Shown: positions 1-64,000 of the stretch, one piece after another | Layout: each line of letters begins with the position of its first letter | How positions within the stretch are numbered: position 1 is the stretch's first letter | Source: Lacrimispora saccharolytica | GTDB lineage: Bacteria; Bacillota; Clostridia; Lachnospirales; Lachnospiraceae | Direction: 5' to 3' | DNA length: 64,000 nt | Assembly: GCA_016899975.1 (NCBI GenBank) | Contig: JACJJN010000010.1 | Coordinates: 1 to 64,000 of the forward strand | Made by a program: the position numbers and the translations under genes | Notes under the pieces: model-generated | What the model saw: only the letters and a program-made list of their open reading frames with translations | Databases searched by the model: none | Told to the model about the DNA's origin: nothing

Positions 1-56
1 TTTTTTTCCTGTCTGCAGTCTGTTACTGTGCTTACATAATCTAAAAGTGCTTTCAT
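1..56 (-). CDS. ISAs1-like transposase, N-terminal fragment (cut by window edge)
   Basis: Reading leftward from an ATG at 56-54, the frame stays open to base 1 and encodes about 18 residues beginning MKALLDYVSTVTDCRQEK. ISAs1/H-repeat transposases typically start with an MK-LLDY-S-x-x-D-x-RQ-x-K pattern, which this fits. The rest of the protein lies outside the window, so the DDE catalytic residues cannot be seen. An 8-bp inverted pair (CCCATCCT at 64-71, AGGATGGG at 99-106) lies upstream and could belong to the element end or a terminator. The family call rests on a very short match; it could be another gene starting by chance with this pattern. Confidence 0.42.
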   Translation of the reverse strand, partial: MKALLDYVSTVTDCRQEK

Positions 57-200
57 AGAAGAACCCCATCCTTTTTTTCTTTGAGTATACCAGAAAATCA
101 GGATGGGTGTCACAATTTATTCATTCATGCGTTTGTCGTGCCCGCACCAGTTCTCCCTTCATAACCGTTCTGCAAGAGCATGTGATCATCCACACGTAAA

Positions 201-243
201 ATCAGGCGGAGACACTCCATAAATCTGAGTATCTCCGCCTGAT
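201..243 (-). terminator. Intrinsic terminator of the AMP-ligase operon
   Basis: Perfect 12-bp arms (ATCAGGCGGAGA at 201-212 and its complement at 232-243), extended inward by ACTC/GAGT-type pairing. On the minus strand the stem is followed by TTTT. It lies about 90 nt past the ligase stop codon. Bases 57-200 hold no gene that I can support. Confidence 0.8.
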
Positions 244-329
244 CTATCGGTCAGCCGCAGCTCGTCCTGTTTTTCCTGCTCCTGCGTCGTCTGACCGGCT
301 ATTTCTTTTTCGATGCACCTGATTCAACA

Positions 330-1838
330 TCAGAATCTCTTGATTTTCTTTGACGGGGTTTTTTCGAATTCCGTTTCCCTTACTTTCAGGCTGTAGATCC
401 GTTTATACACCGGAGCTTCCCTGTTGTAATCATCGATCAGTTTCTGCAGTTCCGCCTGAATATCGTGGATCCGCTGCTTCTTCGCATATTCGTAGTCGGG
501 ATAAATCTCTGCTTCGATCACGCCGTTGTTTTCCCGCACCAGGATTTCCTGGATCAGCCTTGCAGTGCCAAGACGGTTTTCCAGTTCTTCCGGTGATACG
601 TTCTCGCCGTTTTTTGTGATGATCAGATTCTTCTTTCTTCCGGTCAGATAGACAAAACCATCTTCATCCACATAGCCAAGATCTCCGGTTCGCAGCCAGC
701 CGTCCACCAGCGTTTCTTCCGTCTCCCGGGGCATTTTGTAATATCCCTGCATCACGCTGCTTCCCCTGACCCACAATTCCTGATCCACGACCCTCGCCTC
801 ACAGTTTGGCAGCAGCTGGCCGACGGAATCTTTCCGGATATTCCAGCTCACCGTCGTACTGATCACCGGGGAACATTCGGTCATGCCGTAGCCCTGAAGG
901 ATTGTGATCCCGTATTTTTCAAACAGATCGATATAGGAAGGATCCAGATAGGCGCCTCCGCTGCAGATTGTGTGAAACTGTTTTCCGAATACCTGATTTT
1001 TCACAAGACCGGCGGGCAGCATCGATGCCTCCTCCAGCTTCTTCGCCAGTGTCTCAATCATCAGCGGGACCATCAGGATCATATTCGGCTGGAACAGCTT
1101 GATATTCTTCGCCACCCGCATCAGGGAATCGTTGATACAGATCACGCTTCCAAGAGAAATGCCTTTCAGGATATCCATACTCAGACAGTAGGCATGGTGG
1201 ATCGGAAGGACAGAGAGGATCACGGTTCTCGACGGAATCTTCATATCAAGACAGGTGGCATTCTCCGCCATATTTCTGTGGGTGAGCATCACTCCCTTGC
1301 TCTTTCCCGTCGTTCCCGATGTATACATGATCGTACACAGCTGATCCGGGGAGGGTTCATAGGAAAAACCGCCCTCATAGTCCCTCAGCAAACGTTCCAT
1401 AGACAGCCAGTGTCCGTCATGTTCTTCTTTCTGCATGGAGACCAGAATCTTCAGCTTCGGGCACCGCTCTTTCACGATTGCCGCAACATCCCCACGGATT
1501 TCATCCAACACCAGCATTGTCACGTCCGCACGGTCAAGCAGTTCACAGACCTCTTCCGCTGGCAGGGACGCGTCCAAGGGCACCGCAACACTTCCGCTGT
1601 TCACAATCCCGAAATAAGCGGACAGCCAGTAATAGGAGGTGGCTCCGATCACTGCAATATGTTTCCCCTGCTGTCCAAGCGCTTCCACGGCACGGGAAAA
1701 ACTTTCGCTGTCCCGGCGAAGCTGCGAGTAACTTTTTGTCTCGATCTCATGCTTTCCGATTTTATAACGGACCGCATCCTCCGGCCCGAACCGATCTTCC
1801 GCCTGTACCAGTATCTCTCGAATGGTGCTGTAAGTCAT
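330..1838 (-). CDS. AMP-dependent acyl/aryl ligase (ANL superfamily)
   Basis: A 502-residue adenylate-forming enzyme. It shows the P-loop YTSGTTGKSKGV (172-183), the A5 motif YGMTE (317-321), TGD (384-386), the hinge RKKNLI (401-406) and a C-terminal PSKKIKR that supplies the catalytic lysine. The family activates a carboxylic acid as acyl-AMP and passes it to CoA or a carrier-protein thiol. It is the last gene of a leftward operon directly behind a stand-alone acyl carrier protein, so loading of that carrier (a fatty acyl-AMP ligase-like role) is my inference. The start is set by AAGGAGG seven bases before the ATG. A structured repeat (1854-1901) separates it from the carrier gene. Substrate unknown; a plain fatty acyl-CoA ligase is the alternative. 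Confidence 0.88.
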   Translation of the reverse strand: MTYSTIREILVQAEDRFGPEDAVRYKIGKHEIETKSYSQLRRDSESFSRAVEALGQQGKHIAVIGATSYYWLSAYFGIVNSGSVAVPLDASLPAEEVCELLDRADVTMLVLDEIRGDVAAIVKERCPKLKILVSMQKEEHDGHWLSMERLLRDYEGGFSYEPSPDQLCTIMYTSGTTGKSKGVMLTHRNMAENATCLDMKIPSRTVILSVLPIHHAYCLSMDILKGISLGSVICINDSLMRVAKNIKLFQPNMILMVPLMIETLAKKLEEASMLPAGLVKNQVFGKQFHTICSGGAYLDPSYIDLFEKYGITILQGYGMTECSPVISTTVSWNIRKDSVGQLLPNCEARVVDQELWVRGSSVMQGYYKMPRETEETLVDGWLRTGDLGYVDEDGFVYLTGRKKNLIITKNGENVSPEELENRLGTARLIQEILVRENNGVIEAEIYPDYEYAKKQRIHDIQAELQKLIDDYNREAPVYKRIYSLKVRETEFEKTPSKKIKRF

Positions 1839-1853
1839 CGTTTCCTCCTTCCT

Positions 1854-1901
1854 GACGCACTTGCTGCGTCATCATGGTAGATTTGGAAGTTTACTTCCAA
1901 A
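1854..1901 (-). repeat. Twin-hairpin intergenic element, copy A
   Basis: Two consecutive stem-loops in the gap between the acyl carrier and ligase genes: GACGCA-CTTGC-TGCGTC (1854-1870) and TTTGGAAG-TTTA-CTTCCAAA (1882-1901), separated by 11 nt. The same architecture recurs at 4580-4627 in the same operon with a compensatory change in the second stem, so the structure rather than the sequence appears to be kept. It ends about 15 nt upstream of the ligase start codon. It is not followed by a T-run, so it is not a standard terminator. It may tune mRNA stability or stoichiometry. Confidence 0.7.
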
Positions 1902-1917
1902 CTTCTGCCCTCCCGCA

Positions 1918-2145
1918 TCAATCCTTCAGGGTTTCCAGATAATCCACGGCCTCCTGTACGGTCCGGATGTCTGCAGCCGCTGTCTCATCGATCTCCACAT
2001 CAAAGGTATCCTCGATCTCACCGAGCATGCTCATAAAATCGAAGGAAGTAAATCCCAGATCCTCCATAAATCTGGATTCGGGCTGTACCTGCTCCGGCTC
2101 CACTTCCACATAATTACAGATAATCTCTACCAGTTTTTCAAACAT
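1918..2145 (-). CDS. Stand-alone acyl/peptidyl carrier protein
   Basis: A 75-residue acidic four-helix carrier. The phosphopantetheine site is in LGFTSFDFM, with Ser34 the predicted attachment residue; housekeeping AcpP has DSLD here, so the TSF context marks a dedicated carrier rather than the fatty-acid synthase ACP. The start follows TTGGAGGATAGATAG. It sits between the condensation-like gene (57 nt upstream) and the AMP ligase, which suggests the ligase loads it and the condensation-like enzyme uses the thioester. It needs a phosphopantetheinyl transferase encoded elsewhere. D-alanyl carrier (DltC-like) is an alternative, but no DltB/DltD partners are present. Confidence 0.9.
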   Translation of the reverse strand: MFEKLVEIICNYVEVEPEQVQPESRFMEDLGFTSFDFMSMLGEIEDTFDVEIDETAAADIRTVQEAVDYLETLKD

Positions 2146-2201
2146 CTATCTATCCTCCAAAATTCTGTTCCGTTGCCTTTTTCAAAAAGACATTCCTGTC
2201 C

Positions 2202-3605
2202 TTATACCAATTTGATGATATCTCCGATCGGCAGATCCGGATTTTCCGCGCCCTTGAACATAATCCGGCACAGATAATAGTACAGAAACTCCAGATCTTC
2301 CCTGGAAACGGCATGCACCTGATGCTCAAAGTTGAAATCCAGGCCGTTGTCCTCCGGACGATGCATAACGGTCAGGTACATCGCCTGTGTGGTCGCTCCG
2401 TTGGGATACCATTTGGTTTTATAGCGGATTCCTCCCAGCTTATCCAGTCCCTTTTCCTGCAGCGTCATCGGCTGATAAGTCAATGACATGGGCTCATAGG
2501 TCAACCCCGGCTCATGAGGATAAACCTTCGCTCTGTGTGCGAAGTATTCCACCGGATCATAGTTGGCATGGCGGAACATTTCATTTTGTTTGTCCCGAAT
2601 CTCATAAATACCTTCCAGAAAAGTCTTATCTTCTGATATGATCGTCCGGAACGGGAAGGAATGGATCCTCGTGCCTCCGGATTTTTTCTCCTTCAGGGTT
2701 GCGCGGCGGGCGATCGCTGTATGGATGCTCACATCGTCGTGTCCGTTCATCTTCTGGAAAAAGGTACGAAGCCCCATCAGCAAAAGGCATACCAGGGACA
2801 CATGATACTTTTCACAGAAATCCATCAGTCTCCTGGTGGGTTCCGCCTCAAGATGGAAAATATCCAGTTCCGAATCCACAGAATCTGAAGTATTGTACGC
2901 CGCCCTCAGTTCCGGATCCTTAAATTTCTTTCTCGCCGCTTCCAGCTGTCCGGTTCCGCGGATTCCGTTATAGATCGGCTCTGATTCCTCGATCAGCTTT
3001 TCAAAAAATTCCCGGTCACGCTGCTGTGCCCGGCTTCCCGCCTCATAGGCAAGATCTTTCTGAAGCTGTTCGATATAAGAGCTCATATTCTTTGGATACG
3101 GAACGTTTTCATACTTAGCATTACAGTACAGCTCGATGATGTCTTTCAGGAAACAGATCAGCGACTGGGCATCCAGGATCAGGTGGCTCGCCAACAGATA
3201 AAGACCGTTGAAACCGTCCGGCATTTGAATCATCACGACCCGGTTCATAGGAGAATCCTCCAGTTTAAACGGAACCGCCGTCCATTTCCTCATCGTTTTC
3301 TCTGCCTCTTCCATGGACATCCCGGAGAAATCCACAAATTCGATCTCCCGCTCTTCTTTGTCAACCACATACTGATAACAATTTCCTTCTTTATCCTTGG
3401 CAAACCGCACACGCATCGCCTCGCAGCGCTCGTATGCTTTATAAATAGACTGTCTCAAAAGCTCCCAGTCGATTTCCACCTCAATAGTAAGACTTGTCCC
3501 AATATTCAAAACTTCTTTTTTCGGACAAAAATTCTGGTAAAAAAAATGAAATTTCTGCGCGGCAGTCAGCGGATATACCGGATATCCTTTTCTCTTCCTC
3601 ATCAT
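2202..3605 (-). CDS. Condensation-domain-like acyltransferase
   Basis: A 467-residue protein resembling the chloramphenicol-acetyltransferase-like fold of NRPS condensation domains, alcohol acyltransferases and PapA-type enzymes. The active-site motif HHxxxDG appears as SHLILDAQS (140-148): the catalytic second His (H141) and structural Asp (D145) are kept, but the first His is Ser and the Gly is Ala. The family joins a carrier- or CoA-bound acyl group to an amine or hydroxyl. The start (ATG at 3605, or the next ATG at 3602) overlaps the upstream hydrolase stop in an ATGA, so the two are translationally coupled. The downstream carrier gene makes an acyl-carrier substrate likely. The acceptor is unknown. 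Confidence 0.75.
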   Translation of the reverse strand: MMRKRKGYPVYPLTAAQKFHFFYQNFCPKKEVLNIGTSLTIEVEIDWELLRQSIYKAYERCEAMRVRFAKDKEGNCYQYVVDKEEREIEFVDFSGMSMEEAEKTMRKWTAVPFKLEDSPMNRVVMIQMPDGFNGLYLLASHLILDAQSLICFLKDIIELYCNAKYENVPYPKNMSSYIEQLQKDLAYEAGSRAQQRDREFFEKLIEESEPIYNGIRGTGQLEAARKKFKDPELRAAYNTSDSVDSELDIFHLEAEPTRRLMDFCEKYHVSLVCLLLMGLRTFFQKMNGHDDVSIHTAIARRATLKEKKSGGTRIHSFPFRTIISEDKTFLEGIYEIRDKQNEMFRHANYDPVEYFAHRAKVYPHEPGLTYEPMSLTYQPMTLQEKGLDKLGGIRYKTKWYPNGATTQAMYLTVMHRPEDNGLDFNFEHQVHAVSREDLEFLYYYLCRIMFKGAENPDLPIGDIIKLV

Positions 3606-4564
3606 TTTAGAATTCCCCCTGTGAATGTATCCAAAGCCTTTTCATAGGCTGCCCTGTTTTTGTAATAGCTTTCTGCATGACCGGCTCCCTGCACGATCAG
3701 CTTTGTCTTTGGCCCTGCGTAATTCTGATAGATTTCCTCACACATCCGGCACGGAACAAACGTGTCCGCGCTTCCGTGGATCAGCAGCGCAGGAATCACA
3801 GCCTTGCGCACCTCCCGCGCGGCGTTGCATTCGTCCAGCCCGTAACCGGCTCTCTTTCTGTTTACCCGGTCAGCAATCTGGATCATCGGAAATGCCGGCA
3901 AATGGTACATCGTATGAAGTACATGGGTAAACACCTCTTTCGGCGAGGTGAAGGCACAGTCGGAAACGACTCCTTTTACCTGAACCGGAAGATCCAGCCC
4001 TGCGGTCATAAGAACCGTTGCGCCTCCCATGGAGGTTCCGTGGAGAAGAATCTCCATATCCCTCTGCTGTCCCTGTGGTGCCTGATCCAGCATCCAATGG
4101 ATCCACCGGACTGCATCCAGCCGGTCTTTGCATCCGAACCCGATATACTCTCCTTCACTCTGCCCATGGGCGCGTTCATCCACCAGAAGCATCCGGTATC
4201 CATGTTTCAGATAGTAGTCGGACAGTCCAATGTAATCGCTCATGCCATCGCTGGTATAACCGTGAAAACAAATCACTGCCCGTGTGCCTTTTTCTCCTTC
4301 AAAGTACGTGCCGTGAAGCTTCAGTCCGTCCCCTGACGTGATCCACACATCCCGGTGCGGCTGTTCCATCATCCACTTCTTTCGTTCTTCCATCAGCGGG
4401 AAATACTGTGCCCAGTCGGTTCCCGACATTTTTATCGTGCGCTCCCGTTTCGCTCTGCTGCGCTTCATCGTTCGCCGGTAGAAATACGCGGAGCCTGCCA
4501 GCTCCGCCGCCGTACAGATTCCCAAAACCGCAGCAGCTCCCTTGATCATTGCTTTCCTCTTCAT
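3602..4564 (-). CDS. Membrane-anchored alpha/beta hydrolase
   Basis: A 320-residue serine hydrolase. It starts with a basic end and a hydrophobic segment (about residues 7-29) that should act as an uncleaved anchor, leaving the enzyme outside or at the membrane. It has an HGYTS oxyanion turn (101-105), a nucleophile elbow HGTSMGG with Ser178, acid Asp267 in SADTFVP, and His296 in GAGHAES. This resembles BAAT/DLH-type hydrolases. In this operon it could release or trim a carrier-bound acyl product, or cleave an ester substrate; that is inference. Its stop overlaps the next gene by 4 nt. A twin-hairpin element lies just upstream of its start. Confidence 0.8.
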   Translation of the reverse strand: MKRKAMIKGAAAVLGICTAAELAGSAYFYRRTMKRSRAKRERTIKMSGTDWAQYFPLMEERKKWMMEQPHRDVWITSGDGLKLHGTYFEGEKGTRAVICFHGYTSDGMSDYIGLSDYYLKHGYRMLLVDERAHGQSEGEYIGFGCKDRLDAVRWIHWMLDQAPQGQQRDMEILLHGTSMGGATVLMTAGLDLPVQVKGVVSDCAFTSPKEVFTHVLHTMYHLPAFPMIQIADRVNRKRAGYGLDECNAAREVRKAVIPALLIHGSADTFVPCRMCEEIYQNYAGPKTKLIVQGAGHAESYYKNRAAYEKALDTFTGGILK

Positions 4565-4579
4565 TTTTTCCTCTTTCCT

Positions 4580-4627
4580 GACGCACTCGCTGCGTCATTA
4601 AGGGAGATTTGAAAGTTTACTTTCAAA
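4580..4627 (-). repeat. Twin-hairpin intergenic element, copy B
   Basis: GACGCA-CTCGC-TGCGTC (4580-4596) plus TTTGAAAG-TTTA-CTTTCAAA (4608-4627), the same layout as copy A at 1854-1901. Relative to copy A the second stem carries an A-T for a G-C pair on both arms, and the first loop has one substitution. The SCP2 stop codon (4625-4623) lies inside the second stem, so ribosome passage would affect folding. It lies about 15 nt upstream of the hydrolase start. Confidence 0.7.
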
Positions 4628-4955
4628 CTTTCTTACTTTCAATCAGAGTTTTCAGTTTCAGCGCCTTGTCAATGTTACCTTCCACTTTCAGCTGTCCCAG
4701 CGTCACCGCAAGAATCGGATCTTTCTTTCCTTCCGCGATCTTAAACAGCGTTTCCGCCGAACAGGTAAAGACTGCGTCTTTGTCATAATATTCATAAGGC
4801 TCCACATTCAGGCATCCGTCTTTTACTTCCACATAAAAGATACCTTCTGCCTCCCCTGTCACATTGAACTGGTAAGCAAGATGCTCCGTCACATCGCTCA
4901 CATCCGCTCCCATAAACATTCCCTTTACTTTCGAAAACATCTCCGCGTACGTCAT
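4623..4955 (-). CDS. SCP2 sterol-transfer-like domain protein
   Basis: A 110-residue single-domain protein of the SCP2/sterol carrier fold. The C-terminal half (GKKDPILAVTLGQLKVEG) carries the typical pattern of a lysine-rich turn, hydrophobic strand and helix with K-x-x-L. SCP2 proteins bind lipids or acyl-CoAs in a hydrophobic tunnel. It is the first gene of the leftward operon and starts after AAAGGAGGAAAT. As a soluble lipid binder it could present the acyl substrate or product of the ligase/carrier system; this is inferred from position. No catalytic residues are expected. Confidence 0.82.
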   Translation of the reverse strand: MTYAEMFSKVKGMFMGADVSDVTEHLAYQFNVTGEAEGIFYVEVKDGCLNVEPYEYYDKDAVFTCSAETLFKIAEGKKDPILAVTLGQLKVEGNIDKALKLKTLIESKKV

Positions 4956-4970
4956 ATTTCCTCCTTTTTC

Positions 4971-4988
4971 GACTGATGGTCAACTGTT
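4971..4988. promoter_or_regulatory. TetR-type operator-like repeat, site 1
   Basis: GACTGATGGTCAACTGTT, a near copy of site 2 at 5014-5031, starting 43 bp (about four helical turns) away. The core GACt-GAT-GGTC is an almost perfect inverted repeat typical of TetR-family operators. It falls between the leftward transcription start and the SCP2 ribosome site. Confidence 0.6.
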
Positions 4989-5000
4989 TCTTCTGTTAAA

Positions 5001-5025
5001 TTATCATTTTTCCGACCGTTGGTCA
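5001..5025 (-). promoter_or_regulatory. Leftward promoter overlapping operator site 2
   Basis: On the minus strand TTGACC (5025-5020) is followed by GATAAT at a 15-bp spacing, or by TAATTT at 17 bp. The -35 hexamer is part of the GACC-GTT-GGTC repeat, so regulator binding would block polymerase. The spacing is not ideal, so the exact -10 is uncertain. Confidence 0.5.
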
Positions 5026-5031
5026 ATAGTT
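5014..5031. promoter_or_regulatory. TetR-type operator-like repeat, site 2
   Basis: GACCGTTGGTCAATAGTT contains the perfect inverted repeat GACC-GTT-GGTC. It matches site 1 at 4971-4988 in 13 of 18 positions. The adjacent divergent TetR gene is the obvious candidate to bind both sites. Confidence 0.6.
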
Positions 5032-5084
5032 CTATCTTTACAAAAATGCAGAAAAAAACGGATGCTTTCCGTATAGTTTTTCCG

Positions 5085-5114
5085 TTGTTTTTTCTGTCTT
5101 TTTTATGTTATACT
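5085..5114 (+). promoter_or_regulatory. Sigma-A promoter of the TetR gene
   Basis: TTGTTT (5085-5090), an 18-bp spacer and TATACT (5109-5114), about 60 nt before the TetR start codon. It lies outside the two operator-like repeats, so autoregulation would have to act at a distance. Confidence 0.6.
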
Positions 5115-5174
5115 AAATGATAATATTGACTCTTTACAGAGATCCTACAGCAGACCGAACAGAAAGGAAATCTC

Positions 5175-5786
5175 ATGGCAAGACAGGACAAATATGAAAA
5201 AATCCTTGATGCCCTCCAGACACTTCTGGAGGACCGCAACCTTCAGACGATCTCCGTCAGCGAGATCGCACAGACGGCAGGGATCGGGAAGGGAAGCATC
5301 TATTATTATTTTCCATCCAAGGAAGCCATCCTTGAGACGCTCATTGAACGAAACTACGAAAAGCCCCTGGAAACCGCAAAGCAGCTTGCCGGGCAGCCGG
5401 ACATTTCTCCGTTTACCCGTATGGCAATGATTTTTCAGGCATGCCGGAATTCTTCCTCCGAATTTCTGAAATCGGAAAGCAATTCCATCGCAGGGGCTCA
5501 GGAAAAATCCTTCCTTCACCAAAAATACGTCTCACATATGATCGCCGAGATGAAACCGGTGCTCGCAGAGATCATCCGTCAGGGAATCCAGCAGGGAGAA
5601 ATCCACTTTGACCGCCCGGAAGCACTGGCGGAGATCGTGCTGATCGTCCTGACCGTAAAGCTGGACAATACACTTGTCCCCTCTTCCCACGAGGAGATCC
5701 GCGACACCATCGCCGGACTGGTGACCCTCCTGGAAAAAGGCACAGAAAATCCGGCAGGCTCCCTGAATTTCCTGATGACTATCTGA
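5175..5786 (+). CDS. TetR family transcriptional regulator
   Basis: A 203-residue protein with an N-terminal helix-turn-helix (about residues 7-50), including the signature IGKGSIYYYFPSKEAIL. It is followed by an all-helical ligand and dimer domain. The start has AGAAAGGAAAT upstream. It is transcribed away from the SCP2/ligase operon, and two GACC-NNN-GGTC-like repeats sit in the shared 219-bp gap. Family precedent makes it a repressor released by a small hydrophobic ligand, plausibly a fatty acid, acyl-CoA or the operon product. The 3' end of the coding region doubles as the left arm of its terminator. Confidence 0.9.
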   Translation: MARQDKYEKILDALQTLLEDRNLQTISVSEIAQTAGIGKGSIYYYFPSKEAILETLIERNYEKPLETAKQLAGQPDISPFTRMAMIFQACRNSSSEFLKSESNSIAGAQEKSFLHQKYVSHMIAEMKPVLAEIIRQGIQQGEIHFDRPEALAEIVLIVLTVKLDNTLVPSSHEEIRDTIAGLVTLLEKGTENPAGSLNFLMTI

Positions 5787-5810
5787 AATTCGGGAGTCTG
5801 CCGGATTTTT
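5748..5810 (+). terminator. Terminator with left arm inside the TetR coding end
   Basis: The left arm (5748-5771, inside the last codons) pairs with 5785-5806 across the stop codon as a roughly 22-bp stem with one mismatch and one bulge, ending in TTTTT at 5806-5810. Confidence 0.8.
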
Positions 5811-5845
5811 CCGTCTTCTCTTCCGTTTCTGTCGGCTTTTATTCC

Positions 5846-5899
5846 CGCGGGCAACGAGCCAAGCGGACATGCTCGCATGTCCATTTGGCGACTGCCGCG
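5846..5899. repeat. Long GC-rich hairpin between tetR and the beta-galactosidase
   Basis: Nested arms: an outer CGCGGGCA/TGCCGCG pair, a middle GCCAA/TTTGGC pair and an inner GGACATG-CTCG-CATGTCC (apex near 5872-5875). It is not followed by a T-run itself, and a separate terminator stem begins 4 nt later. It looks like a mobile or structural intergenic element rather than part of either gene. Confidence 0.55.
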
Positions 5900-5902
5900 A
5901 GG

Positions 5903-5938
5903 GTCAAAAACCCCGTAGCTTGCTGCGGGGTTTTTGAC
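5903..5938. terminator. Bidirectional intrinsic terminator
   Basis: Perfect 13-bp arms GTCAAAAACCCCG (5903-5915) and CGGGGTTTTTGAC (5926-5938) around a 10-nt loop. The A- and T-rich outer ends let it work on both strands. It abuts the beta-galactosidase stop codon and backs up the TetR terminator. Confidence 0.88.
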
Positions 5939-7947
5939 TATTTCTCTATTTCCACCACTGCCACATCATACGGCTTCATGATGCGTCCGCTTTCCAGCTT
6001 CTCGCCGGTGAGCAGATCGACGCTTCCCGCAAACAGTTCCGGCAGTGCAAGATCCTCTCCCTGGAAATTCATAATAAAGTAGAATTTTGTGGTGTCATTC
6101 TCACGGACAGCGACTTCCAGATCGGTTTTTTCTCCGATCACAGGAGCCACGCCCGCTCCCTGAACCGCCTGCTCCATCACGCGATCCAGCGAAGCTTCGT
6201 CCAGATTTGCGCCTACATAGTAGACCGTACCTTTTCCATAGGAATTCTTCGTCACAACCGGCAGGCCCGCATAGAAATTGCTGGTATACTCCGCGATCAC
6301 CTCAGCGCCTTCCGTATGCATCAGATCGCACAGCAGACGGCAGGTACCGGTAGTTCCATCCTGGAAGCGGACGGTATTCTCCTGTTCCGGAGCCAGGGCG
6401 TCAATCTCTTCCACCCATACGCCAGCCATACTGCGCAGCGGTCCCGGGTATCCGCCCAGATATACGTTGTCGGACTGTCCGACGATTCCACTCATAAAGG
6501 TTGTGATCAAAGTACCTCCGGCCTTTACAAACGCTTCCAGCGCCTCTGCCACACCTTCCTTTACCATATACAGAACCGGAGCCACGATTACCTGATATTT
6601 GCTGAAATCCCCGTCCGTCGGGATCATGTCCACAGAGTAATTTTTCTTGTACAGACTGCGGTAATACTGATGGATCTGATCCACATACATCAGATCTTTG
6701 TTCGGTCCGCTGGTGTATTCCAGCGCCCAGTAGTTGTCCCAGTCAAAGATCACACCGATCCGGGAATCCGGCATGGAACCAAGGATCGTATCTCCCAGCT
6801 GCTCCAGTTCATGACCAAGCTGGGCAACCTCGCGGAAAACTCTCGTATTCTCTGTTCCCGCATGGGCGATCACTGCTCCATGGAACTTCTCACAGGCTCC
6901 CACGGAACGGCGCAGCTGGAAGAACTGGATCGTATCCGCGCCGTGCGCCATCGTCTGATAACTCTGTGCCCGCATCTGTCCCGGCTTTTTCAGAGAGTTG
7001 TACGGCTGCCAGTTCTGCTGGCTCGGCGTCTGCTCCATCAGCATGAACGGCTCGTTTTTCAGGCCGCGCATCAGGTCATGGCACATAGCGGTTCCGCTCC
7101 ACGGCGTATCGTAGCTTGGATAATTGTCCCAGGAAACGATATCCATCTCTTTGCCCCATTTGAAATAATCCAGTCCTTTATAGGTTCCCATCAGGTTGGT
7201 GGTAATCGGTGTATCCGGATCGTATTTGCGGATGATATCCCGCTCCATCTTGAAGTTCTCCAGAATGCTGTCGGAATTAAACCGGCGGTAATCGATGGAA
7301 ATTCCGGCAAACGCAGTCTTATCCTCGCCGATTCCTTCACTGAGGGCATTGGGAAGAACGATCTCGTCCCAGTCGTAGATCGTATGGCCCCAGAATTCCA
7401 GATTCCATGCCTTGTTCAGTTCTTCGATGGTGTGATATTTCTTTCTCAGCCATACGCGGAAGGCTTTCTCACAGTTTTCACAGTAGCACTCTCCGCCGTA
7501 CTCATTGTTCACATGCCAGCAGGAAACCTTGCCTGTCTTTCCATACCGTTCCGCCAGTTTTTCCACCAGGGCGGCTGCATATTTCTGGTAAACCGGGCTG
7601 TTGGGGCAGGCGTTGTGCCTCTGTCCGAATTTGTGATGCCGGCCTTCATAATCCGTACGCGCAACCACCGGATACCGTTTCACCAGCCATGCCGGAAGAG
7701 CTGCTGTGGAAGTAGCCATCACGATGTCATAATTTTCCTTCTCCAGCATCTCCACGATCTCATCCAGCTCACGGAAATCGTACTGCTCCTCAGACGGCTG
7801 GATCTTCGCCCAGGAAAATACATTGATGGTTGCACTGTTGATCCCTGCGTCACGGAACATCCGCATGTCTTCCTCCCATACCTCTCTCGGCCACTGGTTG
7901 GGATTGTAATCTCCTCCATACAGGATCCTCTTGAATGGTTTTTTCAT
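5938..7947 (-). CDS. GH42 beta-galactosidase
   Basis: A 669-residue glycoside hydrolase family 42 enzyme that hydrolyses terminal beta-galactosides in the cytoplasm. The acid/base Glu149 lies in HVNNEYGG and the nucleophile Glu305 in LMEQTPS. Cys114, Cys154, Cys156 and Cys159 form the usual zinc cluster. The start chosen is ATG 7947 (MKKPFKRILYGGDYNP), the conserved GH42 N-terminus, with GAGG upstream. The frame stays open to 8049, but that extension is basic and low-complexity and overlaps the regulatory palindrome. It is a single-gene unit divergent from an AraC regulator, so sugar-inducible control is likely. Confidence 0.93.
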   Translation of the reverse strand: MKKPFKRILYGGDYNPNQWPREVWEEDMRMFRDAGINSATINVFSWAKIQPSEEQYDFRELDEIVEMLEKENYDIVMATSTAALPAWLVKRYPVVARTDYEGRHHKFGQRHNACPNSPVYQKYAAALVEKLAERYGKTGKVSCWHVNNEYGGECYCENCEKAFRVWLRKKYHTIEELNKAWNLEFWGHTIYDWDEIVLPNALSEGIGEDKTAFAGISIDYRRFNSDSILENFKMERDIIRKYDPDTPITTNLMGTYKGLDYFKWGKEMDIVSWDNYPSYDTPWSGTAMCHDLMRGLKNEPFMLMEQTPSQQNWQPYNSLKKPGQMRAQSYQTMAHGADTIQFFQLRRSVGACEKFHGAVIAHAGTENTRVFREVAQLGHELEQLGDTILGSMPDSRIGVIFDWDNYWALEYTSGPNKDLMYVDQIHQYYRSLYKKNYSVDMIPTDGDFSKYQVIVAPVLYMVKEGVAEALEAFVKAGGTLITTFMSGIVGQSDNVYLGGYPGPLRSMAGVWVEEIDALAPEQENTVRFQDGTTGTCRLLCDLMHTEGAEVIAEYTSNFYAGLPVVTKNSYGKGTVYYVGANLDEASLDRVMEQAVQGAGVAPVIGEKTDLEVAVRENDTTKFYFIMNFQGEDLALPELFAGSVDLLTGEKLESGRIMKPYDVAVVEIEK

Positions 7948-8033
7948 TTTACTGTGTCCTCTCTTTCCGGCAGTCTGTCTGCGTCTCCGGGTTTCCGTTT
8001 CCCCGGAAGCAAAAACAAAACTGCTCCCTTTCT

Positions 8034-8061
8034 GTGACCGTTCAGTCAACTGAACGGTTAC
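8034..8061. repeat. Dispersed GTAAC-GTTCAG palindrome, copy 1 (bga leader)
   Basis: GTGACCGTTCAG-TCAA-CTGAACGGTTAC, 12-bp arms with one mismatch. It lies about 10 bp downstream of the predicted beta-galactosidase transcription start. Related palindromes occur at 11621, 13251, 28671 and 50125. Confidence 0.7.
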
Positions 8062-8077
8062 CCTTTCTGATAATTTG

Positions 8078-8093
8078 ATTATACTACCGGTAG
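8078..8093 (-). promoter_or_regulatory. Beta-galactosidase -10 box and CTACCGGTAG operator candidate
   Basis: On the minus strand TATAAT occupies 8083-8078. The expected -35 position carries only a weak TACATT, as in activator-dependent promoters. The perfect 10-bp palindrome CTACCGGTAG (8084-8093) fills the spacer just upstream of the -10 box. It is a candidate binding site for a regulator in the AraC-bga interval. Confidence 0.45.
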
Positions 8094-8178
8094 ACAGAGA
8101 AATGTATAAGATGTTAAACTAAATAATATAAGATTTTGAAACTATCCTGTCACAGAACACAGAAAGCGAGGTATCTGC

Positions 8179-8985
8179 ATGGCAATCTATTTCGGACTCT
8201 CTCCCTTTGATCTTCCCCTCACCCTGGAAAGTATTGGAAATCACTGGGCCCAGGAGACCATCTCCCGTCCGGAGGGCTATCCTCTGTACCACTGGCTCCA
8301 GACCGAACAGGGCAGCGGCACCATAGAGATCGGCACTTCCGTCTTTTCCCTGAAACCCGGCGAAGGGATCCTGATCGCTCCTGATATTCCTCACCTTTAT
8401 TACCGGACCGGCAAACTCTGGACAACTTCCTTTGCTACTTTCACCGGCACCCTGCGGCAGGAAATCCCCAAGATCACCGGCAGTGCTCCCTTCACCCTGG
8501 TATCTGCCGCTGAAGGCCAGAAATACAGCCGCTGGGTCAGCAAGATCATCCAGGCCCACGAACACCGCCAGCTGGACGCCGCGGAACTTTCCGGACAGTG
8601 CTATGCCTTCCTGATGAGCTTCGTCTACGGCAAACAGAGCCGGGAACTGGCGGACCAGCCCCTTTATCAGAAATACGTCCTTCCGGTAATAAAAGAAATC
8701 GAAACAAATTACAGCCAGCCGCTGACCGTCACCGGCCTGTGCAACCAGGTCTATGTCACACCCCAGTATCTCTCCCGGCTGTTCAAACGTTTCCTTGGCA
8801 GCTCTGTCTATACTTATCTGATGAACTACCGCATCCAAAAGGCAAAAGAGCTGCTGATGAACCGCCCGGAGACAGAGATCCAGCACATTGCCCACCAGGT
8901 GGGCTTTCAGGACGCCAGCCACTTTATCTCCGTCTTCCGGACTGCCACCGGATATACTCCGCTGGAATTCCGGAAATTGCATTAG
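8179..8985 (+). CDS. AraC family regulator of the beta-galactosidase
   Basis: A 268-residue protein with an N-terminal cupin-like sugar-sensing domain (about residues 20-150). The C-terminal AraC double helix-turn-helix follows (about residues 170-268), including VTPQYLSRLFKRFLG and the second-helix signature QVGFQDASHFISVFRTATG. The start follows GCGAGG. It is divergent from the GH42 gene across 231 bp, which strongly suggests it activates that gene in response to a galactoside. It converges with the ABC ATPase gene, overlapping by 4 nt at the stops with no terminator between them. Confidence 0.9.
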   Translation: MAIYFGLSPFDLPLTLESIGNHWAQETISRPEGYPLYHWLQTEQGSGTIEIGTSVFSLKPGEGILIAPDIPHLYYRTGKLWTTSFATFTGTLRQEIPKITGSAPFTLVSAAEGQKYSRWVSKIIQAHEHRQLDAAELSGQCYAFLMSFVYGKQSRELADQPLYQKYVLPVIKEIETNYSQPLTVTGLCNQVYVTPQYLSRLFKRFLGSSVYTYLMNYRIQKAKELLMNRPETEIQHIAHQVGFQDASHFISVFRTATGYTPLEFRKLH

Positions 8986-9638
8986 AGCGGCAGACGGACG
9001 ATCTGCCCCATCTGCTCTGCCTCTTCCATGCTGTGGGTCACAAGGATCACCGTTTTTCCTTCACACAGTTTCCTGGTATAAGCCATGGTCCGCTCCCGGC
9101 TCTCCTGGTCCAGTCCCTGAAAAGGTTCATCCAGAAACAGGACCTCCCACCGGGCGTACAGCGCCCGGAGCAGCGCGACTCTCTGCCGCATGCCGCCGGA
9201 CATTTCCCTGACTGGCTGTCTCTCACATCCGCCCAGTCCCAGCTCCTGCATGCCGCGGCTGATCTCTTCCCAGCTCCCTTTGTCTTTCTCCCAGAGCTTT
9301 TTCTTCCTGACCATACGGATATTGGCAAAAGCGCTCAGGTTTTCACAGAGTCTCGGCTCCTGAAATACCGCGCTGATCCTCTTTGTCTCCAGCCCTGTCA
9401 CCGTTCCCCGGTCAGGGGTCTCCAGTCCCATCAGGATCCGAAGGAGCGTCGTCTTTCCCGCGCCGGAGGGCGCCATCAGGCAGGTGGTTCTTCCGGCCGG
9501 AAACGTTAGGGACAAATCCCGGAATACCACATGTTCCCCGTAAGCCTTTGTCAGATTTTCTATCACGACAGGCGTTTCATTTCCTGCCGGAAATCCTTTC
9601 TGTTTCTTTTCCCCCTCATGGATGTTCTGTTTTGTCAT
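8982..9638 (-). CDS. ABC transporter ATPase (nitrate/sulfonate/NMT1 type)
   Basis: A 218-residue nucleotide-binding subunit. Walker A is APSGAGKTT (56-64), the signature SGGMRQR begins at 147, and Walker B LFLDEP is at 167-172, followed by a switch histidine in VTHSME. The short length and sequence fit the SsuB/TauB/ThiZ group, which powers uptake of small organic anions or vitamins. It starts 4 nt after the permease stop codon, so the three importer genes form one operon. The substrate cannot be read from this subunit. Confidence 0.9.
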   Translation of the reverse strand: MTKQNIHEGEKKQKGFPAGNETPVVIENLTKAYGEHVVFRDLSLTFPAGRTTCLMAPSGAGKTTLLRILMGLETPDRGTVTGLETKRISAVFQEPRLCENLSAFANIRMVRKKKLWEKDKGSWEEISRGMQELGLGGCERQPVREMSGGMRQRVALLRALYARWEVLFLDEPFQGLDQESRERTMAYTRKLCEGKTVILVTHSMEEAEQMGQIVRLPL

Positions 9639-9642
9639 TGTC

Positions 9643-10410
9643 TCACCTCATTCTTTCCAAAAGGGATACGCCGCGGTCGATCAGATACAGAAAAAGCTTC
9701 TCAAAGGCAAAACTCAGCAGTACGATCACGATCGTCCACGCGAACAGATCCGGCGTGTTCAGATACACCTTCGCCTGATACAGCTGTTCCCCAATGGAAT
9801 TATCTGGAATGCCGATGACCTCCGCAGCCACCCCCGCCTTCCAGCAAAGCCCAAGCCCCACCGAACATCCGGTGCGGAAATACGGAAGGATCTGCGGCAG
9901 ATACAGATATCTCAGGCGCACCGGCCGTGAAAGATCAAAAACATCCGCCATCTCCATCAGCTTCCGGTCCAACTGCTTTTCTCCATCCAGGACATTGGTG
10001 TAAATGATCGGGAATACCATCAGAAAGGAGATCACCACAGACAGGTTTCTCGACGGCACCCAAATGAGTACAAGGATGACAAAGGATGCTACCGGTATCG
10101 CCTTGATCGTGAGAACAAACGGCCGGAGAAATTCCTCCACCCGGCGGAATTTTACGGCAAAACCGGCTCCCGCCACGCCCCCCGCTGCCGCAAAAAGAAA
10201 GCCTCCTGTGATCCGCACCACAGAAAACAGCACGCTGCTCCAGAATTCCCCTGTGGGAAGCAGAGTCAAAAGACGCCGGAAAACAGCGGCAGGAGATACC
10301 AGCAGTATCTCCTGTCCAATCCACATGCTGACCAGCTGCCAGATGATCAGCCAGGCAGCCACAGCCCATATTTTTATTTTATTCTTCCGATTCGATGTAG
10401 TAGAAGTCAT
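9643..10410 (-). CDS. ABC transporter permease (SsuC/TauC type)
   Basis: A 255-residue inner-membrane subunit with about six hydrophobic helices. It has the family EAA-type loop near LMEMADVFDLSRPVRLRYLYLP, which docks onto the ATPase. The start ATG at 10410 lies inside the 3' end of the binding-protein gene (32-nt overlap), with GGAGGG 13 nt upstream and AGGAG directly adjacent. The overlap implies coupled translation. Partner genes are the binding lipoprotein upstream and the ATPase downstream. Confidence 0.88.
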   Translation of the reverse strand: MTSTTSNRKNKIKIWAVAAWLIIWQLVSMWIGQEILLVSPAAVFRRLLTLLPTGEFWSSVLFSVVRITGGFLFAAAGGVAGAGFAVKFRRVEEFLRPFVLTIKAIPVASFVILVLIWVPSRNLSVVISFLMVFPIIYTNVLDGEKQLDRKLMEMADVFDLSRPVRLRYLYLPQILPYFRTGCSVGLGLCWKAGVAAEVIGIPDNSIGEQLYQAKVYLNTPDLFAWTIVIVLLSFAFEKLFLYLIDRGVSLLERMR

Positions 10411-11521
10411 CTCCTGGCAATGTCCCTCCTATGGATTGCGGATTCTGTTCGTTCAATACAGACAGATAACCGGAAAGTTTCTCTTTCATCTCTTCCCCGG
10501 CAAGGTAGACGATATTGCACTCCGGCAGCGCTTTCAGCGCCACTTCCTCCGTAACGATCTCATAATTGCCCACCAGCTTTGCGGCTTCCTCTGTATTTCC
10601 ATTGACATATTCCACCGACTCCTGGTAATGTTTCAGGAAGTTTTCCACCGCTTCCGGGTGCTCCTGTGCAAATTCCGTGCGCACCACGGTAGCGCCGGTG
10701 ATCATCGTACTCTTTTCTTCACCGTCTGCCTGTACCTTTTCCCATTCCTCCGTCAGATCAAGGGCAACGCGAAGGGAAGGATTCTTGGTCTGCGCGGTGG
10801 TCACAAACGGCTGAGGAAGCATGGCGATCCCGGAGCTGTCTGCTGTGATCGCAGCCACACATTCGGAATGTTCACTCTTCCACTCGATCGTCACGTCCGT
10901 TCCCGGTACAAGTCCATTCTGTTCCAGTACATAATTCAGCGCATACTCCGGTGTGGAGCCTTTTCCGCTGGCATAGATGGTCTTTCCTTTCAGATCCGCA
11001 GGGGACTGCACGGTATCGCCGTTCTCAACAAGATACAGAACGCCCAGCGTATTGACCGTAAGCACCTGAACAGCGCCGTCCATATTGTTGTACAGAATAC
11101 TTGCAAGGTTTGCCGGCACAGCCGCGATATCCACATTGCCCTGGGCGATCTGCGGCGTCACTTCGTCGGGAGACGCCACAATCTGAAAGGTATAATTTTC
11201 ATCGGTGACCGCCTGCTGGTCCACATCATCCATGAATTTCACCATGCCCATCGCCGTAGGACCCTTGAGCGCGGCAATCCGAACCTCCACCGGCTCCGAT
11301 GACTCCGGTTCGCTTTCCGAAACCGCCTGGCCGTCTGATTCAGAGTCCGTCTTCGCCTGGCTGCCCGATTCCGAAATCGCCTGACTCTCAGTGTTTGATG
11401 CGGAACTTCCGGACACGGAAGATTCCCCGCCGCCGGAGCATCCCATAAGCGCGGATGCCGCCAATAATGCCGCCATCAACAGCGCAGACCATCTGCCGCC
11501 TGACTTTTTCCATTGTTTCAT
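10379..11521 (-). CDS. ABC transporter substrate-binding lipoprotein (NMT1/SsuA-like)
   Basis: A 380-residue lipoprotein. The signal peptide ends in a lipobox ALMGC, with Cys28 the lipidation site. A Ser/Glu/Gln-rich tether of about 60 residues follows, then a periplasmic-binding fold of the NMT1/SsuA type starting near VEVRIAALKGPTAMGM. It captures the ligand outside the membrane for the SsuC/SsuB-type subunits encoded next. A strong site ACAGGAGG precedes the ATG. The gene lies 132 nt behind the hydrogenase gene with no terminator seen between them, so read-through is possible. Ligand unknown. Confidence 0.87.
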   Translation of the reverse strand: MKQWKKSGGRWSALLMAALLAASALMGCSGGGESSVSGSSASNTESQAISESGSQAKTDSESDGQAVSESEPESSEPVEVRIAALKGPTAMGMVKFMDDVDQQAVTDENYTFQIVASPDEVTPQIAQGNVDIAAVPANLASILYNNMDGAVQVLTVNTLGVLYLVENGDTVQSPADLKGKTIYASGKGSTPEYALNYVLEQNGLVPGTDVTIEWKSEHSECVAAITADSSGIAMLPQPFVTTAQTKNPSLRVALDLTEEWEKVQADGEEKSTMITGATVVRTEFAQEHPEAVENFLKHYQESVEYVNGNTEEAAKLVGNYEIVTEEVALKALPECNIVYLAGEEMKEKLSGYLSVLNEQNPQSIGGTLPGDDFYYIESEE

Positions 11522-11620
11522 TTTTCACTATCCTCCTGTTGTACGTTTTTTCTGTCCTGAAAAATTTTTCGGTGTCCCTGTCCAGTCTTTTGCCGGTTGC
11601 TGTTCACGGCTGCATCGTCA

Positions 11621-11648
11621 GTAACAGTTCAGCTGGCTGAACGATTGC
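11621..11648. repeat. Dispersed palindrome, copy 2 (hydrogenase/ABC gap)
   Basis: GTAACAGTTCAG-CTGG-CTGAACGATTGC; the arms match in 9 of 12 positions. It sits 5 nt beyond the hydrogenase stop and 100 nt before the binding-protein start. Confidence 0.6.
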
Positions 11649-11653
11649 CACCG

Positions 11654-13177
11654 TTAGTCTACCAGCTTGTCCAGTTCCTTGACATGTTCGGTCTCACTGG
11701 AAACCTTATGATTTGCCTGAGCCGCGTATTTGTTGACCGCCGCCTGAGACTTTTTGATCGGCTGCATGGTTCCTGCGCCTGCCACACATCCGCCCGGGCA
11801 TGCCATGCCTTCCAGCAGATAACCGTTGTATTTTCCTGCTTTCGCCATCGTCAGCAGCTTCCGGCACTCCCGAAGCCCCTCCGCGTTGGCAATCTTCACC
11901 TCACGGTCTGGATATCTCTGGTGGATCACATCCTCCACGGATTTTGCCACACCGCCGGCAACGGCAAAGTTCCGTCCATCCACAGAAGCATCATTGACGC
12001 CGTTGGGATCTTCTTCGATAGCTTCCAGATCCAGCTGACGCGCCTCAAAAATACCCGTCATTTCCTCAAAGGTCAGGACAAAATCCACTTCACTGCGGAC
12101 ATCGTTGCGCATCGCTTCCAGCTTTTTCGCCGCACACGGTCCGATAAAGACCACTTTCGCATTGGGATTGTGGTGCTTGATCAGGCGCGCAGTCAGCGTC
12201 ATCGGAGTCAATGCCATGGAAATACAGTTGGCGTAATCCGGGAACAGCTTTTTCGCCATGGATGACCATGCCGGGCAGCAGGACGTTGCCATAAAAGGCA
12301 GATGCTCCGGAACTTCCTCCAGAAAATCGTTTGCCTCCTGGGTCGCGCACAGATCCGCTCCGATCGCCACCTCAAAGACATCGGCAAATCCCAGCTCCCT
12401 CATCGCCGCACGTAGCTTTCCGGGCGTTACCTTCGGTCCGAACTGTCCGACAAACGCCGGCGCCAGCGCTGCATATACCCGCTCTCCCGAACGGATCGCG
12501 CGGATGACCTGGAAAATCTGTGACTTGTCTGAAATCGCGCCGAACGGACAGTTGACCAGACACTGGCCGCAGGAAACACAGCGGTCGTAATCGATGTCCG
12601 CTTTTCCGTTTTCATCGGAATGGATCGCGTCCATACCACAGGCAGCCGCACAGGGGCGTTCCTGCACGATGATGGCATTGTAACCACATACCTCCGCACA
12701 TTTTCCGCATTTGATACATTTTTCCGGATCAATGTAGGAACGTCCGTTGGTCCGGTCCAGCGTCACCGCATTCTTCGGACAGACTTCCACACAGGGATGC
12801 GCCAGACAACCCTGACATCCGTCCGTCACAAACACCCGCTTCTCCGCACAGGCATTGCACGCAAACTTGATCACATTGATCAGCGGCGGCGTATAATAGG
12901 TTTCCGTCTGATCCGCCAGTTCAATGTTGTCCGACAGCGGCGCGTGTTCACCGGCGCCTCTGCACGGCAGTCCCATCGCCAGACGAAGACGTTCTCCTAC
13001 GATCGCCCGCTCCAGAAAAACGTCATTTCGAAAGTTTCCGATTTCTCCCGGAATAATCTCGTAGGGAAGCTCCTCGATCCTTTTTCCCACATAACCGTCT
13101 GTCTCGTACGCCATCCGGGCAATCTCTGTAAAAATAGAATGGCGGATTCCCTGAATTCTCGTCTCTACTCCTCTCAC
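11654..13177 (-). CDS. [FeFe] hydrogenase, monomeric, ferredoxin-domain type (group B-like)
   Basis: A 507-residue enzyme for reversible proton reduction. Many Cys motifs in residues 107-210 can hold several 4Fe-4S clusters, including CIKCGKCAEVC and CVSCGQCLVNC. The H-cluster signatures are L1 TSCCPAW (298-304, with both the proton-relay and ligand cysteines), L2 GPCAAKKLEA (346-355) and L3 EGMACPGGC (456-464). The GPC form of L2, rather than MPC, and the TSCCPAW form fit the poorly studied group B. The start is GTG, supported by AGCAGGAGGTAGACAA. A promoter at 13290-13318 and a palindrome in the leader precede it. HydEFG maturases are not in the window. Confidence 0.9.
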   Translation of the reverse strand: MRGVETRIQGIRHSIFTEIARMAYETDGYVGKRIEELPYEIIPGEIGNFRNDVFLERAIVGERLRLAMGLPCRGAGEHAPLSDNIELADQTETYYTPPLINVIKFACNACAEKRVFVTDGCQGCLAHPCVEVCPKNAVTLDRTNGRSYIDPEKCIKCGKCAEVCGYNAIIVQERPCAAACGMDAIHSDENGKADIDYDRCVSCGQCLVNCPFGAISDKSQIFQVIRAIRSGERVYAALAPAFVGQFGPKVTPGKLRAAMRELGFADVFEVAIGADLCATQEANDFLEEVPEHLPFMATSCCPAWSSMAKKLFPDYANCISMALTPMTLTARLIKHHNPNAKVVFIGPCAAKKLEAMRNDVRSEVDFVLTFEEMTGIFEARQLDLEAIEEDPNGVNDASVDGRNFAVAGGVAKSVEDVIHQRYPDREVKIANAEGLRECRKLLTMAKAGKYNGYLLEGMACPGGCVAGAGTMQPIKKSQAAVNKYAAQANHKVSSETEHVKELDKLVD

Positions 13178-13250
13178 TTGTCTACCTCCTGCTTTCTCAT
13201 TGATTTATTGTAAAAATCCTTCACAATCTTCCTGCACCTGTGAATATTTT

Positions 13251-13278
13251 GTAACAGCTCAGTCAGTTGAACTGTTAC
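13251..13278. repeat. Dispersed palindrome, copy 3 (hydrogenase leader)
   Basis: GTAACAGCTCAG-TCAG-TTGAACTGTTAC, two mismatches. It begins about 5 bp downstream of the predicted hydrogenase transcription start, where a repressor operator or a 5' mRNA hairpin would act. Confidence 0.65.
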
Positions 13279-13289
13279 AATCTTTTTTC

Positions 13290-13318
13290 ATTATACACAA
13301 ATTTGTATGAAATTACAA
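13290..13318 (-). promoter_or_regulatory. Sigma-A promoter of the hydrogenase
   Basis: Minus strand TTGTAA (13318-13313), a 17-bp spacer and TATAAT (13295-13290). The 327-bp gap 13178-13504 otherwise holds the palindrome (13251-13278) and the ppdK terminator (13426-13466); I see no further gene in it. Confidence 0.75.
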
Positions 13319-13425
13319 CCTGGCAGGAAGTACACAAAGTGAAACAAAATGATAACAAATTTCAACGACAGATCTGCCGGTATGATTTTTTATCTATGAG
13401 ATTGTCCGGAGAAGTTTTCCAAAAA

Positions 13426-13466
13426 AAATGCCTTATCTCCGGCATTCTGTCGGAGATAAGGCATTT
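13426..13466 (-). terminator. ppdK terminator
   Basis: A perfect 16-bp stem (13426-13441 with 13451-13466) and a 9-nt loop. On the minus strand it is followed by a run of T residues, directly downstream of the ppdK stop. Confidence 0.92.
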
Positions 13467-13504
13467 CTTATCTTTGAACAATATAAATTTTATTCAGCGA
13501 TTGC

Positions 13505-16129
13505 TTACTTATTATTCAGAGCAGCCTGTGCAGCAGCCAGACGTGCGATCGGCACACGGAATGGTGAGCAGGATACGTAGTTCAGTCCTACTTTGTGGCA
13601 GAACTCTACGGAAGACGGATCTCCGCCGTGCTCTCCGCAGATTCCCATTTTCAGGGTCGGTTTTGTAGCGCGTCCTTTTTCAGCTGCCATCTTGATCAGC
13701 TGGCCAACGCCTTCCTGATCCAGTTTCGCAAACGGATCGGACTCGTAAATCTTGTTCTCATAGTAAGAACCAAGGAATTTACCAGCGTCGTCACGGGAGA
13801 AGCCGAAGGTCATCTGAGTCAGGTCGTTGGTTCCGAAGGAGAAGAACTCTGCTTCCTCTGCAATCTGATCAGCGGTCAGTGCAGCACGCGGAATCTCGAT
13901 CATAGTACCAACATGGTAGTTGATGTACTCGCCTTTTTCCTTCATAACTTCTTCTGCTGTATTTACAACAACTTCTTTGACAAATTTAAGCTCTTTCTTC
14001 TCGCCAACCAGCGGAATCATGATCTCAGGAACGATATCGTATCCCATCTCTTCTTTCACTTCGATAGCAGCCTCGATGATTGCTCTTGTCTGCATCTTAG
14101 CGATTTCCGGATAGGTAACTGCCAGACGGCATCCACGATGACCCATCATCGGGTTGAACTCATGCAGTTCATCACATCTAGCCTGTACTTCTTCCGGTGT
14201 CAGACCCATATCTTCTGCCAGAGCTTTGATATCTTCTGCAGCAGTCGGAACAAACTCATGCAGCGGCGGATCCAGATAACGTACAGTCATCGGACGGCCT
14301 TTCAGAGCTTTGTACATTGCCTTGAAGTCCTCTTTCTGATAAGGGATCAGCTCGTTCAGAGCTGCTTCTCTCTCTTCTACAGAATCAGACAGGATCATCT
14401 TACGGATCTTCGGAATACGCTCCGGATCGAAGAACATATGCTCGGTACGGCAAAGGCCGATTCCCTCTGCACCAAGTTTTACAGCGTTCTCGGTATCTGC
14501 CGGTGTATCTGCATTGGTACGAACCTGCAGTTTACGGAACTGATCTGCCCAGCGCATGATACGTCCGAAGTTTCCGCCTACGGAAGCTTCTACAGTCTTG
14601 ATATCGCCTTTGTAGATCTTACCTGTGGTTCCATCCAGAGAAATGTAATCTCCTTCATGGAAAGTATATCCGCCAAGTTCGAAATATTTTGCTTCTTCAT
14701 CAATCTTGATCTCACCGCATCCGGATACACAGCAGGTTCCCATACCACGTGCAACAACAGCTGCGTGGGAGGTCATACCACCGCGTACGGTCAGGATACC
14801 TTCCGATGCATGCATACCCTCGATATCTTCCGGAGAGGTCTCCAGACGAACCAGGATAACTCTTTCACCTTTCTCATGAGCAGCTTTTGCTTCATCAGCG
14901 GTGAAGTATACTTTACCAGCCGCAGCTCCCGGAGATGCCGGCAGAGCGGAACCGATTACTTCGCCTGCTTTCAGAGCAGCCGCATCGAAGGTCGGATGCA
15001 GCAGCTGATCCAGGGATTTCGCATCGATACGGCATACAGCCTCTTCCGGTGTGATCATTCCCTCGTCTACCAGGTCACAAGCGATCTGGATAGCAGCCGG
15101 AGCAGTTCTCTTTCCGTTACGTGTCTGCAGGAAGAACAGTTTGCCTTCCTGGATGGTGAATTCCATATCCTGCATATCGCGGTAATGGTTTTCCAGTTTC
15201 ATGGCAAGGCTCATAAACTGATTGTAGCACTGCGGCAGATCCTCAGCCAGCTTGCTGATTGGCTGCGGAGTGCGGACACCGGCTACAACATCCTCGCCCT
15301 GTGCATTGATCAGGTACTCACCAAAGATACCTTTTGCACCGGTAGACGGGTTACGGGTAAATGCAACACCTGTTCCGGAGGTATCACCCATGTTTCCGAA
15401 TACCATGGTCTGTACGTTTACGGCTGTTCCCCAATCGCCCGGGATATCGTTCATACGACGGTAAACGATAGCACGCGGATTGTCCCAGGAACGGAATACG
15501 GCTTTTACAGCCTCCATCAGCTGTTCCTTCGGATCCTGCGGGAACTCAGCGCCGTTCATATTTTCAGAATAAACAGCTTTAAATCTCTTAACCAGTTCTT
15601 TCAGATCGTCGGTAGTCAGTTCGGTGTCGTAATGAACGCCTTTTGCCTCTTTCACTTCGTCGATGATCTTCTCGAAGAAAGATTTCGGAACTTCCATAAC
15701 TACGTCTGAGAACATCTGGATAAATCTTCTGTAAGAGTCATATGCGAATCTCGGATTTCCGGTCTTCTTTGCGAAGCCTTCTACGGATACGTCATTCAGA
15801 CCCAGGTTCAGGATAGTATCCATCATACCAGGCATGGATGCTCTAGCTCCGGAACGAACGGATACCAGCAGCGGATTCTCGGTGTCTCCGAATTTCTTTC
15901 CGTTCTCCTGCTCCAGCCATGTCATTGCCTCGAAGATCTGATTCTGGATTTCTTCTGTGATCTTCTTTCCGCTCTCATAGTAATTTGTGCAGGCCTCTGT
16001 TGTAACTGTGAAGCCCTGCGGAATCGGCATGCCAAGATTGGTCATCTCTGCCAGGTTGGCACCTTTACCACCAAGAAGGTTTCTCATATTGGCGTTACCT
16101 TCATTGAATAAGTAAACCCATTTTGCCAT
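13505..16129 (-). CDS. ppdK: Pyruvate, phosphate dikinase
   Basis: An 874-residue enzyme of full family length that interconverts PEP + AMP + PPi and pyruvate + ATP + Pi. The N-terminal ATP-grasp region holds GGKGANLAEM. The swivelling phosphohistidine domain has GGMTSHAAVVARGMG with catalytic His455. The C-terminal TIM barrel carries the PEP/pyruvate site, including a Cys in GICGEHGG. It has its own promoter (16332-16359) and a strong terminator. The gene upstream encodes a phosphofructokinase with PPi-type residues, so the pair suggests PPi-linked glycolysis in which PPDK makes ATP from PEP. Confidence 0.97.
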   Translation of the reverse strand: MAKWVYLFNEGNANMRNLLGGKGANLAEMTNLGMPIPQGFTVTTEACTNYYESGKKITEEIQNQIFEAMTWLEQENGKKFGDTENPLLVSVRSGARASMPGMMDTILNLGLNDVSVEGFAKKTGNPRFAYDSYRRFIQMFSDVVMEVPKSFFEKIIDEVKEAKGVHYDTELTTDDLKELVKRFKAVYSENMNGAEFPQDPKEQLMEAVKAVFRSWDNPRAIVYRRMNDIPGDWGTAVNVQTMVFGNMGDTSGTGVAFTRNPSTGAKGIFGEYLINAQGEDVVAGVRTPQPISKLAEDLPQCYNQFMSLAMKLENHYRDMQDMEFTIQEGKLFFLQTRNGKRTAPAAIQIACDLVDEGMITPEEAVCRIDAKSLDQLLHPTFDAAALKAGEVIGSALPASPGAAAGKVYFTADEAKAAHEKGERVILVRLETSPEDIEGMHASEGILTVRGGMTSHAAVVARGMGTCCVSGCGEIKIDEEAKYFELGGYTFHEGDYISLDGTTGKIYKGDIKTVEASVGGNFGRIMRWADQFRKLQVRTNADTPADTENAVKLGAEGIGLCRTEHMFFDPERIPKIRKMILSDSVEEREAALNELIPYQKEDFKAMYKALKGRPMTVRYLDPPLHEFVPTAAEDIKALAEDMGLTPEEVQARCDELHEFNPMMGHRGCRLAVTYPEIAKMQTRAIIEAAIEVKEEMGYDIVPEIMIPLVGEKKELKFVKEVVVNTAEEVMKEKGEYINYHVGTMIEIPRAALTADQIAEEAEFFSFGTNDLTQMTFGFSRDDAGKFLGSYYENKIYESDPFAKLDQEGVGQLIKMAAEKGRATKPTLKMGICGEHGGDPSSVEFCHKVGLNYVSCSPFRVPIARLAAAQAALNNK

Positions 16130-16331
16130 AGTTACTTTTCCTCCTAAATAATGATTTGATTATAGTAGAGTATCCTCTCTATGTACTGCCCCGATCCTGC
16201 CTGATGCGAAACGGTCTGCCAGCCTGTCCCACTGCCTGACCGGGCCATTTTCTGTGCCTGAAATCCACTCTTTGATTCGCAGACACACACCAGAGCTGAC
16301 GTTACCGACAGCCCTAGCATCGCACACATTT

Positions 16332-16359
16332 ATTTTACCATAAGTACGTCTTTAGTCAA
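16332..16359 (-). promoter_or_regulatory. Sigma-A promoter of ppdK
   Basis: Minus strand TTGACT (16359-16354), a 16-bp spacer and TAAAAT (16337-16332). It gives a leader of roughly 195 nt before the ppdK start, in which I see no clear riboswitch. Confidence 0.75.
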
Positions 16360-16383
16360 TGAAAAAACTGCCAATTTTCTACA

Positions 16384-17634
16384 TTATTTCTTGTGCTTTG
16401 TGTCTAATACCAGGTGTCTTGGAAGACCGTTTACCATAATCGGCTGGTAGTCTCCCTGGATCAGAGGCTTCACATAATCGATAAAGTCTTTGGTCACATA
16501 ATCCCCTTCCCGGTTCAGCCACTCTCTCGGCACCAGTTTCTCCTCATTAGCAATCCGGTGAACGTCATAAATTCCCGCGGAACTCATATACGGATCATCG
16601 GCGATACGGTCGATGACAACCATCTTTCCGGTATCCCCTTCATCTGCCGCCTTGACTGCCGCTCCGCCTACCATAAACGCTTCATCGATATCCACACGGG
16701 ATGCGATGTGGGACGCACTTCTCTGCAGCGTGGAGAATTCCACACTTCTGGTCTTGCATCCAATCTCCGCAGCCAGGAAGCCTGCAAGATATGCGGCCGT
16801 TCCCTGAAGCTGCTTATGTCCGAACGCGTCCACATAATCTCCGCCTCCGGAAAGTTCACACACGTATCTGCCGTCCGCAAGGTGAATGCCTTCCGATACC
16901 GCTATCACAATGGAGGTTTTCTTTTTCAGCAGTTCCTTTACCTTTTTCAGGAATTTCTGAATATCGAAATCCACTTCCGGCAGATAAATCAGATCCGGTC
17001 CTTCACATTCCTCCGTTTTTGCCAGCGCCGTAGCTCCGGTGAGCCATCCCGCATTGCGCCCCATGACCTCGATCACCGTGATCATTGGTTTGTCATAGGT
17101 CAGGCCCAGTGCGTCGCGGATCACTTCCTTGGTGGATGCTCCGATGTATTTGGCTGCGCTTCCGAATCCCGGTGTATGGTCTGTCAGCGCCAGGTCATTG
17201 TCGATCGTTTTCGGCACACCGAGGAATTTCTGCGGCTGTCCGGTCAGAATTCCGTAATCACTCAGCTTTTTGATCGTGTCCATGGAATCATTGCCGCCGA
17301 TATAGATAAACGCCTCAATATCAAGACGGTTCAGGATTTCGAAGATTTTCTCAAAGATTTCCCGGTTCTCATGGATCTCCGGCAGTTTATAACGGCAGGA
17401 ACCGAGAAAAGCGGAAGGCGTCCGCTTCAGGAGTTCAATGTCCAGTTCCGAATGGATCTGGGTGGACAGATCCACATATTTTTCATCCAGAAGTCCCTGA
17501 ATGCCGTGAAGCATACCGTATACTTTGTGAAAACCACGTTCCTTCGCATTTTTATATACGCCGGCCAATGAGGAATTGATCACGGATGTCGGTCCTCCGG
17601 ACTGTCCTACGATAATATTTCTTTTTTTCTTCAT
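16384..17634 (-). CDS. 6-phosphofructokinase, probably PPi-dependent
   Basis: A 416-residue phosphofructokinase. At the phosphoryl-donor site it has GGNDS (113-117): Asp116 fills the position that is Gly in ATP-using enzymes. PKTIDND (141-147) puts Lys142 where ATP enzymes have Gly. The Asp/Lys pair is the known determinant of PPi use. MGRNAGW is the fructose-6-phosphate site motif. ATP use cannot be excluded from sequence alone, and the Asn at 115 in place of the usual Asp is unusual. It has its own promoter (17678-17707) and AGGAGG site, and lies directly upstream of ppdK. Confidence 0.88.
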   Translation of the reverse strand: MKKKRNIIVGQSGGPTSVINSSLAGVYKNAKERGFHKVYGMLHGIQGLLDEKYVDLSTQIHSELDIELLKRTPSAFLGSCRYKLPEIHENREIFEKIFEILNRLDIEAFIYIGGNDSMDTIKKLSDYGILTGQPQKFLGVPKTIDNDLALTDHTPGFGSAAKYIGASTKEVIRDALGLTYDKPMITVIEVMGRNAGWLTGATALAKTEECEGPDLIYLPEVDFDIQKFLKKVKELLKKKTSIVIAVSEGIHLADGRYVCELSGGGDYVDAFGHKQLQGTAAYLAGFLAAEIGCKTRSVEFSTLQRSASHIASRVDIDEAFMVGGAAVKAADEGDTGKMVVIDRIADDPYMSSAGIYDVHRIANEEKLVPREWLNREGDYVTKDFIDYVKPLIQGDYQPIMVNGLPRHLVLDTKHKK

Positions 17635-17677
17635 AATGTACGACCTCCTGTTACATTTGCATGATGCGCTTAGTGGT

Positions 17678-17707
17678 ATTATAGCAGAGTGCCAGCAGTT
17701 TTTACAA
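17678..17707 (-). promoter_or_regulatory. Sigma-A promoter of the phosphofructokinase gene
   Basis: Minus strand TTGTAA (17707-17702), an 18-bp spacer and TATAAT (17683-17678), about 45 nt upstream of the ATG with CAGGAGG in between. Confidence 0.75.
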
Positions 17708-17795
17708 TATGTTTTTGTGATTTGTTATATTTTTTCAACTTTTTTGACTGTTTATACAGTAAAAATAACATAATCGTTCAATCACAGAAAAAAGC

Positions 17796-17878
17796 AAAAT
17801 GACCGATTTTTCATCCGGACGCCATGTGCAAAGTCCTATACCTGCACAGAAGCCGCCCGAATGTGAATCGGTCATTTT
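17796..17878 (-). terminator. Long-stem terminator of uppP
   Basis: AAAATGACCGATT (17796-17808) pairs perfectly with 17866-17878, 13 bp. The 57-nt insert contains a further TGTGCA/TGCACA stem, so the whole region can fold as one long hairpin. On the minus strand it starts 2 nt after the uppP stop and ends in T-rich sequence. Confidence 0.7.
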
Positions 17879-17880
17879 CT

Positions 17881-18786
17881 TTAATTTATCAGTGTTTTTA
17901 TGCCGAAATAGATCAATACAATGGCTCCAAGAACAATCCGGTACCATCCAAACACTTTGAAATCATGCTTTTTGATATATTTCATCAGGAACTTGATCGC
18001 AAATACGGAAACCACAAAAGCGACCGCCATTCCAAGAACCAGCATACCCACTTCCACTCCTGTGAAAGAAAATCCATGGCTCAGGATCTTCAGAAGACTT
18101 GCCCCAAACATAACCGGGATTGCCAGGAAAAACGTGTACTCAGCCGCGAGCTCTCTGGAGGTTCCCAGCAGGATTCCTCCGATGATCGTCGCGCCGGAAC
18201 GGGAAGTTCCCGGAATGATTGACAGAAGCTGGAACACACCGATCAGAAGAGCTGTCTTCCAGTCGATCTCACGGATTTTCTTCATCCGCGGCTTTCTGGT
18301 TTTGTTATAGTTCTCGATCACGATGAAAAGGATGCCGTAGATGATCAGCGTCAGCGCAACCACTACATAGTTCATCAAGTGTGCTTCGATCCAGTCGTTA
18401 AACAGAAGGCCTATCACAGCCGCCGGCAGACAGGATACGGCAATTTTCAGCCACATCACGATCTTATTCATATAGAAGTAATTATCGGCAAAATTCTGGA
18501 ATTTTGCAAGAGCCGGAACATCACTTGGATTTGCGAAATAGCTCTTCTCTCTCCTTTTTGCCTTTGTGTGGAACGGCCACAGGTCCCAGAAATAGATTAC
18601 GACAACGGCCAGGATCGCTCCCAGCTGGATCACTACCTCAAACACATTCATGAAATCCGCGTCCGCCTTCAGCGGAAAGATCTCATTGACCAGTATCATG
18701 TGGCCGGTGCTGCTGATTGGAAGCCATTCGGTGATTCCCTCTACGATACCAAGCAGAACAACCTTCAGCCATTCAATAAATTCCAT
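17881..18786 (-). CDS. uppP: Undecaprenyl-diphosphatase
   Basis: A 301-residue polytopic membrane enzyme of the UppP/BacA family. It dephosphorylates undecaprenyl-PP to recycle the lipid carrier used for peptidoglycan and surface glycans. The two signature loops are EGITEWLPISSTGHM (about residues 16-30) and PGTSRSGATI (about 191-200), supplying the acidic and Arg/Ser active-site residues. It is slightly longer than typical (about 270) because of a charged cytoplasmic loop near residues 70-100. It is monocistronic here. Function fits the lipid-linked glycan clusters further along, though it is not linked to them in an operon. Confidence 0.95.
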   Translation of the reverse strand: MEFIEWLKVVLLGIVEGITEWLPISSTGHMILVNEIFPLKADADFMNVFEVVIQLGAILAVVVIYFWDLWPFHTKAKRREKSYFANPSDVPALAKFQNFADNYFYMNKIVMWLKIAVSCLPAAVIGLLFNDWIEAHLMNYVVVALTLIIYGILFIVIENYNKTRKPRMKKIREIDWKTALLIGVFQLLSIIPGTSRSGATIIGGILLGTSRELAAEYTFFLAIPVMFGASLLKILSHGFSFTGVEVGMLVLGMAVAFVVSVFAIKFLMKYIKKHDFKVFGWYRIVLGAIVLIYFGIKTLIN

Positions 18787-18859
18787 TTGCTGTACCTCTC
18801 TTACTCTCTTTTTCTCTTTTGACGCTATTTACAACTTATCACATTCTTCCCAAAATTAC

Positions 18860-19020
18860 AATAGGTGGGGACGAAAAGACCGTGGGAAGACCGGGCAGGC
18901 AGGCGGGGGCGTTCTGGAATGCGTGCTCACTCCGACATTCGGACGATGCGGGCGGGGTGTTCGCCGGGGCAAAGAGCGCGCTTCTGGGGTGTCTCTCCGG
19001 TTGATTTTGGGTTGTATACA
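18860..19020. other. GC-rich intergenic stretch without a supported gene
   Basis: Most of the 336-bp gap 18787-19122 is a GC- and G-rich (plus strand) segment unlike its T-rich surroundings. Short frames run through it on both strands, but none has a ribosome site or recognisable protein features. It may be a decayed or dispersed repeat. No promoter for uppP could be placed with confidence. Confidence 0.4.
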
Positions 19021-19021
19021 G

Positions 19022-19058
19022 AAACAGGCAGGACATCTTGGAGGTGTCCTGCCTGTTT
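19022..19058 (-). terminator. carAB terminator
   Basis: AAACAGGCAGGACA (19022-19035) and TGTCCTGCCTGTTT (19045-19058) make a perfect 14-bp stem with a 9-nt loop, 65 nt past the carB stop. The plus-strand side is also T-rich, so it may work both ways. Confidence 0.82.
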
Positions 19059-19122
19059 CTTCTTTTTACGCTGATTATTTTGTTACTTATAATCTGTATC
19101 TGTTTTCCTGATCTTCAATCAG

Positions 19123-22100
19123 TTATCGTTTGTCGATGGTCGCAATATCGATCAGGGTCAGTTTTTTGACGTCTGTGTTTTCCAGACTGGTTACCAGCGC
19201 GGTTGCGGTATCCAGGGAAGTCAGGACGTTGACGCCTGTCTCGATGGCATTTCGGCGGATGATAAAGCCGTCTTTTGCATGTTCGATTCCCTGGGACGGG
19301 GTGTCGATGACAAGATCGATCTTGTGGCCCAGGATCAGGTCCATCAGATTCGGGGACGGCTGTTCCAGTTTGTTGGTGCGGACTGCGTCTACGCCGTTTT
19401 CCTGCAGTATTTTGGCTGTGCCCCGGGTCGCATAGATGCGGTAGCCGATTTTCTGGAACCGCTGTGCGATAGGGATGATATCCTGTTTGTCCTCGTCTTT
19501 GACGGTGATGATCATATTTTTATGCTTCGGAAGATTAATGCCTGCGCCAAGGAATGCTTTGTACAGCGCTTCGTTGAAGGTCTTGGCGATTCCCAGGCAT
19601 TCTCCGGTGGATTTCATCTCCGGTCCCAGGGTGATGTCTGCGCCGCGGATCTTCTCGAAGGAGAATACCGGCATCTTGATGGCGATGTAGTCGGCTTCTT
19701 TCTGCAGTCCCGGCTCGTATCCCATCTCACGGATGGTTTTGCCCAGGATCACCTGTGTTGCCAGCGGTACGATCGGGATTCCGGTTACTTTGCTGATATA
19801 AGGCACGGTTCTGGAAGAACGTGGATTTACCTCGATCACGTAGACATCCTCACCGCATACGATAAACTGGATATTGATCATTCCGATGACATGCAGGGAT
19901 TTCGCAAGTCTTCTGGTGTACTCTACGATGGTTTCCTTAGCGTTCTCGCTGATGGACTGTGCAGGATATACGGAAATACTGTCTCCGGAGTGTACGCCGG
20001 CGCGCTCGATGTGTTCCATGATTCCAGGAATCAGGATATCTGTACCGTCGCATACAGCATCTACCTCAATTTCCTTGCCCTGCAGGTATTTGTCTACCAG
20101 GATCGGGTGCTCCTGTGCGATCCGGTTGATGATTCCGATAAACTCATCGATATCTTCATCACTGATCGCGATCTGCATGCCCTGTCCTCCAAGTACATAG
20201 GACGGACGTACCAGTACCGGATAACCCAGCTCATTGGCAGCTTTCTTTGCTTCTTCCGCGGTAAATACGGTATGTCCGGACGGACGCGGGATCTCACATT
20301 TCTCCAGGATCGCGTCGAACAGCTCACGGTCTTCCGCGGCGTCTACGTTCTCTGCAGAAGTTCCAAGGATCGGAACGCCCATCTTGATCAGTGCCTGCGT
20401 CAGCTTGATCGCAGTCTGTCCGCCGAACTGTACCACTGCACCGTCCGGTTTCTCAATGTTAACAATATTTTCTACATCTTCCGGTGTCAGCGGCTCGAAA
20501 TACAGTTTGTCTGCAATGTCAAAGTCCGTGCTGACGGTTTCCGGGTTGTTGTTGATGATGATCGTCTCATATCCGGCTTTCTTGAATGCCCAGGTACAGT
20601 GTACGGAACAGAAGTCGAACTCGATTCCCTGTCCGATACGGATCGGGCCGGAGCCAAGTACCAGAACTTTCTTTCTGTCATGGGTCTCAACCGCTTCGTT
20701 CTCACCGCCGTACACGGAATAATAATACGGTGTAGTGGCAGCAAACTCTGCCGCACAGGTATCTACCATCTTGTAGGCAGCGGTAATATCATACTCTCTG
20801 CGCAGGGCTTTGATCTCATTCTCCGTCTTTCCGGTGAGATTTGCGATCACATAGTCCGGGAACTCAAGACGTTTCGCTTCACGCAGCAGATCCTCGGTCA
20901 GTTCCTTTGTCTTCAGCGCCTGCTCCATCTCTACCAGGATCGCGATCTTGTCAATAAACCATACGTCGATCTTTGTGATGGCATGGATCTGTTCGTAGGA
21001 AATGCCGCGGCGCACTGCCTCTGCAATTCTCCAGATTCGCATATCATCGACGATGGACAGTTCTTTCACCAGTTCTTCTTCAGTCAGTCCTGTGAAATCG
21101 TAGGACATCAGAGAATCCACATGCTGCTCCAGGGAACGGATCGCTTTCATCAGCGCGCCCTCAAAGCTGTTGCAGATACTCATAACCTCACCGGTTGCCT
21201 TCATCTGTGTGGTCAGCGTACGTTTCGCGCTGATAAACTTATCGAATGGAAGACGCGGGAGTTTTACGACACAGTAGTCCAGCATCGGCTCAAAGCTTGC
21301 GTAAGTCTTGCCTGTGATGGCATTCGGGATCTCATCCAGAGTATATCCCAGAGCGATCTTTGCCGCTACCTTTGCGATCGGGTATCCGGTCGCCTTGGAA
21401 GCCAGCGCGGAAGAACGGCTGACACGCGGGTTTACCTCGATGACGCAGTATTCAAAGCTGTCCGGATTCAGTGCGTACTGCACGTTACATCCTCCGGTGA
21501 TGCCCAGCTCGGTGATAATGTTCAGCGCAGAAGTACGCAGCATCTGGTACTCCTTGTCGCCCAGGGTCTGGGATGGAGCCACTACGATACTGTCTCCGGT
21601 GTGAACGCCGACCGGGTCAATGTTTTCCATATTACATACGGTGATGCAGTTTCCTGCACTGTCGCGCATTACTTCATACTCGATTTCTTTCCATCCGGCT
21701 ATGCAGCGCTCTACCAGAACCTCGCCCACACGGGAGAGACGCAGACCGTTGGAAAGAATCTCGATCAGCTGCTCCTCATCATAAGCGATACCGCCGCCGC
21801 TTCCGCCCAGGGTGTAAGCCGGACGAAGCACAACCGGATAGCCGATCTTATTGGTGAATTCAATACCGGTCTCCACATCATGTACCACCAGAGATGCCGC
21901 TACCGGCTCACCGATTTTTTCCATCGTATCCTTGAATTCCTGACGGTCCTCTGCTTTCTTGATCGTCTGAGAGGTGGTTCCGATCAGGCGGACGTTGTGC
22001 TCACGCAGGAATCCGCATTCTTCCAGTTCCATCGCCAGGTTCAGTCCCGCCTGTCCTCCCAGGGTGGGAAGAACGCTGTCCGGCTGTTCCTTGATGATCA

Positions 22101-22329
22101 GCTGCTCCACAACCTCTACGGTCAGCGGCTCAATGTAAACACGATCTGCGATATCCTTGTCGGTCATAATGGTCGCAGGATTGGAGTTCAGAAGCACAAC
22201 CTCGATGCCTTCCTCTTTCAGGGAACGGCAGGCCTGTGTTCCTGCGTAGTCAAACTCTGCAGCCTGTCCGATAACGATCGGACCGGAACCAATGACCAGT
22301 ACTTTTTTAATCTCAGGATTCTTTGGCAT
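19123..22329 (-). CDS. carB: Carbamoyl-phosphate synthase large subunit
   Basis: A 1068-residue synthetase subunit that makes carbamoyl phosphate from bicarbonate, ammonia and two ATP, for pyrimidine and arginine synthesis. It shows the duplicated architecture: two ATP-grasp halves each starting with a GSGPI-IGQ-EFDY/FC motif (near residues 13 and 560). Each half has ATP-site segments such as RPAYTLGGSGGG and RPSYVLGGQGM, and an MGS-like allosteric domain closes the C-terminus. Its ATG shares one base with the carA stop (TAATG), so translation is coupled. Confidence 0.98.
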   Translation of the reverse strand: MPKNPEIKKVLVIGSGPIVIGQAAEFDYAGTQACRSLKEEGIEVVLLNSNPATIMTDKDIADRVYIEPLTVEVVEQLIIKEQPDSVLPTLGGQAGLNLAMELEECGFLREHNVRLIGTTSQTIKKAEDRQEFKDTMEKIGEPVAASLVVHDVETGIEFTNKIGYPVVLRPAYTLGGSGGGIAYDEEQLIEILSNGLRLSRVGEVLVERCIAGWKEIEYEVMRDSAGNCITVCNMENIDPVGVHTGDSIVVAPSQTLGDKEYQMLRTSALNIITELGITGGCNVQYALNPDSFEYCVIEVNPRVSRSSALASKATGYPIAKVAAKIALGYTLDEIPNAITGKTYASFEPMLDYCVVKLPRLPFDKFISAKRTLTTQMKATGEVMSICNSFEGALMKAIRSLEQHVDSLMSYDFTGLTEEELVKELSIVDDMRIWRIAEAVRRGISYEQIHAITKIDVWFIDKIAILVEMEQALKTKELTEDLLREAKRLEFPDYVIANLTGKTENEIKALRREYDITAAYKMVDTCAAEFAATTPYYYSVYGGENEAVETHDRKKVLVLGSGPIRIGQGIEFDFCSVHCTWAFKKAGYETIIINNNPETVSTDFDIADKLYFEPLTPEDVENIVNIEKPDGAVVQFGGQTAIKLTQALIKMGVPILGTSAENVDAAEDRELFDAILEKCEIPRPSGHTVFTAEEAKKAANELGYPVLVRPSYVLGGQGMQIAISDEDIDEFIGIINRIAQEHPILVDKYLQGKEIEVDAVCDGTDILIPGIMEHIERAGVHSGDSISVYPAQSISENAKETIVEYTRRLAKSLHVIGMINIQFIVCGEDVYVIEVNPRSSRTVPYISKVTGIPIVPLATQVILGKTIREMGYEPGLQKEADYIAIKMPVFSFEKIRGADITLGPEMKSTGECLGIAKTFNEALYKAFLGAGINLPKHKNMIITVKDEDKQDIIPIAQRFQKIGYRIYATRGTAKILQENGVDAVRTNKLEQPSPNLMDLILGHKIDLVIDTPSQGIEHAKDGFIIRRNAIETGVNVLTSLDTATALVTSLENTDVKKLTLIDIATIDKR

Positions 22330-23405
22330 TACTGATTACCTCCCATCATCTGTAAGAAACGGTCAAACAGGTATCCGGAATCCTGTGGTCCAGGGCATGC
22401 CTCCGGATGGAACTGAACGGTGAAAATATTCTTTCCGGTGTATTTCAGTCCTTCGTTGGTACCGTCGTTGACGTTGATAAATGCAGGTACGGCAACCTTC
22501 GGATCAAGGTTGTCCGTATCTACCACGTAACCGTGGTTCTGAGATGAAATGTAGACGCGTCCGGTCTCCAGATCCTTCACCGGATGGTTGCCTCCGCGGT
22601 GTCCGTATTTCATCTTATGGGTATCCGCGCCGTTTGCCAGCGCCATCAGCTGATGTCCCAGACAGATCGCGAAGATCGGCACATCAGACTGATACAGCTT
22701 TTTGATCTCTTCAATGACCGTCGTACATTCCTTCGGATCTCCAGGGCCGTTGGAAAGCATGATTCCATCCGGCTGATCCGCCAGGATCTCCTCCGCGCTT
22801 GTCAGTGCAGGATAAATCGTAACCTGGCATCCTCTCTCATTCAGAGAACGTGCGATGTTGTTCTTTGCTCCCAGATCCAGAAGGGCTACTTTGTAACCGT
22901 CCCCTTTCAGCACGCTCTTTTCGCTGCAGGTTACTTTTTCTACTACTTTTCCGGTATTATATGCTTTTAACTTTGGAATGATTTCATCGAGATTATAATT
23001 TTCATTGGTGGTAATCATACCGTTCATGGTGCCTTTTTCGCGAAGAATCTTCGTCAAAGCTCTGGTATCAATTCCGGCGATCCCTGGAATATCGAATTTT
23101 TTCAGGAAATTCTGAATCGTATCCTGTGAACGGAAATTACTCGGCATTCTGGACAATTCTCTTACAATATATCCGTCCGGCCATGGCCGAAGGGACTCCT
23201 GATCCTCATAACAGATTCCATAATTACCGATGAGCGGATAAGTCATGCATACCGCCTGTCCTGCATAGGATGGGTCAGTGAGCACTTCCAGATATCCGGT
23301 CATGGACGTATTAAATACGATTTCACTGATAATTTCCTTCTGTGAACCAATGCTGGTTCCCGTAAAGACGTGTCCATCTTCCAATATTAGAAAAGCTTTC
23401 ATCAT
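22329..23405 (-). CDS. carA: Carbamoyl-phosphate synthase small subunit
   Basis: A 358-residue glutamine amidotransferase subunit that feeds ammonia to CarB. The N-terminal half is the CarA-specific domain and the C-terminal half a class I GATase. Nucleophile Cys248 lies in FAICLGHQ, with His333 and Glu335 in QFHPEA. Two consecutive ATG codons (23405 and 23402) follow GGTGGA; the second gives the usual N-terminus MKAFLILEDG and is equally likely. The gene is followed by carB with a 1-nt overlap. No PyrR-type attenuator is obvious in the leader. Confidence 0.97.
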   Translation of the reverse strand: MMKAFLILEDGHVFTGTSIGSQKEIISEIVFNTSMTGYLEVLTDPSYAGQAVCMTYPLIGNYGICYEDQESLRPWPDGYIVRELSRMPSNFRSQDTIQNFLKKFDIPGIAGIDTRALTKILREKGTMNGMITTNENYNLDEIIPKLKAYNTGKVVEKVTCSEKSVLKGDGYKVALLDLGAKNNIARSLNERGCQVTIYPALTSAEEILADQPDGIMLSNGPGDPKECTTVIEEIKKLYQSDVPIFAICLGHQLMALANGADTHKMKYGHRGGNHPVKDLETGRVYISSQNHGYVVDTDNLDPKVAVPAFINVNDGTNEGLKYTGKNIFTVQFHPEACPGPQDSGYLFDRFLQMMGGNQ

Positions 23406-23589
23406 TCCACCGTTTTCCTTTCTTTTTTCTCTTTGTATCCGTATATCTCCCTTTTATCTCCTTGCAGGGCATGGTAAGGGACTCTATACTCTAATCTTCA
23501 AAAGTTTATCACAGACCTCTTCCCATTTCAACCTTTTTTTCGCAAAATCCAAACTGTTGTAATTTTTTTCAAAAATCTGAAAAAAGGTG

Positions 23590-23618
23590 TTGACTTTTGG
23601 AATGAATGCTGGTATGAT
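23590..23618 (+). promoter_or_regulatory. Sigma-A promoter of the tRNA-Leu pair
   Basis: TTGACT (23590-23595), a 17-bp spacer and TATGAT (23613-23618), 50 nt upstream of the first tRNA. Spacing is ideal and the hexamers near consensus, as expected for stable RNA. Confidence 0.88.
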
Positions 23619-23667
23619 ACATCTTGTTGAGCGGCACGGCCCGCAAGAAACTGAGAAAACCGAATAT

Positions 23668-23751
23668 GCAGGAGTGGCGGAATTGGCAGACGCGCAGGCT
23701 TCAGGTGCCTGTGGTCGCAAGATCGTGTGGGTTCAAGTCCCATCTCCTGCA
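23668..23751 (+). tRNA. tRNA-Leu (anticodon CAG), copy 1
   Basis: An 84-nt class II tRNA. The acceptor stem is GCAGGAG/CTCCTGC with discriminator A. The anticodon loop TTCAGGT sits between CAGGC and GCCTG and gives anticodon CAG at 23702-23704. A variable arm is present (TGGTCGCAAGATCGT) and the T-loop is GTTCAAGTC. The CCA end is not encoded. It decodes CUG. Confidence 0.97.
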
Positions 23752-23791
23752 TTCTCACTTTTTTGTTTGTTGTCCCGTAAAACATAAGTAT

Positions 23792-23875
23792 GCAGGAGTG
23801 GCGGAATTGGCAGACGCGCAGGCTTCAGGTGCCTGTGGTCGCAAGATCGTGTGGGTTCAAGTCCCATCTCCTGCA
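23792..23875 (+). tRNA. tRNA-Leu (anticodon CAG), copy 2
   Basis: Identical in all 84 bases to copy 1, with a start-to-start period of 124 bp, so it is a recent or gene-converted tandem duplicate. It shares the upstream promoter and is followed by a T-rich run from 23877 that could end transcription. The CCA end is not encoded. Confidence 0.97.
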
Positions 23876-24042
23876 TCTTTTTTTATTTTTAAACACGCTC
23901 TAAGACATTTCGATAAATTTTCCCATTTTATAATTTTTCAATTTTTACTTCTCTTTTGATGTTTCCTCTTTTACTTTTTCCTATACAAAAATCAAATCAT
24001 TGATATCGTATTTGTTTCCCGATAAAATTTTTCTTACAAAAA

Positions 24043-24066
24043 AACAGAGAAACGCCGCTCCCTGTT
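24043..24066 (-). terminator. Terminator of the clpX-like/zinc-ribbon/lspA operon
   Basis: Minus strand AACAGGGA-loop-TCTCTGTT (8 bp with one G-T pair) followed by seven T residues, 83 nt past the lspA stop. The remaining sequence 23876-24148 is A/T-rich and I see no gene in it. Confidence 0.8.
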
Positions 24067-24148
24067 CTGCAGCATGTTTGAAAGTTCTTTCCTGCAATGC
24101 ACAAACATACTCTTAAGCTTCTTCGTCTCTCTGCCTTTTTATCTGTTT

Positions 24149-24616
24149 TTACTTTTTCTTTTTTCCCGGAAACACAGATCCTATTACCATCAGGAAGGTT
24201 CCAATAAAAATAAAGAAATCCGAAAGATTGAACACCAGTTTCCGGATCTTTTCAATTTTACAGTTGATGCTGAAATAATCCGTCACAAATCCCTGATGCA
24301 GACGGTCAAAGCAGTTGCAGGCACCGCCGGCAAGCAGCAATGCTGCTCCGGTTTTTTCCATCTTTCTTTGCCCGCCTCTCAGAAACAGCAGTGCGTAGCC
24401 AAAAACAGCTCCCAGCATTGCCAGTGTGCCTTTCAGCAGGATTTCCGGCCGGTCGGACAAAAATCCTCCCGCCGCACCGCTGTTATGAAGTTTTCGGATC
24501 CAGATCCTGTCTCCCAGAATCGAGTATTTCTTCCCCATCGGAAGTTTTTCCTCTGCATATTTTTTGATCAGCAAATCCCCGAGAAATGCTCCAAGAAAAA
24601 TATTCAGGTATCCCAT
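24149..24616 (-). CDS. lspA: Signal peptidase II-like protein
   Basis: A 155-residue protein with four hydrophobic segments. It has the two LspA signatures: GGACNCFDRLHQGFVTDYF, with catalytic Asp113, and FNLSDFF, with catalytic Asp133. The family removes signal peptides from prolipoproteins at the membrane after lipidation of the Cys. The start is ATG 24616, 27 nt after the zinc-ribbon gene stop. The sequence between the signatures is divergent and it is not next to rluD/pyrR as lspA often is, so it may be a second, specialised copy. Confidence 0.82.
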   Translation of the reverse strand: MGYLNIFLGAFLGDLLIKKYAEEKLPMGKKYSILGDRIWIRKLHNSGAAGGFLSDRPEILLKGTLAMLGAVFGYALLFLRGGQRKMEKTGAALLLAGGACNCFDRLHQGFVTDYFSINCKIEKIRKLVFNLSDFFIFIGTFLMVIGSVFPGKKKK

Positions 24617-24643
24617 ACGCTTCCTCTATTCCGGCTGTATGCT

Positions 24644-25246
24644 TTATTCTGCCGTTTTTTCTTCTTTAGTCTGCTCTGAAGCATTTTCATCTGCAGTCAC
24701 TTCATCCTCTGCCTCTTCTTCGCGTTCTGCAACAGCCTCTGTATCTGCCCCGGATGTTTCCTGTGTCTCTTTCCATTCCGTTTCCGGTTTTTTTCCTTCC
24801 ATACCGTCTTCCGGCTCAAACGCATCCTCCGGAACTTCCGTAAACTCTGCGTCCTCCGCCTTATCTTCCTTCTTCTCCGGAACAGGCGCGCCGCAGTACA
24901 TGCAGAAAGAAGATTCTCTTGATACACTTGCCCCGCAGGACGGGCAGATGGTCATGCCTTTTTTCTCTGCTACCTGCTCCTTACATACTGCGATCTCTTT
25001 TTCCATATGCAGGATCTCCTGACAAAGTCCTGCAGTCTGCTCATCGAACGCCTCGCCATTTCTGTAGCGGCAGTAAATCTTACGGCCAATCTCCAGATAG
25101 CTGTTCTCGATTCTGCTCTCCAGCTGGCCCTGACGGCTGCGGATCTTCTGGATCTCCACAAACTCATCGGTTTTCTTTCCTACCGTTCCCATCGTCTCAC
25201 GGAAAGTTTTACTGAGATTTTTCAAAAAATCATCGGACATATTCAT
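24644..25246 (-). CDS. Zinc-ribbon protein with coiled coil and acidic tail
   Basis: About 200 residues from ATG 25246, which is chosen because ACAGGAGGAAAACAGAAA precedes it; the frame can also be read from a TTG at 25270 overlapping the clpX-like stop. A helical, probably coiled-coil region (about residues 5-100) leads to a four-Cys zinc ribbon CPSCG...CMYCG. The tail of about 75 residues is dominated by Glu, Asp and Thr. I recognise no catalytic motif. It lies between the clpX-like gene and lspA in one operon, so an adaptor or membrane-stress role is only a guess. Confidence 0.72.
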   Translation of the reverse strand: MNMSDDFLKNLSKTFRETMGTVGKKTDEFVEIQKIRSRQGQLESRIENSYLEIGRKIYCRYRNGEAFDEQTAGLCQEILHMEKEIAVCKEQVAEKKGMTICPSCGASVSRESSFCMYCGAPVPEKKEDKAEDAEFTEVPEDAFEPEDGMEGKKPETEWKETQETSGADTEAVAEREEEAEDEVTADENASEQTKEEKTAE

Positions 25247-25266
25247 TTTCTGTTTTCCTCCTGTCT

Positions 25267-26721
25267 TCAATTTTTTCCATTTTCGGACCCGATCAGCGGA
25301 ATCCCCTGACCGCGAAGAAAGATTCTTGGTCCTCCGGTATGTTCAATATATTCTCTGGTGATCAGCACTTCACCGATGCTGTCATCCTTCGGGATTTCAT
25401 ACATGATATCCAACATGAATTCCTCTATGATCGCGCGGAGCGCACGGGCTCCCGTATCTTTCTCCAGCGCTTTTTTGGCGATCGCGCGAAGCGCATCGTC
25501 TTCAAATTCCAGCTTCACCTCGTCCAGTTCCAGCAGTCTCTTATACTGTTTGAGAATCGCGTTCTTCGGCTCTTTCAGGATCTCCACCAGCATCTCCTCG
25601 GTCAGAGGCTGCAGGGTAAACACGATCGGAAGGCGCCCAAGGAACTCCGGCACCATTCCGAAGACTCTCAGATCTTCCAGCGTCACCTTGGAGAGAATGT
25701 CCTTATCCTCGTCATACTTGTCTTTCAGATCCGCCTGGAAACCGATGGATGCCTGTTTGTTCAGACGTTCCTTGATAATATCCGGAAGATCCGGAAATGC
25801 TCCGCCGCAGATAAAGAGGATATTCCTGGTATTTATCGTTGTCAGCGGCACCATCGCATTTTTGCTGTTGGCGCCCACCGGAACCTCAATATCGCTTCCC
25901 TCCAGCAGTTTCAGCATTCCCTGTTGTACGGCCTCTCCGCTTACATCTCTTTGATTGGTGTTCTTTTTCTTGGCGATCTTATCAATCTCATCGATAAAAA
26001 TAATTCCATGTTCTGCCCGTTCCACATCATTGTCTGCCGCAGCCAGAAGCTTGGATACCACACTCTCGATATCGTCTCCGATATAACCTGCTTCTGTCAG
26101 GGAGGTCGCATCAGTGATCGCAAGTGGCACATCCAGAAGACGTGCCAGGGTCTGCACCAGGTAGGTTTTTCCGGAACCGGTAGGTCCGATCATCAGCATA
26201 TTGGATTTCTGAATCTCCACATCATCGCTGGATGGGGCAAACACTCTTTTATAATGATTGTAAACCGCTACCGCCATGACCTTTTTCGCATGCTCCTGTC
26301 CGATGACGTATTCATCCAGACGGGCTTTGATCACATGGGGCGGCGGGATGTCTTTGATGGAAAATTCCTTCTTCGGGGTCTGTTTCTCTTCTTTTTTCTT
26401 CACCCGCTGCTTTTTGGGAATCTGATTCTGAAGGCTGGACAGATCTACCATGCTTATGTTCGGCATGTTGTTCAGCATATCGTTATAGTTTATATTGCCG
26501 TTGTTCATCGTATCGAAGCTTTTCTGCATACACTCCGTACAGATGTTGATCCCTCCGGGCAGGCTGATCATTTTTCCTGCTTTACTCTCGGGACGCCGGC
26601 ACATGAAGCAGACCTTTTCGTATTCGTCTTCCCTGACGGAATTCTGCTCAGAGCTGCCGGTGTGTTCGGTCATGTCTGTGCTCTGTTCTGTATCTCCGTT
26701 TTTTTCTCTATCTTCTGCCAT
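25267..26721 (-). CDS. clpX: ClpX-like AAA+ unfoldase, divergent
   Basis: A 484-residue AAA+ protein. An N-terminal zinc finger (CFMC...CTEC) is followed by an AAA+ core with Walker A GPTGSGKT, Walker B IIFIDEID, a pore loop GYIGDD (usual GYVGED) and an IGF loop (ASIGFQ) for ClpP docking. The RKH-loop region, normally GGRKHP, reads ANSKNAMVPLTT, so substrate handling may differ. Start ATG 26721 has AGAAAGGAA upstream; an upstream in-frame GTG is less likely. The gene is not beside clpP, and the finger-to-core linker is long and Lys-rich. It probably represents a second ClpX-type protein; a lone clpX cannot be excluded. Confidence 0.85.
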   Translation of the reverse strand: MAEDREKNGDTEQSTDMTEHTGSSEQNSVREDEYEKVCFMCRRPESKAGKMISLPGGINICTECMQKSFDTMNNGNINYNDMLNNMPNISMVDLSSLQNQIPKKQRVKKKEEKQTPKKEFSIKDIPPPHVIKARLDEYVIGQEHAKKVMAVAVYNHYKRVFAPSSDDVEIQKSNMLMIGPTGSGKTYLVQTLARLLDVPLAITDATSLTEAGYIGDDIESVVSKLLAAADNDVERAEHGIIFIDEIDKIAKKKNTNQRDVSGEAVQQGMLKLLEGSDIEVPVGANSKNAMVPLTTINTRNILFICGGAFPDLPDIIKERLNKQASIGFQADLKDKYDEDKDILSKVTLEDLRVFGMVPEFLGRLPIVFTLQPLTEEMLVEILKEPKNAILKQYKRLLELDEVKLEFEDDALRAIAKKALEKDTGARALRAIIEEFMLDIMYEIPKDDSIGEVLITREYIEHTGGPRIFLRGQGIPLIGSENGKN

Positions 26722-26752
26722 TGATCTGTGTTCCTTTCTATTGTATGTCACT

Positions 26753-26781
26753 ATTATAGCCTAATACCTATGCCTGGACAA
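26753..26781 (-). promoter_or_regulatory. Sigma-A promoter of the clpX-like operon
   Basis: Minus strand TTGTCC (26781-26776), a 17-bp spacer and TATAAT (26758-26753), about 30 nt before the chosen start codon. Confidence 0.75.
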
Positions 26782-26848
26782 GTGAAGATTTTATAAAGTG
26801 GGGGGCGGTGGGTGCTGCTAGGTTCATACCGAATGTTTTGAGACTTAA

Positions 26849-26890
26849 AAAGAGGATACTTCAAAGTCGGGCTTTGAAAATATCCTCTTT
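26849..26890 (-). terminator. htrA terminator
   Basis: AAAGAGGATA/TATCCTCTTT (10 bp) with an inner TCAAAG/CTTTGA stem separated by a small internal loop. On the minus strand TTT follows. It sits 16 nt past the htrA stop. Confidence 0.82.
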
Positions 26891-26906
26891 GTAGGCATCA
26901 CGTTAT

Positions 26907-28601
26907 TTAGTTTCCGAATGGATTCAATCTGTTCTGTTGTTCCTCTTCGGTGGTCTGGGTTGGCATATCATCAGCGGAGCCGAGGGTGATGGTCAGGGTG
27001 TTTGGTTTGTATTCTCCTTCGTCGGCGCGCTGTACTACGATATCTACCGTCTCTCCTTCTGCGTAGTATGACAGGATGTCTTGCAGTCCGCTGGAGTTGG
27101 TTACGGTTCTTCCGTCAAATTCGGTCAGGATGTCACCTTTCTTGATTCCTGCTTCATCTGCCGGGCTGCCTTCCACTACTTCTACGATGCGGACGCCTGC
27201 CGGGATTCCGTAGGCTTCGCTGACGCTGCTTTCTACATCCTGCATGGTAATTCCAATGTAGGAGGCATCTGCTTCATCCACCTTATAGCGGGTGGTCAGG
27301 CTCATCAAGTTCTCCAGGATCGGCTCTGCTTTTGCGATCGGGATGGCAAATCCCATGCCTTCTACCTCTGCGGATGCGTATTTCGCTTCGTTGATTCCGA
27401 TCAGTTCTCCGTTCATGTTCAGCAGTGCACCGCCGCTGTTGCCGGGGTTGATGGCTGCATCGGTCTGGATCAGTCCTTCTGAGGTCGTCTCCTGTCCGGT
27501 GGACTCGTCTGTGCTGGTGATGTCACGGTCTACCGCGCTTACATAACCGGAGGTTACAGACTGTCCGGTACCCAGTGCATTTCCAATGGCAACCACCTGA
27601 TCTCCGACTTCCAGCGCGTCGGAATCTCCCATGGTCGCGATCTTAATCTGTGACTGAGTATCTTCCGGAATGTCGCTTAATTTTACAGACACAACTGCAA
27701 GATCGTTGGCCTCATCGGTTCCTTTGATCTGTCCTTCAATGGTGGTATCGTCATTGAAGGTTACGGACAGCTGGCTGGCGCCGGAAACCACATGATTATT
27801 GGTTGCAATCAGCAGTTCCTCGTCGTTCTGTCCGACGATCACTCCGGTTCCGCTGGCCGGCACTTCCTGGCTTGCAGTTCCGAAGAAGGTCTGCACTTCC
27901 TCAACGGTTGTGGTGGAAATTGCCACCAGTGACGGCATCGCACTCGCAGCGACATCCTTTACGGTCATACCGGAGGTATTGGTCGTGGTGCCTGATGCTG
28001 TAGCGTTGGTCACGGTGGTCGGGATCGTTACTTCATTGCTGGATCCCGCTCCTGTCAGCTGCATTCCCACCATACTGGTTCCTGTGAAAACGCCTCCGGC
28101 AACGAGTCCGAAAACGGCGCCCATTGCAATGACCATGCCCCATTTTTTTCCAAGAGACATCGGCTTTTTCACCTTCTTGTCTTTTTTTCTGTTCTGCCTG
28201 GATTCTTCCGGCTGCGGCACATTGATGTGATACGGCTGATAGCCGCTGCCTTTGTGCGCATCCCCTGTTTCCTGGGAACCGTTCTGGAATCCCTGACGCT
28301 GCTGATCATTCTGAAAATGATTCTGTCCTGTATAAGAAGCGCTGTTGTCTTCCTTCCGGTCTTCTCCGGTCAGCTTCGGGTTTACCCAGCTGTAAGTAGT
28401 TCCTGATGCCGGTTTCTCTTTCGCTGTCTCTTCGTTTGCCGTCTCATGGATCTTGGAAACAGATTCCTGTCCTTCGCTCTGCTGTGTTTCCTGCTCCATA
28501 TATGTCTTTGCCTCCTCCGGCTGCTGCGCTGCTTCGGAAGCACTGGTATTCTGCTCAGATGAAAATCCCTGCTCCGTTTCTTTTCTGAATTCATCGCTCA
28601 T
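26907..28601 (-). CDS. htrA: HtrA/DegP-type membrane serine protease
   Basis: 564 residues from ATG 28601, preferred over an upstream ATG at 28643 because AAGAGGT lies before it. A long, Gln/Glu/Asn-rich disordered cytoplasmic part (1-145) is followed by one membrane helix (about 153-175), a trypsin-like protease domain with His270 (NNHVV), Asp300 (NDLAVV) and Ser389 (GNSGGA), and a C-terminal PDZ domain (about 455-545). It degrades or refolds misfolded exported proteins at the cell surface. A dispersed palindrome (28671-28698) and a second hairpin (about 28705-28732) lie upstream; no confident promoter was found. Confidence 0.93.
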   Translation of the reverse strand: MSDEFRKETEQGFSSEQNTSASEAAQQPEEAKTYMEQETQQSEGQESVSKIHETANEETAKEKPASGTTYSWVNPKLTGEDRKEDNSASYTGQNHFQNDQQRQGFQNGSQETGDAHKGSGYQPYHINVPQPEESRQNRKKDKKVKKPMSLGKKWGMVIAMGAVFGLVAGGVFTGTSMVGMQLTGAGSSNEVTIPTTVTNATASGTTTNTSGMTVKDVAASAMPSLVAISTTTVEEVQTFFGTASQEVPASGTGVIVGQNDEELLIATNNHVVSGASQLSVTFNDDTTIEGQIKGTDEANDLAVVSVKLSDIPEDTQSQIKIATMGDSDALEVGDQVVAIGNALGTGQSVTSGYVSAVDRDITSTDESTGQETTSEGLIQTDAAINPGNSGGALLNMNGELIGINEAKYASAEVEGMGFAIPIAKAEPILENLMSLTTRYKVDEADASYIGITMQDVESSVSEAYGIPAGVRIVEVVEGSPADEAGIKKGDILTEFDGRTVTNSSGLQDILSYYAEGETVDIVVQRADEGEYKPNTLTITLGSADDMPTQTTEEEQQNRLNPFGN

Positions 28602-28670
28602 CGCTTTTACCTCTTTTCCTCGTTCTTCCTGCCGGAATTTCATTCCGGTCTGTGAATCCTTCGGGAAATC

Positions 28671-28698
28671 GTAACCGTTCAGCCAGCTGAACGATTAC
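28671..28698. repeat. Dispersed palindrome, copy 4 (htrA leader)
   Basis: GTAACCGTTCAG-CCAG-CTGAACGATTAC, arms matching in 11 of 12 positions with the odd pair a G-T. It is followed outward by a second hairpin with ATCGC/GCGAT arms (about 28705-28732). It sits 70 nt upstream of the htrA start codon. Confidence 0.7.
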
Positions 28699-28915
28699 GG
28701 CTCCGCCCATGAAAAATCGCTTCGCGATGGGGCAGAACCCATAAATGCTACGTTTCCATACGCTCTGCGCAGACCTGACTGAATAATTACGTGAAATCTT
28801 TTTGTTTCATTCCCTGCTTTATCTTACAAAGCATATTTTAACGGCGAAATGTGTTCATTCTGTGATAAAAGTTTAAAAAAAGATTGAAAGCCCGGCAGAC
28901 TCCCCGAAAACCAGG

Positions 28916-30742
28916 TTATTCCACCGTCACGGATTTTGCCAGGTTTCTCGGCTTATCCACATCCAGTCCTTTTCCGATGGACACATAGTAACCGAACAGC
29001 TGCAGCGGAATGATCGCCAGTGAATTGGTGAAATAGTGGTTGGTCTCCGGCAGATAGATCACGTAATCCGCGACCTTTTCCACTTCTGTATTTCCCGCAT
29101 TGGTAACTGCCATCACAAACGCGCCTCTGGTCTTTACTTCCTGCACATTGCTCAACGTCTTCTTGTACAGCGACGGCTGAGTCAGAACCGCCACAACCAG
29201 CCGGCCTTCCTCGATCAGGGAAATGGTTCCATGTTTCAGCTCGCCCGCCGCATACGCCTCAGAGTGGATATAGGAAATTTCCTTCAGTTTCAGAGAGCCT
29301 TCCATGGAAATCGCATAGTCGATGCCCCGTCCGATAAAGAAGACATGCTCTGCCGCCAGATAACGGTTGGCAAAACGCTGTACATTTTCCTTATGGCTCA
29401 AAAGCAGGGAAATCTGTTCCGGAATCTGCTTCAAATCCTCCAGCATGCCCTGGAACTCCGCGTCGGACAGTGTACCGCGCACTTTTCCGAATTTCATTGC
29501 CAGCAGGTAGTGGGCGATCAGCTGGGTGCTGTATGCCTTTGTTGTTGCAACCGCAATCTCCGGTCCTGCCCAGGTGTACATCACATTGTCCGCTTCCCGG
29601 GCAATGGAACTTCCAACGACGTTGACGATGCCCAGGGTACGGACACCTTTTGCCTTCGCCTCACGAAGCGCCGCGAGCGTATCCGCCGTCTCTCCCGACT
29701 GGCTGACAATGATCACCAGTGTGTTGTCCTCAAAGATCGGGTTCCGGTAACGGAACTCACTGGCAAGATCCACTTCCACCGGAATTCTTGCCATCCCCTC
29801 GTAAACGTACTTGGCAGTCACTCCCGTGTGGTAAGCGGAACCGCAGGCAACAATATAAATCTTGCGGATGGAACGGATTTCCTCGTCCGTCATTCCCAGT
29901 TCCTCAATGACAATATCGTTTTCTTTCAGCCGTGGATTCAGAGTATCGCTGACGGCTCCCGGCTGTTCATGCATCTCTTTCAGCATGAAGTGTTCGTATC
30001 CGCCTTTTTCCGCCGCGTTAATGTCCCAGTCGATGTGGGTCGGCCGCTTTTCCAGTTCTTCTTCGTCGATGTTATAGAAGGTCAGGGAATCTCTGGTCAG
30101 CTTTACAATTTCTTCATTCTCCATAAAATATACATCACGGGTATATTTCAAAACCGCCGGAACGTCAGACGCGATAAAATTGCCTTCCTTTCCTGCTCCG
30201 ACGATCAGCGGGCTGTCTTTCCGCACCGCATAAACCTCATCCGGATGATCTCTGAACAGAATTCCAAGGGCGTAAGACCCCTCCACCCGGTGCATGATCT
30301 TCACGATGGTGTCCAGCGGGTTTCCGTTGTAATAGTAATCCAGCATATGGGCAATAACTTCCGTATCCGTTTCCGATACAAACTGATAGCCGCGGCTTTC
30401 CATTTTCTTTTTCAGTTTTACGTAATTTTCGATGATTCCGTTGTGGACCACAACGATGGACTGGTCTTTATTGAAATGAGGATGGGCGTTGGCATCGGAA
30501 GGGCTGCCGTGAGTCGCCCAGCGGGTATGACCAATCCCGGAAGTTCCCGGCAGGACCGCTCCGTCCTGAGTCAGTTCTTCCAACACCTTCAGACGGCCTG
30601 TAGCCTTCACCATCTGGATCTTTTCCCCATCATACACAGCCACTCCTGCCGAATCATATCCTCTGTACTCCAGTTTTGACAATCCGTCCAGCAGGATCGG
30701 CGCCGCCTGGTTCTCCCCAATATATCCTACAATTCCACACAT
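28916..30742 (-). CDS. glmS: Glutamine-fructose-6-phosphate aminotransferase (isomerising)
   Basis: A 608-residue enzyme of normal length that makes glucosamine-6-phosphate, the entry point to UDP-GlcNAc for peptidoglycan and surface glycans. The N-terminal glutaminase domain begins MCGIVGYIG with nucleophile Cys after Met removal. Two SIS isomerase domains follow (about 290-450 and 460-600), ending KSVTVE. Only 46 nt separate it from the upstream glycosyltransferase, too little for a glmS ribozyme. It therefore appears to be transcribed as the last gene of glycan cluster 1, which would tie amino-sugar supply to glycan synthesis. Confidence 0.97.
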   Translation of the reverse strand: MCGIVGYIGENQAAPILLDGLSKLEYRGYDSAGVAVYDGEKIQMVKATGRLKVLEELTQDGAVLPGTSGIGHTRWATHGSPSDANAHPHFNKDQSIVVVHNGIIENYVKLKKKMESRGYQFVSETDTEVIAHMLDYYYNGNPLDTIVKIMHRVEGSYALGILFRDHPDEVYAVRKDSPLIVGAGKEGNFIASDVPAVLKYTRDVYFMENEEIVKLTRDSLTFYNIDEEELEKRPTHIDWDINAAEKGGYEHFMLKEMHEQPGAVSDTLNPRLKENDIVIEELGMTDEEIRSIRKIYIVACGSAYHTGVTAKYVYEGMARIPVEVDLASEFRYRNPIFEDNTLVIIVSQSGETADTLAALREAKAKGVRTLGIVNVVGSSIAREADNVMYTWAGPEIAVATTKAYSTQLIAHYLLAMKFGKVRGTLSDAEFQGMLEDLKQIPEQISLLLSHKENVQRFANRYLAAEHVFFIGRGIDYAISMEGSLKLKEISYIHSEAYAAGELKHGTISLIEEGRLVVAVLTQPSLYKKTLSNVQEVKTRGAFVMAVTNAGNTEVEKVADYVIYLPETNHYFTNSLAIIPLQLFGYYVSIGKGLDVDKPRNLAKSVTVE

Positions 30743-30788
30743 GTATTCGTTTCCTCCTGAATTCTGTTGAAGTTTTATGTCTATCCTT

Positions 30789-31733
30789 TTATCTTTTCCG
30801 CCTCTTTCTTGCCGGAAACTTCCACCAGTTTCTGTTCATGGTACAGTGCCTGATCACTCCCCGTGGAAGGCGTTGGTAGTTTTTTCCCAGAAGATAGCCC
30901 AGATATTTGAAACCGCTCTGGAAAAACAGCGGCACCAGCAGCCACGGTCTTTGAATCCTGCATACATAGGCAGCCGTCTGCCTGACCATACGGATTCCCT
31001 CTCCCTCCGAGGGATATTTTTCAAAAATCTCGGGATACTGAGCCTGGGATACCCCCAGATCAAAATTGCGCTTCATCTGGGCAATGCATCCGTAATTGTG
31101 AGAATGATAAACCTGTGCATCCGCCGCATAGGCGATGGAATACCCTGCTTCGATCAGGCCCGCCGCATAGATCATATCCTCATTAAAAATTGTATGGCTG
31201 ACAAAACCGCCCAATTCTTCATATACCTTTCGGTCATACATCGCACAGACGTTGGAACAGAAGAAGGTTTTCAGCCCCAGTTTCGGCAGATCACCGTAAT
31301 CTTTGATATCACTTTCCGGGGGATAATTAAATCCTCTGGTATACGCCTCGAGAATCGAACATCCGGCTTTTGGAAGCTGCCTGGCATAGGCCGCCTTCAC
31401 CTGCGGAAGCGAAAACTGCATGACCAGATGTTCCACCAGCATTTCGTCCGCCGGAATCGCATCCTGCGTCATAAACAGCAGAAGATCCGCGTCACTGGCA
31501 TCTGCCATCGCTGCCCTGGTTCCTCCATGATCAAACTGTCTCTGTTCCACATGATCCACATACAAATTCGGGACGATCTGTTCAAAGCGTGAGTCCCACA
31601 GGGAAGCATTCGTATTCACAATCAGAATGTTCCGCACCGGATACGTCTGTTTTAAAAGACCAAGCAGAAGTTCTGCGAACTCCTGCCCTGGTCTGTATGT
31701 CGGTATTAAAATATCAACAATCGGTTTGTTCAT
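30789..31733 (-). CDS. Family 2 glycosyltransferase (rhamnosyltransferase-like)
   Basis: A 314-residue GT-A enzyme starting VDILIPTYRPGQEF. A DADLLLFMTQDAIP segment (about residues 79-93) corresponds to the nucleotide-sugar/metal site, and NEDMIYA (about residues 183-189) to the acceptor/catalytic region. The pattern resembles rhamnosyltransferases using dTDP-rhamnose, but donor assignment is inference. The C-terminus has a hydrophobic stretch and a basic tail suited to membrane contact. It sits between the LCP gene (28 nt upstream) and glmS (46 nt downstream) in glycan cluster 1. Confidence 0.82.
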   Translation of the reverse strand: MNKPIVDILIPTYRPGQEFAELLLGLLKQTYPVRNILIVNTNASLWDSRFEQIVPNLYVDHVEQRQFDHGGTRAAMADASDADLLLFMTQDAIPADEMLVEHLVMQFSLPQVKAAYARQLPKAGCSILEAYTRGFNYPPESDIKDYGDLPKLGLKTFFCSNVCAMYDRKVYEELGGFVSHTIFNEDMIYAAGLIEAGYSIAYAADAQVYHSHNYGCIAQMKRNFDLGVSQAQYPEIFEKYPSEGEGIRMVRQTAAYVCRIQRPWLLVPLFFQSGFKYLGYLLGKNYQRLPRGVIRHCTMNRNWWKFPARKRRKR

Positions 31734-31761
31734 CAGTATGTCTCCATTGCTCTGGCTGTTT

Positions 31762-32976
31762 CTATTCCCCTGTCCCTGATACCTGAGAATAAGCAGTTGT
31801 GTCAGGGCCCTGATGCATCACAGAATCGATTTTAGATTCTCCGTATCCGCTCTCCTGAACAATATAGTAGTTATAATCCTCGATAACGGAAGAAGGCGTA
31901 TACGACACACCAGGATAAAGATATTCATGAAGTTCTGTCACATTATTGTACAGGGTAACTGGAATAACCACATCCTCTCCCAGCGCATCTTTCACATGTT
32001 CTCCATAAACCAGTTCAAACGGATAAGCATAAGAAGTACCCATCGTGTATGTTACAGCATTATAAGCAAGCTGCAGCATTTCACTGCTGGACAGGCTTGT
32101 GGTAATATTATCTGCTGCCGTATCAATGATTGCCGGGATCTTATCCGGACTCTTCTTTACCTTTTCCATCATCAGATTGATCACCTGACGCTGGCGGGCA
32201 GTTCTCAAACTGTCATCTCCTCCTCCATATCGGATTCGGGCGTAAGAAACCGCCTGGGAACCGGTCAGATGATGCACCTCCCGGTACTCATTGTCTTCTT
32301 CCTCATTATATTCAATTGGTTCGTATTCCACGCCCTGAGCGGCAGATACCTCCTTGTTGTAGTCGTTTGCCCAGACACATTCCGCATTCCGCATCTCGAT
32401 ATCCAGTCCGCCCAGCACATCAATGACATCTGCCAGCACCTTCCAGTCCACGGAAACATAATCCTCGATCGCCAGGTCCAGATTGGTGTTCAGCATGGAG
32501 AGCATCGCTTCCGGGCCTCCCCGGTTATATGCGGAATTGGCTTTCGCGAAATCATAACCCTGTCCCGGCGTTTCCATGTTCATCCAGGTGTCACGCATAA
32601 TGGAAACCATGCGGATCTCCTTGTTGTCATGGTCAATGCAGACCAGAATGATCGTATCGCTATTCTGGCTGTTTCTCAGATCTTTCACGTCGTCCTCCGG
32701 GTCGATCGCCGCTCCGCGGGCATCCAGACCTGCCACTGCTATGATCTGGCTTCCGGACATCGCCTCAATATTCTGCTGAACTTCACTGTTGACCTGAATT
32801 TTGGAGGTGTCCAGTTCTTCCGGTCTCATCCGTTCCATGACGTTGTTCAGCCACATATATCCAAACAATCCAACCCCCAAAAGCACAAGGACAAAGATCT
32901 CAACGCCAAAAAGAATCCGTCTTCTGCGGCGTCTCCTATATTTCCGGCTCCTTTTGTTTACACTTTTTTTTGACAT
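31762..32976 (-). CDS. LytR-CpsA-Psr (LCP) glycopolymer ligase
   Basis: A 404-residue membrane-anchored enzyme. A very basic N-terminus (KRSRKYRRRRRRR) precedes one transmembrane helix (about 23-46) and an extracellular LCP domain. Typical residues are seen in NSDTIILVCID, IRMVSIMRDTW and the QRQVINLMMEKV helix. LCP proteins transfer undecaprenyl-PP-linked glycopolymers (teichoic acids, capsules) onto peptidoglycan. It lies just downstream of the polyprenyl-P sugar transferase, so it plausibly attaches the product of glycan cluster 1 to the wall. The Pro/Ser-poor C-terminal tail of about 60 residues is of unknown role. Confidence 0.92.
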   Translation of the reverse strand: MSKKSVNKRSRKYRRRRRRRILFGVEIFVLVLLGVGLFGYMWLNNVMERMRPEELDTSKIQVNSEVQQNIEAMSGSQIIAVAGLDARGAAIDPEDDVKDLRNSQNSDTIILVCIDHDNKEIRMVSIMRDTWMNMETPGQGYDFAKANSAYNRGGPEAMLSMLNTNLDLAIEDYVSVDWKVLADVIDVLGGLDIEMRNAECVWANDYNKEVSAAQGVEYEPIEYNEEEDNEYREVHHLTGSQAVSYARIRYGGGDDSLRTARQRQVINLMMEKVKKSPDKIPAIIDTAADNITTSLSSSEMLQLAYNAVTYTMGTSYAYPFELVYGEHVKDALGEDVVIPVTLYNNVTELHEYLYPGVSYTPSSVIEDYNYYIVQESGYGESKIDSVMHQGPDTTAYSQVSGTGE

Positions 32977-32999
32977 GGTTTCATTCCCCTTATTATTCT

Positions 33000-34409
33000 T
33001 TAGTAGGCATTTTTATTAACAAAACCTTTGAAAAAGGTCAGGAACAGAATCTTGAAGTCCAGTCCCAGTGTCCAGTTCTCAATATAATACAGATCGCAGT
33101 CGATCCGCTTTCGGATGGAAGTATCCCCCCGGTATCCATTCACCTGCGCCCATCCGGTAAGGCCCGGACGTACCTGATGTTTCACCATATATCTTGGGAT
33201 TTCCTCGCGGAATTTTTCCACAAAGAACGGACGCTCAGGCCTCGGTCCCACCAGGCTCATGTCGCCTTTCAGAATATTGAAAAGCTGCGGAAGCTCATCG
33301 ATGCTGGTATGCCGCATGAATTTTCCGTATCCGGTCACCCGGGGATCATTCTTCACGGTCCAGGCTTTTTTCTCCGTTTCCTCCGGCTGCACTTCCATGG
33401 AACGGAATTTATACATCTCAAAGGGCTTATTGTGCAGTCCCACCCGTGTCTGTCGGTAAATCAGCGGACCAGGCGATGTAAGTTTGATCGCCAGGCAGGA
33501 AAAAAGCATCACCGGTGAAAACAGAACGATGGCAACCAGCGCACCGATAATATCCACTCCCCGCTTGATCGCTGCCAGAAATGTATTGTTCAGAGGCACA
33601 TACCGGATGTTGATCACCGGAAGCCCCTGCAGATCTTCTGTGTACGGCTTCGTCGGAATGATATTATGGTAATCCGGCACAAACTGTGTATGGACGCCGG
33701 ATTTCTCGCACATCGCAACGATCTCCTCCAGACGGTAGTATTCGTTCAGTCCCAGTGTGATTGCAATCTCATCCAGCTTATTTTCCGGAAGGATCACCAT
33801 AAGATTTCCGATCCTTCCCAGCACTTTAATGCCGCGGTATGTCGTTCCTGCTTTCACATGATCGTCCAGAATTCCCCGGACCACATATCCCCACTCAGGG
33901 TTTGCGATGATCCGGTCAATATATTCCTCCGTCGCACGGCTGTATCCCACCATCAGAATCTGTTTCTGGTTCTTTCCGTTTTTCCACATATTGCTGAGGC
34001 AGTAGTAAATAATATTTCTGACAATGATCTCCGCCACCAGATTGGTCACGAAAAATACCCAAAACACTCCACGGGAGAAGTGCATGATCTTCAGCATATA
34101 GATCAACATACTGAGGATCAGCATGCCTATGGTGTTTGCTTTTATGATATTGGCAATCTCCAGCCTCCGCCCGACCAGGCGCTTGGAGGTGTACAGATTG
34201 CACGCATAGTACAAAATCAGATAACAGGGTACAATAAAAAGAAGCGCCATCATATACGTCTGCGGCGGAAGCACTCCACGCTCCACAGGCGGTATGTCCT
34301 GCGGCTTCTCGATATACAGATACCATGAAAGTACATAGGATATGACGATCACGGCACCATCAATCAGCACCTGCATCCGGTTAAAATATTTCTGATTATC
34401 GTTGATCAA
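33000..34409 (-). CDS. Polyprenyl-phosphate sugar-phosphotransferase 1
   Basis: A 469-residue priming enzyme of the WbaP/CpsE type. Several membrane helices (to about residue 130) are followed by a CoA-binding-like middle domain and the C-terminal sugar transferase domain. The latter shows KRGVDIIGA, YKFRSM, SIDELPQLFNILKGDMSLVGPRPE and RPGLTGWAQVNG. It moves a sugar-1-phosphate onto undecaprenyl phosphate to begin a lipid-linked repeat unit. The start is probably TTG at 34409, since AGGTGA lies 7 nt upstream and MINDNQKYFNR matches the family N-terminus. It has its own promoter (34496-34524). A second paralogue lies at 60467. Confidence 0.92.
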   Translation of the reverse strand: MINDNQKYFNRMQVLIDGAVIVISYVLSWYLYIEKPQDIPPVERGVLPPQTYMMALLFIVPCYLILYYACNLYTSKRLVGRRLEIANIIKANTIGMLILSMLIYMLKIMHFSRGVFWVFFVTNLVAEIIVRNIIYYCLSNMWKNGKNQKQILMVGYSRATEEYIDRIIANPEWGYVVRGILDDHVKAGTTYRGIKVLGRIGNLMVILPENKLDEIAITLGLNEYYRLEEIVAMCEKSGVHTQFVPDYHNIIPTKPYTEDLQGLPVINIRYVPLNNTFLAAIKRGVDIIGALVAIVLFSPVMLFSCLAIKLTSPGPLIYRQTRVGLHNKPFEMYKFRSMEVQPEETEKKAWTVKNDPRVTGYGKFMRHTSIDELPQLFNILKGDMSLVGPRPERPFFVEKFREEIPRYMVKHQVRPGLTGWAQVNGYRGDTSIRKRIDCDLYYIENWTLGLDFKILFLTFFKGFVNKNAY

Positions 34410-34495
34410 ATCATTTCACCTGTCTGTCTGTTTCTCTGTTACCAGCCAGCCACGCTTCTCTGTGCGACCGACAATATTTTTTCTCTTTTCTCAAT

Positions 34496-34524
34496 ACTAT
34501 ACAATAACTTCCCCAAAAGAGCAA
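34496..34524 (-). promoter_or_regulatory. Sigma-A promoter of sugar transferase 1
   Basis: Minus strand TTGCTC (34524-34519), a 17-bp spacer and TATAGT (34501-34496). It creates a second entry point inside glycan cluster 1 for the transferase-LCP-GT-glmS segment. Confidence 0.7.
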
Positions 34525-34548
34525 CAAAATTCTTTGTATGCCTCTGTT

Positions 34549-35517
34549 TCACCGAAAAAAGCGCCGGAATATGCTGACGAACAATTCCCACTGAATACAG
34601 AGGTAATTCCACAGATGCCCCGGGGAAAATCTTACTTTTTTCGCACGATTCTCCTTTTTCCGGCTGATGGAAAAACCATTCTTGATCCCCGCCGCATACT
34701 CTCTCCCATAGCCCTTGGAAGCAAAGAACACAAGTTTTACCAGAAATCCCAGGCACAGGGCGGGCAGATTGAAGATCAGCTGAAGCAGCGGCATGTTCTT
34801 GTAGATCAGATAAATATTGTTTCTGGAAGAATACCGGATCTTGAACAGATTGTATCTGGAACCGCTGGTTCCGCTGCCCACATGGTAAACCCTTGCCCGC
34901 GGCAGAAACCAGTTCTCATACCCAAGGATCCTGGCGCGGTAGCCGATATCCAGATCTTCCAGATAGGCAAAATGTTCTTCATCAAACAAACCGGTCTTTT
35001 CCAGCAGGCTCCGGCGGTAAATTGCCGCGCCGGCACAGGCTGCAAACACCTTCTGTTCTTTCTGATAACCGGTCTCAGGTTTTCCCTTTCCTCTGGCAAA
35101 CGCCCAGCCAAGCATATTATAGTAATTCCCTGCATCGTCGATTTTATCACGCTCCTGCCAGGAAAGCATCTTTGCGCCGGCGGAGAATGCCTTTGGATGG
35201 CGCCGGATCCCCTCCAGCATTTCCTCCACAAATCTTTCCTCCGCCTGCGTGTCGTTGTTCAGCAGGATCACGTAAGGCTCCCTGGTGCGGCGGATCCCTT
35301 CGTTCACCGCCCGGCTGAAGCCGTAGTTCTGATCCAGCTGGATCCACTGCACTTCGGGGAAATGGGCGCTGACATAGCTCCGGCTCTGGTCGGTGGAACC
35401 ATTGTCCACCAGATATATGGTAAATTCCCTGCAGGTCTGCTTTTCCAGAGACGAAAGGCACGTCTCCAGATACTGCATCCCGTTATAATTGGGAATAATG
35501 ATTGCTGTTTCTTTCAT
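34549..35517 (-). CDS. Family 2 glycosyltransferase
   Basis: A 322-residue GT-A transferase starting TAIIIPNYNGMQYLETCLSSLE, with the metal-binding motif VILLNNDTQ (about residues 91-99) and a LEDLDIGYRA acid motif. A hydrophobic segment around 260-280 and a basic C-terminus (KKENRAKKVR) suggest peripheral membrane attachment. It resembles dTDP-rhamnosyl and similar transferases of O-antigen/capsule loci; donor and acceptor are unknown. It lies 12 nt downstream of a larger GT2 gene in the same operon. Confidence 0.85.
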   Translation of the reverse strand: MKETAIIIPNYNGMQYLETCLSSLEKQTCREFTIYLVDNGSTDQSRSYVSAHFPEVQWIQLDQNYGFSRAVNEGIRRTREPYVILLNNDTQAEERFVEEMLEGIRRHPKAFSAGAKMLSWQERDKIDDAGNYYNMLGWAFARGKGKPETGYQKEQKVFAACAGAAIYRRSLLEKTGLFDEEHFAYLEDLDIGYRARILGYENWFLPRARVYHVGSGTSGSRYNLFKIRYSSRNNIYLIYKNMPLLQLIFNLPALCLGFLVKLVFFASKGYGREYAAGIKNGFSISRKKENRAKKVRFSPGHLWNYLCIQWELFVSIFRRFFR

Positions 35518-35529
35518 TATAATACTCCC

Positions 35530-37383
35530 TTATTTCTTTCGTCCCCTCAGCGAATAATTCCATTTGGAAAGCGTCAGATTCGGATTATAGTTCGGATCCC
35601 CGTCTTTCAGCAGACGGATCCACCGCGTCCGCATGAATTCAATCTCCTGCTGGAAGCGACGCAATTTTTCCTCGCTGTCCTCGGCTCCCCTGGACTTGGA
35701 CTCATAGTGGTACATTTCCACATGGGGATCATAGACCACCAGCCAGCCCTGCTCCACCGTGCGCAGACAAAGATCCACATCATTGAACGCTACGGTCAGC
35801 TTTTCTTCGAAGCCTCCGGCCTTTCGGAATGCTTCTGCCTTCATCATCATGCAGGCGGCAGTCACTGCACTGTAATCCATCTGCAGAGATGCCTTGTGAA
35901 GATACCCGCTCTTAGCCCGGGCAAGTCCGAGGAACGCATGTCCTGCGATTCCTCCGATGCCGATAATGATCCCCGCATGCTGGATCGTATTGTCCGGATA
36001 ATAAAGCTTTGCCCCCACAATGCCGACCTCCGGACGCTGGCAGTTTCCGAGCATCTGCTCGATCCAGTCCGGCGTGATCACTTCAATGTCGTTGTTCAGA
36101 AACAGCAGATATTCTCCCTTCGCCTGCTGCACACCGAAATTGTTGATCGCGGAATAATTGAACGTCTTTCCGGGATAAGTGAGAATCCGGATCCGCGGAT
36201 CTTTTTCCAGTTCCCGGTAACAGGCAAAAGTCTCCTCCTGTTCGCTGTTATTCTCAATGATCAGGATCTCCAGATTCTTCCATGTGGAAGTCTCCAGAAC
36301 CGAATGAATGCAATGCATCAGTGTCTCTTTCTGGTCCTTGTTCGGAATCAGGATCGATACCAGCGGCTCGCCCTCAACGGGATAGTGTACATCATAGAAT
36401 CCATAATCCTGCCGCAGGGATACCACTCCCCTGACGCCGCTTCGCTCCAGATTGCCCTCGATGGCCCGTTTTCCAGCCTCGTAGGCATACATTTTACTTG
36501 CCGGATTGTCCGCCGTGGACGCGCTGTGTACCCGCCAGTGATATAAAATCCTCGGAATATGAACAATCTTTTCTGCCTCTTCCGTACACCGGAAAATAAA
36601 ATCATAATCCTGCGCTCCGTTGAATTCCGGACGAAATCCCCCGATTCTCTCCGCAATCTCTCTGCGCACAACAAAAAAATGGCAGATATAATTGTTGGAG
36701 CGGAGCAGATCCAGATTGAAATCCGGCTTCAAGTGGGGCTGAAAATGCTCCGAGAGATCCGTTGTGACCTTGTCCTCATCGGTATAGAATACGTCGATCC
36801 CTCCGTCCTTCTCCAGCCGGGCTGCCATCTCATACAGTGCATCCGGCGACAGAAGGTCGTCATGATCCAGAAGCCCGACAAACTCCCCGCGGGCCATTGC
36901 AAGCGCCGCATTGGTGTTCTCGGAAATCCCTTTGTTTTCCTTCAGGTTTTTTACACGGATCCGCCGGTCCTCCCGGCAGTATCTCTCGAGAATCTCCGCC
37001 ACTTCCCGATCTTCAGGATCCGCATTTGCAAGACACAGTTCCCAGAAAGGAAAAGACTGGCTTCTCACCGACTCGATCATCTCGCAGAGAAATTTTGCGG
37101 GCGTCCGAAAAACAGGAACGGCAATGCTGAATACGCAGGCCGATTCCTCACCGCCGGAGAAATTCTCCCATGCCAGAGACTGTTTTCTCTGACGCTCCAG
37201 TTCCTCCGGTTTTGCCCGATGCTCTTCGTACCAGGGACCGTAGGGAACCTCCTCCGGCTCCATCCGCTCCGACAGACGTACCAGAAATTCCTTCAGCCCG
37301 AAGTGCTTCAGATATCTGAGTCCCTTCTGTATATTATATGGTTTCAGTTTTTTCAGAAAACGTATCACTCTGTTGGAAGCCAC
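35530..37383 (-). CDS. Double-domain family 2 glycosyltransferase (617 aa)
   Basis: A tandem GT-A protein. The first domain (about 85-310) has ISENTNAAL, LDHDD (172-176) and TDEDK (201-205). The second (about 341-570) has LVSILIPNKDQ, FNYSAINNFG and LFLNNDIEV (around 430). The C-terminal part NPNLTLSKWNYSLR is shared with the two larger GT2 proteins at 41579 and 44048, so the three are paralogues; this one lacks their N-terminal beta domains. Two active sites suggest it adds two linkages or polymerises a repeat. The start is GTG with AGGAG 8 nt upstream. Confidence 0.88.
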   Translation of the reverse strand: MASNRVIRFLKKLKPYNIQKGLRYLKHFGLKEFLVRLSERMEPEEVPYGPWYEEHRAKPEELERQRKQSLAWENFSGGEESACVFSIAVPVFRTPAKFLCEMIESVRSQSFPFWELCLANADPEDREVAEILERYCREDRRIRVKNLKENKGISENTNAALAMARGEFVGLLDHDDLLSPDALYEMAARLEKDGGIDVFYTDEDKVTTDLSEHFQPHLKPDFNLDLLRSNNYICHFFVVRREIAERIGGFRPEFNGAQDYDFIFRCTEEAEKIVHIPRILYHWRVHSASTADNPASKMYAYEAGKRAIEGNLERSGVRGVVSLRQDYGFYDVHYPVEGEPLVSILIPNKDQKETLMHCIHSVLETSTWKNLEILIIENNSEQEETFACYRELEKDPRIRILTYPGKTFNYSAINNFGVQQAKGEYLLFLNNDIEVITPDWIEQMLGNCQRPEVGIVGAKLYYPDNTIQHAGIIIGIGGIAGHAFLGLARAKSGYLHKASLQMDYSAVTAACMMMKAEAFRKAGGFEEKLTVAFNDVDLCLRTVEQGWLVVYDPHVEMYHYESKSRGAEDSEEKLRRFQQEIEFMRTRWIRLLKDGDPNYNPNLTLSKWNYSLRGRKK

Positions 37384-37414
37384 TCTTTGTTCTCCTTGCT
37401 GTTCTTTCAGTTCG

Positions 37415-38551
37415 TCAAATTCGAAAATCCGGAAATTCCCGTATCGTACGGATCACTGTATCAACCTCTTCCATGGACAAGTTATAGAACATCGGAAGAC
37501 GCATCAGACGCTCACTCTCCTTTGTCGTATAGACATCTTCCCCGGAAAATCGGCCGAATTTTCTGCCTGCCGGCGCGCTGTGAAGAGGAATATAATGGAA
37601 GACACTCATAATTCCATGCTCTTTCAGCCAGCTGATCAGACGGGTCCGCTGTTCCAGATCCCGCGCCTTGATGTAAAACATGTGAGCGTTATGTACCGCG
37701 TATTCCGGAACAACCGGCAGTTCGATCTTTCCTGCCTCCTCCAGCTCCTTCAGCCCCTGGTAATACCGGTCCCACAGCTCCAGCCGTTTGTCATTGATTA
37801 TGCCGCATGCCTCCAGCTGCCCGTACAGATATGCCGCATTCAGTTCTCCTGGCAGATAGGAAGAACCGTAATCCATCCAGGTATACTTGTCAATCTGCCC
37901 CCGGAAGAATTTGCTGCGGTTGGTCCCCTTCTCCCGGAGGATCTCCGCCCGCTCCAGATATTTCTGGTCCTGGAACAGCAGCGCGCCGCCCTCTCCCATC
38001 GTATAATTCTTCGTCTCATGAAAACTGTAGCAGCCGAAGTCCCCGATGGTTCCCAGCGCTCTTCCCTTATACCAGGCATTCACACCCTGGGCCGCATCCT
38101 CCACGACTTTCAGTCCATACTTTTTTGCAATCGCGAGAATCGTATCCATCTCACAGGCAACTCCGGCGTAATGCACCGGCACAATTGCCTTTGTCTTTTC
38201 CGTCACCGCCGCCTCAATCTTTGTTTCATCGATATTCATCGTATCCGGCCGGATATCCACAAACACAATCTTTGCTCCCTGAAGAACAAACGCATTGGCG
38301 GTGGATACGAAGGTGTACGACGGCATGATCACCTCGTCTCCCGGATGGATATCACATAAAAATGCGCTCATCTCAAGCGCATGTGTACAGGAGGTTGTAA
38401 GGAGCACCTCCCTGGAATGAAATTGTTCTTTCATCCAGGCAGAACACTTTTTTGTGAACGGGCCGTCCCCACACAGCTTTCCTCCCTCAATCGCCTGCTT
38501 CAAATAAGCTTCTTCCGTACCCACATGAGGGGCCCTGTTGAATTCAATCAT
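37415..38551 (-). CDS. dTDP-4-amino-4,6-dideoxygalactose-type transaminase (WecE/RffA)
   Basis: A 378-residue PLP enzyme of the DegT/DnrJ/EryC1/StrS class. It starts MIEFNRAPHVG, has SCTHALEMSA, the PLP-contact VVEDAAQG and the Schiff-base lysine in SFHETKNYTMGEGG. WecE/RffA aminates dTDP-4-keto-6-deoxyglucose, made by RfbB, to dTDP-Fuc4N; RfbB is encoded in cluster 2 at 52214. The exact product stereochemistry is inferred. It is the first gene of glycan cluster 1, driven by the promoter at 38680-38708, and its start has AAGAGG upstream. Confidence 0.92.
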   Translation of the reverse strand: MIEFNRAPHVGTEEAYLKQAIEGGKLCGDGPFTKKCSAWMKEQFHSREVLLTTSCTHALEMSAFLCDIHPGDEVIMPSYTFVSTANAFVLQGAKIVFVDIRPDTMNIDETKIEAAVTEKTKAIVPVHYAGVACEMDTILAIAKKYGLKVVEDAAQGVNAWYKGRALGTIGDFGCYSFHETKNYTMGEGGALLFQDQKYLERAEILREKGTNRSKFFRGQIDKYTWMDYGSSYLPGELNAAYLYGQLEACGIINDKRLELWDRYYQGLKELEEAGKIELPVVPEYAVHNAHMFYIKARDLEQRTRLISWLKEHGIMSVFHYIPLHSAPAGRKFGRFSGEDVYTTKESERLMRLPMFYNLSMEEVDTVIRTIREFPDFRI

Positions 38552-38585
38552 CTGGAAACCTCTTTTTTCTGGTTTTTTCGCCGTT

Positions 38586-38660
38586 CGCCGCCGTCTGATC
38601 CACGTACTGTACGTTTTAACCGCGGATCAGAAACCACTCGCATCTGTCTGTCCGGCGGCG
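38586..38660 (-). promoter_or_regulatory. Structured leader of glycan cluster 1
   Basis: The transcribed leader can fold as nested stems: outer CGCCGCCG/CGGCGGCG (38586-38593, 38653-38660), middle CTGATCC/GGATCAG (38595-38601, 38624-38630) and inner ACGTA/TACGT. No T-run follows immediately, so it may be a stability element or regulatory leader; a protein-binding site is also possible. Confidence 0.45.
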
Positions 38661-38679
38661 CCAGCAGTAATATTGCTTT

Positions 38680-38708
38680 ATTATACTCCGAAACATGAAA
38701 TTTTGCAA
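38680..38708 (-). promoter_or_regulatory. Sigma-A promoter of glycan cluster 1
   Basis: Minus strand TTGCAA (38708-38703), a 17-bp spacer and TATAAT (38685-38680), reading into the WecE-type transaminase gene with a leader of about 125 nt. Confidence 0.75.
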
Positions 38709-38796
38709 ATTAAGAAAATCCTACTGTTTCTTACGAAAAACCTATGATATACTAAGAAAGCAGTCTTTACCATTTCACAAAAGGAGGTTTTTCCAA

Positions 38797-40077
38797 ATGA
38801 ATACCCGAATACAAGCAGGATTCTCCCGCATGCTGGCTGTAATCCTATGTTTGTTTCTGCTGATCCCACAGGCTCAGCCTGTCCTTGCAGCAGAAATATC
38901 GACCAACCAGATTGCAAACTGGCCGGCCGGGCCCGAGGTTCCCACCCCCAATGCCGTTGTCATGGATGCCGACACAGGTGCGATCCTGTACAATAAAGGA
39001 ATGGACGAAGTGCGTTATCCTGCGAGCATCACGAAAGTCATGACTGCGCTGCTGGCCATTGAAAATTCTTCTCTGACCGATCAGGTGACCATGGGTGCGG
39101 AAGCCGCCAGCCTGGAAGTCCCAGGCAATTCACGAATCGACGCGGTGGAAGGAGAAGTCTTCACCATGGAGCAGTGTCTTCACGCGATCCTTCTTGCCTC
39201 AGCCAATGGCGTCACCCGGCAGGTAGCGGAATACATAGCCGGAAGTGAAGAAAATTTCGTGAACATGATGAATGAACGTGCGAAAGAGCTTGGATGTACC
39301 AACACACATTTCAACAATTCCAGCGGACTTCCCGATCCTGACCATTATACAACGCCCCACGATATGGCGCTGATTCTGTCAGAAGCGGTAAAAAATGAAA
39401 CTTTCTGCGCCATCGAAGCCGATCTTCTGTACACGATTCCGCCCACAAACATGACATCCACTCCACGGGAGCTGCGGAACCATCACGCAATGCTGTTTGA
39501 AGGCGAATGGTATTACGAAGGCGCCTTTGCCGGAAAGACCGGATATACCGACGAGGCACACAACACCCTCGTCACCGCGGCAAAAAGAAACGACATGACT
39601 CTTGTCTGTGTTGTGATGCTCTGTGACAATCTGGATTATATCAATGACACACGGACATTGCTGGACTATGGCTTCAACAACTTTTCTCATGCAACACTGG
39701 AGGGTTCTTCCGATGGGGAAGGTTCTGTCATGCTGACTCTGCCGAACGGTGTTTCCGCCTCCGACACCACATTCTCCGACACGGAGAACAGAGATACAGC
39801 ATCCGAAAACGCGGAAACTGTTACACGCCAGTACTACTACAACTCACAGCCGGTGGGCACCGCCCAGGTGACGGTTACATCCACTCCGACACCGACCACA
39901 GCTGTCACAGATACTCCGTCAGAAGATGCTTCCGATGAAACCGGATCCTTTTTCTCCAATCCTCTGATCCTTGCGTTTATCATTGTCGACCTGATCGGAG
40001 TGATCCTGATCATCGTATTTGCCGTAAAAAGACGCAGACGCCGCCGCAGACGCAAAAACAGAAGACGTCGGAGATAA
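38797..40077 (+). CDS. D-alanyl-D-alanine carboxypeptidase (penicillin-binding protein 5 type)
   Basis: 426 residues from ATG 38797 (AAAGGAGG just upstream; an earlier in-frame ATG at 38695 lacks support). The signal peptide ends near VLAAE. Catalytic motifs are SITK (Ser77-Lys80), SAN (135-137) and KTG (247-249), the low-molecular-weight PBP set that trims D-Ala from peptidoglycan stems. After a Thr/Ser/Pro-rich linker comes a C-terminal membrane helix (about 385-407). The final tail is almost all Arg and Lys, unlike the amphipathic anchor of typical DacA. It is the only plus-strand gene in the glycan region. Confidence 0.92.
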   Translation: MNTRIQAGFSRMLAVILCLFLLIPQAQPVLAAEISTNQIANWPAGPEVPTPNAVVMDADTGAILYNKGMDEVRYPASITKVMTALLAIENSSLTDQVTMGAEAASLEVPGNSRIDAVEGEVFTMEQCLHAILLASANGVTRQVAEYIAGSEENFVNMMNERAKELGCTNTHFNNSSGLPDPDHYTTPHDMALILSEAVKNETFCAIEADLLYTIPPTNMTSTPRELRNHHAMLFEGEWYYEGAFAGKTGYTDEAHNTLVTAAKRNDMTLVCVVMLCDNLDYINDTRTLLDYGFNNFSHATLEGSSDGEGSVMLTLPNGVSASDTTFSDTENRDTASENAETVTRQYYYNSQPVGTAQVTVTSTPTPTTAVTDTPSEDASDETGSFFSNPLILAFIIVDLIGVILIIVFAVKRRRRRRRRKNRRRRR

Positions 40078-40079
40078 AG

Positions 40080-40135
40080 AACCCGCCCCGGATTCTCCGG
40101 CAAACCTTTGCCTGAGCATTCGGAGCGGGTTTTTT
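40080..40135. terminator. Terminator shared by dacA-type gene and glycan cluster 2
   Basis: AACCCGC (40080-40086) pairs with GCGGGTT (40125-40131) and the stem continues inward with mostly paired CCGGATTCTC/GAGCATTCGG. A plus-strand TTTTTT follows. It lies between convergent genes and may serve both. Confidence 0.78.
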
Positions 40136-41554
40136 CTACCTGTAATTAGGCAGGAAAACAAGCGCATATACAAGTACAGCGGACAATACATACAGAACGC
40201 AGAGCGTTCCGTAAATAAACATTCGGATCTTCGGATTTCCTTTGATCCTCTCGATCAGATTCTCAAATCCTTTGCACAGGAAATACATAAACGGAATCAG
40301 CATCGGCATCAGGTAACGTCCCTGTGCCTGAAAATCCACCGAGTATGCGTAGATAATCAGGAGAATGACTGGAATCACTGCCGTTCCCACCAGGCAGACA
40401 TGAAAGACACCTTCCATCCTCCAGCGTTTTTTCCGGTAAACGGTCATCCGGGTCGTGGAGCCCTCCGCATCCTCCTGATAATCCGTCACTTCTTTTCTTA
40501 CATCCTTCACAGCAAGAAGTTTTGGAAGAAGCGGAAGCAGGCAGATGATTCCTGCCGCAAAAAACAACACATAGAGATACGACCACCACTTCGGCATGAA
40601 AATATCCATATATCCAAAGGTACCAATAAAACTCACAACGACCGTGGACAGCCAGTTATAATTCCAGTCTCCCGGAACCCAGATCAGCATATCCATAATC
40701 GATTTTCCCATTTTCTTCGGCGTCATGATATTCGAGGGTTTCAGCTCTTCCACGGCATAAAGTTCTCCGTACATGGAGGATGCCTGTCTCCCCAGAAAAT
40801 CTCCGTCATAGAGAATTGCGTTTCTGATAAACCACCATCCGGCAAACACCAGGACAACCGCCGTAATCAAAAGCCCGAATTTCACCATCGGCTTCCAGTC
40901 CCACCGCTTTTCCCTGCACATCAGCATACTGATGCAGAAAAAGAAAACGGTGCACAGGCCAAACCCGTAAGCATTGTAATAAGAAAGCGCACAGACCGAA
41001 AGCGCCAGACCAAGCTCCACGCAAAGCTTTCCGCTCCAGCCATTCTGCAGAGCCTTGCACCAGCACAGCAGGATCCAGGCGGTAGAAAACACCGCGATGG
41101 AATCCATATTCACATAGGAATTGATAAACACGGTTCCCGGCAGAAAACAGACCATTGTCGCAAACAGCCACGCTGCCCCTGGCTTCATCATACGCTTTCC
41201 GATCCTCAGACACAGAAATCCGGTCAGCGTGCCAAAAATCACATTTACCATCCGTGCTCCGATGACCGGCGCCATCTCCGCCGAAGAGAAAAGCATCGCT
41301 ATTTTTCCGAAGACCGCGCCGATGATATAGGAGGTGATCGGAGAAAATGCGTAGGAGATTCCCCACAGTTCATTCCGGACCTCCGGATCTCCGCCCTCCG
41401 GCAGTGTCCCATGCTTCATAATATACTCCACGATCTGATATCGCATGTGCTCATCCGGCGAAACGTTGAACGGCTGAACAACCGTCCACATCAAAATAAA
41501 GAAAAACAGTGCAGCCAGAAAGAGAATCTCCGGCACATATTCTTTCTTTTTCAT
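40136..41554 (-). CDS. Polytopic membrane protein, DUF2142/GT-C-like
   Basis: A 472-residue protein with about eleven hydrophobic helices. Just after the first helix it has FNVSPDEHMRYQ, the acidic loop motif typical of GT-C glycosyltransferase-like DUF2142 proteins. Such enzymes use polyprenyl-phosphate sugars on the outer face of the membrane. It is the last gene of glycan cluster 2, 24 nt after a giant GT2. It may add a side-chain sugar after export; no experimental function is known for the family to my knowledge. A soluble basic loop near residues 340-370 is cytoplasmic by charge. Confidence 0.75.
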   Translation of the reverse strand: MKKKEYVPEILFLAALFFFILMWTVVQPFNVSPDEHMRYQIVEYIMKHGTLPEGGDPEVRNELWGISYAFSPITSYIIGAVFGKIAMLFSSAEMAPVIGARMVNVIFGTLTGFLCLRIGKRMMKPGAAWLFATMVCFLPGTVFINSYVNMDSIAVFSTAWILLCWCKALQNGWSGKLCVELGLALSVCALSYYNAYGFGLCTVFFFCISMLMCREKRWDWKPMVKFGLLITAVVLVFAGWWFIRNAILYDGDFLGRQASSMYGELYAVEELKPSNIMTPKKMGKSIMDMLIWVPGDWNYNWLSTVVVSFIGTFGYMDIFMPKWWSYLYVLFFAAGIICLLPLLPKLLAVKDVRKEVTDYQEDAEGSTTRMTVYRKKRWRMEGVFHVCLVGTAVIPVILLIIYAYSVDFQAQGRYLMPMLIPFMYFLCKGFENLIERIKGNPKIRMFIYGTLCVLYVLSAVLVYALVFLPNYR

Positions 41555-41578
41555 AGTAACATCCTATCTTTTTCCTTT

Positions 41579-44029
41579 TTATATCCTTTTCAATGAGAAG
41601 TCCTGGCTGTCCAGCGTGAGATTCGGATTATAATAAGGATCTCCGTTTTTCAGGATCTCCGGCCATCGCTTCTCAAACACGGCAATCTCACGGTTGAAAC
41701 GGGCGATTTTTTCCGGCGTGTCCTCCAATCCGCGCGATTTGGATTCATAATGATACAGTTCCGCGTAGGGATTGTAAACAACAAGATATCCGACCCTCTG
41801 AAGCTTCAGACAAAAATCAATGTCGTTGAATGCCACCTGAAGAGCCTCGCTCAGTCCGCCTGCCTTTTCAAAGGCTTCCCTTTTTACCATCATACACGCT
41901 GCCGTAACCGCACTGTAATCCTGTGCGCAGATGATCCTGTGGCAGTATCCCGTCTCATTTCGTTTTTGCTGAACAAAGCAGTGACCTGCCACTCCGCCAA
42001 ACCCGATAACAACGCCCGCATGCTGAATTGTGTCATCTTCAAAATAAAGTCGCGCGCCTACTGCCCCTACATCCGGGCGCATTGCATACCCCAGAAGTTC
42101 CTCAATACAGTCTTTATTGATGATTTCCGTATCATTATTCAGCAGCAGCAGATATTCTCCCTTCGCGTGCTGAACACCAAAATTGTTAATTGCCGAGTAG
42201 TTAAACACTCCGTCCCAATAGATGACTCTGGCTTTTGGGTTTTCTTCTTCCAGCTTCCTGTAATAGGCAAATGTTTCCTCTTTTTCGCTGTTATTCTCAA
42301 TGATGAGATACTCCATATTCTGATACGTATTTACCTTTTCCAGTGATCTCAGACATCTCTCCAGGTCATCCGTATGATCCTTGTTGGGAATAATCACAGA
42401 AATCAAGGGATCATAAGCTCTCCTGTAACGGGTCCGATACAGTCCCATATACTCGCCCGGAAACACTTCCGCCTCGATTCCGCTTCTCTGATAATGCGCT
42501 TCGATTGCTCTTCGCCCTGCTTCAAACGCATACCTTTTGCTCTCTGGATTCTCAGCAGTAGACTCCTCATGGCTTCTCCAGTGATAAAGGATTCTGGGAA
42601 TACGGTAAATTTTGTCTCTTCCCGCATACTCCGTACATCGGAAAATAAAATCATAATCCTGTGCGCCGTCAAATTCGCTCCTGAGCATTCCTACCTGCTC
42701 AATGACACTCCTCTTCACCACAAACAAATGGCAGATGTAGTTCACGGTGCAGAGCAGATCAATGTTATACTGCGGCTTAAAATGCGGCTGAAAATATTTC
42801 TTGCCATCCATCGTCATCTTATCTTCATCAGAATAGAGAACTTCCAGCTCAGGATGTTCATTCAATGCTTTCACACACTCGTACAGAGCATCCGGCGTCA
42901 GCTTATCATCATGGTCTGCAAACGCAATAAAATCTCCTGACGCCGCTCGAATCGCCTGATTTGTGTTTTCTGAAATCTGAAGCGGCTCTGCATTTCGGAC
43001 CACCCGGATACGGGTATCCTGCGTTTCAAGAGACGAAAGAATCTCTTTCAACGGAGAATCTGAACCGCTTCCATCAGACAGACATAACTCCCAGTTTCTG
43101 TATGTCTGCTGCTGCACAGATTCGACCAACTGCAGCAGATATTTTTCCGGCGTTCTGTAAAGAGGCACGACAATACTGATTTTCGGGGAATATTTAAACG
43201 AATGTCTCCGCTGCATCTCCAGATCGCTTTTAGAAGGAAGGTGTTTTTCAATCCATTTATCATAGGGGATCGGACGCAGATGATAATTTTTTATCTTATC
43301 TCCACACTTGGCAGCCAATCCCCCGACACCGTATAACCTCCAATACCGGACTCCTTTTTTCCAGTAATCGTTCAGCTTTTCTTCCATCCTCCGCCACTTT
43401 TGCAGATATACCTTCCTTCGAACCCTTTGCCCCTTTGTCTCAAAGATCAAAAAAATCTGCGTTCTGCGCTCATATGGAATCTCGACAAAAAAGCCTGTTT
43501 TTTCAGGAAGCGTGATCTCATCAAACTGCTTCTGAACATCCACACGGTTCTGATATTCCACCTCGCAGTCGATTGGATGCCCGGAGGCATCCTCTACCCG
43601 GACACGCACCGGCGAACTATACGCGGACCATCCCCTGATCCGGCAGCATTTATTTTCCTCGGAAATAATCACATCTTCCAGAAAATACTGAATTCTGTTC
43701 TGTATACGCCGAAGTCTGTCGACATTCGTCGTATACCACGGTCTTCTTCTTCCATCTGCCGACGCATACACGGTAAGCTTCCGGTAGCCGGACAAATCCT
43801 CAGGAAAATATACCGTTATCTGTTTCCTGCATCCGCCAACCAGATCTCTGTCTTTAAACCTTTCCAGCGCACTGACTCGCTCCTGATCTTTCATTTCTGT
43901 TTTCAGCTGTCTGGAATCCAGCCACGCTTCAGCTTTGTAGTCCTCCGGCCAGGTTCCCTGGAGGATATATACATTTTTATCTTTCAGAGAAAATCGATCT
44001 CTGGTGACTTCATATATCTGACGCTGCAT
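41579..44029 (-). CDS. Double-domain family 2 glycosyltransferase with beta modules (816 aa)
   Basis: Residues 10-100 form a predicted beta-rich N-terminal region. Residues 119-205 form a second module with a GW...RVDV...GFFV pattern also found twice in the neighbouring 828-residue protein. Two GT-A domains follow: the first from KISIVVPLYRTPEKY (283) with FADHDD and YSDEDK, the second from PLISVIIPNKDHT (about 541) with LLLLNNDTEI. The C-terminus NPNLTLDSQDFSL matches its paralogues. It is likely a processive or bifunctional polymerase for the exported glycan. The beta modules may hold the growing chain (inference). Confidence 0.85.
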   Translation of the reverse strand: MQRQIYEVTRDRFSLKDKNVYILQGTWPEDYKAEAWLDSRQLKTEMKDQERVSALERFKDRDLVGGCRKQITVYFPEDLSGYRKLTVYASADGRRRPWYTTNVDRLRRIQNRIQYFLEDVIISEENKCCRIRGWSAYSSPVRVRVEDASGHPIDCEVEYQNRVDVQKQFDEITLPEKTGFFVEIPYERRTQIFLIFETKGQRVRRKVYLQKWRRMEEKLNDYWKKGVRYWRLYGVGGLAAKCGDKIKNYHLRPIPYDKWIEKHLPSKSDLEMQRRHSFKYSPKISIVVPLYRTPEKYLLQLVESVQQQTYRNWELCLSDGSGSDSPLKEILSSLETQDTRIRVVRNAEPLQISENTNQAIRAASGDFIAFADHDDKLTPDALYECVKALNEHPELEVLYSDEDKMTMDGKKYFQPHFKPQYNIDLLCTVNYICHLFVVKRSVIEQVGMLRSEFDGAQDYDFIFRCTEYAGRDKIYRIPRILYHWRSHEESTAENPESKRYAFEAGRRAIEAHYQRSGIEAEVFPGEYMGLYRTRYRRAYDPLISVIIPNKDHTDDLERCLRSLEKVNTYQNMEYLIIENNSEKEETFAYYRKLEEENPKARVIYWDGVFNYSAINNFGVQHAKGEYLLLLNNDTEIINKDCIEELLGYAMRPDVGAVGARLYFEDDTIQHAGVVIGFGGVAGHCFVQQKRNETGYCHRIICAQDYSAVTAACMMVKREAFEKAGGLSEALQVAFNDIDFCLKLQRVGYLVVYNPYAELYHYESKSRGLEDTPEKIARFNREIAVFEKRWPEILKNGDPYYNPNLTLDSQDFSLKRI

Positions 44030-44047
44030 GTTTTTCTCCTGTTTTGA

Positions 44048-46534
44048 TTAGGAACGTATCACACAATCGTTCCTTGTCTTCGTAAGATTCGGATTGTAAT
44101 ACGGATCTCCTGCTTTCAATATTTTTTCCCATCTCTTCTTGAACCGTTTTGTCTCCTGAGCAAATCGCTTTGCATTCTCTGGTTTATCCTCGTAACCACG
44201 CGTAACCGATTCATAGTGATACATCTCCACAAAAGCATGATACACAACCAGTTTGTTTTGTTCTCTCACCCTGAGACAATAATCCACGTCATTGAAAGCA
44301 ACCACGAAGGACTCATCCATCCCGCCAATTTCCTGATACAGGGATTTTTTTGTCATCATACAGGCTGCTGTCACCGCACTCAGATCCTGCGTGGACGATG
44401 CTTTCCCCACATAGGTAAACACATCATTGGGGAATGTATAGAAAATGTGTCCGGCTGTACCTGACGGACCAAGTCCGACAATAATTCCTGCATGCTGAAT
44501 CCTTTCGTCTGGAAACAGAAGCTTCGCGCCGACAACGCCAACATCCTCTCTCTGACAATATCCCAGCATCTCTTCCATCCAGCTTTCTGACTTCACCTCG
44601 ATATCATTGTTCATCAGAACAAGATATTCTCCTCTGGCATGCTCCGCGCCAAAATTATTGATTGCAGAATAGTTGAACGGTTTGTCCCATCGTAATACCC
44701 TAAGATTGGAGTGTTTCTGTTCCAGTTCTTTATAATAAGAAAAGATTTCCTCTGTCTCGCTGTTATTTTCAATAATCAGAATCTCGAAATTCCTATACGT
44801 GGATTTCTCATAAATAGAGTGAATACACTTTTCCAGATCTTCCCTGTGATCCTTATTCGGAATCATAATGGAAACCAGCGGTTCCCCTTCCACAAGAAGC
44901 TTTGTCCGGTATCTGCCGAACTGATCTGTCATTGTAACCTCCGCCTTCATCCCAATTCTCTCAAAATGTGCAGCCACTGCGGCTCTTCCCGCCTCGTACG
45001 CATACATTTTACTGGTCGGATCTCCCGCCGTGGAAGCCGGATGGTTTCTCCAATGATACAAAATCTTGGGGATATGTTTAATTTTATGTGCTTTTTCGCA
45101 GCATCTCAGAATGAAGTCAAAATCCTGCGCTCCGTCATACTCTTTTCTGAGCAGACCGACCTGATCCACAATATCTTTTTTCACAACAAAAATATGGCAG
45201 ATATAGTTATTGCTTCTGAGCAGATCAAGATTAAAATCCGGTTTAAAATGCGGATCATAATAGGTTTTTCCATCCATTGTGATCTTGTCTTCATCTGTAT
45301 AGACAACATCTGTTTCCAGATCCTCATTCACTGCTTTTACAATCTCATACAGAGCATTTGGCGCCAGGGTATCATCATGGTCGGAGAACATAATAAAATC
45401 TCCGTCCGCAATTCTGATTGCCCCGTTGGTATTCTCGGAAATCCCATCATTCTTTTCCAGAAGAACATAGGAGATTCTCTTTTCCTTTCCATACATTCTC
45501 TGAATAAACGGTCCTACCTGGCCATTATTGCTTCCGTCCGCCAGACACAGCTGCCAATTCCTGTACGTCTGACTCTGAACAGAGTCAATCAATGCTTTCA
45601 GGAAATCCAGTGGAGTATTGTAAAGGGGAATCACGATGCTGATCTTAGGCTCATACGCAAACCTGTGTTTCCTCTGCTTTTTCAGATCTTTTTCGGAAAG
45701 CTTATGGTCTGCAAGCCAGATATCATAGTCAGAAATATGCCGGTTCATCTCTTTAATCGCATAATAACGAAAATCCTTCAGACCTGTTTCCCTGATTCTC
45801 TTTCTGTTCTCCGCGAATCTGGAAGGTCCCAATACTTTCAGATACTTTCCGATCGTCGTATTATCACGATCAAATTTCTTCATATCGATTGGGAATTCCT
45901 TTGCAGTCATTTTATTACTGATCCTGACAATGATTTTTCTTGCCTTTACATCTTCTCTCCTGATGGAAAGGATATAACCGCACTTACGCTCTTTGTCCAA
46001 ATGGAACAGACGATTCACATCGTTCCTCACTTCGCGTTTCATTTTAAAAGGCACAGGCTGTCCTTTGCTGTCCAAAACCTCGATTTTGGCACTGTCATAC
46101 TTATCGTAAGCCCAGCCCCAGAGAATCATTCTGTCGTCCTTCTTCTCCTGAATGTCAAGATTTCCTTCCAGCGTAGTGGTTCCGCCTTCTTCGAGAATCT
46201 TCTGAATCTCCTTATGGAAAATCGTCTGCTTTTCTTCCCCATCGTCAGCGATTAGTTCAAGAAACGTGCATCCCAGATCCCGCAGTTTATAGATTTTTTC
46301 AATACTCACCGTAAATCCGGCATCCGACGGAATTTCCAGTGTTTTCAGAACGTTTCTCAAATCTACTCTGTTTTTCCGTTTTACGCAATATTCAAGTTCC
46401 TGATCCGCATCCGTCCGGACAGATACTGTCACCTTTCTTCCGCTCTCGCTTAGAACCCAGCCTTCTATTTCATAGCTGAAATTATCTTCAACATTACAGT
46501 TATCGAAATCAACACTCCAGTAAAATTTACTCAT
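44048..46534 (-). CDS. Double-domain family 2 glycosyltransferase with two beta modules (828 aa)
   Basis: Two N-terminal modules repeat the pattern GW...R-x-DV/DL...GF/Y: residues 23-80 (EGWVLS, NRVDLRNVL, AGFTVSI) and 138-192 (WGWAYD, RNDVNRLF, CGYILSI). A GT-A domain follows from KISIVIPLYNTPLDF (297) with FSDHDD and YTDEDK. A second GT-A domain starts near LVSIMIPNKDH with VLMNNDIEV. The start overlaps the kinase stop by 4 nt (ATGA), so it is translated together with the chain-terminator-like pair. It shares its whole C-terminal part with the genes at 41579 and 35530. Probable polymerising transferase. Confidence 0.86.
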   Translation of the reverse strand: MSKFYWSVDFDNCNVEDNFSYEIEGWVLSESGRKVTVSVRTDADQELEYCVKRKNRVDLRNVLKTLEIPSDAGFTVSIEKIYKLRDLGCTFLELIADDGEEKQTIFHKEIQKILEEGGTTTLEGNLDIQEKKDDRMILWGWAYDKYDSAKIEVLDSKGQPVPFKMKREVRNDVNRLFHLDKERKCGYILSIRREDVKARKIIVRISNKMTAKEFPIDMKKFDRDNTTIGKYLKVLGPSRFAENRKRIRETGLKDFRYYAIKEMNRHISDYDIWLADHKLSEKDLKKQRKHRFAYEPKISIVIPLYNTPLDFLKALIDSVQSQTYRNWQLCLADGSNNGQVGPFIQRMYGKEKRISYVLLEKNDGISENTNGAIRIADGDFIMFSDHDDTLAPNALYEIVKAVNEDLETDVVYTDEDKITMDGKTYYDPHFKPDFNLDLLRSNNYICHIFVVKKDIVDQVGLLRKEYDGAQDFDFILRCCEKAHKIKHIPKILYHWRNHPASTAGDPTSKMYAYEAGRAAVAAHFERIGMKAEVTMTDQFGRYRTKLLVEGEPLVSIMIPNKDHREDLEKCIHSIYEKSTYRNFEILIIENNSETEEIFSYYKELEQKHSNLRVLRWDKPFNYSAINNFGAEHARGEYLVLMNNDIEVKSESWMEEMLGYCQREDVGVVGAKLLFPDERIQHAGIIVGLGPSGTAGHIFYTFPNDVFTYVGKASSTQDLSAVTAACMMTKKSLYQEIGGMDESFVVAFNDVDYCLRVREQNKLVVYHAFVEMYHYESVTRGYEDKPENAKRFAQETKRFKKRWEKILKAGDPYYNPNLTKTRNDCVIRS

Positions 46535-47889
46535 TCTTTATTCCTTTCTTTCAGCCGGCGATATTTTCTGTATGCCTTCCAGACTTTTGTATTCTCCATC
46601 TCACGAATCAGCAACCGTTTCTGTTCGATAACCTGATTTTTATCCCGAATTGTTCTGTCCCTTTCAGCAATCGTCTCACGGAGTATCTCAGCTTTTTCCC
46701 TTTCCTCACGAATCAGCTGCTCCTGCTCCTGACTTTTCTTTGTCAATGTTTTGAACGCTCCTGTCAATTCTTCTGAAAGCGGCATCACCAGCCACTCAAG
46801 CTCTAAGCTATGAACCGCATTCTCTTCATACAGTATATTAGGGTCATTCTGTTCAAAAATCAGCAGCCCATTTCCAAGATCCTTTCCATTCAATGCATAC
46901 ATTCCCGGCTGAAGTTCTCTGCCATTGACCGAAAAGCGGTGGATCTCCACTACACAAGGACGTTCTCCCGGATCGAGTCGAATACTGCTGACCGGCTCCT
47001 GAAACTCCATATTGCACACAACGTTCTTTCCATCCCGTGGGGAAAAAAATCTGGAATCTCTTTCACGGATCACACCGTCTGTACTCCAGAAAAGCTGAAG
47101 GCGTCCCCAAATTTGGCCGCGATATGCTTCCAGCGCATCTTCCACAGAAATCACTCCCGGAGTAATCCTTGGATACATCATACGCAGCGGCTCATACCCT
47201 TGAATGATGTATTGCTGAAACATCTTTTCCATCTGTGCGTACGCCGCCTGTCTTTCCTCAGAAATTCCAAACCGCTCATAGATCTTCCGATCCCGCAGAA
47301 TTTCATTTCTCGCTCCTGTCGTCTCAAAATAATAATGAAGAACTCTGTATACGACAAATTCCACTGGGATCGGGAAATCAAATGTCCACTCATAATCAAT
47401 CAGATTCCATCCGTCACAGACAATAACATTATTCAGAACCATGTCTATATCCGTGACTGACGCGGATTTCATATGTTCAAATTCCGGAACAAAGCCAAAC
47501 ACTTCCTGAAATTCCGAAGTCAGATAAAAATCTTCCTGAGCTGAGTCCAGAATAAGCGAAAGATATTGATCCAAGGTTTCTTCTACCTTGTCATACTCTT
47601 TGCGTTCTACATACCCATCCATAACTTCTTCCAGTGTCTGTCCTTCCAGATAGTCCATTTCCACAGCGTGATCCGTCAAACAACACTGGTTAATTTTCAG
47701 CCCTTTTCCCGTATAAAGCTTCTCCAGTTCTTCGAACCATCGATAAATATTTTTTACATGTTTGTCCGCTTTCTCGCTGCACGGTGTTTTTATAACCTTC
47801 TTTTTTCCGCCATCCAGACATATGGCAGTCCGTATGGAAAATTCTGCTGAACGCTCATTTGAGTATTTTACAAAAATTGTTTTCATCAT
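46531..47889 (-). CDS. Kinase-fold protein with C-terminal coiled coil (WbdD kinase/ruler-like)
   Basis: 452 residues. Residues 1-235 look like a protein-kinase/aminoglycoside-phosphotransferase fold: Lys34 in VIKTP, a hinge VEMDYLEGQTL (77-86), a catalytic loop IDMVLNN with Asp149 and Asn154, and Asp165 in LIDYEW as the DFG equivalent. A beta domain follows (265-372), then a heptad-rich coiled coil (about 378-433) and a basic tail KAYRKYRRLK. The methyltransferase gene upstream overlaps by 4 nt. Methyltransferase, then kinase, then coiled coil is the domain order of WbdD, which caps O9a polymannose and measures its length. Capping of the exported glycan is inferred. Confidence 0.72.
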   Translation of the reverse strand: MMKTIFVKYSNERSAEFSIRTAICLDGGKKKVIKTPCSEKADKHVKNIYRWFEELEKLYTGKGLKINQCCLTDHAVEMDYLEGQTLEEVMDGYVERKEYDKVEETLDQYLSLILDSAQEDFYLTSEFQEVFGFVPEFEHMKSASVTDIDMVLNNVIVCDGWNLIDYEWTFDFPIPVEFVVYRVLHYYFETTGARNEILRDRKIYERFGISEERQAAYAQMEKMFQQYIIQGYEPLRMMYPRITPGVISVEDALEAYRGQIWGRLQLFWSTDGVIRERDSRFFSPRDGKNVVCNMEFQEPVSSIRLDPGERPCVVEIHRFSVNGRELQPGMYALNGKDLGNGLLIFEQNDPNILYEENAVHSLELEWLVMPLSEELTGAFKTLTKKSQEQEQLIREEREKAEILRETIAERDRTIRDKNQVIEQKRLLIREMENTKVWKAYRKYRRLKERNKE

Positions 47890-48809
47890 ATCTCCACCTT
47901 CTCCAGAATCACCAGAAATGAATTGGAAAATTCCGGAAACTGTCCTTCATCCACAAGAGAATCGTATGCGCGAGTTTCGTCAAAAAGCAACAGTCTTTGC
48001 CGATCCATATTGCACAGATTATTATGCAGTTCTCCTCGTTTCGGAAGATATTCGTCGGAATAGACCGCCAGAGGAAATTTATAATCCGGATAAGGATAGA
48101 AAAACTCCGCCTTCAGCCCGCCAACTTCTTGAAACATTCCTTCCAGTTCCCTTTTGGAAAACGTACGTGCCCCTGAAACATGGGTGTAACCTTCGATCCC
48201 CTCAAAATAGCGGCCGTTATGATCTTCCGTACATCCTGCCCAGTATTTCATACCCAGCCTGTTTTCTATTGCCAGAAGAATTTTTCCGCCCGGCTTCAGG
48301 TGGCCTCTTATTTTGCGAAGCATATCATGAAACGGTCTGTCACTGCTGATATACATCCTGGAATACTCAAACACGCCAATCAGCGTAATATAATCGTAAC
48401 GTTCGGAGAGATTCGGCTCAATGTCCTGAAAATTTCCCACGATAATCTCAATATTGGAATATCGGTAATTTCTGTGAGCGTTAATGTAGCTCCTCTTTTT
48501 TGACAATTCGACACATGTCACCTTTTCAGCTTTTTCAGCCAACGCTCCGGTAATCGCACCACATCCGGAACCGATTTCCAGTACCTGAGCGCAGGGCTCT
48601 ATCGGAAACCACTCAATAATATTCTGTCGGATCTTTGAAAAATGATACAAAGCAGACCAACTGCTTTTTTGAGAAATCACCATGCTGTAATCGTCAAGAT
48701 GCAGCTTGGCCATTTCAAGCAACTCCTCTTCCACCGGACCGTCGCTGTAAAAATCTTCCCCCGGATAGTATTCATACTCCAATACGACATTTCCTATCTT
48801 CTCCTGCAT
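47886..48809 (-). CDS. SAM-dependent methyltransferase (WbdD methyltransferase-like)
   Basis: A 307-residue class I methyltransferase. Motif I is VLEIGSGCGAIT (76-87), with an acidic end of strand 2 in VTCVELSKK and motif IV near YDYITLIGVFEY. A post-core segment (about 205-300) is longer than usual and probably binds the acceptor. It lies 12 nt after wzt and overlaps the kinase gene start by 4 nt. In Gram-negative ABC-dependent systems a methyl or methyl-phosphate cap marks the chain end for Wzt; the location here supports the same use, but the acceptor is unproven. Confidence 0.82.
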   Translation of the reverse strand: MQEKIGNVVLEYEYYPGEDFYSDGPVEEELLEMAKLHLDDYSMVISQKSSWSALYHFSKIRQNIIEWFPIEPCAQVLEIGSGCGAITGALAEKAEKVTCVELSKKRSYINAHRNYRYSNIEIIVGNFQDIEPNLSERYDYITLIGVFEYSRMYISSDRPFHDMLRKIRGHLKPGGKILLAIENRLGMKYWAGCTEDHNGRYFEGIEGYTHVSGARTFSKRELEGMFQEVGGLKAEFFYPYPDYKFPLAVYSDEYLPKRGELHNNLCNMDRQRLLLFDETRAYDSLVDEGQFPEFSNSFLVILEKVEI

Positions 48810-48821
48810 AACCCCTCCATA

Positions 48822-50093
48822 TTAATGAACTTCCACTTTCGAATTCATATCATAAAAACCAACGGTATTTTTCGTGGAAAGCACTGTAATACTGCATACG
48901 TCATACAGACGGTGAAACACCTGAAAATCTCCGTCCTTATAACCAGTACATCCAAGCGACAAAAGATATTCCCCTCCCTGCAGAGACATATTCTGCCGGA
49001 AAGACACTTCTACAACATCGCCCGGATTCTGCGGCTTAACATCCGCCTCTTCATACATCGTGTTGGTTCCTGTAATCTCCGTTCCCTTCAGATCTTTGAT
49101 ACTGTATGCAAAAATCGGTGATTCTACACGGTTAGAAAATTTGATTCTCATATGAATCGTAAAATCTGTTCCCTTTTCAATCGTATTTGTCACCACATTA
49201 TTTTCATCACGGATTGTGAAATCCACAATCTCACCATCCTTATTCCCGTACTCCAGTACCTGAGGATTCAGAGCAAAAGATCTCTCCCAGCTTGATGTAC
49301 TTTTCTCTGCTGGATCCGGCATTTCCTTTTGTTCCGCCGCTTCCTTTTCGTCACCATCCTGGCCAACAAGAAGCTTTTTATAGAGATCCACCATTTCTTT
49401 CGCTGAACCTTCCGCACGCTTAACTCCCTGATTCAAAAGTACAACCCTATCACAGTATTTGCTGACACTTCCCAGATCATGACTGACAAAAAGGATTGTT
49501 TTTCCTTCCTTTTTAAACTCTTCAAATTTTCTATAGCACTTTGCCTGAAAAAATACGTCGCCTACGGAAAGTGCCTCGTCGACAATCAATATCTCAGGAT
49601 CAATATTGATTGCAACTGCGAACGCAAGACGCACAAACATACCGCTGGAATATGTTTTTACAGGCTGATGGATAAAATCTCCAATATCTGCAAAAGAGAG
49701 TATGGCGTCAAGCTTGGCGTCAATTTCTTCCTTGGAAAATCCGATCATTGTTCCATTCAGATACACATTTTCCAGACCAGAATATTCCATATTGAAACCG
49801 GCGCCCAGCTCCAACAGCGCAGAGATTCGTCCGTTTACCCGAACTTCTCCGGCCGTTGGATTCAGTACGCCTGTTATAATTTTAAGAATTGTTGATTTTC
49901 CGGAACCATTCGTACCGATGATTCCCACGGTTTCTCCCCGATGTACATCAAAGGATACGTCACGGAGAGCATAATGCTCACGATATTTCTTTTTCCTTGT
50001 CAGACCCAGTGACTCCTTTAACCGATCCATCGGTTTGTCATATAATTTATACATCTTATCCAGATGCTCTACTGAAATTGCAATTTCTGCCAT
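48822..50093 (-). CDS. wzt: ABC transporter ATPase for glycan export, with C-terminal carbohydrate-binding domain
   Basis: 423 residues from ATG 50093 (AGGAAGG upstream; an earlier ATG at 50120 is less likely). The N-terminal ATPase has GTNGSGKST, the signature YSSGMFVRLAFAVA and Walker B ILIVDEALSVGD, all typical of Wzt/TagH. An acidic linker (about 245-275) leads to a C-terminal beta-sandwich (about 280-423) like Wzt_C, which in E. coli O9a recognises the capped non-reducing end. The presence of this domain, and of methyltransferase and kinase genes directly downstream, supports cap-dependent export. It pairs with Wzm encoded upstream. Confidence 0.92.
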   Translation of the reverse strand: MAEIAISVEHLDKMYKLYDKPMDRLKESLGLTRKKKYREHYALRDVSFDVHRGETVGIIGTNGSGKSTILKIITGVLNPTAGEVRVNGRISALLELGAGFNMEYSGLENVYLNGTMIGFSKEEIDAKLDAILSFADIGDFIHQPVKTYSSGMFVRLAFAVAINIDPEILIVDEALSVGDVFFQAKCYRKFEEFKKEGKTILFVSHDLGSVSKYCDRVVLLNQGVKRAEGSAKEMVDLYKKLLVGQDGDEKEAAEQKEMPDPAEKSTSSWERSFALNPQVLEYGNKDGEIVDFTIRDENNVVTNTIEKGTDFTIHMRIKFSNRVESPIFAYSIKDLKGTEITGTNTMYEEADVKPQNPGDVVEVSFRQNMSLQGGEYLLSLGCTGYKDGDFQVFHRLYDVCSITVLSTKNTVGFYDMNSKVEVH

Positions 50094-50124
50094 TGTCTTT
50101 TCCTTCCTGTTTTCTTGCACACTG

Positions 50125-50150
50125 CAGCCGTTCAGACAACTGACCGGCTG
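50125..50150. repeat. Dispersed palindrome, copy 5 (wzm-wzt gap)
   Basis: CAGCCGTTCAG-ACAA-CTGACCGGCTG, 11-bp arms with one mismatch, more diverged from the other four copies. It lies inside the operon between the wzm stop and the wzt start. Confidence 0.5.
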
Positions 50151-50159
50151 ACCGAACTG

Positions 50160-51545
50160 TCATAGCACATCGGCAAAATGTGGTTTCAAACGTTTGAAAA
50201 TAAACGCTCCGATCCCAAAAAGTACCGCTGTTACAACCCAGAAGTAAAGCCCCCAGCTCACATGAGCCATCACGCTGACATGTCCCAGCATAGAATCTCT
50301 GTACCCAGTGACAATATAATACATGGGATTCAGCTTAAACAGCTTTATCACAAGCGGATGATCCGCCATCACTGAATTAATATCCCACATAATCGGTGTA
50401 AGCCAAACACCTACCTGAAGCAAAATGTTAATAATCTGCGTCAGATCGCGGAAGAAAACAACAATCGCACTTGTGGCATAGACAAGCGCCAGTACGAAGC
50501 AGAATCCACAGAATGCATAATAAATCAACTGCAGGACATACGGAGTTGGGAAATACCCGTATCCGCTGCACAAAACCAGCGCAAAGGCAACAAAAAACAC
50601 ATGTACAAAACCTGCAGAAATAATCTTTACAATCGGCAGTATACTAATTTTGAACACAACTTTTTTTACCAGGTAATTATACTCCAGAAGTGCATTCGTA
50701 CCGCCATTCAACGCATCCTGGAAAAAGAACCATGGGATGATACCTGTTGTCAGATAGAGAACAAAAGGGTAATTATCCACATTTCCCGACCGCAGTCCGA
50801 CAGAGAATACAAACCAGTAGACCAAAATCGTAACAATCGGCTGAATAAACGCCCAGACAATTCCCAAATAGGAACCGGCATATTTGGTTTTGAAATCGTT
50901 CACTGAAAGCTTAAGGATCAGTCTCCTGTTCTGCAGAAGCTCCATAGGCAGAACCATGAGCTTTTTCCGCAGCAGAAACAGCACAAGTATTCCAAGATCC
51001 AGAACTGCCAGAACCGCGATATTTCTCATCATCTGGCTCTGCGCTGCCTCTCGTTCCAATGGCTCTGACAGTGCGGAAGAATCTACCATAACCGCCAGAA
51101 ATGGATCTGTTCCCGATGTTTCTATCACAGTCTGACCGTCTTCTGACCGAACAGACGCAATCTGCTGCTGCGCCAGTGAATCCGAAAAAATTTCAGGCGA
51201 AAGCTCAACAACCGTATCCCCATACTGCAGATACATCTTTCGTATCTGATATTCTCCCGGGTCTGTCCCAAGATCCAAACGAACCATCGCCGCCCATGAG
51301 GTAATGTGGAATTCCAATTCCTGGTATTCTCCCACTTCTGTATAGGCGATTTTCTCACTGTTCGCTTCCTGGAATGCAGTGTTTTCACCATAATAAAGTT
51401 GTATCACATCTTCATGATCAGCTTTCATTTCCACAAAAAAGCCGAATACCCCAGAAGCCGGCGTTCGATAACTGAAAATATAGATATTCAGCGCTACTAC
51501 AACCGCCGCCAGCACAAGTACAAAAAATTTCTTCTTGTTTGACAT
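50160..51545 (-). CDS. wzm: ABC-2 glycan export permease with N-terminal extracytoplasmic domain
   Basis: 461 residues, against about 260-270 for standard Wzm/TagG. The C-terminal part from about residue 200 (LLQNRRLILKLSVNDFKTKYAGSYLG, given here in outline) is a normal ABC-2 permease with six helices. In front of it is an extra unit: a membrane helix (about 6-26), a roughly 145-residue beta-rich region predicted outside the membrane, and a second helix (about 172-194). The extra domain has no motif I recognise. It may contact the emerging glycan or a wall ligase. It forms the exporter with Wzt encoded 66 nt downstream. Confidence 0.88.
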   Translation of the reverse strand: MSNKKKFFVLVLAAVVVALNIYIFSYRTPASGVFGFFVEMKADHEDVIQLYYGENTAFQEANSEKIAYTEVGEYQELEFHITSWAAMVRLDLGTDPGEYQIRKMYLQYGDTVVELSPEIFSDSLAQQQIASVRSEDGQTVIETSGTDPFLAVMVDSSALSEPLEREAAQSQMMRNIAVLAVLDLGILVLFLLRKKLMVLPMELLQNRRLILKLSVNDFKTKYAGSYLGIVWAFIQPIVTILVYWFVFSVGLRSGNVDNYPFVLYLTTGIIPWFFFQDALNGGTNALLEYNYLVKKVVFKISILPIVKIISAGFVHVFFVAFALVLCSGYGYFPTPYVLQLIYYAFCGFCFVLALVYATSAIVVFFRDLTQIINILLQVGVWLTPIMWDINSVMADHPLVIKLFKLNPMYYIVTGYRDSMLGHVSVMAHVSWGLYFWVVTAVLFGIGAFIFKRLKPHFADVL

Positions 51546-51546
51546 A

Positions 51547-52119
51547 TTATAACTCCCGGTTTTCTGTATACTCCTGTATACCTCCCCACTTCTGATCTTT
51601 TTCAGAAATAATCAGATCCTCACGGGTCATTCCATCCGGCATCGGCCATTCCACGCCAATCTTAGGATCTGCCCAGAATAAGCCGCCTTCGTCATTCGGA
51701 TGATAAAAATCTGTACATTTATATGCAAACTCTGCATAGTCAGAAAGTACGATAAACCCATGTGCAAAGTTTTTCGGAATAAAAAACTGCTTCTTATTTT
51801 CCGCAGAAAGAAGGACACCATACCACTTTCCATATGTTTTGGAACCTGGACGAAGATCCACAGCAACATCGAACACTTCTCCGCTGACAACTCTTACCAG
51901 TTTATCCTGTGGATAATTAATCTGAAAATGAAGGCCGCGCAGTACGCCCTTTCTGGACGCAGACTGATTGTCTTGGACAAATTCCATATCAATTCCTGCT
52001 TCTTTATAATCATTGTAATTATAAGTTTCCATAAAATATCCACGCTCATCGCCGAACACTGTCGGTGTGATAACCTTCAAACCTTCAATTTCACATGTTT
52101 CCACTGTTATTTTTCCCAC
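51547..52119 (-). CDS. rfbC: dTDP-4-dehydrorhamnose 3,5-epimerase
   Basis: 190 residues from a GTG at 52119, preferred because AAAAGAGGTAATTGCT precedes it; a TTG further upstream at 52149 has no ribosome site. It shows the RmlC cupin pattern: GDERGYFMETYN near the start, QDNQSASRKGVLRGLHFQ with the catalytic His, and LVRVVSGEVFDVAVDLR. The enzyme epimerises dTDP-4-keto-6-deoxyglucose at C3 and C5 on the way to dTDP-L-rhamnose. It follows rfbB; rfbA and rfbD are not in the window and must be elsewhere. Confidence 0.95.
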   Translation of the reverse strand: MGKITVETCEIEGLKVITPTVFGDERGYFMETYNYNDYKEAGIDMEFVQDNQSASRKGVLRGLHFQINYPQDKLVRVVSGEVFDVAVDLRPGSKTYGKWYGVLLSAENKKQFFIPKNFAHGFIVLSDYAEFAYKCTDFYHPNDEGGLFWADPKIGVEWPMPDGMTREDLIISEKDQKWGGIQEYTENREL

Positions 52120-52213
52120 AGCAATTACCTCTTTTCTGTATATTTTCAATTATCTGTATTTTACGCAAAAATGCAGTGTACATCAAGCCACTGCAATTTT
52201 GCCCCACTCATTT

Positions 52214-53296
52214 TTATTTGTCTTTATACATTTCCGTGTAATATTTCTGATAGTCTCCGCTTGTCACGTTATTCATCCACTCTTCATGTTCGAAAAACCA
52301 TGCAATCGTTTTGCGAATTCCCTCTTCAAAACAGGTCTCCGGATACCAGCCGACTTCTGCTTTGATCTTGTCAGGCGCAATCGCATACCTGCGGTCATGA
52401 CCTTTACGGTCTTCCACATAAGTAATCAGATCTTTGCTGACAAGAGCCTTTCTCGGATCATCGTCCGAAAGCATTTCCTGAAGCGTATCCAGAATAATGT
52501 GGATAATCTGAATATTCTGTTTTTCATTATGTCCGCCGATGTTGTATGTTTCAAACAGACGGCCATTTTCCTGAACCATATCAATTCCTTTACAATGATC
52601 CTCCACGTACAGCCAGTCACGGACATTCTTTCCGTCGCCGTAAACCGGCAGCTTCTTTCCGTGAAGCGCATTGTTGATGATCAGCGGAATCAGTTTCTCA
52701 GGGAACTGATAAGGGCCGTAATTGTTGCTGCAATTGGTGATGTTCGCCGGGAATTTGTATGTGTCCATATATGCTTTTACAAGCATATCTGAAGACGCTT
52801 TGCTCGCAGAATATGGACTGTGAGGATCGTAAGGAGTTGTCTCATAAAAATATCCGCCGTCCTCTTCCAGAGAACCATATACCTCATCGGTCGATACGTG
52901 CAGGAATTTATGGTCTGGCTTGAAAGTACCATCCTCCAGTTCCCAAGCCGCTTTTGCCGCATTCAGCATAACCAGTGTTCCAAGCACGTTTGTCTTTACG
53001 AACACTTCGGGATTCTTAATGCTGCGGTCAACATGGCTTTCCGCCGCAAAATGAACCACCCTCTGGATGTCATATTTCTCAAATAAGGCGTTGATTGCCT
53101 CGCTGTCGCAGATATCCGCTTTCACAAACGTGTAATTTGGTCTGTCTTCAATATCCTTCAGATTCTCGAGGTTTCCTGCATAAGTCAGTTTGTCCACATT
53201 GATAATCTGAATTTCATCACCGTATTTTTTGAACATATAATGAATATAATTGGAACCGATAAATCCTGCTCCTCCTGTCACAAGGTACGTACGCAT
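52214..53296 (-). CDS. rfbB: dTDP-glucose 4,6-dehydratase
   Basis: 360 residues from ATG 53296 (GGAGGAATGAAA upstream gives the better spacing; ATG 53302 is the alternative). This is an SDR-fold enzyme with TGGAGFIGSN for NAD, STDEVYGS with the catalytic Asp/Glu pair, and YSASKASSD with Tyr and Lys. It makes dTDP-4-keto-6-deoxyglucose, the shared precursor for rhamnose (RfbC, next gene) and for the Fuc4N-type sugar of the WecE-like enzyme in cluster 1. It has its own promoter at 53339-53367. Confidence 0.97.
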   Translation of the reverse strand: MRTYLVTGGAGFIGSNYIHYMFKKYGDEIQIINVDKLTYAGNLENLKDIEDRPNYTFVKADICDSEAINALFEKYDIQRVVHFAAESHVDRSIKNPEVFVKTNVLGTLVMLNAAKAAWELEDGTFKPDHKFLHVSTDEVYGSLEEDGGYFYETTPYDPHSPYSASKASSDMLVKAYMDTYKFPANITNCSNNYGPYQFPEKLIPLIINNALHGKKLPVYGDGKNVRDWLYVEDHCKGIDMVQENGRLFETYNIGGHNEKQNIQIIHIILDTLQEMLSDDDPRKALVSKDLITYVEDRKGHDRRYAIAPDKIKAEVGWYPETCFEEGIRKTIAWFFEHEEWMNNVTSGDYQKYYTEMYKDK

Positions 53297-53338
53297 TTTC
53301 ATTCCTCCATTTTACCATTTTCGGTTATTTTCTGGTCT

Positions 53339-53367
53339 ATTATAGCATCATAGACATCAAAAAGCAA
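53339..53367 (-). promoter_or_regulatory. Sigma-A promoter of the rfbB-wzm-wzt segment
   Basis: Minus strand TTGCTT (53367-53362), a 17-bp spacer and TATAAT (53344-53339), in the 75-nt gap after the GtrII-like gene. It allows the dTDP-sugar and export genes to be expressed apart from the upstream half of cluster 2. Confidence 0.78.
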
Positions 53368-53371
53368 TGTT

Positions 53372-54919
53372 CTAAACATCTGATAATTTTATCACAAGAA
53401 GATTGTCGACTACATCAATCGAACCTTCCGCCGGCCAGCTTGGCATCGACGCCGCATGTGCCTTTGCCACCTGGATCTCCTCTACAGAAGCAATCTGCAG
53501 TTCCACTCCCCGCGTCCCCGCAAAATCTCTGAATTTTCCGGTTGAATAAAAATATTGCGGTTCCGTATCCACAAACATATCAAAATACGACCAGCCAATG
53601 ACATCAATCGTAGGATAGCAGGATTTGTTCAGCGTAGCCGCTTTTCTTCCTATTACCGCAACGTGGTAATCATTCAGAGAATAACCAAGCTCATGGATCC
53701 TTCCCATAATCTCATTGTATGTGGCAACGTCCTGTTCATACCTCACATCATCTGTATACCACAGTCTCAGCGTCGTGTTTGTCTGATTCATAGCTACCCA
53801 AAAAGCAAAAACTGTCAGGGCGATGCGAATTCCCGTTTTCACCTGAGGCAGCTTTTCAAAAAAGCCCATCCGCACATTACGTGATGTCAGGTACATCAGA
53901 ACACAGCCGCAGCAAAACGGCAGAGAATACTGGCTTCTGTACACTGGAATTGCCGCTGTGGCAATCGTCATCATAAACGGAGAGAACATGACAAAGAATA
54001 CTGCCAGCCATTTCCAGACACATGTATGAATCGCCTTTTTCCAATTCATCAAAACCACTGCAATCAGAATCAGACACAGAATGCTGTAAGTATAGTCAAA
54101 GAAAAGCAGCTGGTCTATTCCAAAAATCTGTTTAAAATGTGTTATGATATTGTTCACGCAGTCACTAATAGGCGCCTTTCCCCACATGATCTGATCCGTA
54201 AGATACGTATTTGAGGAAAAGAATAGTTTGACCACAATCTGATTGAGAACAAACGCACATACAAAAGGAATAACAACCTTCAGGCACACAAAAAACAGGC
54301 GTTTAAAATCCCTTTCCCTGTACAAAAACAACGCTGCGGCTCCTACTGTAATATATAAAATCACATTCATCTGATAGCTTCCGAAGCTCCAGATCATGAA
54401 CATTACTGCGAGAAACATGCGCAATACACTTCCGCCCTCAATCCAGCGAAAAATCAATCCGAGTGCAACAGCAACCAGCAAAATAGAAAATGCAACCTGA
54501 AAATTCTGAAGCTTAAAAATCCACTGGTTCATCCAAACCGGATGTGTGATTACAACTGCACAGAATACATAATAATTATTACTGTTTTTCTTCTCACTGA
54601 TAAATTCGAACACATAGCAAAACACAAGCAGAAATAGATTGATCGTCACATATGCAAAGGCTGAATTCACATAAGGATTATACCAGCGCACACCAAAAAT
54701 TTTTTCAGTAACAATCAGACCATATCGGCCAATGTCCAGCCAGTTATACATATACCCTGGCATGTTGATCATATAGTCTGTATCCAGCGTAACCGACTGA
54801 CTGAAAATTCTGCATCCATAGACAAGCGCGGTTACAACAAGTGAAAAAATCACAAGATTGCGCCTTTCGCTGCAGAATTTCGCAAACCCTTTTATCATAC
54901 CTGTTTCTTCTTTTTCCAT
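53372..54919 (-). CDS. GtrII-like membrane glucosyltransferase family protein
   Basis: A 515-residue polytopic membrane protein with about eleven helices. After the first helix comes VTLDTDYMIN, an acidic loop in the position of the GT-C DxD motif. The sequence resembles GtrII-type proteins, which transfer glucose or similar sugars from polyprenyl phosphate to surface glycans. A C-terminal soluble region of about 100 residues follows the last helix. The start chosen at 54919 has GAGGGG upstream. It probably decorates the glycan outside the cell; sugar unknown. Confidence 0.75.
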   Translation of the reverse strand: MEKEETGMIKGFAKFCSERRNLVIFSLVVTALVYGCRIFSQSVTLDTDYMINMPGYMYNWLDIGRYGLIVTEKIFGVRWYNPYVNSAFAYVTINLFLLVFCYVFEFISEKKNSNNYYVFCAVVITHPVWMNQWIFKLQNFQVAFSILLVAVALGLIFRWIEGGSVLRMFLAVMFMIWSFGSYQMNVILYITVGAAALFLYRERDFKRLFFVCLKVVIPFVCAFVLNQIVVKLFFSSNTYLTDQIMWGKAPISDCVNNIITHFKQIFGIDQLLFFDYTYSILCLILIAVVLMNWKKAIHTCVWKWLAVFFVMFSPFMMTIATAAIPVYRSQYSLPFCCGCVLMYLTSRNVRMGFFEKLPQVKTGIRIALTVFAFWVAMNQTNTTLRLWYTDDVRYEQDVATYNEIMGRIHELGYSLNDYHVAVIGRKAATLNKSCYPTIDVIGWSYFDMFVDTEPQYFYSTGKFRDFAGTRGVELQIASVEEIQVAKAHAASMPSWPAEGSIDVVDNLLVIKLSDV

Positions 54920-54949
54920 TCTTTTTCCCCTCTCAGTACTCTATAATGA

Positions 54950-56827
54950 TCAGACCATCTGATAGCTGTAGCCAATCAGATACGGATTTTCTTCTGCATC
55001 CATCGCATAAACATGAATTATATATTTACCTCTTCGATATTCAAAGTCACTTGCCGCAACTTCATACTGATAGCTTCCGTCTTCGGAAGGGGTCATTTCA
55101 TACCATTTGATCACAGACTGATCCCCATCCGGCCACACTGCACAGAGAATGGATCGGGGCTCAATACTGGACTGGATGTTTGAAACATTAACGCTGAATG
55201 TATTCGTCTCCGTATTATAGGCACCTACGGTGATATCAGCGGTTATCAGAGGCTCTTCTGCAGCAGTTCCGGCTTCCTCCGTTGTCCCCTGCTCCGTCTG
55301 TTCTTCCTGTTCCAGCCCAATGTCGGAAGTAAGCTCATTGATCAGCTCAGATCGTTTGGAAATTTCCTGGCTTTCTCTCTCATAGCCATATACCTCGGAC
55401 AGTGTCGACTTTCCGGAAAACAGATTGGTCCCAAGTCCAAGCCGCTCTCCTTCTATTCCCACTCCAAGACTCGCCAGCGTCGTCGGAAAATTATCAAAGG
55501 TTGTATAGGTGCGGTATTCCTCCCACTGACTCTCTGCCGCAGCGTTAATATATGTAGTATATACCTTTCTCGTGTAATCTTCAGGCACATCTTCACAAAA
55601 ATCACTGTCCATAGTCAGATGATCACCGGAAATCACAATGGTCGTATTTTCATAGAACGGCTGTTCCTGAACCCACTGAACAAATTCAGACACCTGCCGG
55701 CTTGAACATGCCATGACATTCGCATAAACATTGTCCCCAAACAGATCCGGACAATCCTCACACATATAACCATCCTCAAAATGAGTATCCGCCGTCAGCA
55801 GCGTCAGGTTGAACGGCTCGTCCTGTGCCGCAAGGTCTGTCAGTTCTTCTTTTGCAAAATCGAAAAGACGCTTATCCTCATATCCCCACCAAACATTATA
55901 TCCATATGGGATCATATTATTTTCCAGCGCATACTTGTAATCGATAATGTTATAATCCCCGTGTTCCTCATAAAATAATTTTCTTCCGCCGAACTCAGCG
56001 TCAGAACCGATCATCAGTGTCTGACTGTATCCGGCATCCTCCAGGATATCCCCGATGGAAACAATTCCAGGGAAGAAGGACTCCTGCGTATTCATGGAAT
56101 TTTTCTCAATGGGAATATTCATGGGAAGACCGGTGCTCTGCGCAAACATTGCTCCGATTGTCCATGTCGCGCCCGGCATCGCATATCCGCCATTCAACGT
56201 CTGATCATCACCAGAGAAATTTTCATTCTGCAGCGAAAGCTCCGTCAGTTCAGGGATCACATTCTGCTCAAACGCCCCTCCGTTTTCCGTACTGCTGTAA
56301 GTATTCTCCATGGATTCCAGATAAATGTAAATCAGATTTCTTTTCCGCTCCGGAAACGTCAGTGCCACATCTCGCGGATCCACGTAATTGTCATCAATAA
56401 ACGTAGAATACTCCGACTGATTGTTCGCATAAGCGGATACATCCAGTGTCGTCCACACATTGGAAACGCTTACTCCAGTCATGATAAGGGAAAGTACCAT
56501 GATCACGGACAAAAATGAATTGTAGATCTTCCGTTTTTTTCTGAGGAACGCACAGGCAAAGATCAGCAGGACACAGACAATGCCTGTGATCGTCACACAG
56601 TATTGGACAAAATCCCAGATCATATCCATATTCGTCCCCTCGAGACTGGTGTTCAGATGGTACACCAGTTCTTCCATGGTAAGCCCGGTCCATGTTTTCA
56701 GCATCCACTGACAGGAACGTGAAAGGAGTACGGCAATGGTAGCCACAGCGATCACGATAACGGTGCAGACCCGGATCAATATCTTTCTTCGCTTCCCATG
56801 GTTTTCATTTTCGTTTCTTTTTTTCAT
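54950..56827 (-). CDS. LtaS-type phosphoglycerol transferase/sulfatase-fold enzyme with C-terminal GBS Bsp-like domain
   Basis: 625 residues. Three N-terminal membrane helices (about 18-36, 72-95 and 103-122; LtaS has five) precede an extracellular sulfatase-fold domain. It has metal ligand Glu171 and nucleophile Thr176 in LESMENTYSS, plus TADTHFE and ISGDHLTMDSD. The family transfers phosphoglycerol or similar groups to surface polymers. After an acidic Glu/Thr-rich linker (about 490-520), residues 530-625 match the GBS Bsp-like wall-associated domain pattern (VSNIQSS, CAVWPDGDQSVIKWYE, GKYIIHVYA). That fusion is unusual for LtaS proteins and may hold the enzyme at the wall. Confidence 0.85.
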   Translation of the reverse strand: MKKRNENENHGKRRKILIRVCTVIVIAVATIAVLLSRSCQWMLKTWTGLTMEELVYHLNTSLEGTNMDMIWDFVQYCVTITGIVCVLLIFACAFLRKKRKIYNSFLSVIMVLSLIMTGVSVSNVWTTLDVSAYANNQSEYSTFIDDNYVDPRDVALTFPERKRNLIYIYLESMENTYSSTENGGAFEQNVIPELTELSLQNENFSGDDQTLNGGYAMPGATWTIGAMFAQSTGLPMNIPIEKNSMNTQESFFPGIVSIGDILEDAGYSQTLMIGSDAEFGGRKLFYEEHGDYNIIDYKYALENNMIPYGYNVWWGYEDKRLFDFAKEELTDLAAQDEPFNLTLLTADTHFEDGYMCEDCPDLFGDNVYANVMACSSRQVSEFVQWVQEQPFYENTTIVISGDHLTMDSDFCEDVPEDYTRKVYTTYINAAAESQWEEYRTYTTFDNFPTTLASLGVGIEGERLGLGTNLFSGKSTLSEVYGYERESQEISKRSELINELTSDIGLEQEEQTEQGTTEEAGTAAEEPLITADITVGAYNTETNTFSVNVSNIQSSIEPRSILCAVWPDGDQSVIKWYEMTPSEDGSYQYEVAASDFEYRRGKYIIHVYAMDAEENPYLIGYSYQMV

Positions 56828-56853
56828 TTTGACACACCCTTGTTTTTTTATTT

Positions 56854-57192
56854 TTATGGCATCGTATAGATCAGCACGCCTGCCACAATTAACAGATTCC
56901 CTATCAGTTTCCCCCTCGTGATCTTCTCCTTCAGCACCAGCCAGGACAAGATCAGCACAAACACATAAGTAAACGTATCAAGCACCGGTCCATACTTCAG
57001 TTCCACCTGCGTATATGCGTAGGTATTGACCAGCAGTACAGCTCCGAAAATCAGATATGCAGTGATCACCCGCCAATTCAGATATTCTTTCAGGATACTT
57101 TCGTGTTCCTGATTGGCGCTTTGTTTCAAAAGGATCTGGGAGACCGCAGAAAACGCGGTACACACCAGCATCAGCAGCATATATTTATTCAT
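56854..57192 (-). CDS. Small multidrug-resistance/EamA-type four-helix transporter, subunit 2
   Basis: 112 residues with four hydrophobic helices, the size of SMR proteins and of ArnE/ArnF, which flip undecaprenyl-phosphate-aminoarabinose as a heterodimer. A Glu-Leu-Lys-Tyr-Gly segment (VELKYGP) sits between helices 2 and 3 and a LKEKITRGK loop before helix 4. It starts 8 nt inside the end of the preceding, similar gene (57185-57565), so the two are made together. A role as lipid-linked sugar flippase for the GT-C enzymes nearby is inference. Confidence 0.72.
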   Translation of the reverse strand: MNKYMLLMLVCTAFSAVSQILLKQSANQEHESILKEYLNWRVITAYLIFGAVLLVNTYAYTQVELKYGPVLDTFTYVFVLILSWLVLKEKITRGKLIGNLLIVAGVLIYTMP

Positions 57193-57565
57193 ACCTTTGC
57201 ACCACCATCACTCCCATCAGCACCACAAGAAGGCCGATGATATTTTTCACACTCAGGCTTTCCTGAAAGATCACCACCGCCCACACCTGAGACCAGATCA
57301 GGTAAACGCTCCGGTTGGCATAGGCCGTAGACAAAGAAAATTTTTTGATCACCTTCTGCCAGGCAATCGCGTAGACCCCGCAGTTGGCTGCCATCAAAAA
57401 CAGGAACAGATACAACAGCGGATTTTTCAGTCCTCCATGGTTGAACTGTACCGACGCGCATTTGGAAAACACGCTGGTCAGAGAAAACAGCAGGATATTC
57501 AGATGCAGCTGAATGTAGTTCCGTGTTTTTTTCCTTTTTTCCATTGAAACCTGATTCTCCATCAT
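57185..57565 (-). CDS. Small multidrug-resistance/EamA-type four-helix transporter, subunit 1
   Basis: 126 residues with four hydrophobic helices and a basic N-terminus. It shares with the next gene the SMR-like layout and a LSTAYANRSVYLIWSQVWAVV segment similar to ArnE/EamA proteins. It overlaps the upstream membrane protein gene by 4 nt and the partner transporter gene by 8 nt. A heterodimeric pair encoded like this normally acts as one flippase or exporter. Substrate unknown; polyprenyl-phosphate sugar is the best guess from the surrounding glycan genes. Confidence 0.72.
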   Translation of the reverse strand: MMENQVSMEKRKKTRNYIQLHLNILLFSLTSVFSKCASVQFNHGGLKNPLLYLFLFLMAANCGVYAIAWQKVIKKFSLSTAYANRSVYLIWSQVWAVVIFQESLSVKNIIGLLVVLMGVMVVQRYE

Positions 57566-58329
57566 CTCACATCCTTATAGACCTGATAATTTCCCACTGC
57601 TCCCAAAAGTTCGAAGTCTTCCTCCGCCATCGCCTCAATCATGCCGCCCACAGCCGGATACACCAGATAATTGCACTCAAACTTCCTTAACGCCGCCGCC
57701 AGTTCCGTCGGCTGAACCGGCTGTGCATGCATTGCATCCCTCAACTCCTGTTTTTCCGGATATTCATTTGCCCATCTTCCATAGGGAAGATAGATATCGG
57801 TATCATACTGACGGAGTTCACACAGAATCTCATCGGGAACAGACACGCGGATGATCTCTCCCTCCTGCCGGTCTGCCTCCAGCATCTCACAGATCATGAT
57901 CGTCTCTTCCATGAGCTTCTGGGAATTTTCTGCCCTTACAAAACCGCCGTTCGTATACAGATTTCTTCCGGATACCACCAGCACGATCACCACAGCCGCT
58001 ACACTGAGTACACGTTTCCAGCCTCTGAGCTTTTCTCCATCAACAAACCACGCACTGATAAACGCTGCAAAAACCGGAACCGGAAGAATCCAGAACATTC
58101 TCCAGTATACATCTTCCCCGATCAGTGAAGCAATGATCTTTGCAGTAACCGGAAAATAATACAGAATCAAAAACAGGATCGTATATCCTGTAAACAGGTA
58201 TTTCCACTTTTTGTCAATTCTTGGATCCCGGAGAATCCAGATCAGACAAATCAGATACAGTACATGGTAAAATCCAGTGCCTGCATAGGACTGAAACCAC
58301 TGTACCGCCATATCCAATGCTTCTCTCAA
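57562..58329 (-). CDS. Membrane protein, C-terminal half of a possible GT-C-like pair
   Basis: 255 residues with about four hydrophobic segments in the first 125 residues and a soluble C-terminal part (about 130-255). The start is TTG, supported by AAGGAGGAAAGAAAGC. I do not recognise a conserved catalytic motif. It follows a 343-residue polytopic protein (58378-59409) with a 48-nt gap; together they equal the size and layout of YfhO/GT-C-type proteins, so they could be halves of a split enzyme. Its stop overlaps the SMR pair by 4 nt. Confidence 0.55.
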   Translation of the reverse strand: MREALDMAVQWFQSYAGTGFYHVLYLICLIWILRDPRIDKKWKYLFTGYTILFLILYYFPVTAKIIASLIGEDVYWRMFWILPVPVFAAFISAWFVDGEKLRGWKRVLSVAAVVIVLVVSGRNLYTNGGFVRAENSQKLMEETIMICEMLEADRQEGEIIRVSVPDEILCELRQYDTDIYLPYGRWANEYPEKQELRDAMHAQPVQPTELAAALRKFECNYLVYPAVGGMIEAMAEEDFELLGAVGNYQVYKDVR

Positions 58330-58377
58330 GCTTTCTTTCCTCCTTCACTGGCAACATGTCCCTTCCTGCATCGTAAT

Positions 58378-59409
58378 TTATCTGATAACCAGATACAGAA
58401 CCGCAAAAATCAGATTCGGCACACATGCAAGAATGCTGCGGATCAGACCGCCCCAGTTTTTCTTTAGCAGTCCGAACAGGAAACCAACGACAGCCACGCA
58501 CAGTACAGGCAGCATAATTCCCATAGTGGAAACCATAAATCCTGCGGTCATTGCGCAAACCAGAACCACCCAGTCCTTTTGACTGTTCTTCAGAACCAGC
58601 AGCCTGCTGCACAGGTAGAAAACCGCCGGAAGGATCGTCGACGCAAGCACCGCCTTTCCCTGCCAGATCCGCACCAACAGAAATGTCCCCGGTGTATAAA
58701 CGGAATACCAGGAGCTCATCATGATGACTCCCATCGCAAGAAGAAACACACCCTGTTTCTTCTTATCTTTCGGAAAGAGCATCTCTCCGATCAGGCTGTA
58801 AACCACATATGCCAATGAAATCAGCGCCAGCGGAAGAACCGTGTGCGCCGTTGTCGCCGGATGCATCTGAATCACCCGGCTGATAAAAGCCACCCAGATC
58901 GGGAACGGCGAAAGCACATATCTGGAGGGAAAACTTTCATACAGTTCTCCCGTATAAGCATCAACTTCAAAGATGCGGTCGGTTGCCACCGTGGTCGTTG
59001 CCGTTCCGACATAAAAAGAATCATCCGCATCCGAATGCCAGCACAATACAGTGACGGCTGTCTGCACCAAAATCACCGCAAAGGCAATCAGCATCGTCCA
59101 GTCCGGCCGAATGGAGGACGGAAGTTTTATCAGACAGTTCCAGATTTCCGTTCTCTGCCGGATCAGTCCGATTCCCGCCAAAAGTATGCTGACTGCCGCA
59201 AAGATCCATACAAGAACATGAAACGGCAGATGAAGATACGTCATCGGAACCGTAAGCAATTCAAATAATGCAAAAAGCAGGAGATACCCGCTCAAAAACG
59301 TTTTGCGAAAAAAGATATTTTCCGTACCACCCGCTGAAAAAACTCCGCCAGCCAGAAATGGGAGAATAAACAGCCACAGCAGAATCATCAATCCTTTGAA
59401 CAAAAACAA
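58378..59409 (-). CDS. Polytopic membrane protein, DUF6077-like
   Basis: 343 residues with about nine membrane helices. The start is TTG, with GGGAGG 9 nt upstream. An extracytoplasmic loop after helix 4 contains HSDADDSFYVGTATT, an acidic cluster that could be a GT-C active-site loop. It resembles uncharacterised DUF6077 proteins. Position between a GT2 gene (6 nt upstream) and the 255-residue membrane protein suggests a role in glycan assembly outside the membrane. No function is known to me. Confidence 0.6.
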   Translation of the reverse strand: MFLFKGLMILLWLFILPFLAGGVFSAGGTENIFFRKTFLSGYLLLFALFELLTVPMTYLHLPFHVLVWIFAAVSILLAGIGLIRQRTEIWNCLIKLPSSIRPDWTMLIAFAVILVQTAVTVLCWHSDADDSFYVGTATTTVATDRIFEVDAYTGELYESFPSRYVLSPFPIWVAFISRVIQMHPATTAHTVLPLALISLAYVVYSLIGEMLFPKDKKKQGVFLLAMGVIMMSSWYSVYTPGTFLLVRIWQGKAVLASTILPAVFYLCSRLLVLKNSQKDWVVLVCAMTAGFMVSTMGIMLPVLCVAVVGFLFGLLKKNWGGLIRSILACVPNLIFAVLYLVIR

Positions 59410-59415
59410 AATCTC

Positions 59416-60474
59416 TTACCTCCCTGCCTTCAGCCTGGCAAAAAGCCTTGTATTCTTTGTCTTTACGAATGTGATCACCGATGCCTCCAACAGGAGCAAG
59501 GTCACATTCTTCATTCTCACAGGAATCAACATGACCTTCATATAGGAAGAACGTGGTCTGGCAAGCTGCAGGCTCTTTGCCACCCGCTTGTTTGCCAGCA
59601 TCTTCTTTACTTCCCTGCGCTTTTCCTTATAACTCATCCGGCAGCTGGGGTTCGTCAGATTCTCCACACAGCCGATAAAGCGCTCAATATACCGTCGGGC
59701 GATAAACTCTGCCGTCTCCGGCGTCTTGACATTCCACCGCCGGTACAGATCCAGAAGCCATCCATGCTCCTCTTCTCTTTTCTCATACATTTCCGCACGG
59801 TAAGCAGCCGTCTCCGACTCTGCCCGCGCACGGATAAAATGATAATACTGACGGGAAGTCACCGCCACCCGTTCCACCTGGTCGATCACTGACAGGTTAA
59901 ACGGGAAATCATCCCACATTGTTTTTGGAAAACGAAGCTGATGTTTTTCGATATACTCCCTCAGATACAGTTTATTCCAGGGTGTATACAGCATATTTTT
60001 GTCAAACAGGCGGTAGGTATTTCTGCGAAACTCCTCTTTCGTCCCATAGACAGCATCCTCCGGCACAAAATAATCCGTCCGGTATTCGTTCTCTCCATAA
60101 TAAGTATCAATATAAAAACCAGCCACCACCAGTTCCGCCTGGTGTTTTTCCGCCAGTTCGTACATCTCCTCCAGCATCTGCGGCTCCGCCCAGTCGTCGG
60201 AATCCAGAAAATACAGATACTTTCCCCTTGCCATCTCCATTGCGGCATTCCGCGCCGCCGGCGCCCCCTGATTTTCCCGGTGGAACACACGGATACGCTC
60301 GTCCTCTCTGGCATAAGCATCACAGATCTCACCGCTTCTGTCCGGACTTCCGTCGTCTACGATCAGAAACTCAAACTCCTGAAAGGTCTGCTTCTGCATA
60401 CTCTCGATTGCCCGTCCCACATAGTTTTCCACCCGGTAAACAGGCATGATCACTGAGATTTTAATTTCATTCAT
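59416..60474 (-). CDS. Family 2 glycosyltransferase
   Basis: 352 residues starting KISVIMPVYRVENYVGRAIES. The nucleotide site FLIVDDGSPD (36-45) and metal motif YFLDSDDW (about 90-97) are typical of capsule/exopolysaccharide GT-A enzymes. A C-terminal helical, strongly basic region (about 270-352) may bind the membrane. The start codon lies 8 nt before the stop of sugar transferase 2, so it likely adds the second sugar to the primed lipid. Donor unknown. Confidence 0.88.
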   Translation of the reverse strand: MNEIKISVIMPVYRVENYVGRAIESMQKQTFQEFEFLIVDDGSPDRSGEICDAYAREDERIRVFHRENQGAPAARNAAMEMARGKYLYFLDSDDWAEPQMLEEMYELAEKHQAELVVAGFYIDTYYGENEYRTDYFVPEDAVYGTKEEFRRNTYRLFDKNMLYTPWNKLYLREYIEKHQLRFPKTMWDDFPFNLSVIDQVERVAVTSRQYYHFIRARAESETAAYRAEMYEKREEEHGWLLDLYRRWNVKTPETAEFIARRYIERFIGCVENLTNPSCRMSYKEKRREVKKMLANKRVAKSLQLARPRSSYMKVMLIPVRMKNVTLLLLEASVITFVKTKNTRLFARLKAGR

Positions 60475-61870
60475 TTTTCTGCTCCATGGTTTTTGCTTTC
60501 TCGGTGCGGCTGATCGTCTCTCCCTCTTCCAAGCCTTCCGTACTTTCTTTCATAAACAGGATCTTGAACGTAGCCACGATCAGCTTCAGATCTGTCAGTA
60601 TGGAGTATCCTTCTATGTACATCAGATCCAGTTTCAGTTTATCATAAGCGGTCGTGTTATATTTGCCGTAAATCTGGGCATAACCAGTCAGACCGGCTTT
60701 TACTTTCAGCCGGTAAGCGAATTCGGGAATTTCCCGCTCATATTCCCTGGCAATCTCCGGACGCTCCGGTCTCGGTCCCACAACACTCATATCCCCTTTC
60801 AGGATATTCAGCAGCTGCGGCAGTTCATCGATGCGGGTTGCGCGGATCACTTTTCCCACAGGGGTAATCCTGCTGTCATTTGCAGAAGCCAGACGCGCCA
60901 CTCCGTCTTTTTCCGCATCCACGATCATACTGCGGAACTTATAAACATAAAATTCTTTTCCATCCTTGGTCAGGCGTTTCTGTTTGAAAAACACCGGTCC
61001 TCTGTCATACAGATGGATCGCAGCAGCTGTGATCAACATAAACGGAGATGCGATCACCAGAAGGATTACAGCGATCACCAGATCCAGCACCCTCTTCATC
61101 AGACGCTGCTCAATGGTCAACCCATAATTCCTCGCCAGAAACAAAGGCGTATCGAACAGATCAAGCGTCTCTGAACTCTTCAGGATAATATCGGATACCT
61201 TCGGCGTCAGATACACACGGATCGACCGGGCATAACAATATTTCAGAAGACGATTCCGCGTTTCCGAATGAAGATCTCCCAGCACGACTCCCTCCTGACC
61301 GAAAGCTTCTATGGCTTTTTCCACCGCTTCTTCACCTTCCGCCACAGAAATCTTTTTTGCAATTCGATATTTATCCCTGCGGCTGTCCATCTTCCTGCAG
61401 AGATTCTCCACCGGATATTCGTCATAAATCATCAGAAGCTGTTTCGGTGGAAAAAGCCGTGCAAACAGACGGTCAAACAAAAAGGAACAGATTGCCGCGA
61501 TCAGAATGTCGACTCCTGTCATCACCAACAGCGGTCTCGGATCCGGCAGATGCCGCCACAGCAGCAGGATTTGAACATACATCACAACATTTGCGCACAA
61601 TCCGGAAAGCGCCTGGGAATAAATCACATTGGAGCCTTTCAGATATCCGATCTTCAGCGCACCGTAAATATACATAAAAAGCAGTTCATATGCCGCATAG
61701 ACAACGCCAATGAACACATCCCCCCAGAAATAGAATGGTTCCAGCCACAATTTCTCCGCGTAATACCGCTGCCAGACCCATGCAAACACCATCGTCTCCA
61801 GCAAAAGGATCACAAGAACAGCAAGAATTCTGAGAAATCTTTTGTACTGATCCCGATTTTTAGTCTTCAT
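60467..61870 (-). CDS. Polyprenyl-phosphate sugar-phosphotransferase 2
   Basis: 467 residues, with N-terminal membrane helices, a middle region and a C-terminal sugar transferase domain. The latter shows KRVLDLVIAV, VYKFRSM, RIDELPQLLNILKGDMSVVGPRPE and KAGLTGYAQIYG. It starts a lipid-linked glycan by moving a hexose-1-phosphate onto undecaprenyl phosphate. It is a paralogue of the enzyme at 33000 but clearly diverged, so each glycan cluster has its own priming enzyme, perhaps with different sugars. It overlaps the following GT2 by 8 nt. Confidence 0.92.
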   Translation of the reverse strand: MKTKNRDQYKRFLRILAVLVILLLETMVFAWVWQRYYAEKLWLEPFYFWGDVFIGVVYAAYELLFMYIYGALKIGYLKGSNVIYSQALSGLCANVVMYVQILLLWRHLPDPRPLLVMTGVDILIAAICSFLFDRLFARLFPPKQLLMIYDEYPVENLCRKMDSRRDKYRIAKKISVAEGEEAVEKAIEAFGQEGVVLGDLHSETRNRLLKYCYARSIRVYLTPKVSDIILKSSETLDLFDTPLFLARNYGLTIEQRLMKRVLDLVIAVILLVIASPFMLITAAAIHLYDRGPVFFKQKRLTKDGKEFYVYKFRSMIVDAEKDGVARLASANDSRITPVGKVIRATRIDELPQLLNILKGDMSVVGPRPERPEIAREYEREIPEFAYRLKVKAGLTGYAQIYGKYNTTAYDKLKLDLMYIEGYSILTDLKLIVATFKILFMKESTEGLEEGETISRTEKAKTMEQKNE

Positions 61871-61912
61871 TTTACAAATTCCTCTCTCGGGCTTTTCTTT
61901 TCTGTAACAGAG

Positions 61913-64000
61913 TTATGATATCATATTTACAAAAAAAATAAAAGAGTTCCTTTTTCTTTTTGCCAGCCGTCTTTGTCTCAAAGTTCTGGAAATTCCCCAC
62001 CAGATCACACTGCCTGCTGCCGTTCCCAAAGACAGCGTTACCCCTGCGGTAATCCCCGGTGTCCGGTATCTCAGAACAATCTCATGATCCCCTTCTTCCA
62101 GCTCCAAAGCCACATACATGGTATTTGCTTTTTTCAGTTCGGTCTCTGCTCCATCCACCCACGCGGTCCATCCCTGACTGTAGGGAATCGCGATAAGCAG
62201 CGCTTCCGCGCGGTCCGCATGAATGGTTCCTGAGATCTCATTGGCGTCCAACACAATATTTTCCAGCACATTTTCTTTTCTTGCCGCGGTGTATTCCGCC
62301 AGTTTTGCCGTCGGCTGACAGACAACGGAAATCTCTTCAAAGGTATAGTATCCCGCATTCATAAAATTAAGCGTGATGGAATCAGCGGTCTCCTCGCGAT
62401 ATCCTGTGTTCACCAGAAAATCAACTTTTCCGGTATTAAATCCGCCGGCTTCATTCAGATAGTTCAGATTTTTCGAGACAGTTCCGCAGACCACCTGAAT
62501 CGCTGCGCCTTCCGCCTTTGTCCAGTTCCGGTCTTCCTGCTTCACCTGATTCTGTTCGTAGACAGTAAGCCTTTCCCACTCTTCTTCTGTATACTGTTCC
62601 GAAGGCCGGACTCCTTCAAAATCCAGTCCTTCAATAATGAGATACGTCTCACTCTGTGGAATTCCTGTAAAAGTCAGAGTCATGGATGCCCCGGGCTTTC
62701 TGACAAAAATACCATTCTCTGTTCGCTCGATCCCGTCTCCGATCGTCTCCGTGTATTCCACCGTCACATCCTCATACTCCGGCTCCGCCCGTTCCAGGCT
62801 GCTGTCCTCGAGAACAATTCCCTGCAGCAGCGCCTGCTGTTTTTCCGTGACGCTCAGTGTCTCATATTCTTCTCTTGAAATCCACCGGTCATAGGTATAG
62901 CCCAGAGGAAGCCAGTTGTCATTTTCATAAACAGAAATCTTTGAAGCATCCAGCCCCTGAACCGTCTGACCCTGGGCTTCTGCCTGAGCCGCCTGCTGTG
63001 CATCCTCCCCGATCCAACGGGTCGCTGCATTGCGGCTGTACCCATAGGGCAGATACCCTTCCGCGCCGGAATGGACGCCAAAATACCGGACCGACGCGAG
63101 AGCATCCAGAAAGCTTCTTCCGTCAAGGCCTGTATAGCGGTAATCCAGATCCTGGTTCAGATACAGTTCCCTTTGAAACTCCCCGTAGGAATTTTCCGAC
63201 AGACTCCAGTAGGAAGCAACTCCGTGTACTCCCAGCTGCAGAGCTTCATTGTACCATCTGGTAGTTCCATACTGATCATATCTCCACACAGATCCATCCG
63301 CAAGTTCTGCCGCAACAGCCGTCGCAGAATTGTCTGTCAGCGCAAGCAATGCCTCATTGTTCTCTGTAAAATCCGCCAGATAATTTTCTTCCTGCGGCGA
63401 ATACTGGTATGCTCCCTGAAGGATCAGACACAGAATCAGTCCGGAAAGCATCACACCGCGGAAAACTTTCTCTGATTTTACCAGCCATTCCCGGCAGTTC
63501 AGCACACAGACAAGGATTCCCAGCGTGACCAGCGCCGCCAGCGCCATTTCCATCCGGCACTTTTCATTGACAAGACAGATTCCCGCATAAAGAATCGTCG
63601 CCGCCGCCAGTCCTTTCTTCTGCTTCTCTGTCAGACAGGAAAGATCCGGCCAGATTTTCACAAACAGATAGGCGACGATCATCGCTGCCGCCCAGGAAAA
63701 ACGGTTGGTCTCGTAGGAAAAACCGTTCAGCACATGGCCTGCATAAGGCAGCAGCATGCATCCAAACATCAAAAGCAGGCTCACCTTATACACCGTCCGC
63801 TTTTTCCGCTGCAGAAACAGAAGGAAGATTGCCACAACGCCGAACGCCGTATATCCCATGTTATTCCAGTATCCGGCGCCTCCGGTTAAAACTGCAGGGA
63901 TCAGCCAGCTATAGTAAGAGGACGGATAGAGTAGTGGAATCGCCCTTTCGCTTTGAAATCTTCCTGCAGAAAACAGGCAGATTGCCACAGGGATCAGTGT
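61913..64000 (-). CDS. YfhO-family membrane protein (5' end outside window)
   Basis: At least 695 residues; the frame is still open at base 64000, so the N-terminus is missing and an apparent GTG start at 63988 is not credible. It has multiple membrane helices in the first 200 residues, a large extracellular region (about 210-650) and a last helix near 665-685. This is the YfhO layout, a GT-C-like family that in some Firmicutes adds sugars to teichoic acids. It is the first visible gene of glycan cluster 2. The extracellular part has Trp/Tyr-rich segments such as DGSVWRYDQYGTTRWYNEA that may bind glycan. Confidence 0.83.
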   Translation of the reverse strand, partial: TLIPVAICLFSAGRFQSERAIPLLYPSSYYSWLIPAVLTGGAGYWNNMGYTAFGVVAIFLLFLQRKKRTVYKVSLLLMFGCMLLPYAGHVLNGFSYETNRFSWAAAMIVAYLFVKIWPDLSCLTEKQKKGLAAATILYAGICLVNEKCRMEMALAALVTLGILVCVLNCREWLVKSEKVFRGVMLSGLILCLILQGAYQYSPQEENYLADFTENNEALLALTDNSATAVAAELADGSVWRYDQYGTTRWYNEALQLGVHGVASYWSLSENSYGEFQRELYLNQDLDYRYTGLDGRSFLDALASVRYFGVHSGAEGYLPYGYSRNAATRWIGEDAQQAAQAEAQGQTVQGLDASKISVYENDNWLPLGYTYDRWISREEYETLSVTEKQQALLQGIVLEDSSLERAEPEYEDVTVEYTETIGDGIERTENGIFVRKPGASMTLTFTGIPQSETYLIIEGLDFEGVRPSEQYTEEEWERLTVYEQNQVKQEDRNWTKAEGAAIQVVCGTVSKNLNYLNEAGGFNTGKVDFLVNTGYREETADSITLNFMNAGYYTFEEISVVCQPTAKLAEYTAARKENVLENIVLDANEISGTIHADRAEALLIAIPYSQGWTAWVDGAETELKKANTMYVALELEEGDHEIVLRYRTPGITAGVTLSLGTAAGSVIWWGISRTLRQRRLAKRKRNSFIFFVNMIS

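Follow-up and report, generated by a model that had tools for sequence, protein, structure and literature searches.

The locus at positions 330 to 5786 of the window, the 64,000-nucleotide stretch of Lacrimispora saccharolytica DNA that was analysed here, is a Lachnospiraceae copy of a known three-gene cassette that joins fatty acids to amines in gut Clostridia. The three genes encode a condensation enzyme (C), a carrier protein (T), and an AMP ligase (A), and from sequence comparison we read the locus as a CTA-type fatty acid amide (FAA, or acyl amine) biosynthesis operon with a probability of roughly 0.88, its product likely being an N-acyl amine. This reading draws on the match of the condensation protein to the FAA synthase OaaC (E 3e-113), the C-T-A gene order, the separation from NRPS domains in a tree (100/100), the condensation motif, a pair of candidate operators, and the co-occurrence of a hydrolase. 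The modest addition made here concerns what travels with CTA, namely an SCP2 protein, the hydrolase, and a TetR regulator with its operator pair, which were not found in the two preprints on the pathway (PMC13142362, PMC13060934).

An earlier note on this DNA had recognised no described pathway in the gene set, a view that can no longer be held because C-T-A is already in print as the acyl amine (FAA) cassette of gut Clostridia. That note had itself named assignment to an already characterised pathway as grounds for giving up its proposal, and for the C, T, and A genes this assignment now holds. One preprint takes the three-gene operon as already established (PMC13060934), and both preprints credit the discovery of the cassette to Chang and colleagues (PMC13142362, PMC13060934). 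Acyl ethanolamines are higher in CTA+ isolates of Blautia and Coprococcus catus than in CTA− isolates, Lachnospiraceae with the cassette produce larger amounts of acyl ethanolamines and of acyl dopamine, and the toxicity of fatty acids is relieved by amines, with acyl amine formation linked to survival in fatty acids (PMC13060934). Bacterial acyl amines act on the host receptors GPR119, GPR132, and PTGER4 (PMC13142362).

Gene layout

Six open reading frames were found at 330–5786, all where the earlier note had put them, and its domain calls were borne out by a Pfam match for each gene, with NCBIfam in agreement. The minus-strand operon begins with a stand-alone SCP2-fold protein (4623–4955; PF02036, 1.4e-13), followed by an alpha/beta serine hydrolase with a putative membrane anchor (3602–4564; PF12146, Hydrolase_4, 2.4e-13), the free-standing FAA condensation enzyme (2202–3605; PF00668, 1.7e-44), the free-standing acyl carrier protein (ACP; 1918–2145; PF00550, 5.6e-13), and the AMP ligase (330–1838; PF00501, 5.1e-64, with the FadD-like C-terminal domain PF23562), and a TetR-type repressor is encoded divergently on the plus strand (5175–5786; TetR_N, 7.7e-13, with TetR_C_39 above its cut-off). 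The stop of the hydrolase gene overlaps the start of the condensation gene by four bases (ATGA, 3602–3605). All six genes have single-domain Pfam matches only and no PKS or NRPS module lies in the operon, as had been said, and the description of a minimal thiotemplate set for an acylated small molecule was likewise correct. On the 3′ side of the ligase gene, a strong, long hairpin with a T-run (198–246, minus strand; −36.4 kcal/mol, z −5.4, then TTTTA) is a probable intrinsic terminator of the operon; Rfam gave no match at gathering level near the operon. Elsewhere in the window, two tandem tRNA-Leu(CAG) genes lie at 23667–23877.

A 70-nt double-hairpin repeat is present on the minus strand at 4561–4630, where it immediately precedes the hydrolase start codon, and at 1835–1904, where it immediately precedes that of the ligase. 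The second stem of this repeat has 25 copies in its own genome versus 0 in a reversed control, and nearly all of the copies have the first stem and end in a GGAGGAAA-like ribosome site and the ATG of different genes. The double hairpin, which has no Rfam family at gathering level, looks from these sequences like a dispersed repeat carrying a ribosome-binding site; a close copy occurs in only 3 of 298 other genomes of the family.

Condensation enzyme, carrier, and ligase

Among solved structures, the condensation protein matches PDB 12KH with an E-value of 3e-113 over residues 10–466, which is its full length, the next-best structure reaching 7e-13 and the remaining ones being no stronger. 12KH is the structure of OaaC, a free-standing FAA synthase from Coprococcus eutactus that converts acyl-ACP and free amines to fatty acid amides (PMC13142362, preprint). 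The window protein is 35–39% identical to proteins of the OaaC clade, so amine and acyl specificity is not transferable to it.

The condensation motif, SHLILDA, lies in a 467-residue single-domain protein and keeps the catalytic His and Asp. All 110 proteins from the window's clade have the second motif His, the Asp, and a final Ala (xHxxxDA), the OaaC-like clade has xHxxxDS in 14 of 15, and the residue after the motif Asp in published FAA enzymes is Ser in 42%, Ala in 36%, and Gly in 17% (PMC13142362, preprint). Given the invariant Ala and the 78% that Ser and Ala make up in the published set, SHLILDA is typical of the FAA condensation family and no anomaly. The Ser of the carrier motif LGFTSFD is the phosphopantetheine site and is kept across relatives, and the motif is exact in 88 of 112 carriers of the window's clade, a pattern by which TSF is typical of the clade. 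Both SHLILDA and TSF had thus been correctly seen in the translations, but they are not the unusual features that they had been taken for. The carrier is distinct from the three other ACPs of the same genome; the ligase motifs YTSGTTGKSKG, GYGMTE, and KNGENVSPEE are conserved, and a ligase homologue adjoins the condensation gene in nearly all relatives.

In a 45-row tree of condensation proteins, NRPS C domains, those of the host family included, split from all stand-alone condensation proteins with 100/100 support, and the window's clade is recovered as a single group (98/97) next to the OaaC clade, the unity of the OaaC-side group itself being uncertain because of two long-branch rows in this second group. 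The starter condensation domains of lipopeptide NRPSs, reported to be the nearest relatives of the FAA enzymes (PMC13142362), share with the window enzyme the PF00668 fold and a fatty acyl donor but differ from it in their large modules, HHxxxDG motif, and carrier-bound aminoacyl acceptor. Neither HHxxxDG nor a multidomain module, the canonical marks of an NRPS condensation domain, is found in the window protein, and an NRPS or lipopeptide assignment was rejected because the protein has a single domain and falls outside the NRPS C domains in the tree.

Other stand-alone condensation proteins were seen in the survey. Three of them (L040, L042, and L045), 33–36% identical, form their own branch, and neither a carrier nor a ligase is encoded near them. 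L044 (about 9772–16000) holds a separate stand-alone condensation system: here the operon encodes a distant relative of the condensation protein, a ligase, a carrier, an Sfp-type phosphopantetheinyl transferase (identified by eye), an ABC ATPase, and a possible exporter of 1200 residues.

Hydrolase and the nature of the product

The predicted model of the hydrolase (pLDDT 89.5) has a long N-terminal helix (residues 2–33) followed by the alpha/beta hydrolase fold, and from its hydrophobic sequence the helix is predicted to be a membrane anchor. The triad Ser178, Asp267, and His296 is invariant across 36 rows, and the nearest solved fold is the Pf2001 esterase, ahead of feruloyl esterases and monoacylglycerol lipase. 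The window's condensation clade occurs in 39 of 397 host-family genomes (17 have a more distant relative), and hydrolase orthologues of at least 51% identity are found in exactly the same 39, the next match below this set falling to 44%. A scan of 299 genomes sampled from the phylum gave no further condensation match at 1e-40, and the window's condensation clade is absent from the only other compared genome of the genus. Hydrolase paralogues of 42–43% identity (L201 and L202) have a conserved but different neighbourhood.

A serine hydrolase that is one-to-one with the window's condensation clade, and that shares its fold with the endocannabinoid-system enzyme monoacylglycerol lipase, might be a fatty acid amide hydrolase, in which case the operon would both make and break acyl amines and set their level. 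We consider this unlikely, compatible as it is with the CTA reading, since the nearest solved relatives are esterases, with no amidase among the top matches, and the OaaC-like clade mostly works without a hydrolase. We also consider it very unlikely that the acyl group is transferred to a hydroxyl, giving an acyl ester or a remodelled membrane lipid, with the SCP2 protein and the hydrolase serving lipid remodelling. Condensation-fold enzymes do include ester-forming ones, the hydrolase is esterase-like and has a membrane-anchor-like N-terminal helix, and the window's clade has Ala after the motif Asp where the OaaC clade has Ser; however, OaaC, the nearest characterised relative, makes amides with free amines, OaaC and the window's clade group together in the tree, away from NRPS C domains, and the Ala variant already makes up 36% of the published FAA set.

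TetR, its candidate operators, and the SCP2 protein

Nearly all of 89 TetR–SCP2 intergenic regions contain two copies of TTGACC-NNN-GGTCGAAAA, mostly 43–45 bp apart, amounting to 179 sites versus 2.4 expected from base shuffles, counts that are not independent because some loci are close relatives. In the window the operator cores lie at 5014–5024 and 4971–4981, a core-to-core distance of 43 bp, within two minus-strand members of this conserved palindrome pair: candidate TetR operator 1 (TTGACCAACGGTCGGAAAA, 5008–5026), which overlaps the probable −35, and candidate TetR operator 2 (TTGACCATCAGTCGAAAAA, 4965–4983), between the putative promoter and the SCP2 start. The core at 5014–5024 overlaps a TTGACC, a possible −35 element of this promoter. 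The paired operator occurs in its own genome at this locus only, and near-matches elsewhere in that genome are unpaired and no more frequent than in a reversed control, a pattern that suggests a local role for TetR and led to the rejection of a wide regulon.

The predicted model of the SCP2 protein (pLDDT 89.4) has the SCP2 fold, with Z 15.6 and an rmsd of 2.1 over 108 residues against the SCP2-like structure 8af3 and Z 13.0 against 1pz4, which has a C16 fatty acid bound. About ten genomes have an SCP2 orthologue (65–73%) but no condensation gene; four of these keep an adjacent TetR and the operator sequence, and one of the latter also has a broken ligase remnant. In that last arrangement, at L195:4610–7300, TetR, the twin operator, and SCP2 are followed by the broken ligase and the condensation, carrier, and hydrolase genes are gone, which looks like operon decay. 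Given the orthologues in genomes without a condensation gene, SCP2 may not be confined to FAA synthesis, and the idea of it as an obligate FAA part is weakened; SCP2 and TetR, being found without the cassette, are less tightly bound to it.

Conservation of the neighbourhood

The neighbourhood survey covered 80 named loci, with relatives almost all from Lachnospiraceae (Fusicatenibacter, Eisenbergiella, Merdimonas, Blautia, Sellimonas, Mediterraneibacter, Roseburia, and others), and counts were taken over testable loci. The ACP and the ligase were each present in 72 of 72, the hydrolase in 68 of 68, and SCP2 and TetR each in 64 of 68; the C-T-A order with a stand-alone carrier and ligase is found in the window and in 72/72 named loci, and TetR is divergent in 63 of 64. 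The complete six-gene set occurs in 55 of 62 testable named loci, which bears out the co-conservation that had been proposed as a check on the gene set, and the window's next genes outward are kept in only 2–3 of 80. Loci of the OaaC-like clade have C-T-A with a different TetR and without SCP2, and a distant hydrolase in some only.

The six-gene arrangement is far beyond chance, and the notion of functionally unrelated chance neighbours is practically untenable: although SCP2 and TetR persist without the condensation gene in some genomes, the full set is kept where flanking genes are not, the hydrolase and condensation genome sets are identical, and the operator pair is conserved, and for the condensation, ACP, ligase, and hydrolase genes the locus counts and co-occurrence contradict it.

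Discussion

The CTA-type reading places the locus beside two described systems. Like the window, the OAA cluster of Coprococcus eutactus (OaaA, OaaACP, and OaaC) consists of three free-standing proteins with C-T-A logic, and it shares with the window the non-canonical xHxxxD[S/A] motif and the full-length condensation match. The window's condensation protein nevertheless belongs to a different clade, with Ala rather than Ser after the Asp, and the window adds SCP2, the membrane hydrolase, and the divergent TetR, none of which the OaaC paper mentions (PMC13142362). The CTA operon described from Lachnospiraceae such as Blautia wexlerae belongs to the same family and has the same gene order, with the carrier between C and A; the paper on it defines three genes only and leaves SCP2, hydrolase, and TetR unmentioned (PMC13060934). 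Blautia-named loci of the present survey belong to the window's clade. A text search of the literature found no description of SCP2 combined with a condensation enzyme.

By homology to OaaA and OaaACP, the ligase would adenylate a free fatty acid and load it onto the holo carrier, and by homology to OaaC the condensation enzyme would then hand the acyl group over to a small amine that diffuses freely, yielding an N-acyl amine. TetR would repress the operon through the two operators over the SCP2 promoter and would probably be released by a fatty acid, an acyl thioester, or the product. The SCP2 protein probably carries or buffers fatty acid, and the putatively membrane-anchored hydrolase might, most likely, free fatty acids from lipid esters or edit acyl thioesters. 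The selective benefit would probably lie in getting rid of free fatty acids that are toxic, a benefit already proposed for Blautia wexlerae.

We hypothesize, tentatively and at somewhat worse than even odds, that the six genes form one fatty-acid-responsive unit, in which TetR responds via the twin operator to free fatty acid or to acyl thioester, with SCP2 capturing this fatty acid, the hydrolase supplying or recycling it, and C-T-A making acyl amine from it. If so, the three-gene description of the pathway would have missed a regulated detoxification-and-signalling circuit. That one large clade has a repressor and operators of its own, together with a putative lipid carrier and a hydrolase, offers a direct handle on the timing of acyl amine production by gut Lachnospiraceae.

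Follow-up and report, generated by a model that had tools for sequence, protein, structure and literature searches.

A twin-hairpin element repeated in one operon

Why does one bacterial operon carry the same pair of hairpins twice, each time immediately in front of a start codon? In the window (the whole 64,000-nucleotide stretch of Lacrimispora saccharolytica DNA that was analysed), the minus strand holds an operon whose genes, by their Pfam matches, encode an SCP2-like protein (4623-4955), an alpha/beta-hydrolase (3602-4564), a condensation-domain protein (2202-3605), an acyl carrier protein (ACP; 1918-2145) and an AMP-binding ligase (330-1838), and a TetR-type gene (5175-5786) is divergent from it. 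Copy A of the element (1839-1904, minus strand) lies between the ACP and ligase genes and is followed directly by the ATG at 1838. Copy B (4565-4630, minus strand) lies between the SCP2-like and hydrolase genes and is followed directly by the ATG at 4564. Both are 66 nt long up to the ATG, and the covariance model R1, described below, matches them at 1836-1904 (98.9 bits) and 4562-4630 (93.7 bits), respectively.

Read 5′ to 3′, each copy consists of AAGTTTGGAAGTAAACTTCCAAAT, CTACC(A/T)TGA, TGACGCAGCAAGTGCGTCA, GGAA(G/A)GAGGAAA, two bases and the ATG. Hairpin 1 of copy A (1882-1901) has 8 bp and a 4-nt loop, hairpin 2 (1853-1871) has 7 bp and a 5-nt loop, and the corresponding hairpins of copy B lie at 4608-4627 and 4579-4597, all on the minus strand. 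The element carries its own Shine-Dalgarno (SD) sequence on the same strand, GGAGG in copy A (1844-1848) and AGAGG in copy B (4570-4574), in each case 5 nt before the ATG. A GGGAGGG on the minus strand upstream of copy A (1908-1914) is probably the native SD, displaced by the element. The geometry given in the initial annotation holds for both copies: the two stem-loops are present on the minus strand, their spacing is equal, and 15 nt separate the inner end of hairpin 2 from the ATG. The compensatory pair that it reported in hairpin 2 is likewise there (G-C in A, A-U in B; alignment columns 8/19), and the upstream stop codon that it placed within a stem of copy B is that of the SCP2-like gene (4623-4625), inside hairpin 1. 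The 69-nt copies fold better than their dinucleotide shuffles (z -4.1 for A and -5.2 for B, with 0 of 200 shuffles as good for either); when longer flanks are added, 14 (A) and 6 (B) of 200 shuffles fold as well.

A dispersed family confined to start codons

The element had been described as a feature of this operon, a view that had to be given up, as it is a dispersed repeat of gut bacteria, about 64 nt long (hairpin 1, a linker beginning CUACC, hairpin 2, an SD and then ATG) that stands at the start codons of unrelated genes and whose sites are empty in relatives. The 3.25-Mb host genome contains 15 instances of the exact hairpin 2, with one position read as R, and none of its reversed control. 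We aligned 28 host copies (alignment A2, mean column identity 93%) and built R1, which finds 33 matches in the host genome at E < 1e-5, 28 of them scoring at least 80 bits. All 28 close host copies are in the sense orientation and directly precede an ATG. The reading frames opened in this way comprise 26 of at least 68 codons, some still open where the fetched piece ends, one of 50 codons whose reality is doubtful (second copy of L004) and one of four codons (L015). Judging from names assigned from the translations (thiE, tsaE, scpB, aspartokinase, hslO, transketolase and others), the genes that follow look functionally unrelated. A search of the host genome with the hairpin-1 pattern yielded one weaker copy, on contig C148, beyond the set of 28, and no long autonomous copy.

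Across the collected loci there were 155 matches. Fifteen were removed by a filter, namely seven antisense palindrome matches, two interrupted or decayed copies, five changed copies in tandem arrays and L239, although this last copy is complete and precedes an ATG; a further 13 precede another copy, leaving 127. Among these full sense copies without a following copy, the ATG begins 13-14 nt after hairpin 2 in 116 and 11-19 nt after it in 122, the other five being one antisense, one interrupted and three decayed or changed copies. Recognition of a short motif would not be enough to restrict copies to starts, since AANNATG is frequent elsewhere: by rough gene calls it occurs in the window at 8 called starts, at 25 other non-coding places and at 129 coding places. 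At 19 of the 28 host sites an upstream reading frame on the same strand stops no more than 40 nt from the element (copy A would be counted too, were the ACP gene not so short), and at 7 of the 28 the upstream frame terminates inside the element.

Empty sites and independent insertions

The gene starts (120 nt) downstream of the 28 copies were searched in six sister genomes, and the sites were compared using 59 fetched stretches and four ScpB loci. At 20 of the 28 orthologous places, as read by eye from alignments in which the start is inexactly aligned for some relatives at sites 0, 18, 22 and 26, at least one relative is without the element. As for the others, the orthologue was not found in the six sister genomes at five sites (5, 12, 14, 20 and 24), the sister match at site 4 is not a gene start, and relatives hold remnants of the element at sites 13 and 15. 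Both copies of the window are represented among these comparisons: the junction orthologous to that of copy A (site 27) is without the element in G001, where GAGGAGGAAGAAC precedes the ATG, and the operon orthologous to that of copy B (site 26) is without it in G001 and G004. With gene names assigned by reading, the empty form GATGAGTTAGAATA-ATG of scpB (site 19) stands against the occupied form GATGAGATAG[element]TA-ATG, and for an aminotransferase (site 3) GAAGGAGTGGG-AAAG-ATG stands against GAAGGAGTGGG[element]AG-ATG. Other clear cases, named in the same way, are a CBS protein (25), tsaE (8), a tlyA-like gene (16) and an hslO-like gene (17).

In these comparisons the element lies about 2 nt (2-4 nt) 5′ of the ATG and usually parts the start codon from the native SD. 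The distance from the native SD to the element is variable while that from the element's own SD to the ATG is fixed, and thus it appears to be the start codon that determines the point of insertion. A target-site duplication, a mark of MITEs, was not visible beyond about 2 nt at the compared junctions; at most there is an AA, which is ambiguous in an A-rich spacer. Copy number varies widely within the genus, with 35, 42, 68, 0, at least 137, 0 and 0 R1 counts in the seven genomes G000 to G006, where no more than 150 candidates were scored in each genome. G004 bears a sequence type of its own at three genes whose starts are empty in other sisters, namely scpB, ecfT and the aminotransferase gene. 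We infer movement of the element from this comparison between species rather than within one.

The order of copies in tandem arrays points the same way. In 12 arrays, a set that excludes those whose hairpin 2 is strongly decayed, the copy nearest to the consensus adjoins the ATG in 10 and lies farthest from it in one, and one is tied (p 0.012). The youngest copy would thus lie beside the ATG, an order that repeated landing at the ATG is expected to produce and simple tandem duplication is not. The placement at start codons may nevertheless reflect selection for position rather than targeted insertion.

A putative mobile repeat that supplies its own Shine-Dalgarno sequence

The family, its position, the empty sites, the independent insertions, the stacking order and the conserved fold discussed below can be read directly from the sequences. 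With a probability of roughly 70%, we consider the element to be a non-autonomous mobile palindromic repeat that targets start codons and supplies its own SD. It would insert 5′ of the start codon, always in the sense orientation and with 2-4 nt left in between, and in doing so would separate the native SD from the ATG; the element's own SD, at a good spacing, would then take over, so that the gene stays translatable. A trans-acting factor may recognise the invariant hairpin 1 and place the new copy in the purine-rich spacer between SD and ATG. After insertion, the SD half would be retained, the gene having come to depend on it, and hairpin 1 would be free to decay.

Genes ought to suffer when a repeat settles in their ribosome-binding sites, and here dozens to more than 100 copies per genome are found, each with a replacement SD. 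More tentatively, and we would sooner bet against this than for it, the element could represent a class of mobile DNA in which translation initiation itself dictates the site of insertion: a machine would read the region of the SD and start codon, whether on mRNA within the initiation complex or on the DNA exposed behind it, and deposit a hairpin element with an SD of its own immediately 5′ of the start. If this were true, insertion would be nearly harmless, copies would stack at the ATG and start regions would be a landing pad. Confirmation of the start-codon repeat as such would amount to a new targeting principle for mobile DNA and a natural rewriting of translation starts genome-wide, and it would caution that what looks like a regulon, many genes sharing a conserved structured leader, may be the product of insertion.

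The conserved fold and a regulatory alternative

The covariance-model search that had been proposed for related genomes recovered further homologues, with two-sided compensatory changes among them. Alignment A3 holds 107 sequences (103 distinct), chosen for an ATG at the usual place. In it 98.4% of 1,545 cells pair, and two-sided changes occur at 8 of the 15 base pairs, in 44 cells that count sequences and not events; 0 of 500 shuffles reach any of these measures, and in slid controls pairing falls to 22-43%. The largest compensatory share comes from one species-level switch from A-U to G-C (columns 37/53, 28 rows), and other pairs change too. A conserved and selected fold is thus well supported by the aligned copies. 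On the sense strand, G.U exceeds A.C in hairpin 2 (20 versus 7; p 0.019, the rows not being independent), while hairpin 1 has 11 versus 9; the former leans towards folding of the sense strand and the latter is neutral. An alternative hairpin (columns 1-6/13-18) is also largely kept in the host copies. Of the selected RNA structure claimed in the initial annotation, the conserved, selected fold therefore stands on the covariation in 107 copies, and the regulatory role is putative; such covariation could instead be of use in movement, by way of a DNA hairpin.

The best-surviving alternative is a cis-regulatory RNA regulon, in which the hairpins would bind a protein, a small RNA or a ribosome-linked factor and set the translation of many genes, the copies being kept, and perhaps spread, through selection for translation control. 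The strong covariation before the SD and start, the G.U over A.C bias of hairpin 2, the fixed distance to the ATG and a possible pairing of the linker with the SD, whose predicted unpaired probability averages 0.41, would all suit such a role. However, the genes that follow have no obvious function in common, close sisters differ in whether they carry the element, old copies lose hairpin 1, and different species have different second hairpins. The initiation region is also predicted to be about equally open with and without the element (0.63 versus 0.56), so that a large effect on translation is not expected. We regard this explanation as unlikely, though worth keeping in mind. Sequestration of the SD by the linker was set aside as not robust, with many copies having an A at the paired G and some linkers losing a pair.

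Riboswitches next to the ribosome-binding site are translation-control leaders. The element resembles leaders of this type in being a structured, covarying RNA directly before an SD and ATG (candidate comparisons in the parts consulted of PMC11109978 and PMC8632094), but it precedes unrelated genes, is near-identical within a genome and is missing from sister orthologues. A riboswitch or metabolite leader was therefore rejected as first choice, given the unrelated look of the genes served and the sister orthologues without the element. Searches of Rfam with the window and 15 related loci gave no match at the element above the gathering score, the best permissive matches being at chance level.

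Known repeats and candidate movers

BOX, RUP and Correia elements are MITE-like repeats that insert at various intergenic sites. Like the element, they are small, apparently non-autonomous and have folding ends; the element differs in being confined to start codons. No description of such an element, including the exact hairpin-1 strings, was found in the open-access literature, subscription journals lying mostly outside that coverage.

REP/REPIN palindromes moved by a RAYT (TnpA_REP, a Y1 HUH transposase) offer a closer comparison. They too are short dispersed palindromes with many copies, a species-specific consensus and a GTAG-like tag by one hairpin, according to the portions consulted of PMC6006769 and PMC3733652. 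REPs carry GT[AG]G 0-2 nt from such stems, as the part of PMC6006769 consulted has it, and on the plus strand of the window GTAG lies 1 nt from hairpin 1 (8-bp stem, 4-nt loop), where the strand complementary to the element reads GGTAG in the manner of a REP foot. However, the element has a strict sense orientation about 2 nt before an ATG, its own SD and no linked Y1 gene, whereas REPs are extragenic in either orientation. The tag is also inconstant: CTACC varies to CTGCC and CTCCC (GCAG or GGAG on the plus strand), although most copies have GTAG. Matches to PF01797 (Y1/RAYT) number 1 in G000, 0 in G001 (a genome 75% complete), 1 partial in G002, 4 in G003, 0 in G004, 1 in G005 and 0 in G006; they are thus missing from the genome with most copies and commonest in one with none, and do not track the element. 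None of the seven Y1 loci is flanked by an element-like hairpin. We consider movement by a RAYT improbable, more so than the regulon. An IS200/IS605-type two-hairpin derivative was likewise rejected, a Y1 transposase with matching terminal hairpins not occurring at the seven Y1 loci.

CGTC-tagged REPs, in the parts of Di Nocera 2013 (PMC3733652) consulted, are palindromic repeats without a known dedicated transposase and in this respect similar, but their CGTC is unpaired at one end while that of the element is inside the paired stem of hairpin 2; as far as its main text goes, that paper nowhere contains the word Firmicutes. A retro-element was rejected, as a reverse transcriptase domain (RVT_1) was not found in four element-bearing genomes (G000, G002, G131 and G245), and so was carriage by a phage or plasmid, with no match in plasmids, in phages or, for the one pattern searched there, in IMG/VR. 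Absence of a gene is weak evidence here because most of the genomes are draft MAGs. Finally, a recent duplication inside the operon, or chance, might be thought of where one operon holds two similar copies, but it has next to nothing in its favour, since the element has 28 copies across the genome and A is closer to distant copies than to B, sharing with L002 and L004 an ACCATGA linker that B lacks, so that local duplication is not the origin.

Distribution in other species and remnants

Scanning the genomes of 84,980 species for an exact pattern returned 58 loci. Their record names include Fusicatenibacter sp. MAG.350, Candidatus Fusicatenibacter merdavium, Candidatus Blautia faecavium and faecipullorum, Candidatus Scybalocola faecipullorum, Candidatus Scatomonas merdavium, Eubacteriaceae bacterium CHKCI004 and other Eubacteriales. 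Under a stricter filter (E <= 1e-5, 17 candidates scored per genome), R1 has matches in 16 of 299 sampled family genomes. The hairpin-1 pattern matched 32 of 397 genomes, eight of which have at least five sites with both strands counted; single matches mean little, because the reversed control pattern also matches some genomes once. Indeed, several single matches are not followed by a second hairpin, SD and ATG (for example L245, L246, L254, L259-L261, L263, L268, L269 and L271) and look like chance. At other loci (L094, L105, L096, L108, L244, L248, L253, L266, L270 and L272), from several of the richer Lachnospiraceae genomes and some others, a quite different second hairpin comes after hairpin 1, with an SD and ATG behind it. 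Since the second hairpin differs between species, hairpin 1 is the constant part of the element.

Remnants show which half persists within a gene start. Hairpin 2 and the SD are kept and hairpin 1 is lost in L026, L028 and the second copy of L018, and also at the aspartokinase gene in G002 and G004. Such remnants fit the view of a mobile repeat whose SD half becomes needed by the gene and whose hairpin 1 would serve movement. The aspartokinase gene of a genome from another genus (G288) carries a full copy (L104).

Variation within the element and other repeats

In some copies of the dispersed hairpin element from Candidatus Blautia faecavium (loci L196, L206 and L238), the loop of hairpin 2 is enlarged by about 18 nt (CAACGTACTCCGTGAGTAAA), while the stem of this hairpin is retained. 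Copies of the type carried by the sister genome G004 (for example, L073 and L198) end hairpin 2 with CCATGAAAGGAG, which creates an in-frame ATG 15 nt upstream of the real start, and it is possible that this ATG serves as a second start codon within the element. Another repeat (GAGCGTGTTTGAAAATT...TGCAAGATGTGCG) was found near element copies, or interrupting them, in Fusicatenibacter sp. MAG.350 (L186 near 1560, L213 near 6650, and L227).

A second palindrome family, of the type GTAACNGTTCAGCC(A/G)GCTGAAC(T/G)GTTAC, recurs in intergenic regions, with a copy in the window at 8036-8066 (accgttcagtcaactgaacggt) and others in several flanks from G004 and a further sister genome, G001 (e.g. L074, L151, L157 and L174).

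Other features of the window

Between the operon and the divergent TetR-type gene, we observed two similar half-sites, CGACTGATGGTCAA and CGACCGTTGGTCAA (4966-5030), which resemble TetR operators. The strong hairpin TCAAAAACCCCGTAGC...GCGGGGTTTTTGA at 5896-5940, located between the TetR gene and a convergent gene, is probably a two-way terminator. Further along, two tRNA genes with equal scores (23668-23751 and 23792-23875) lie 40 nt apart and may represent a recent duplication.
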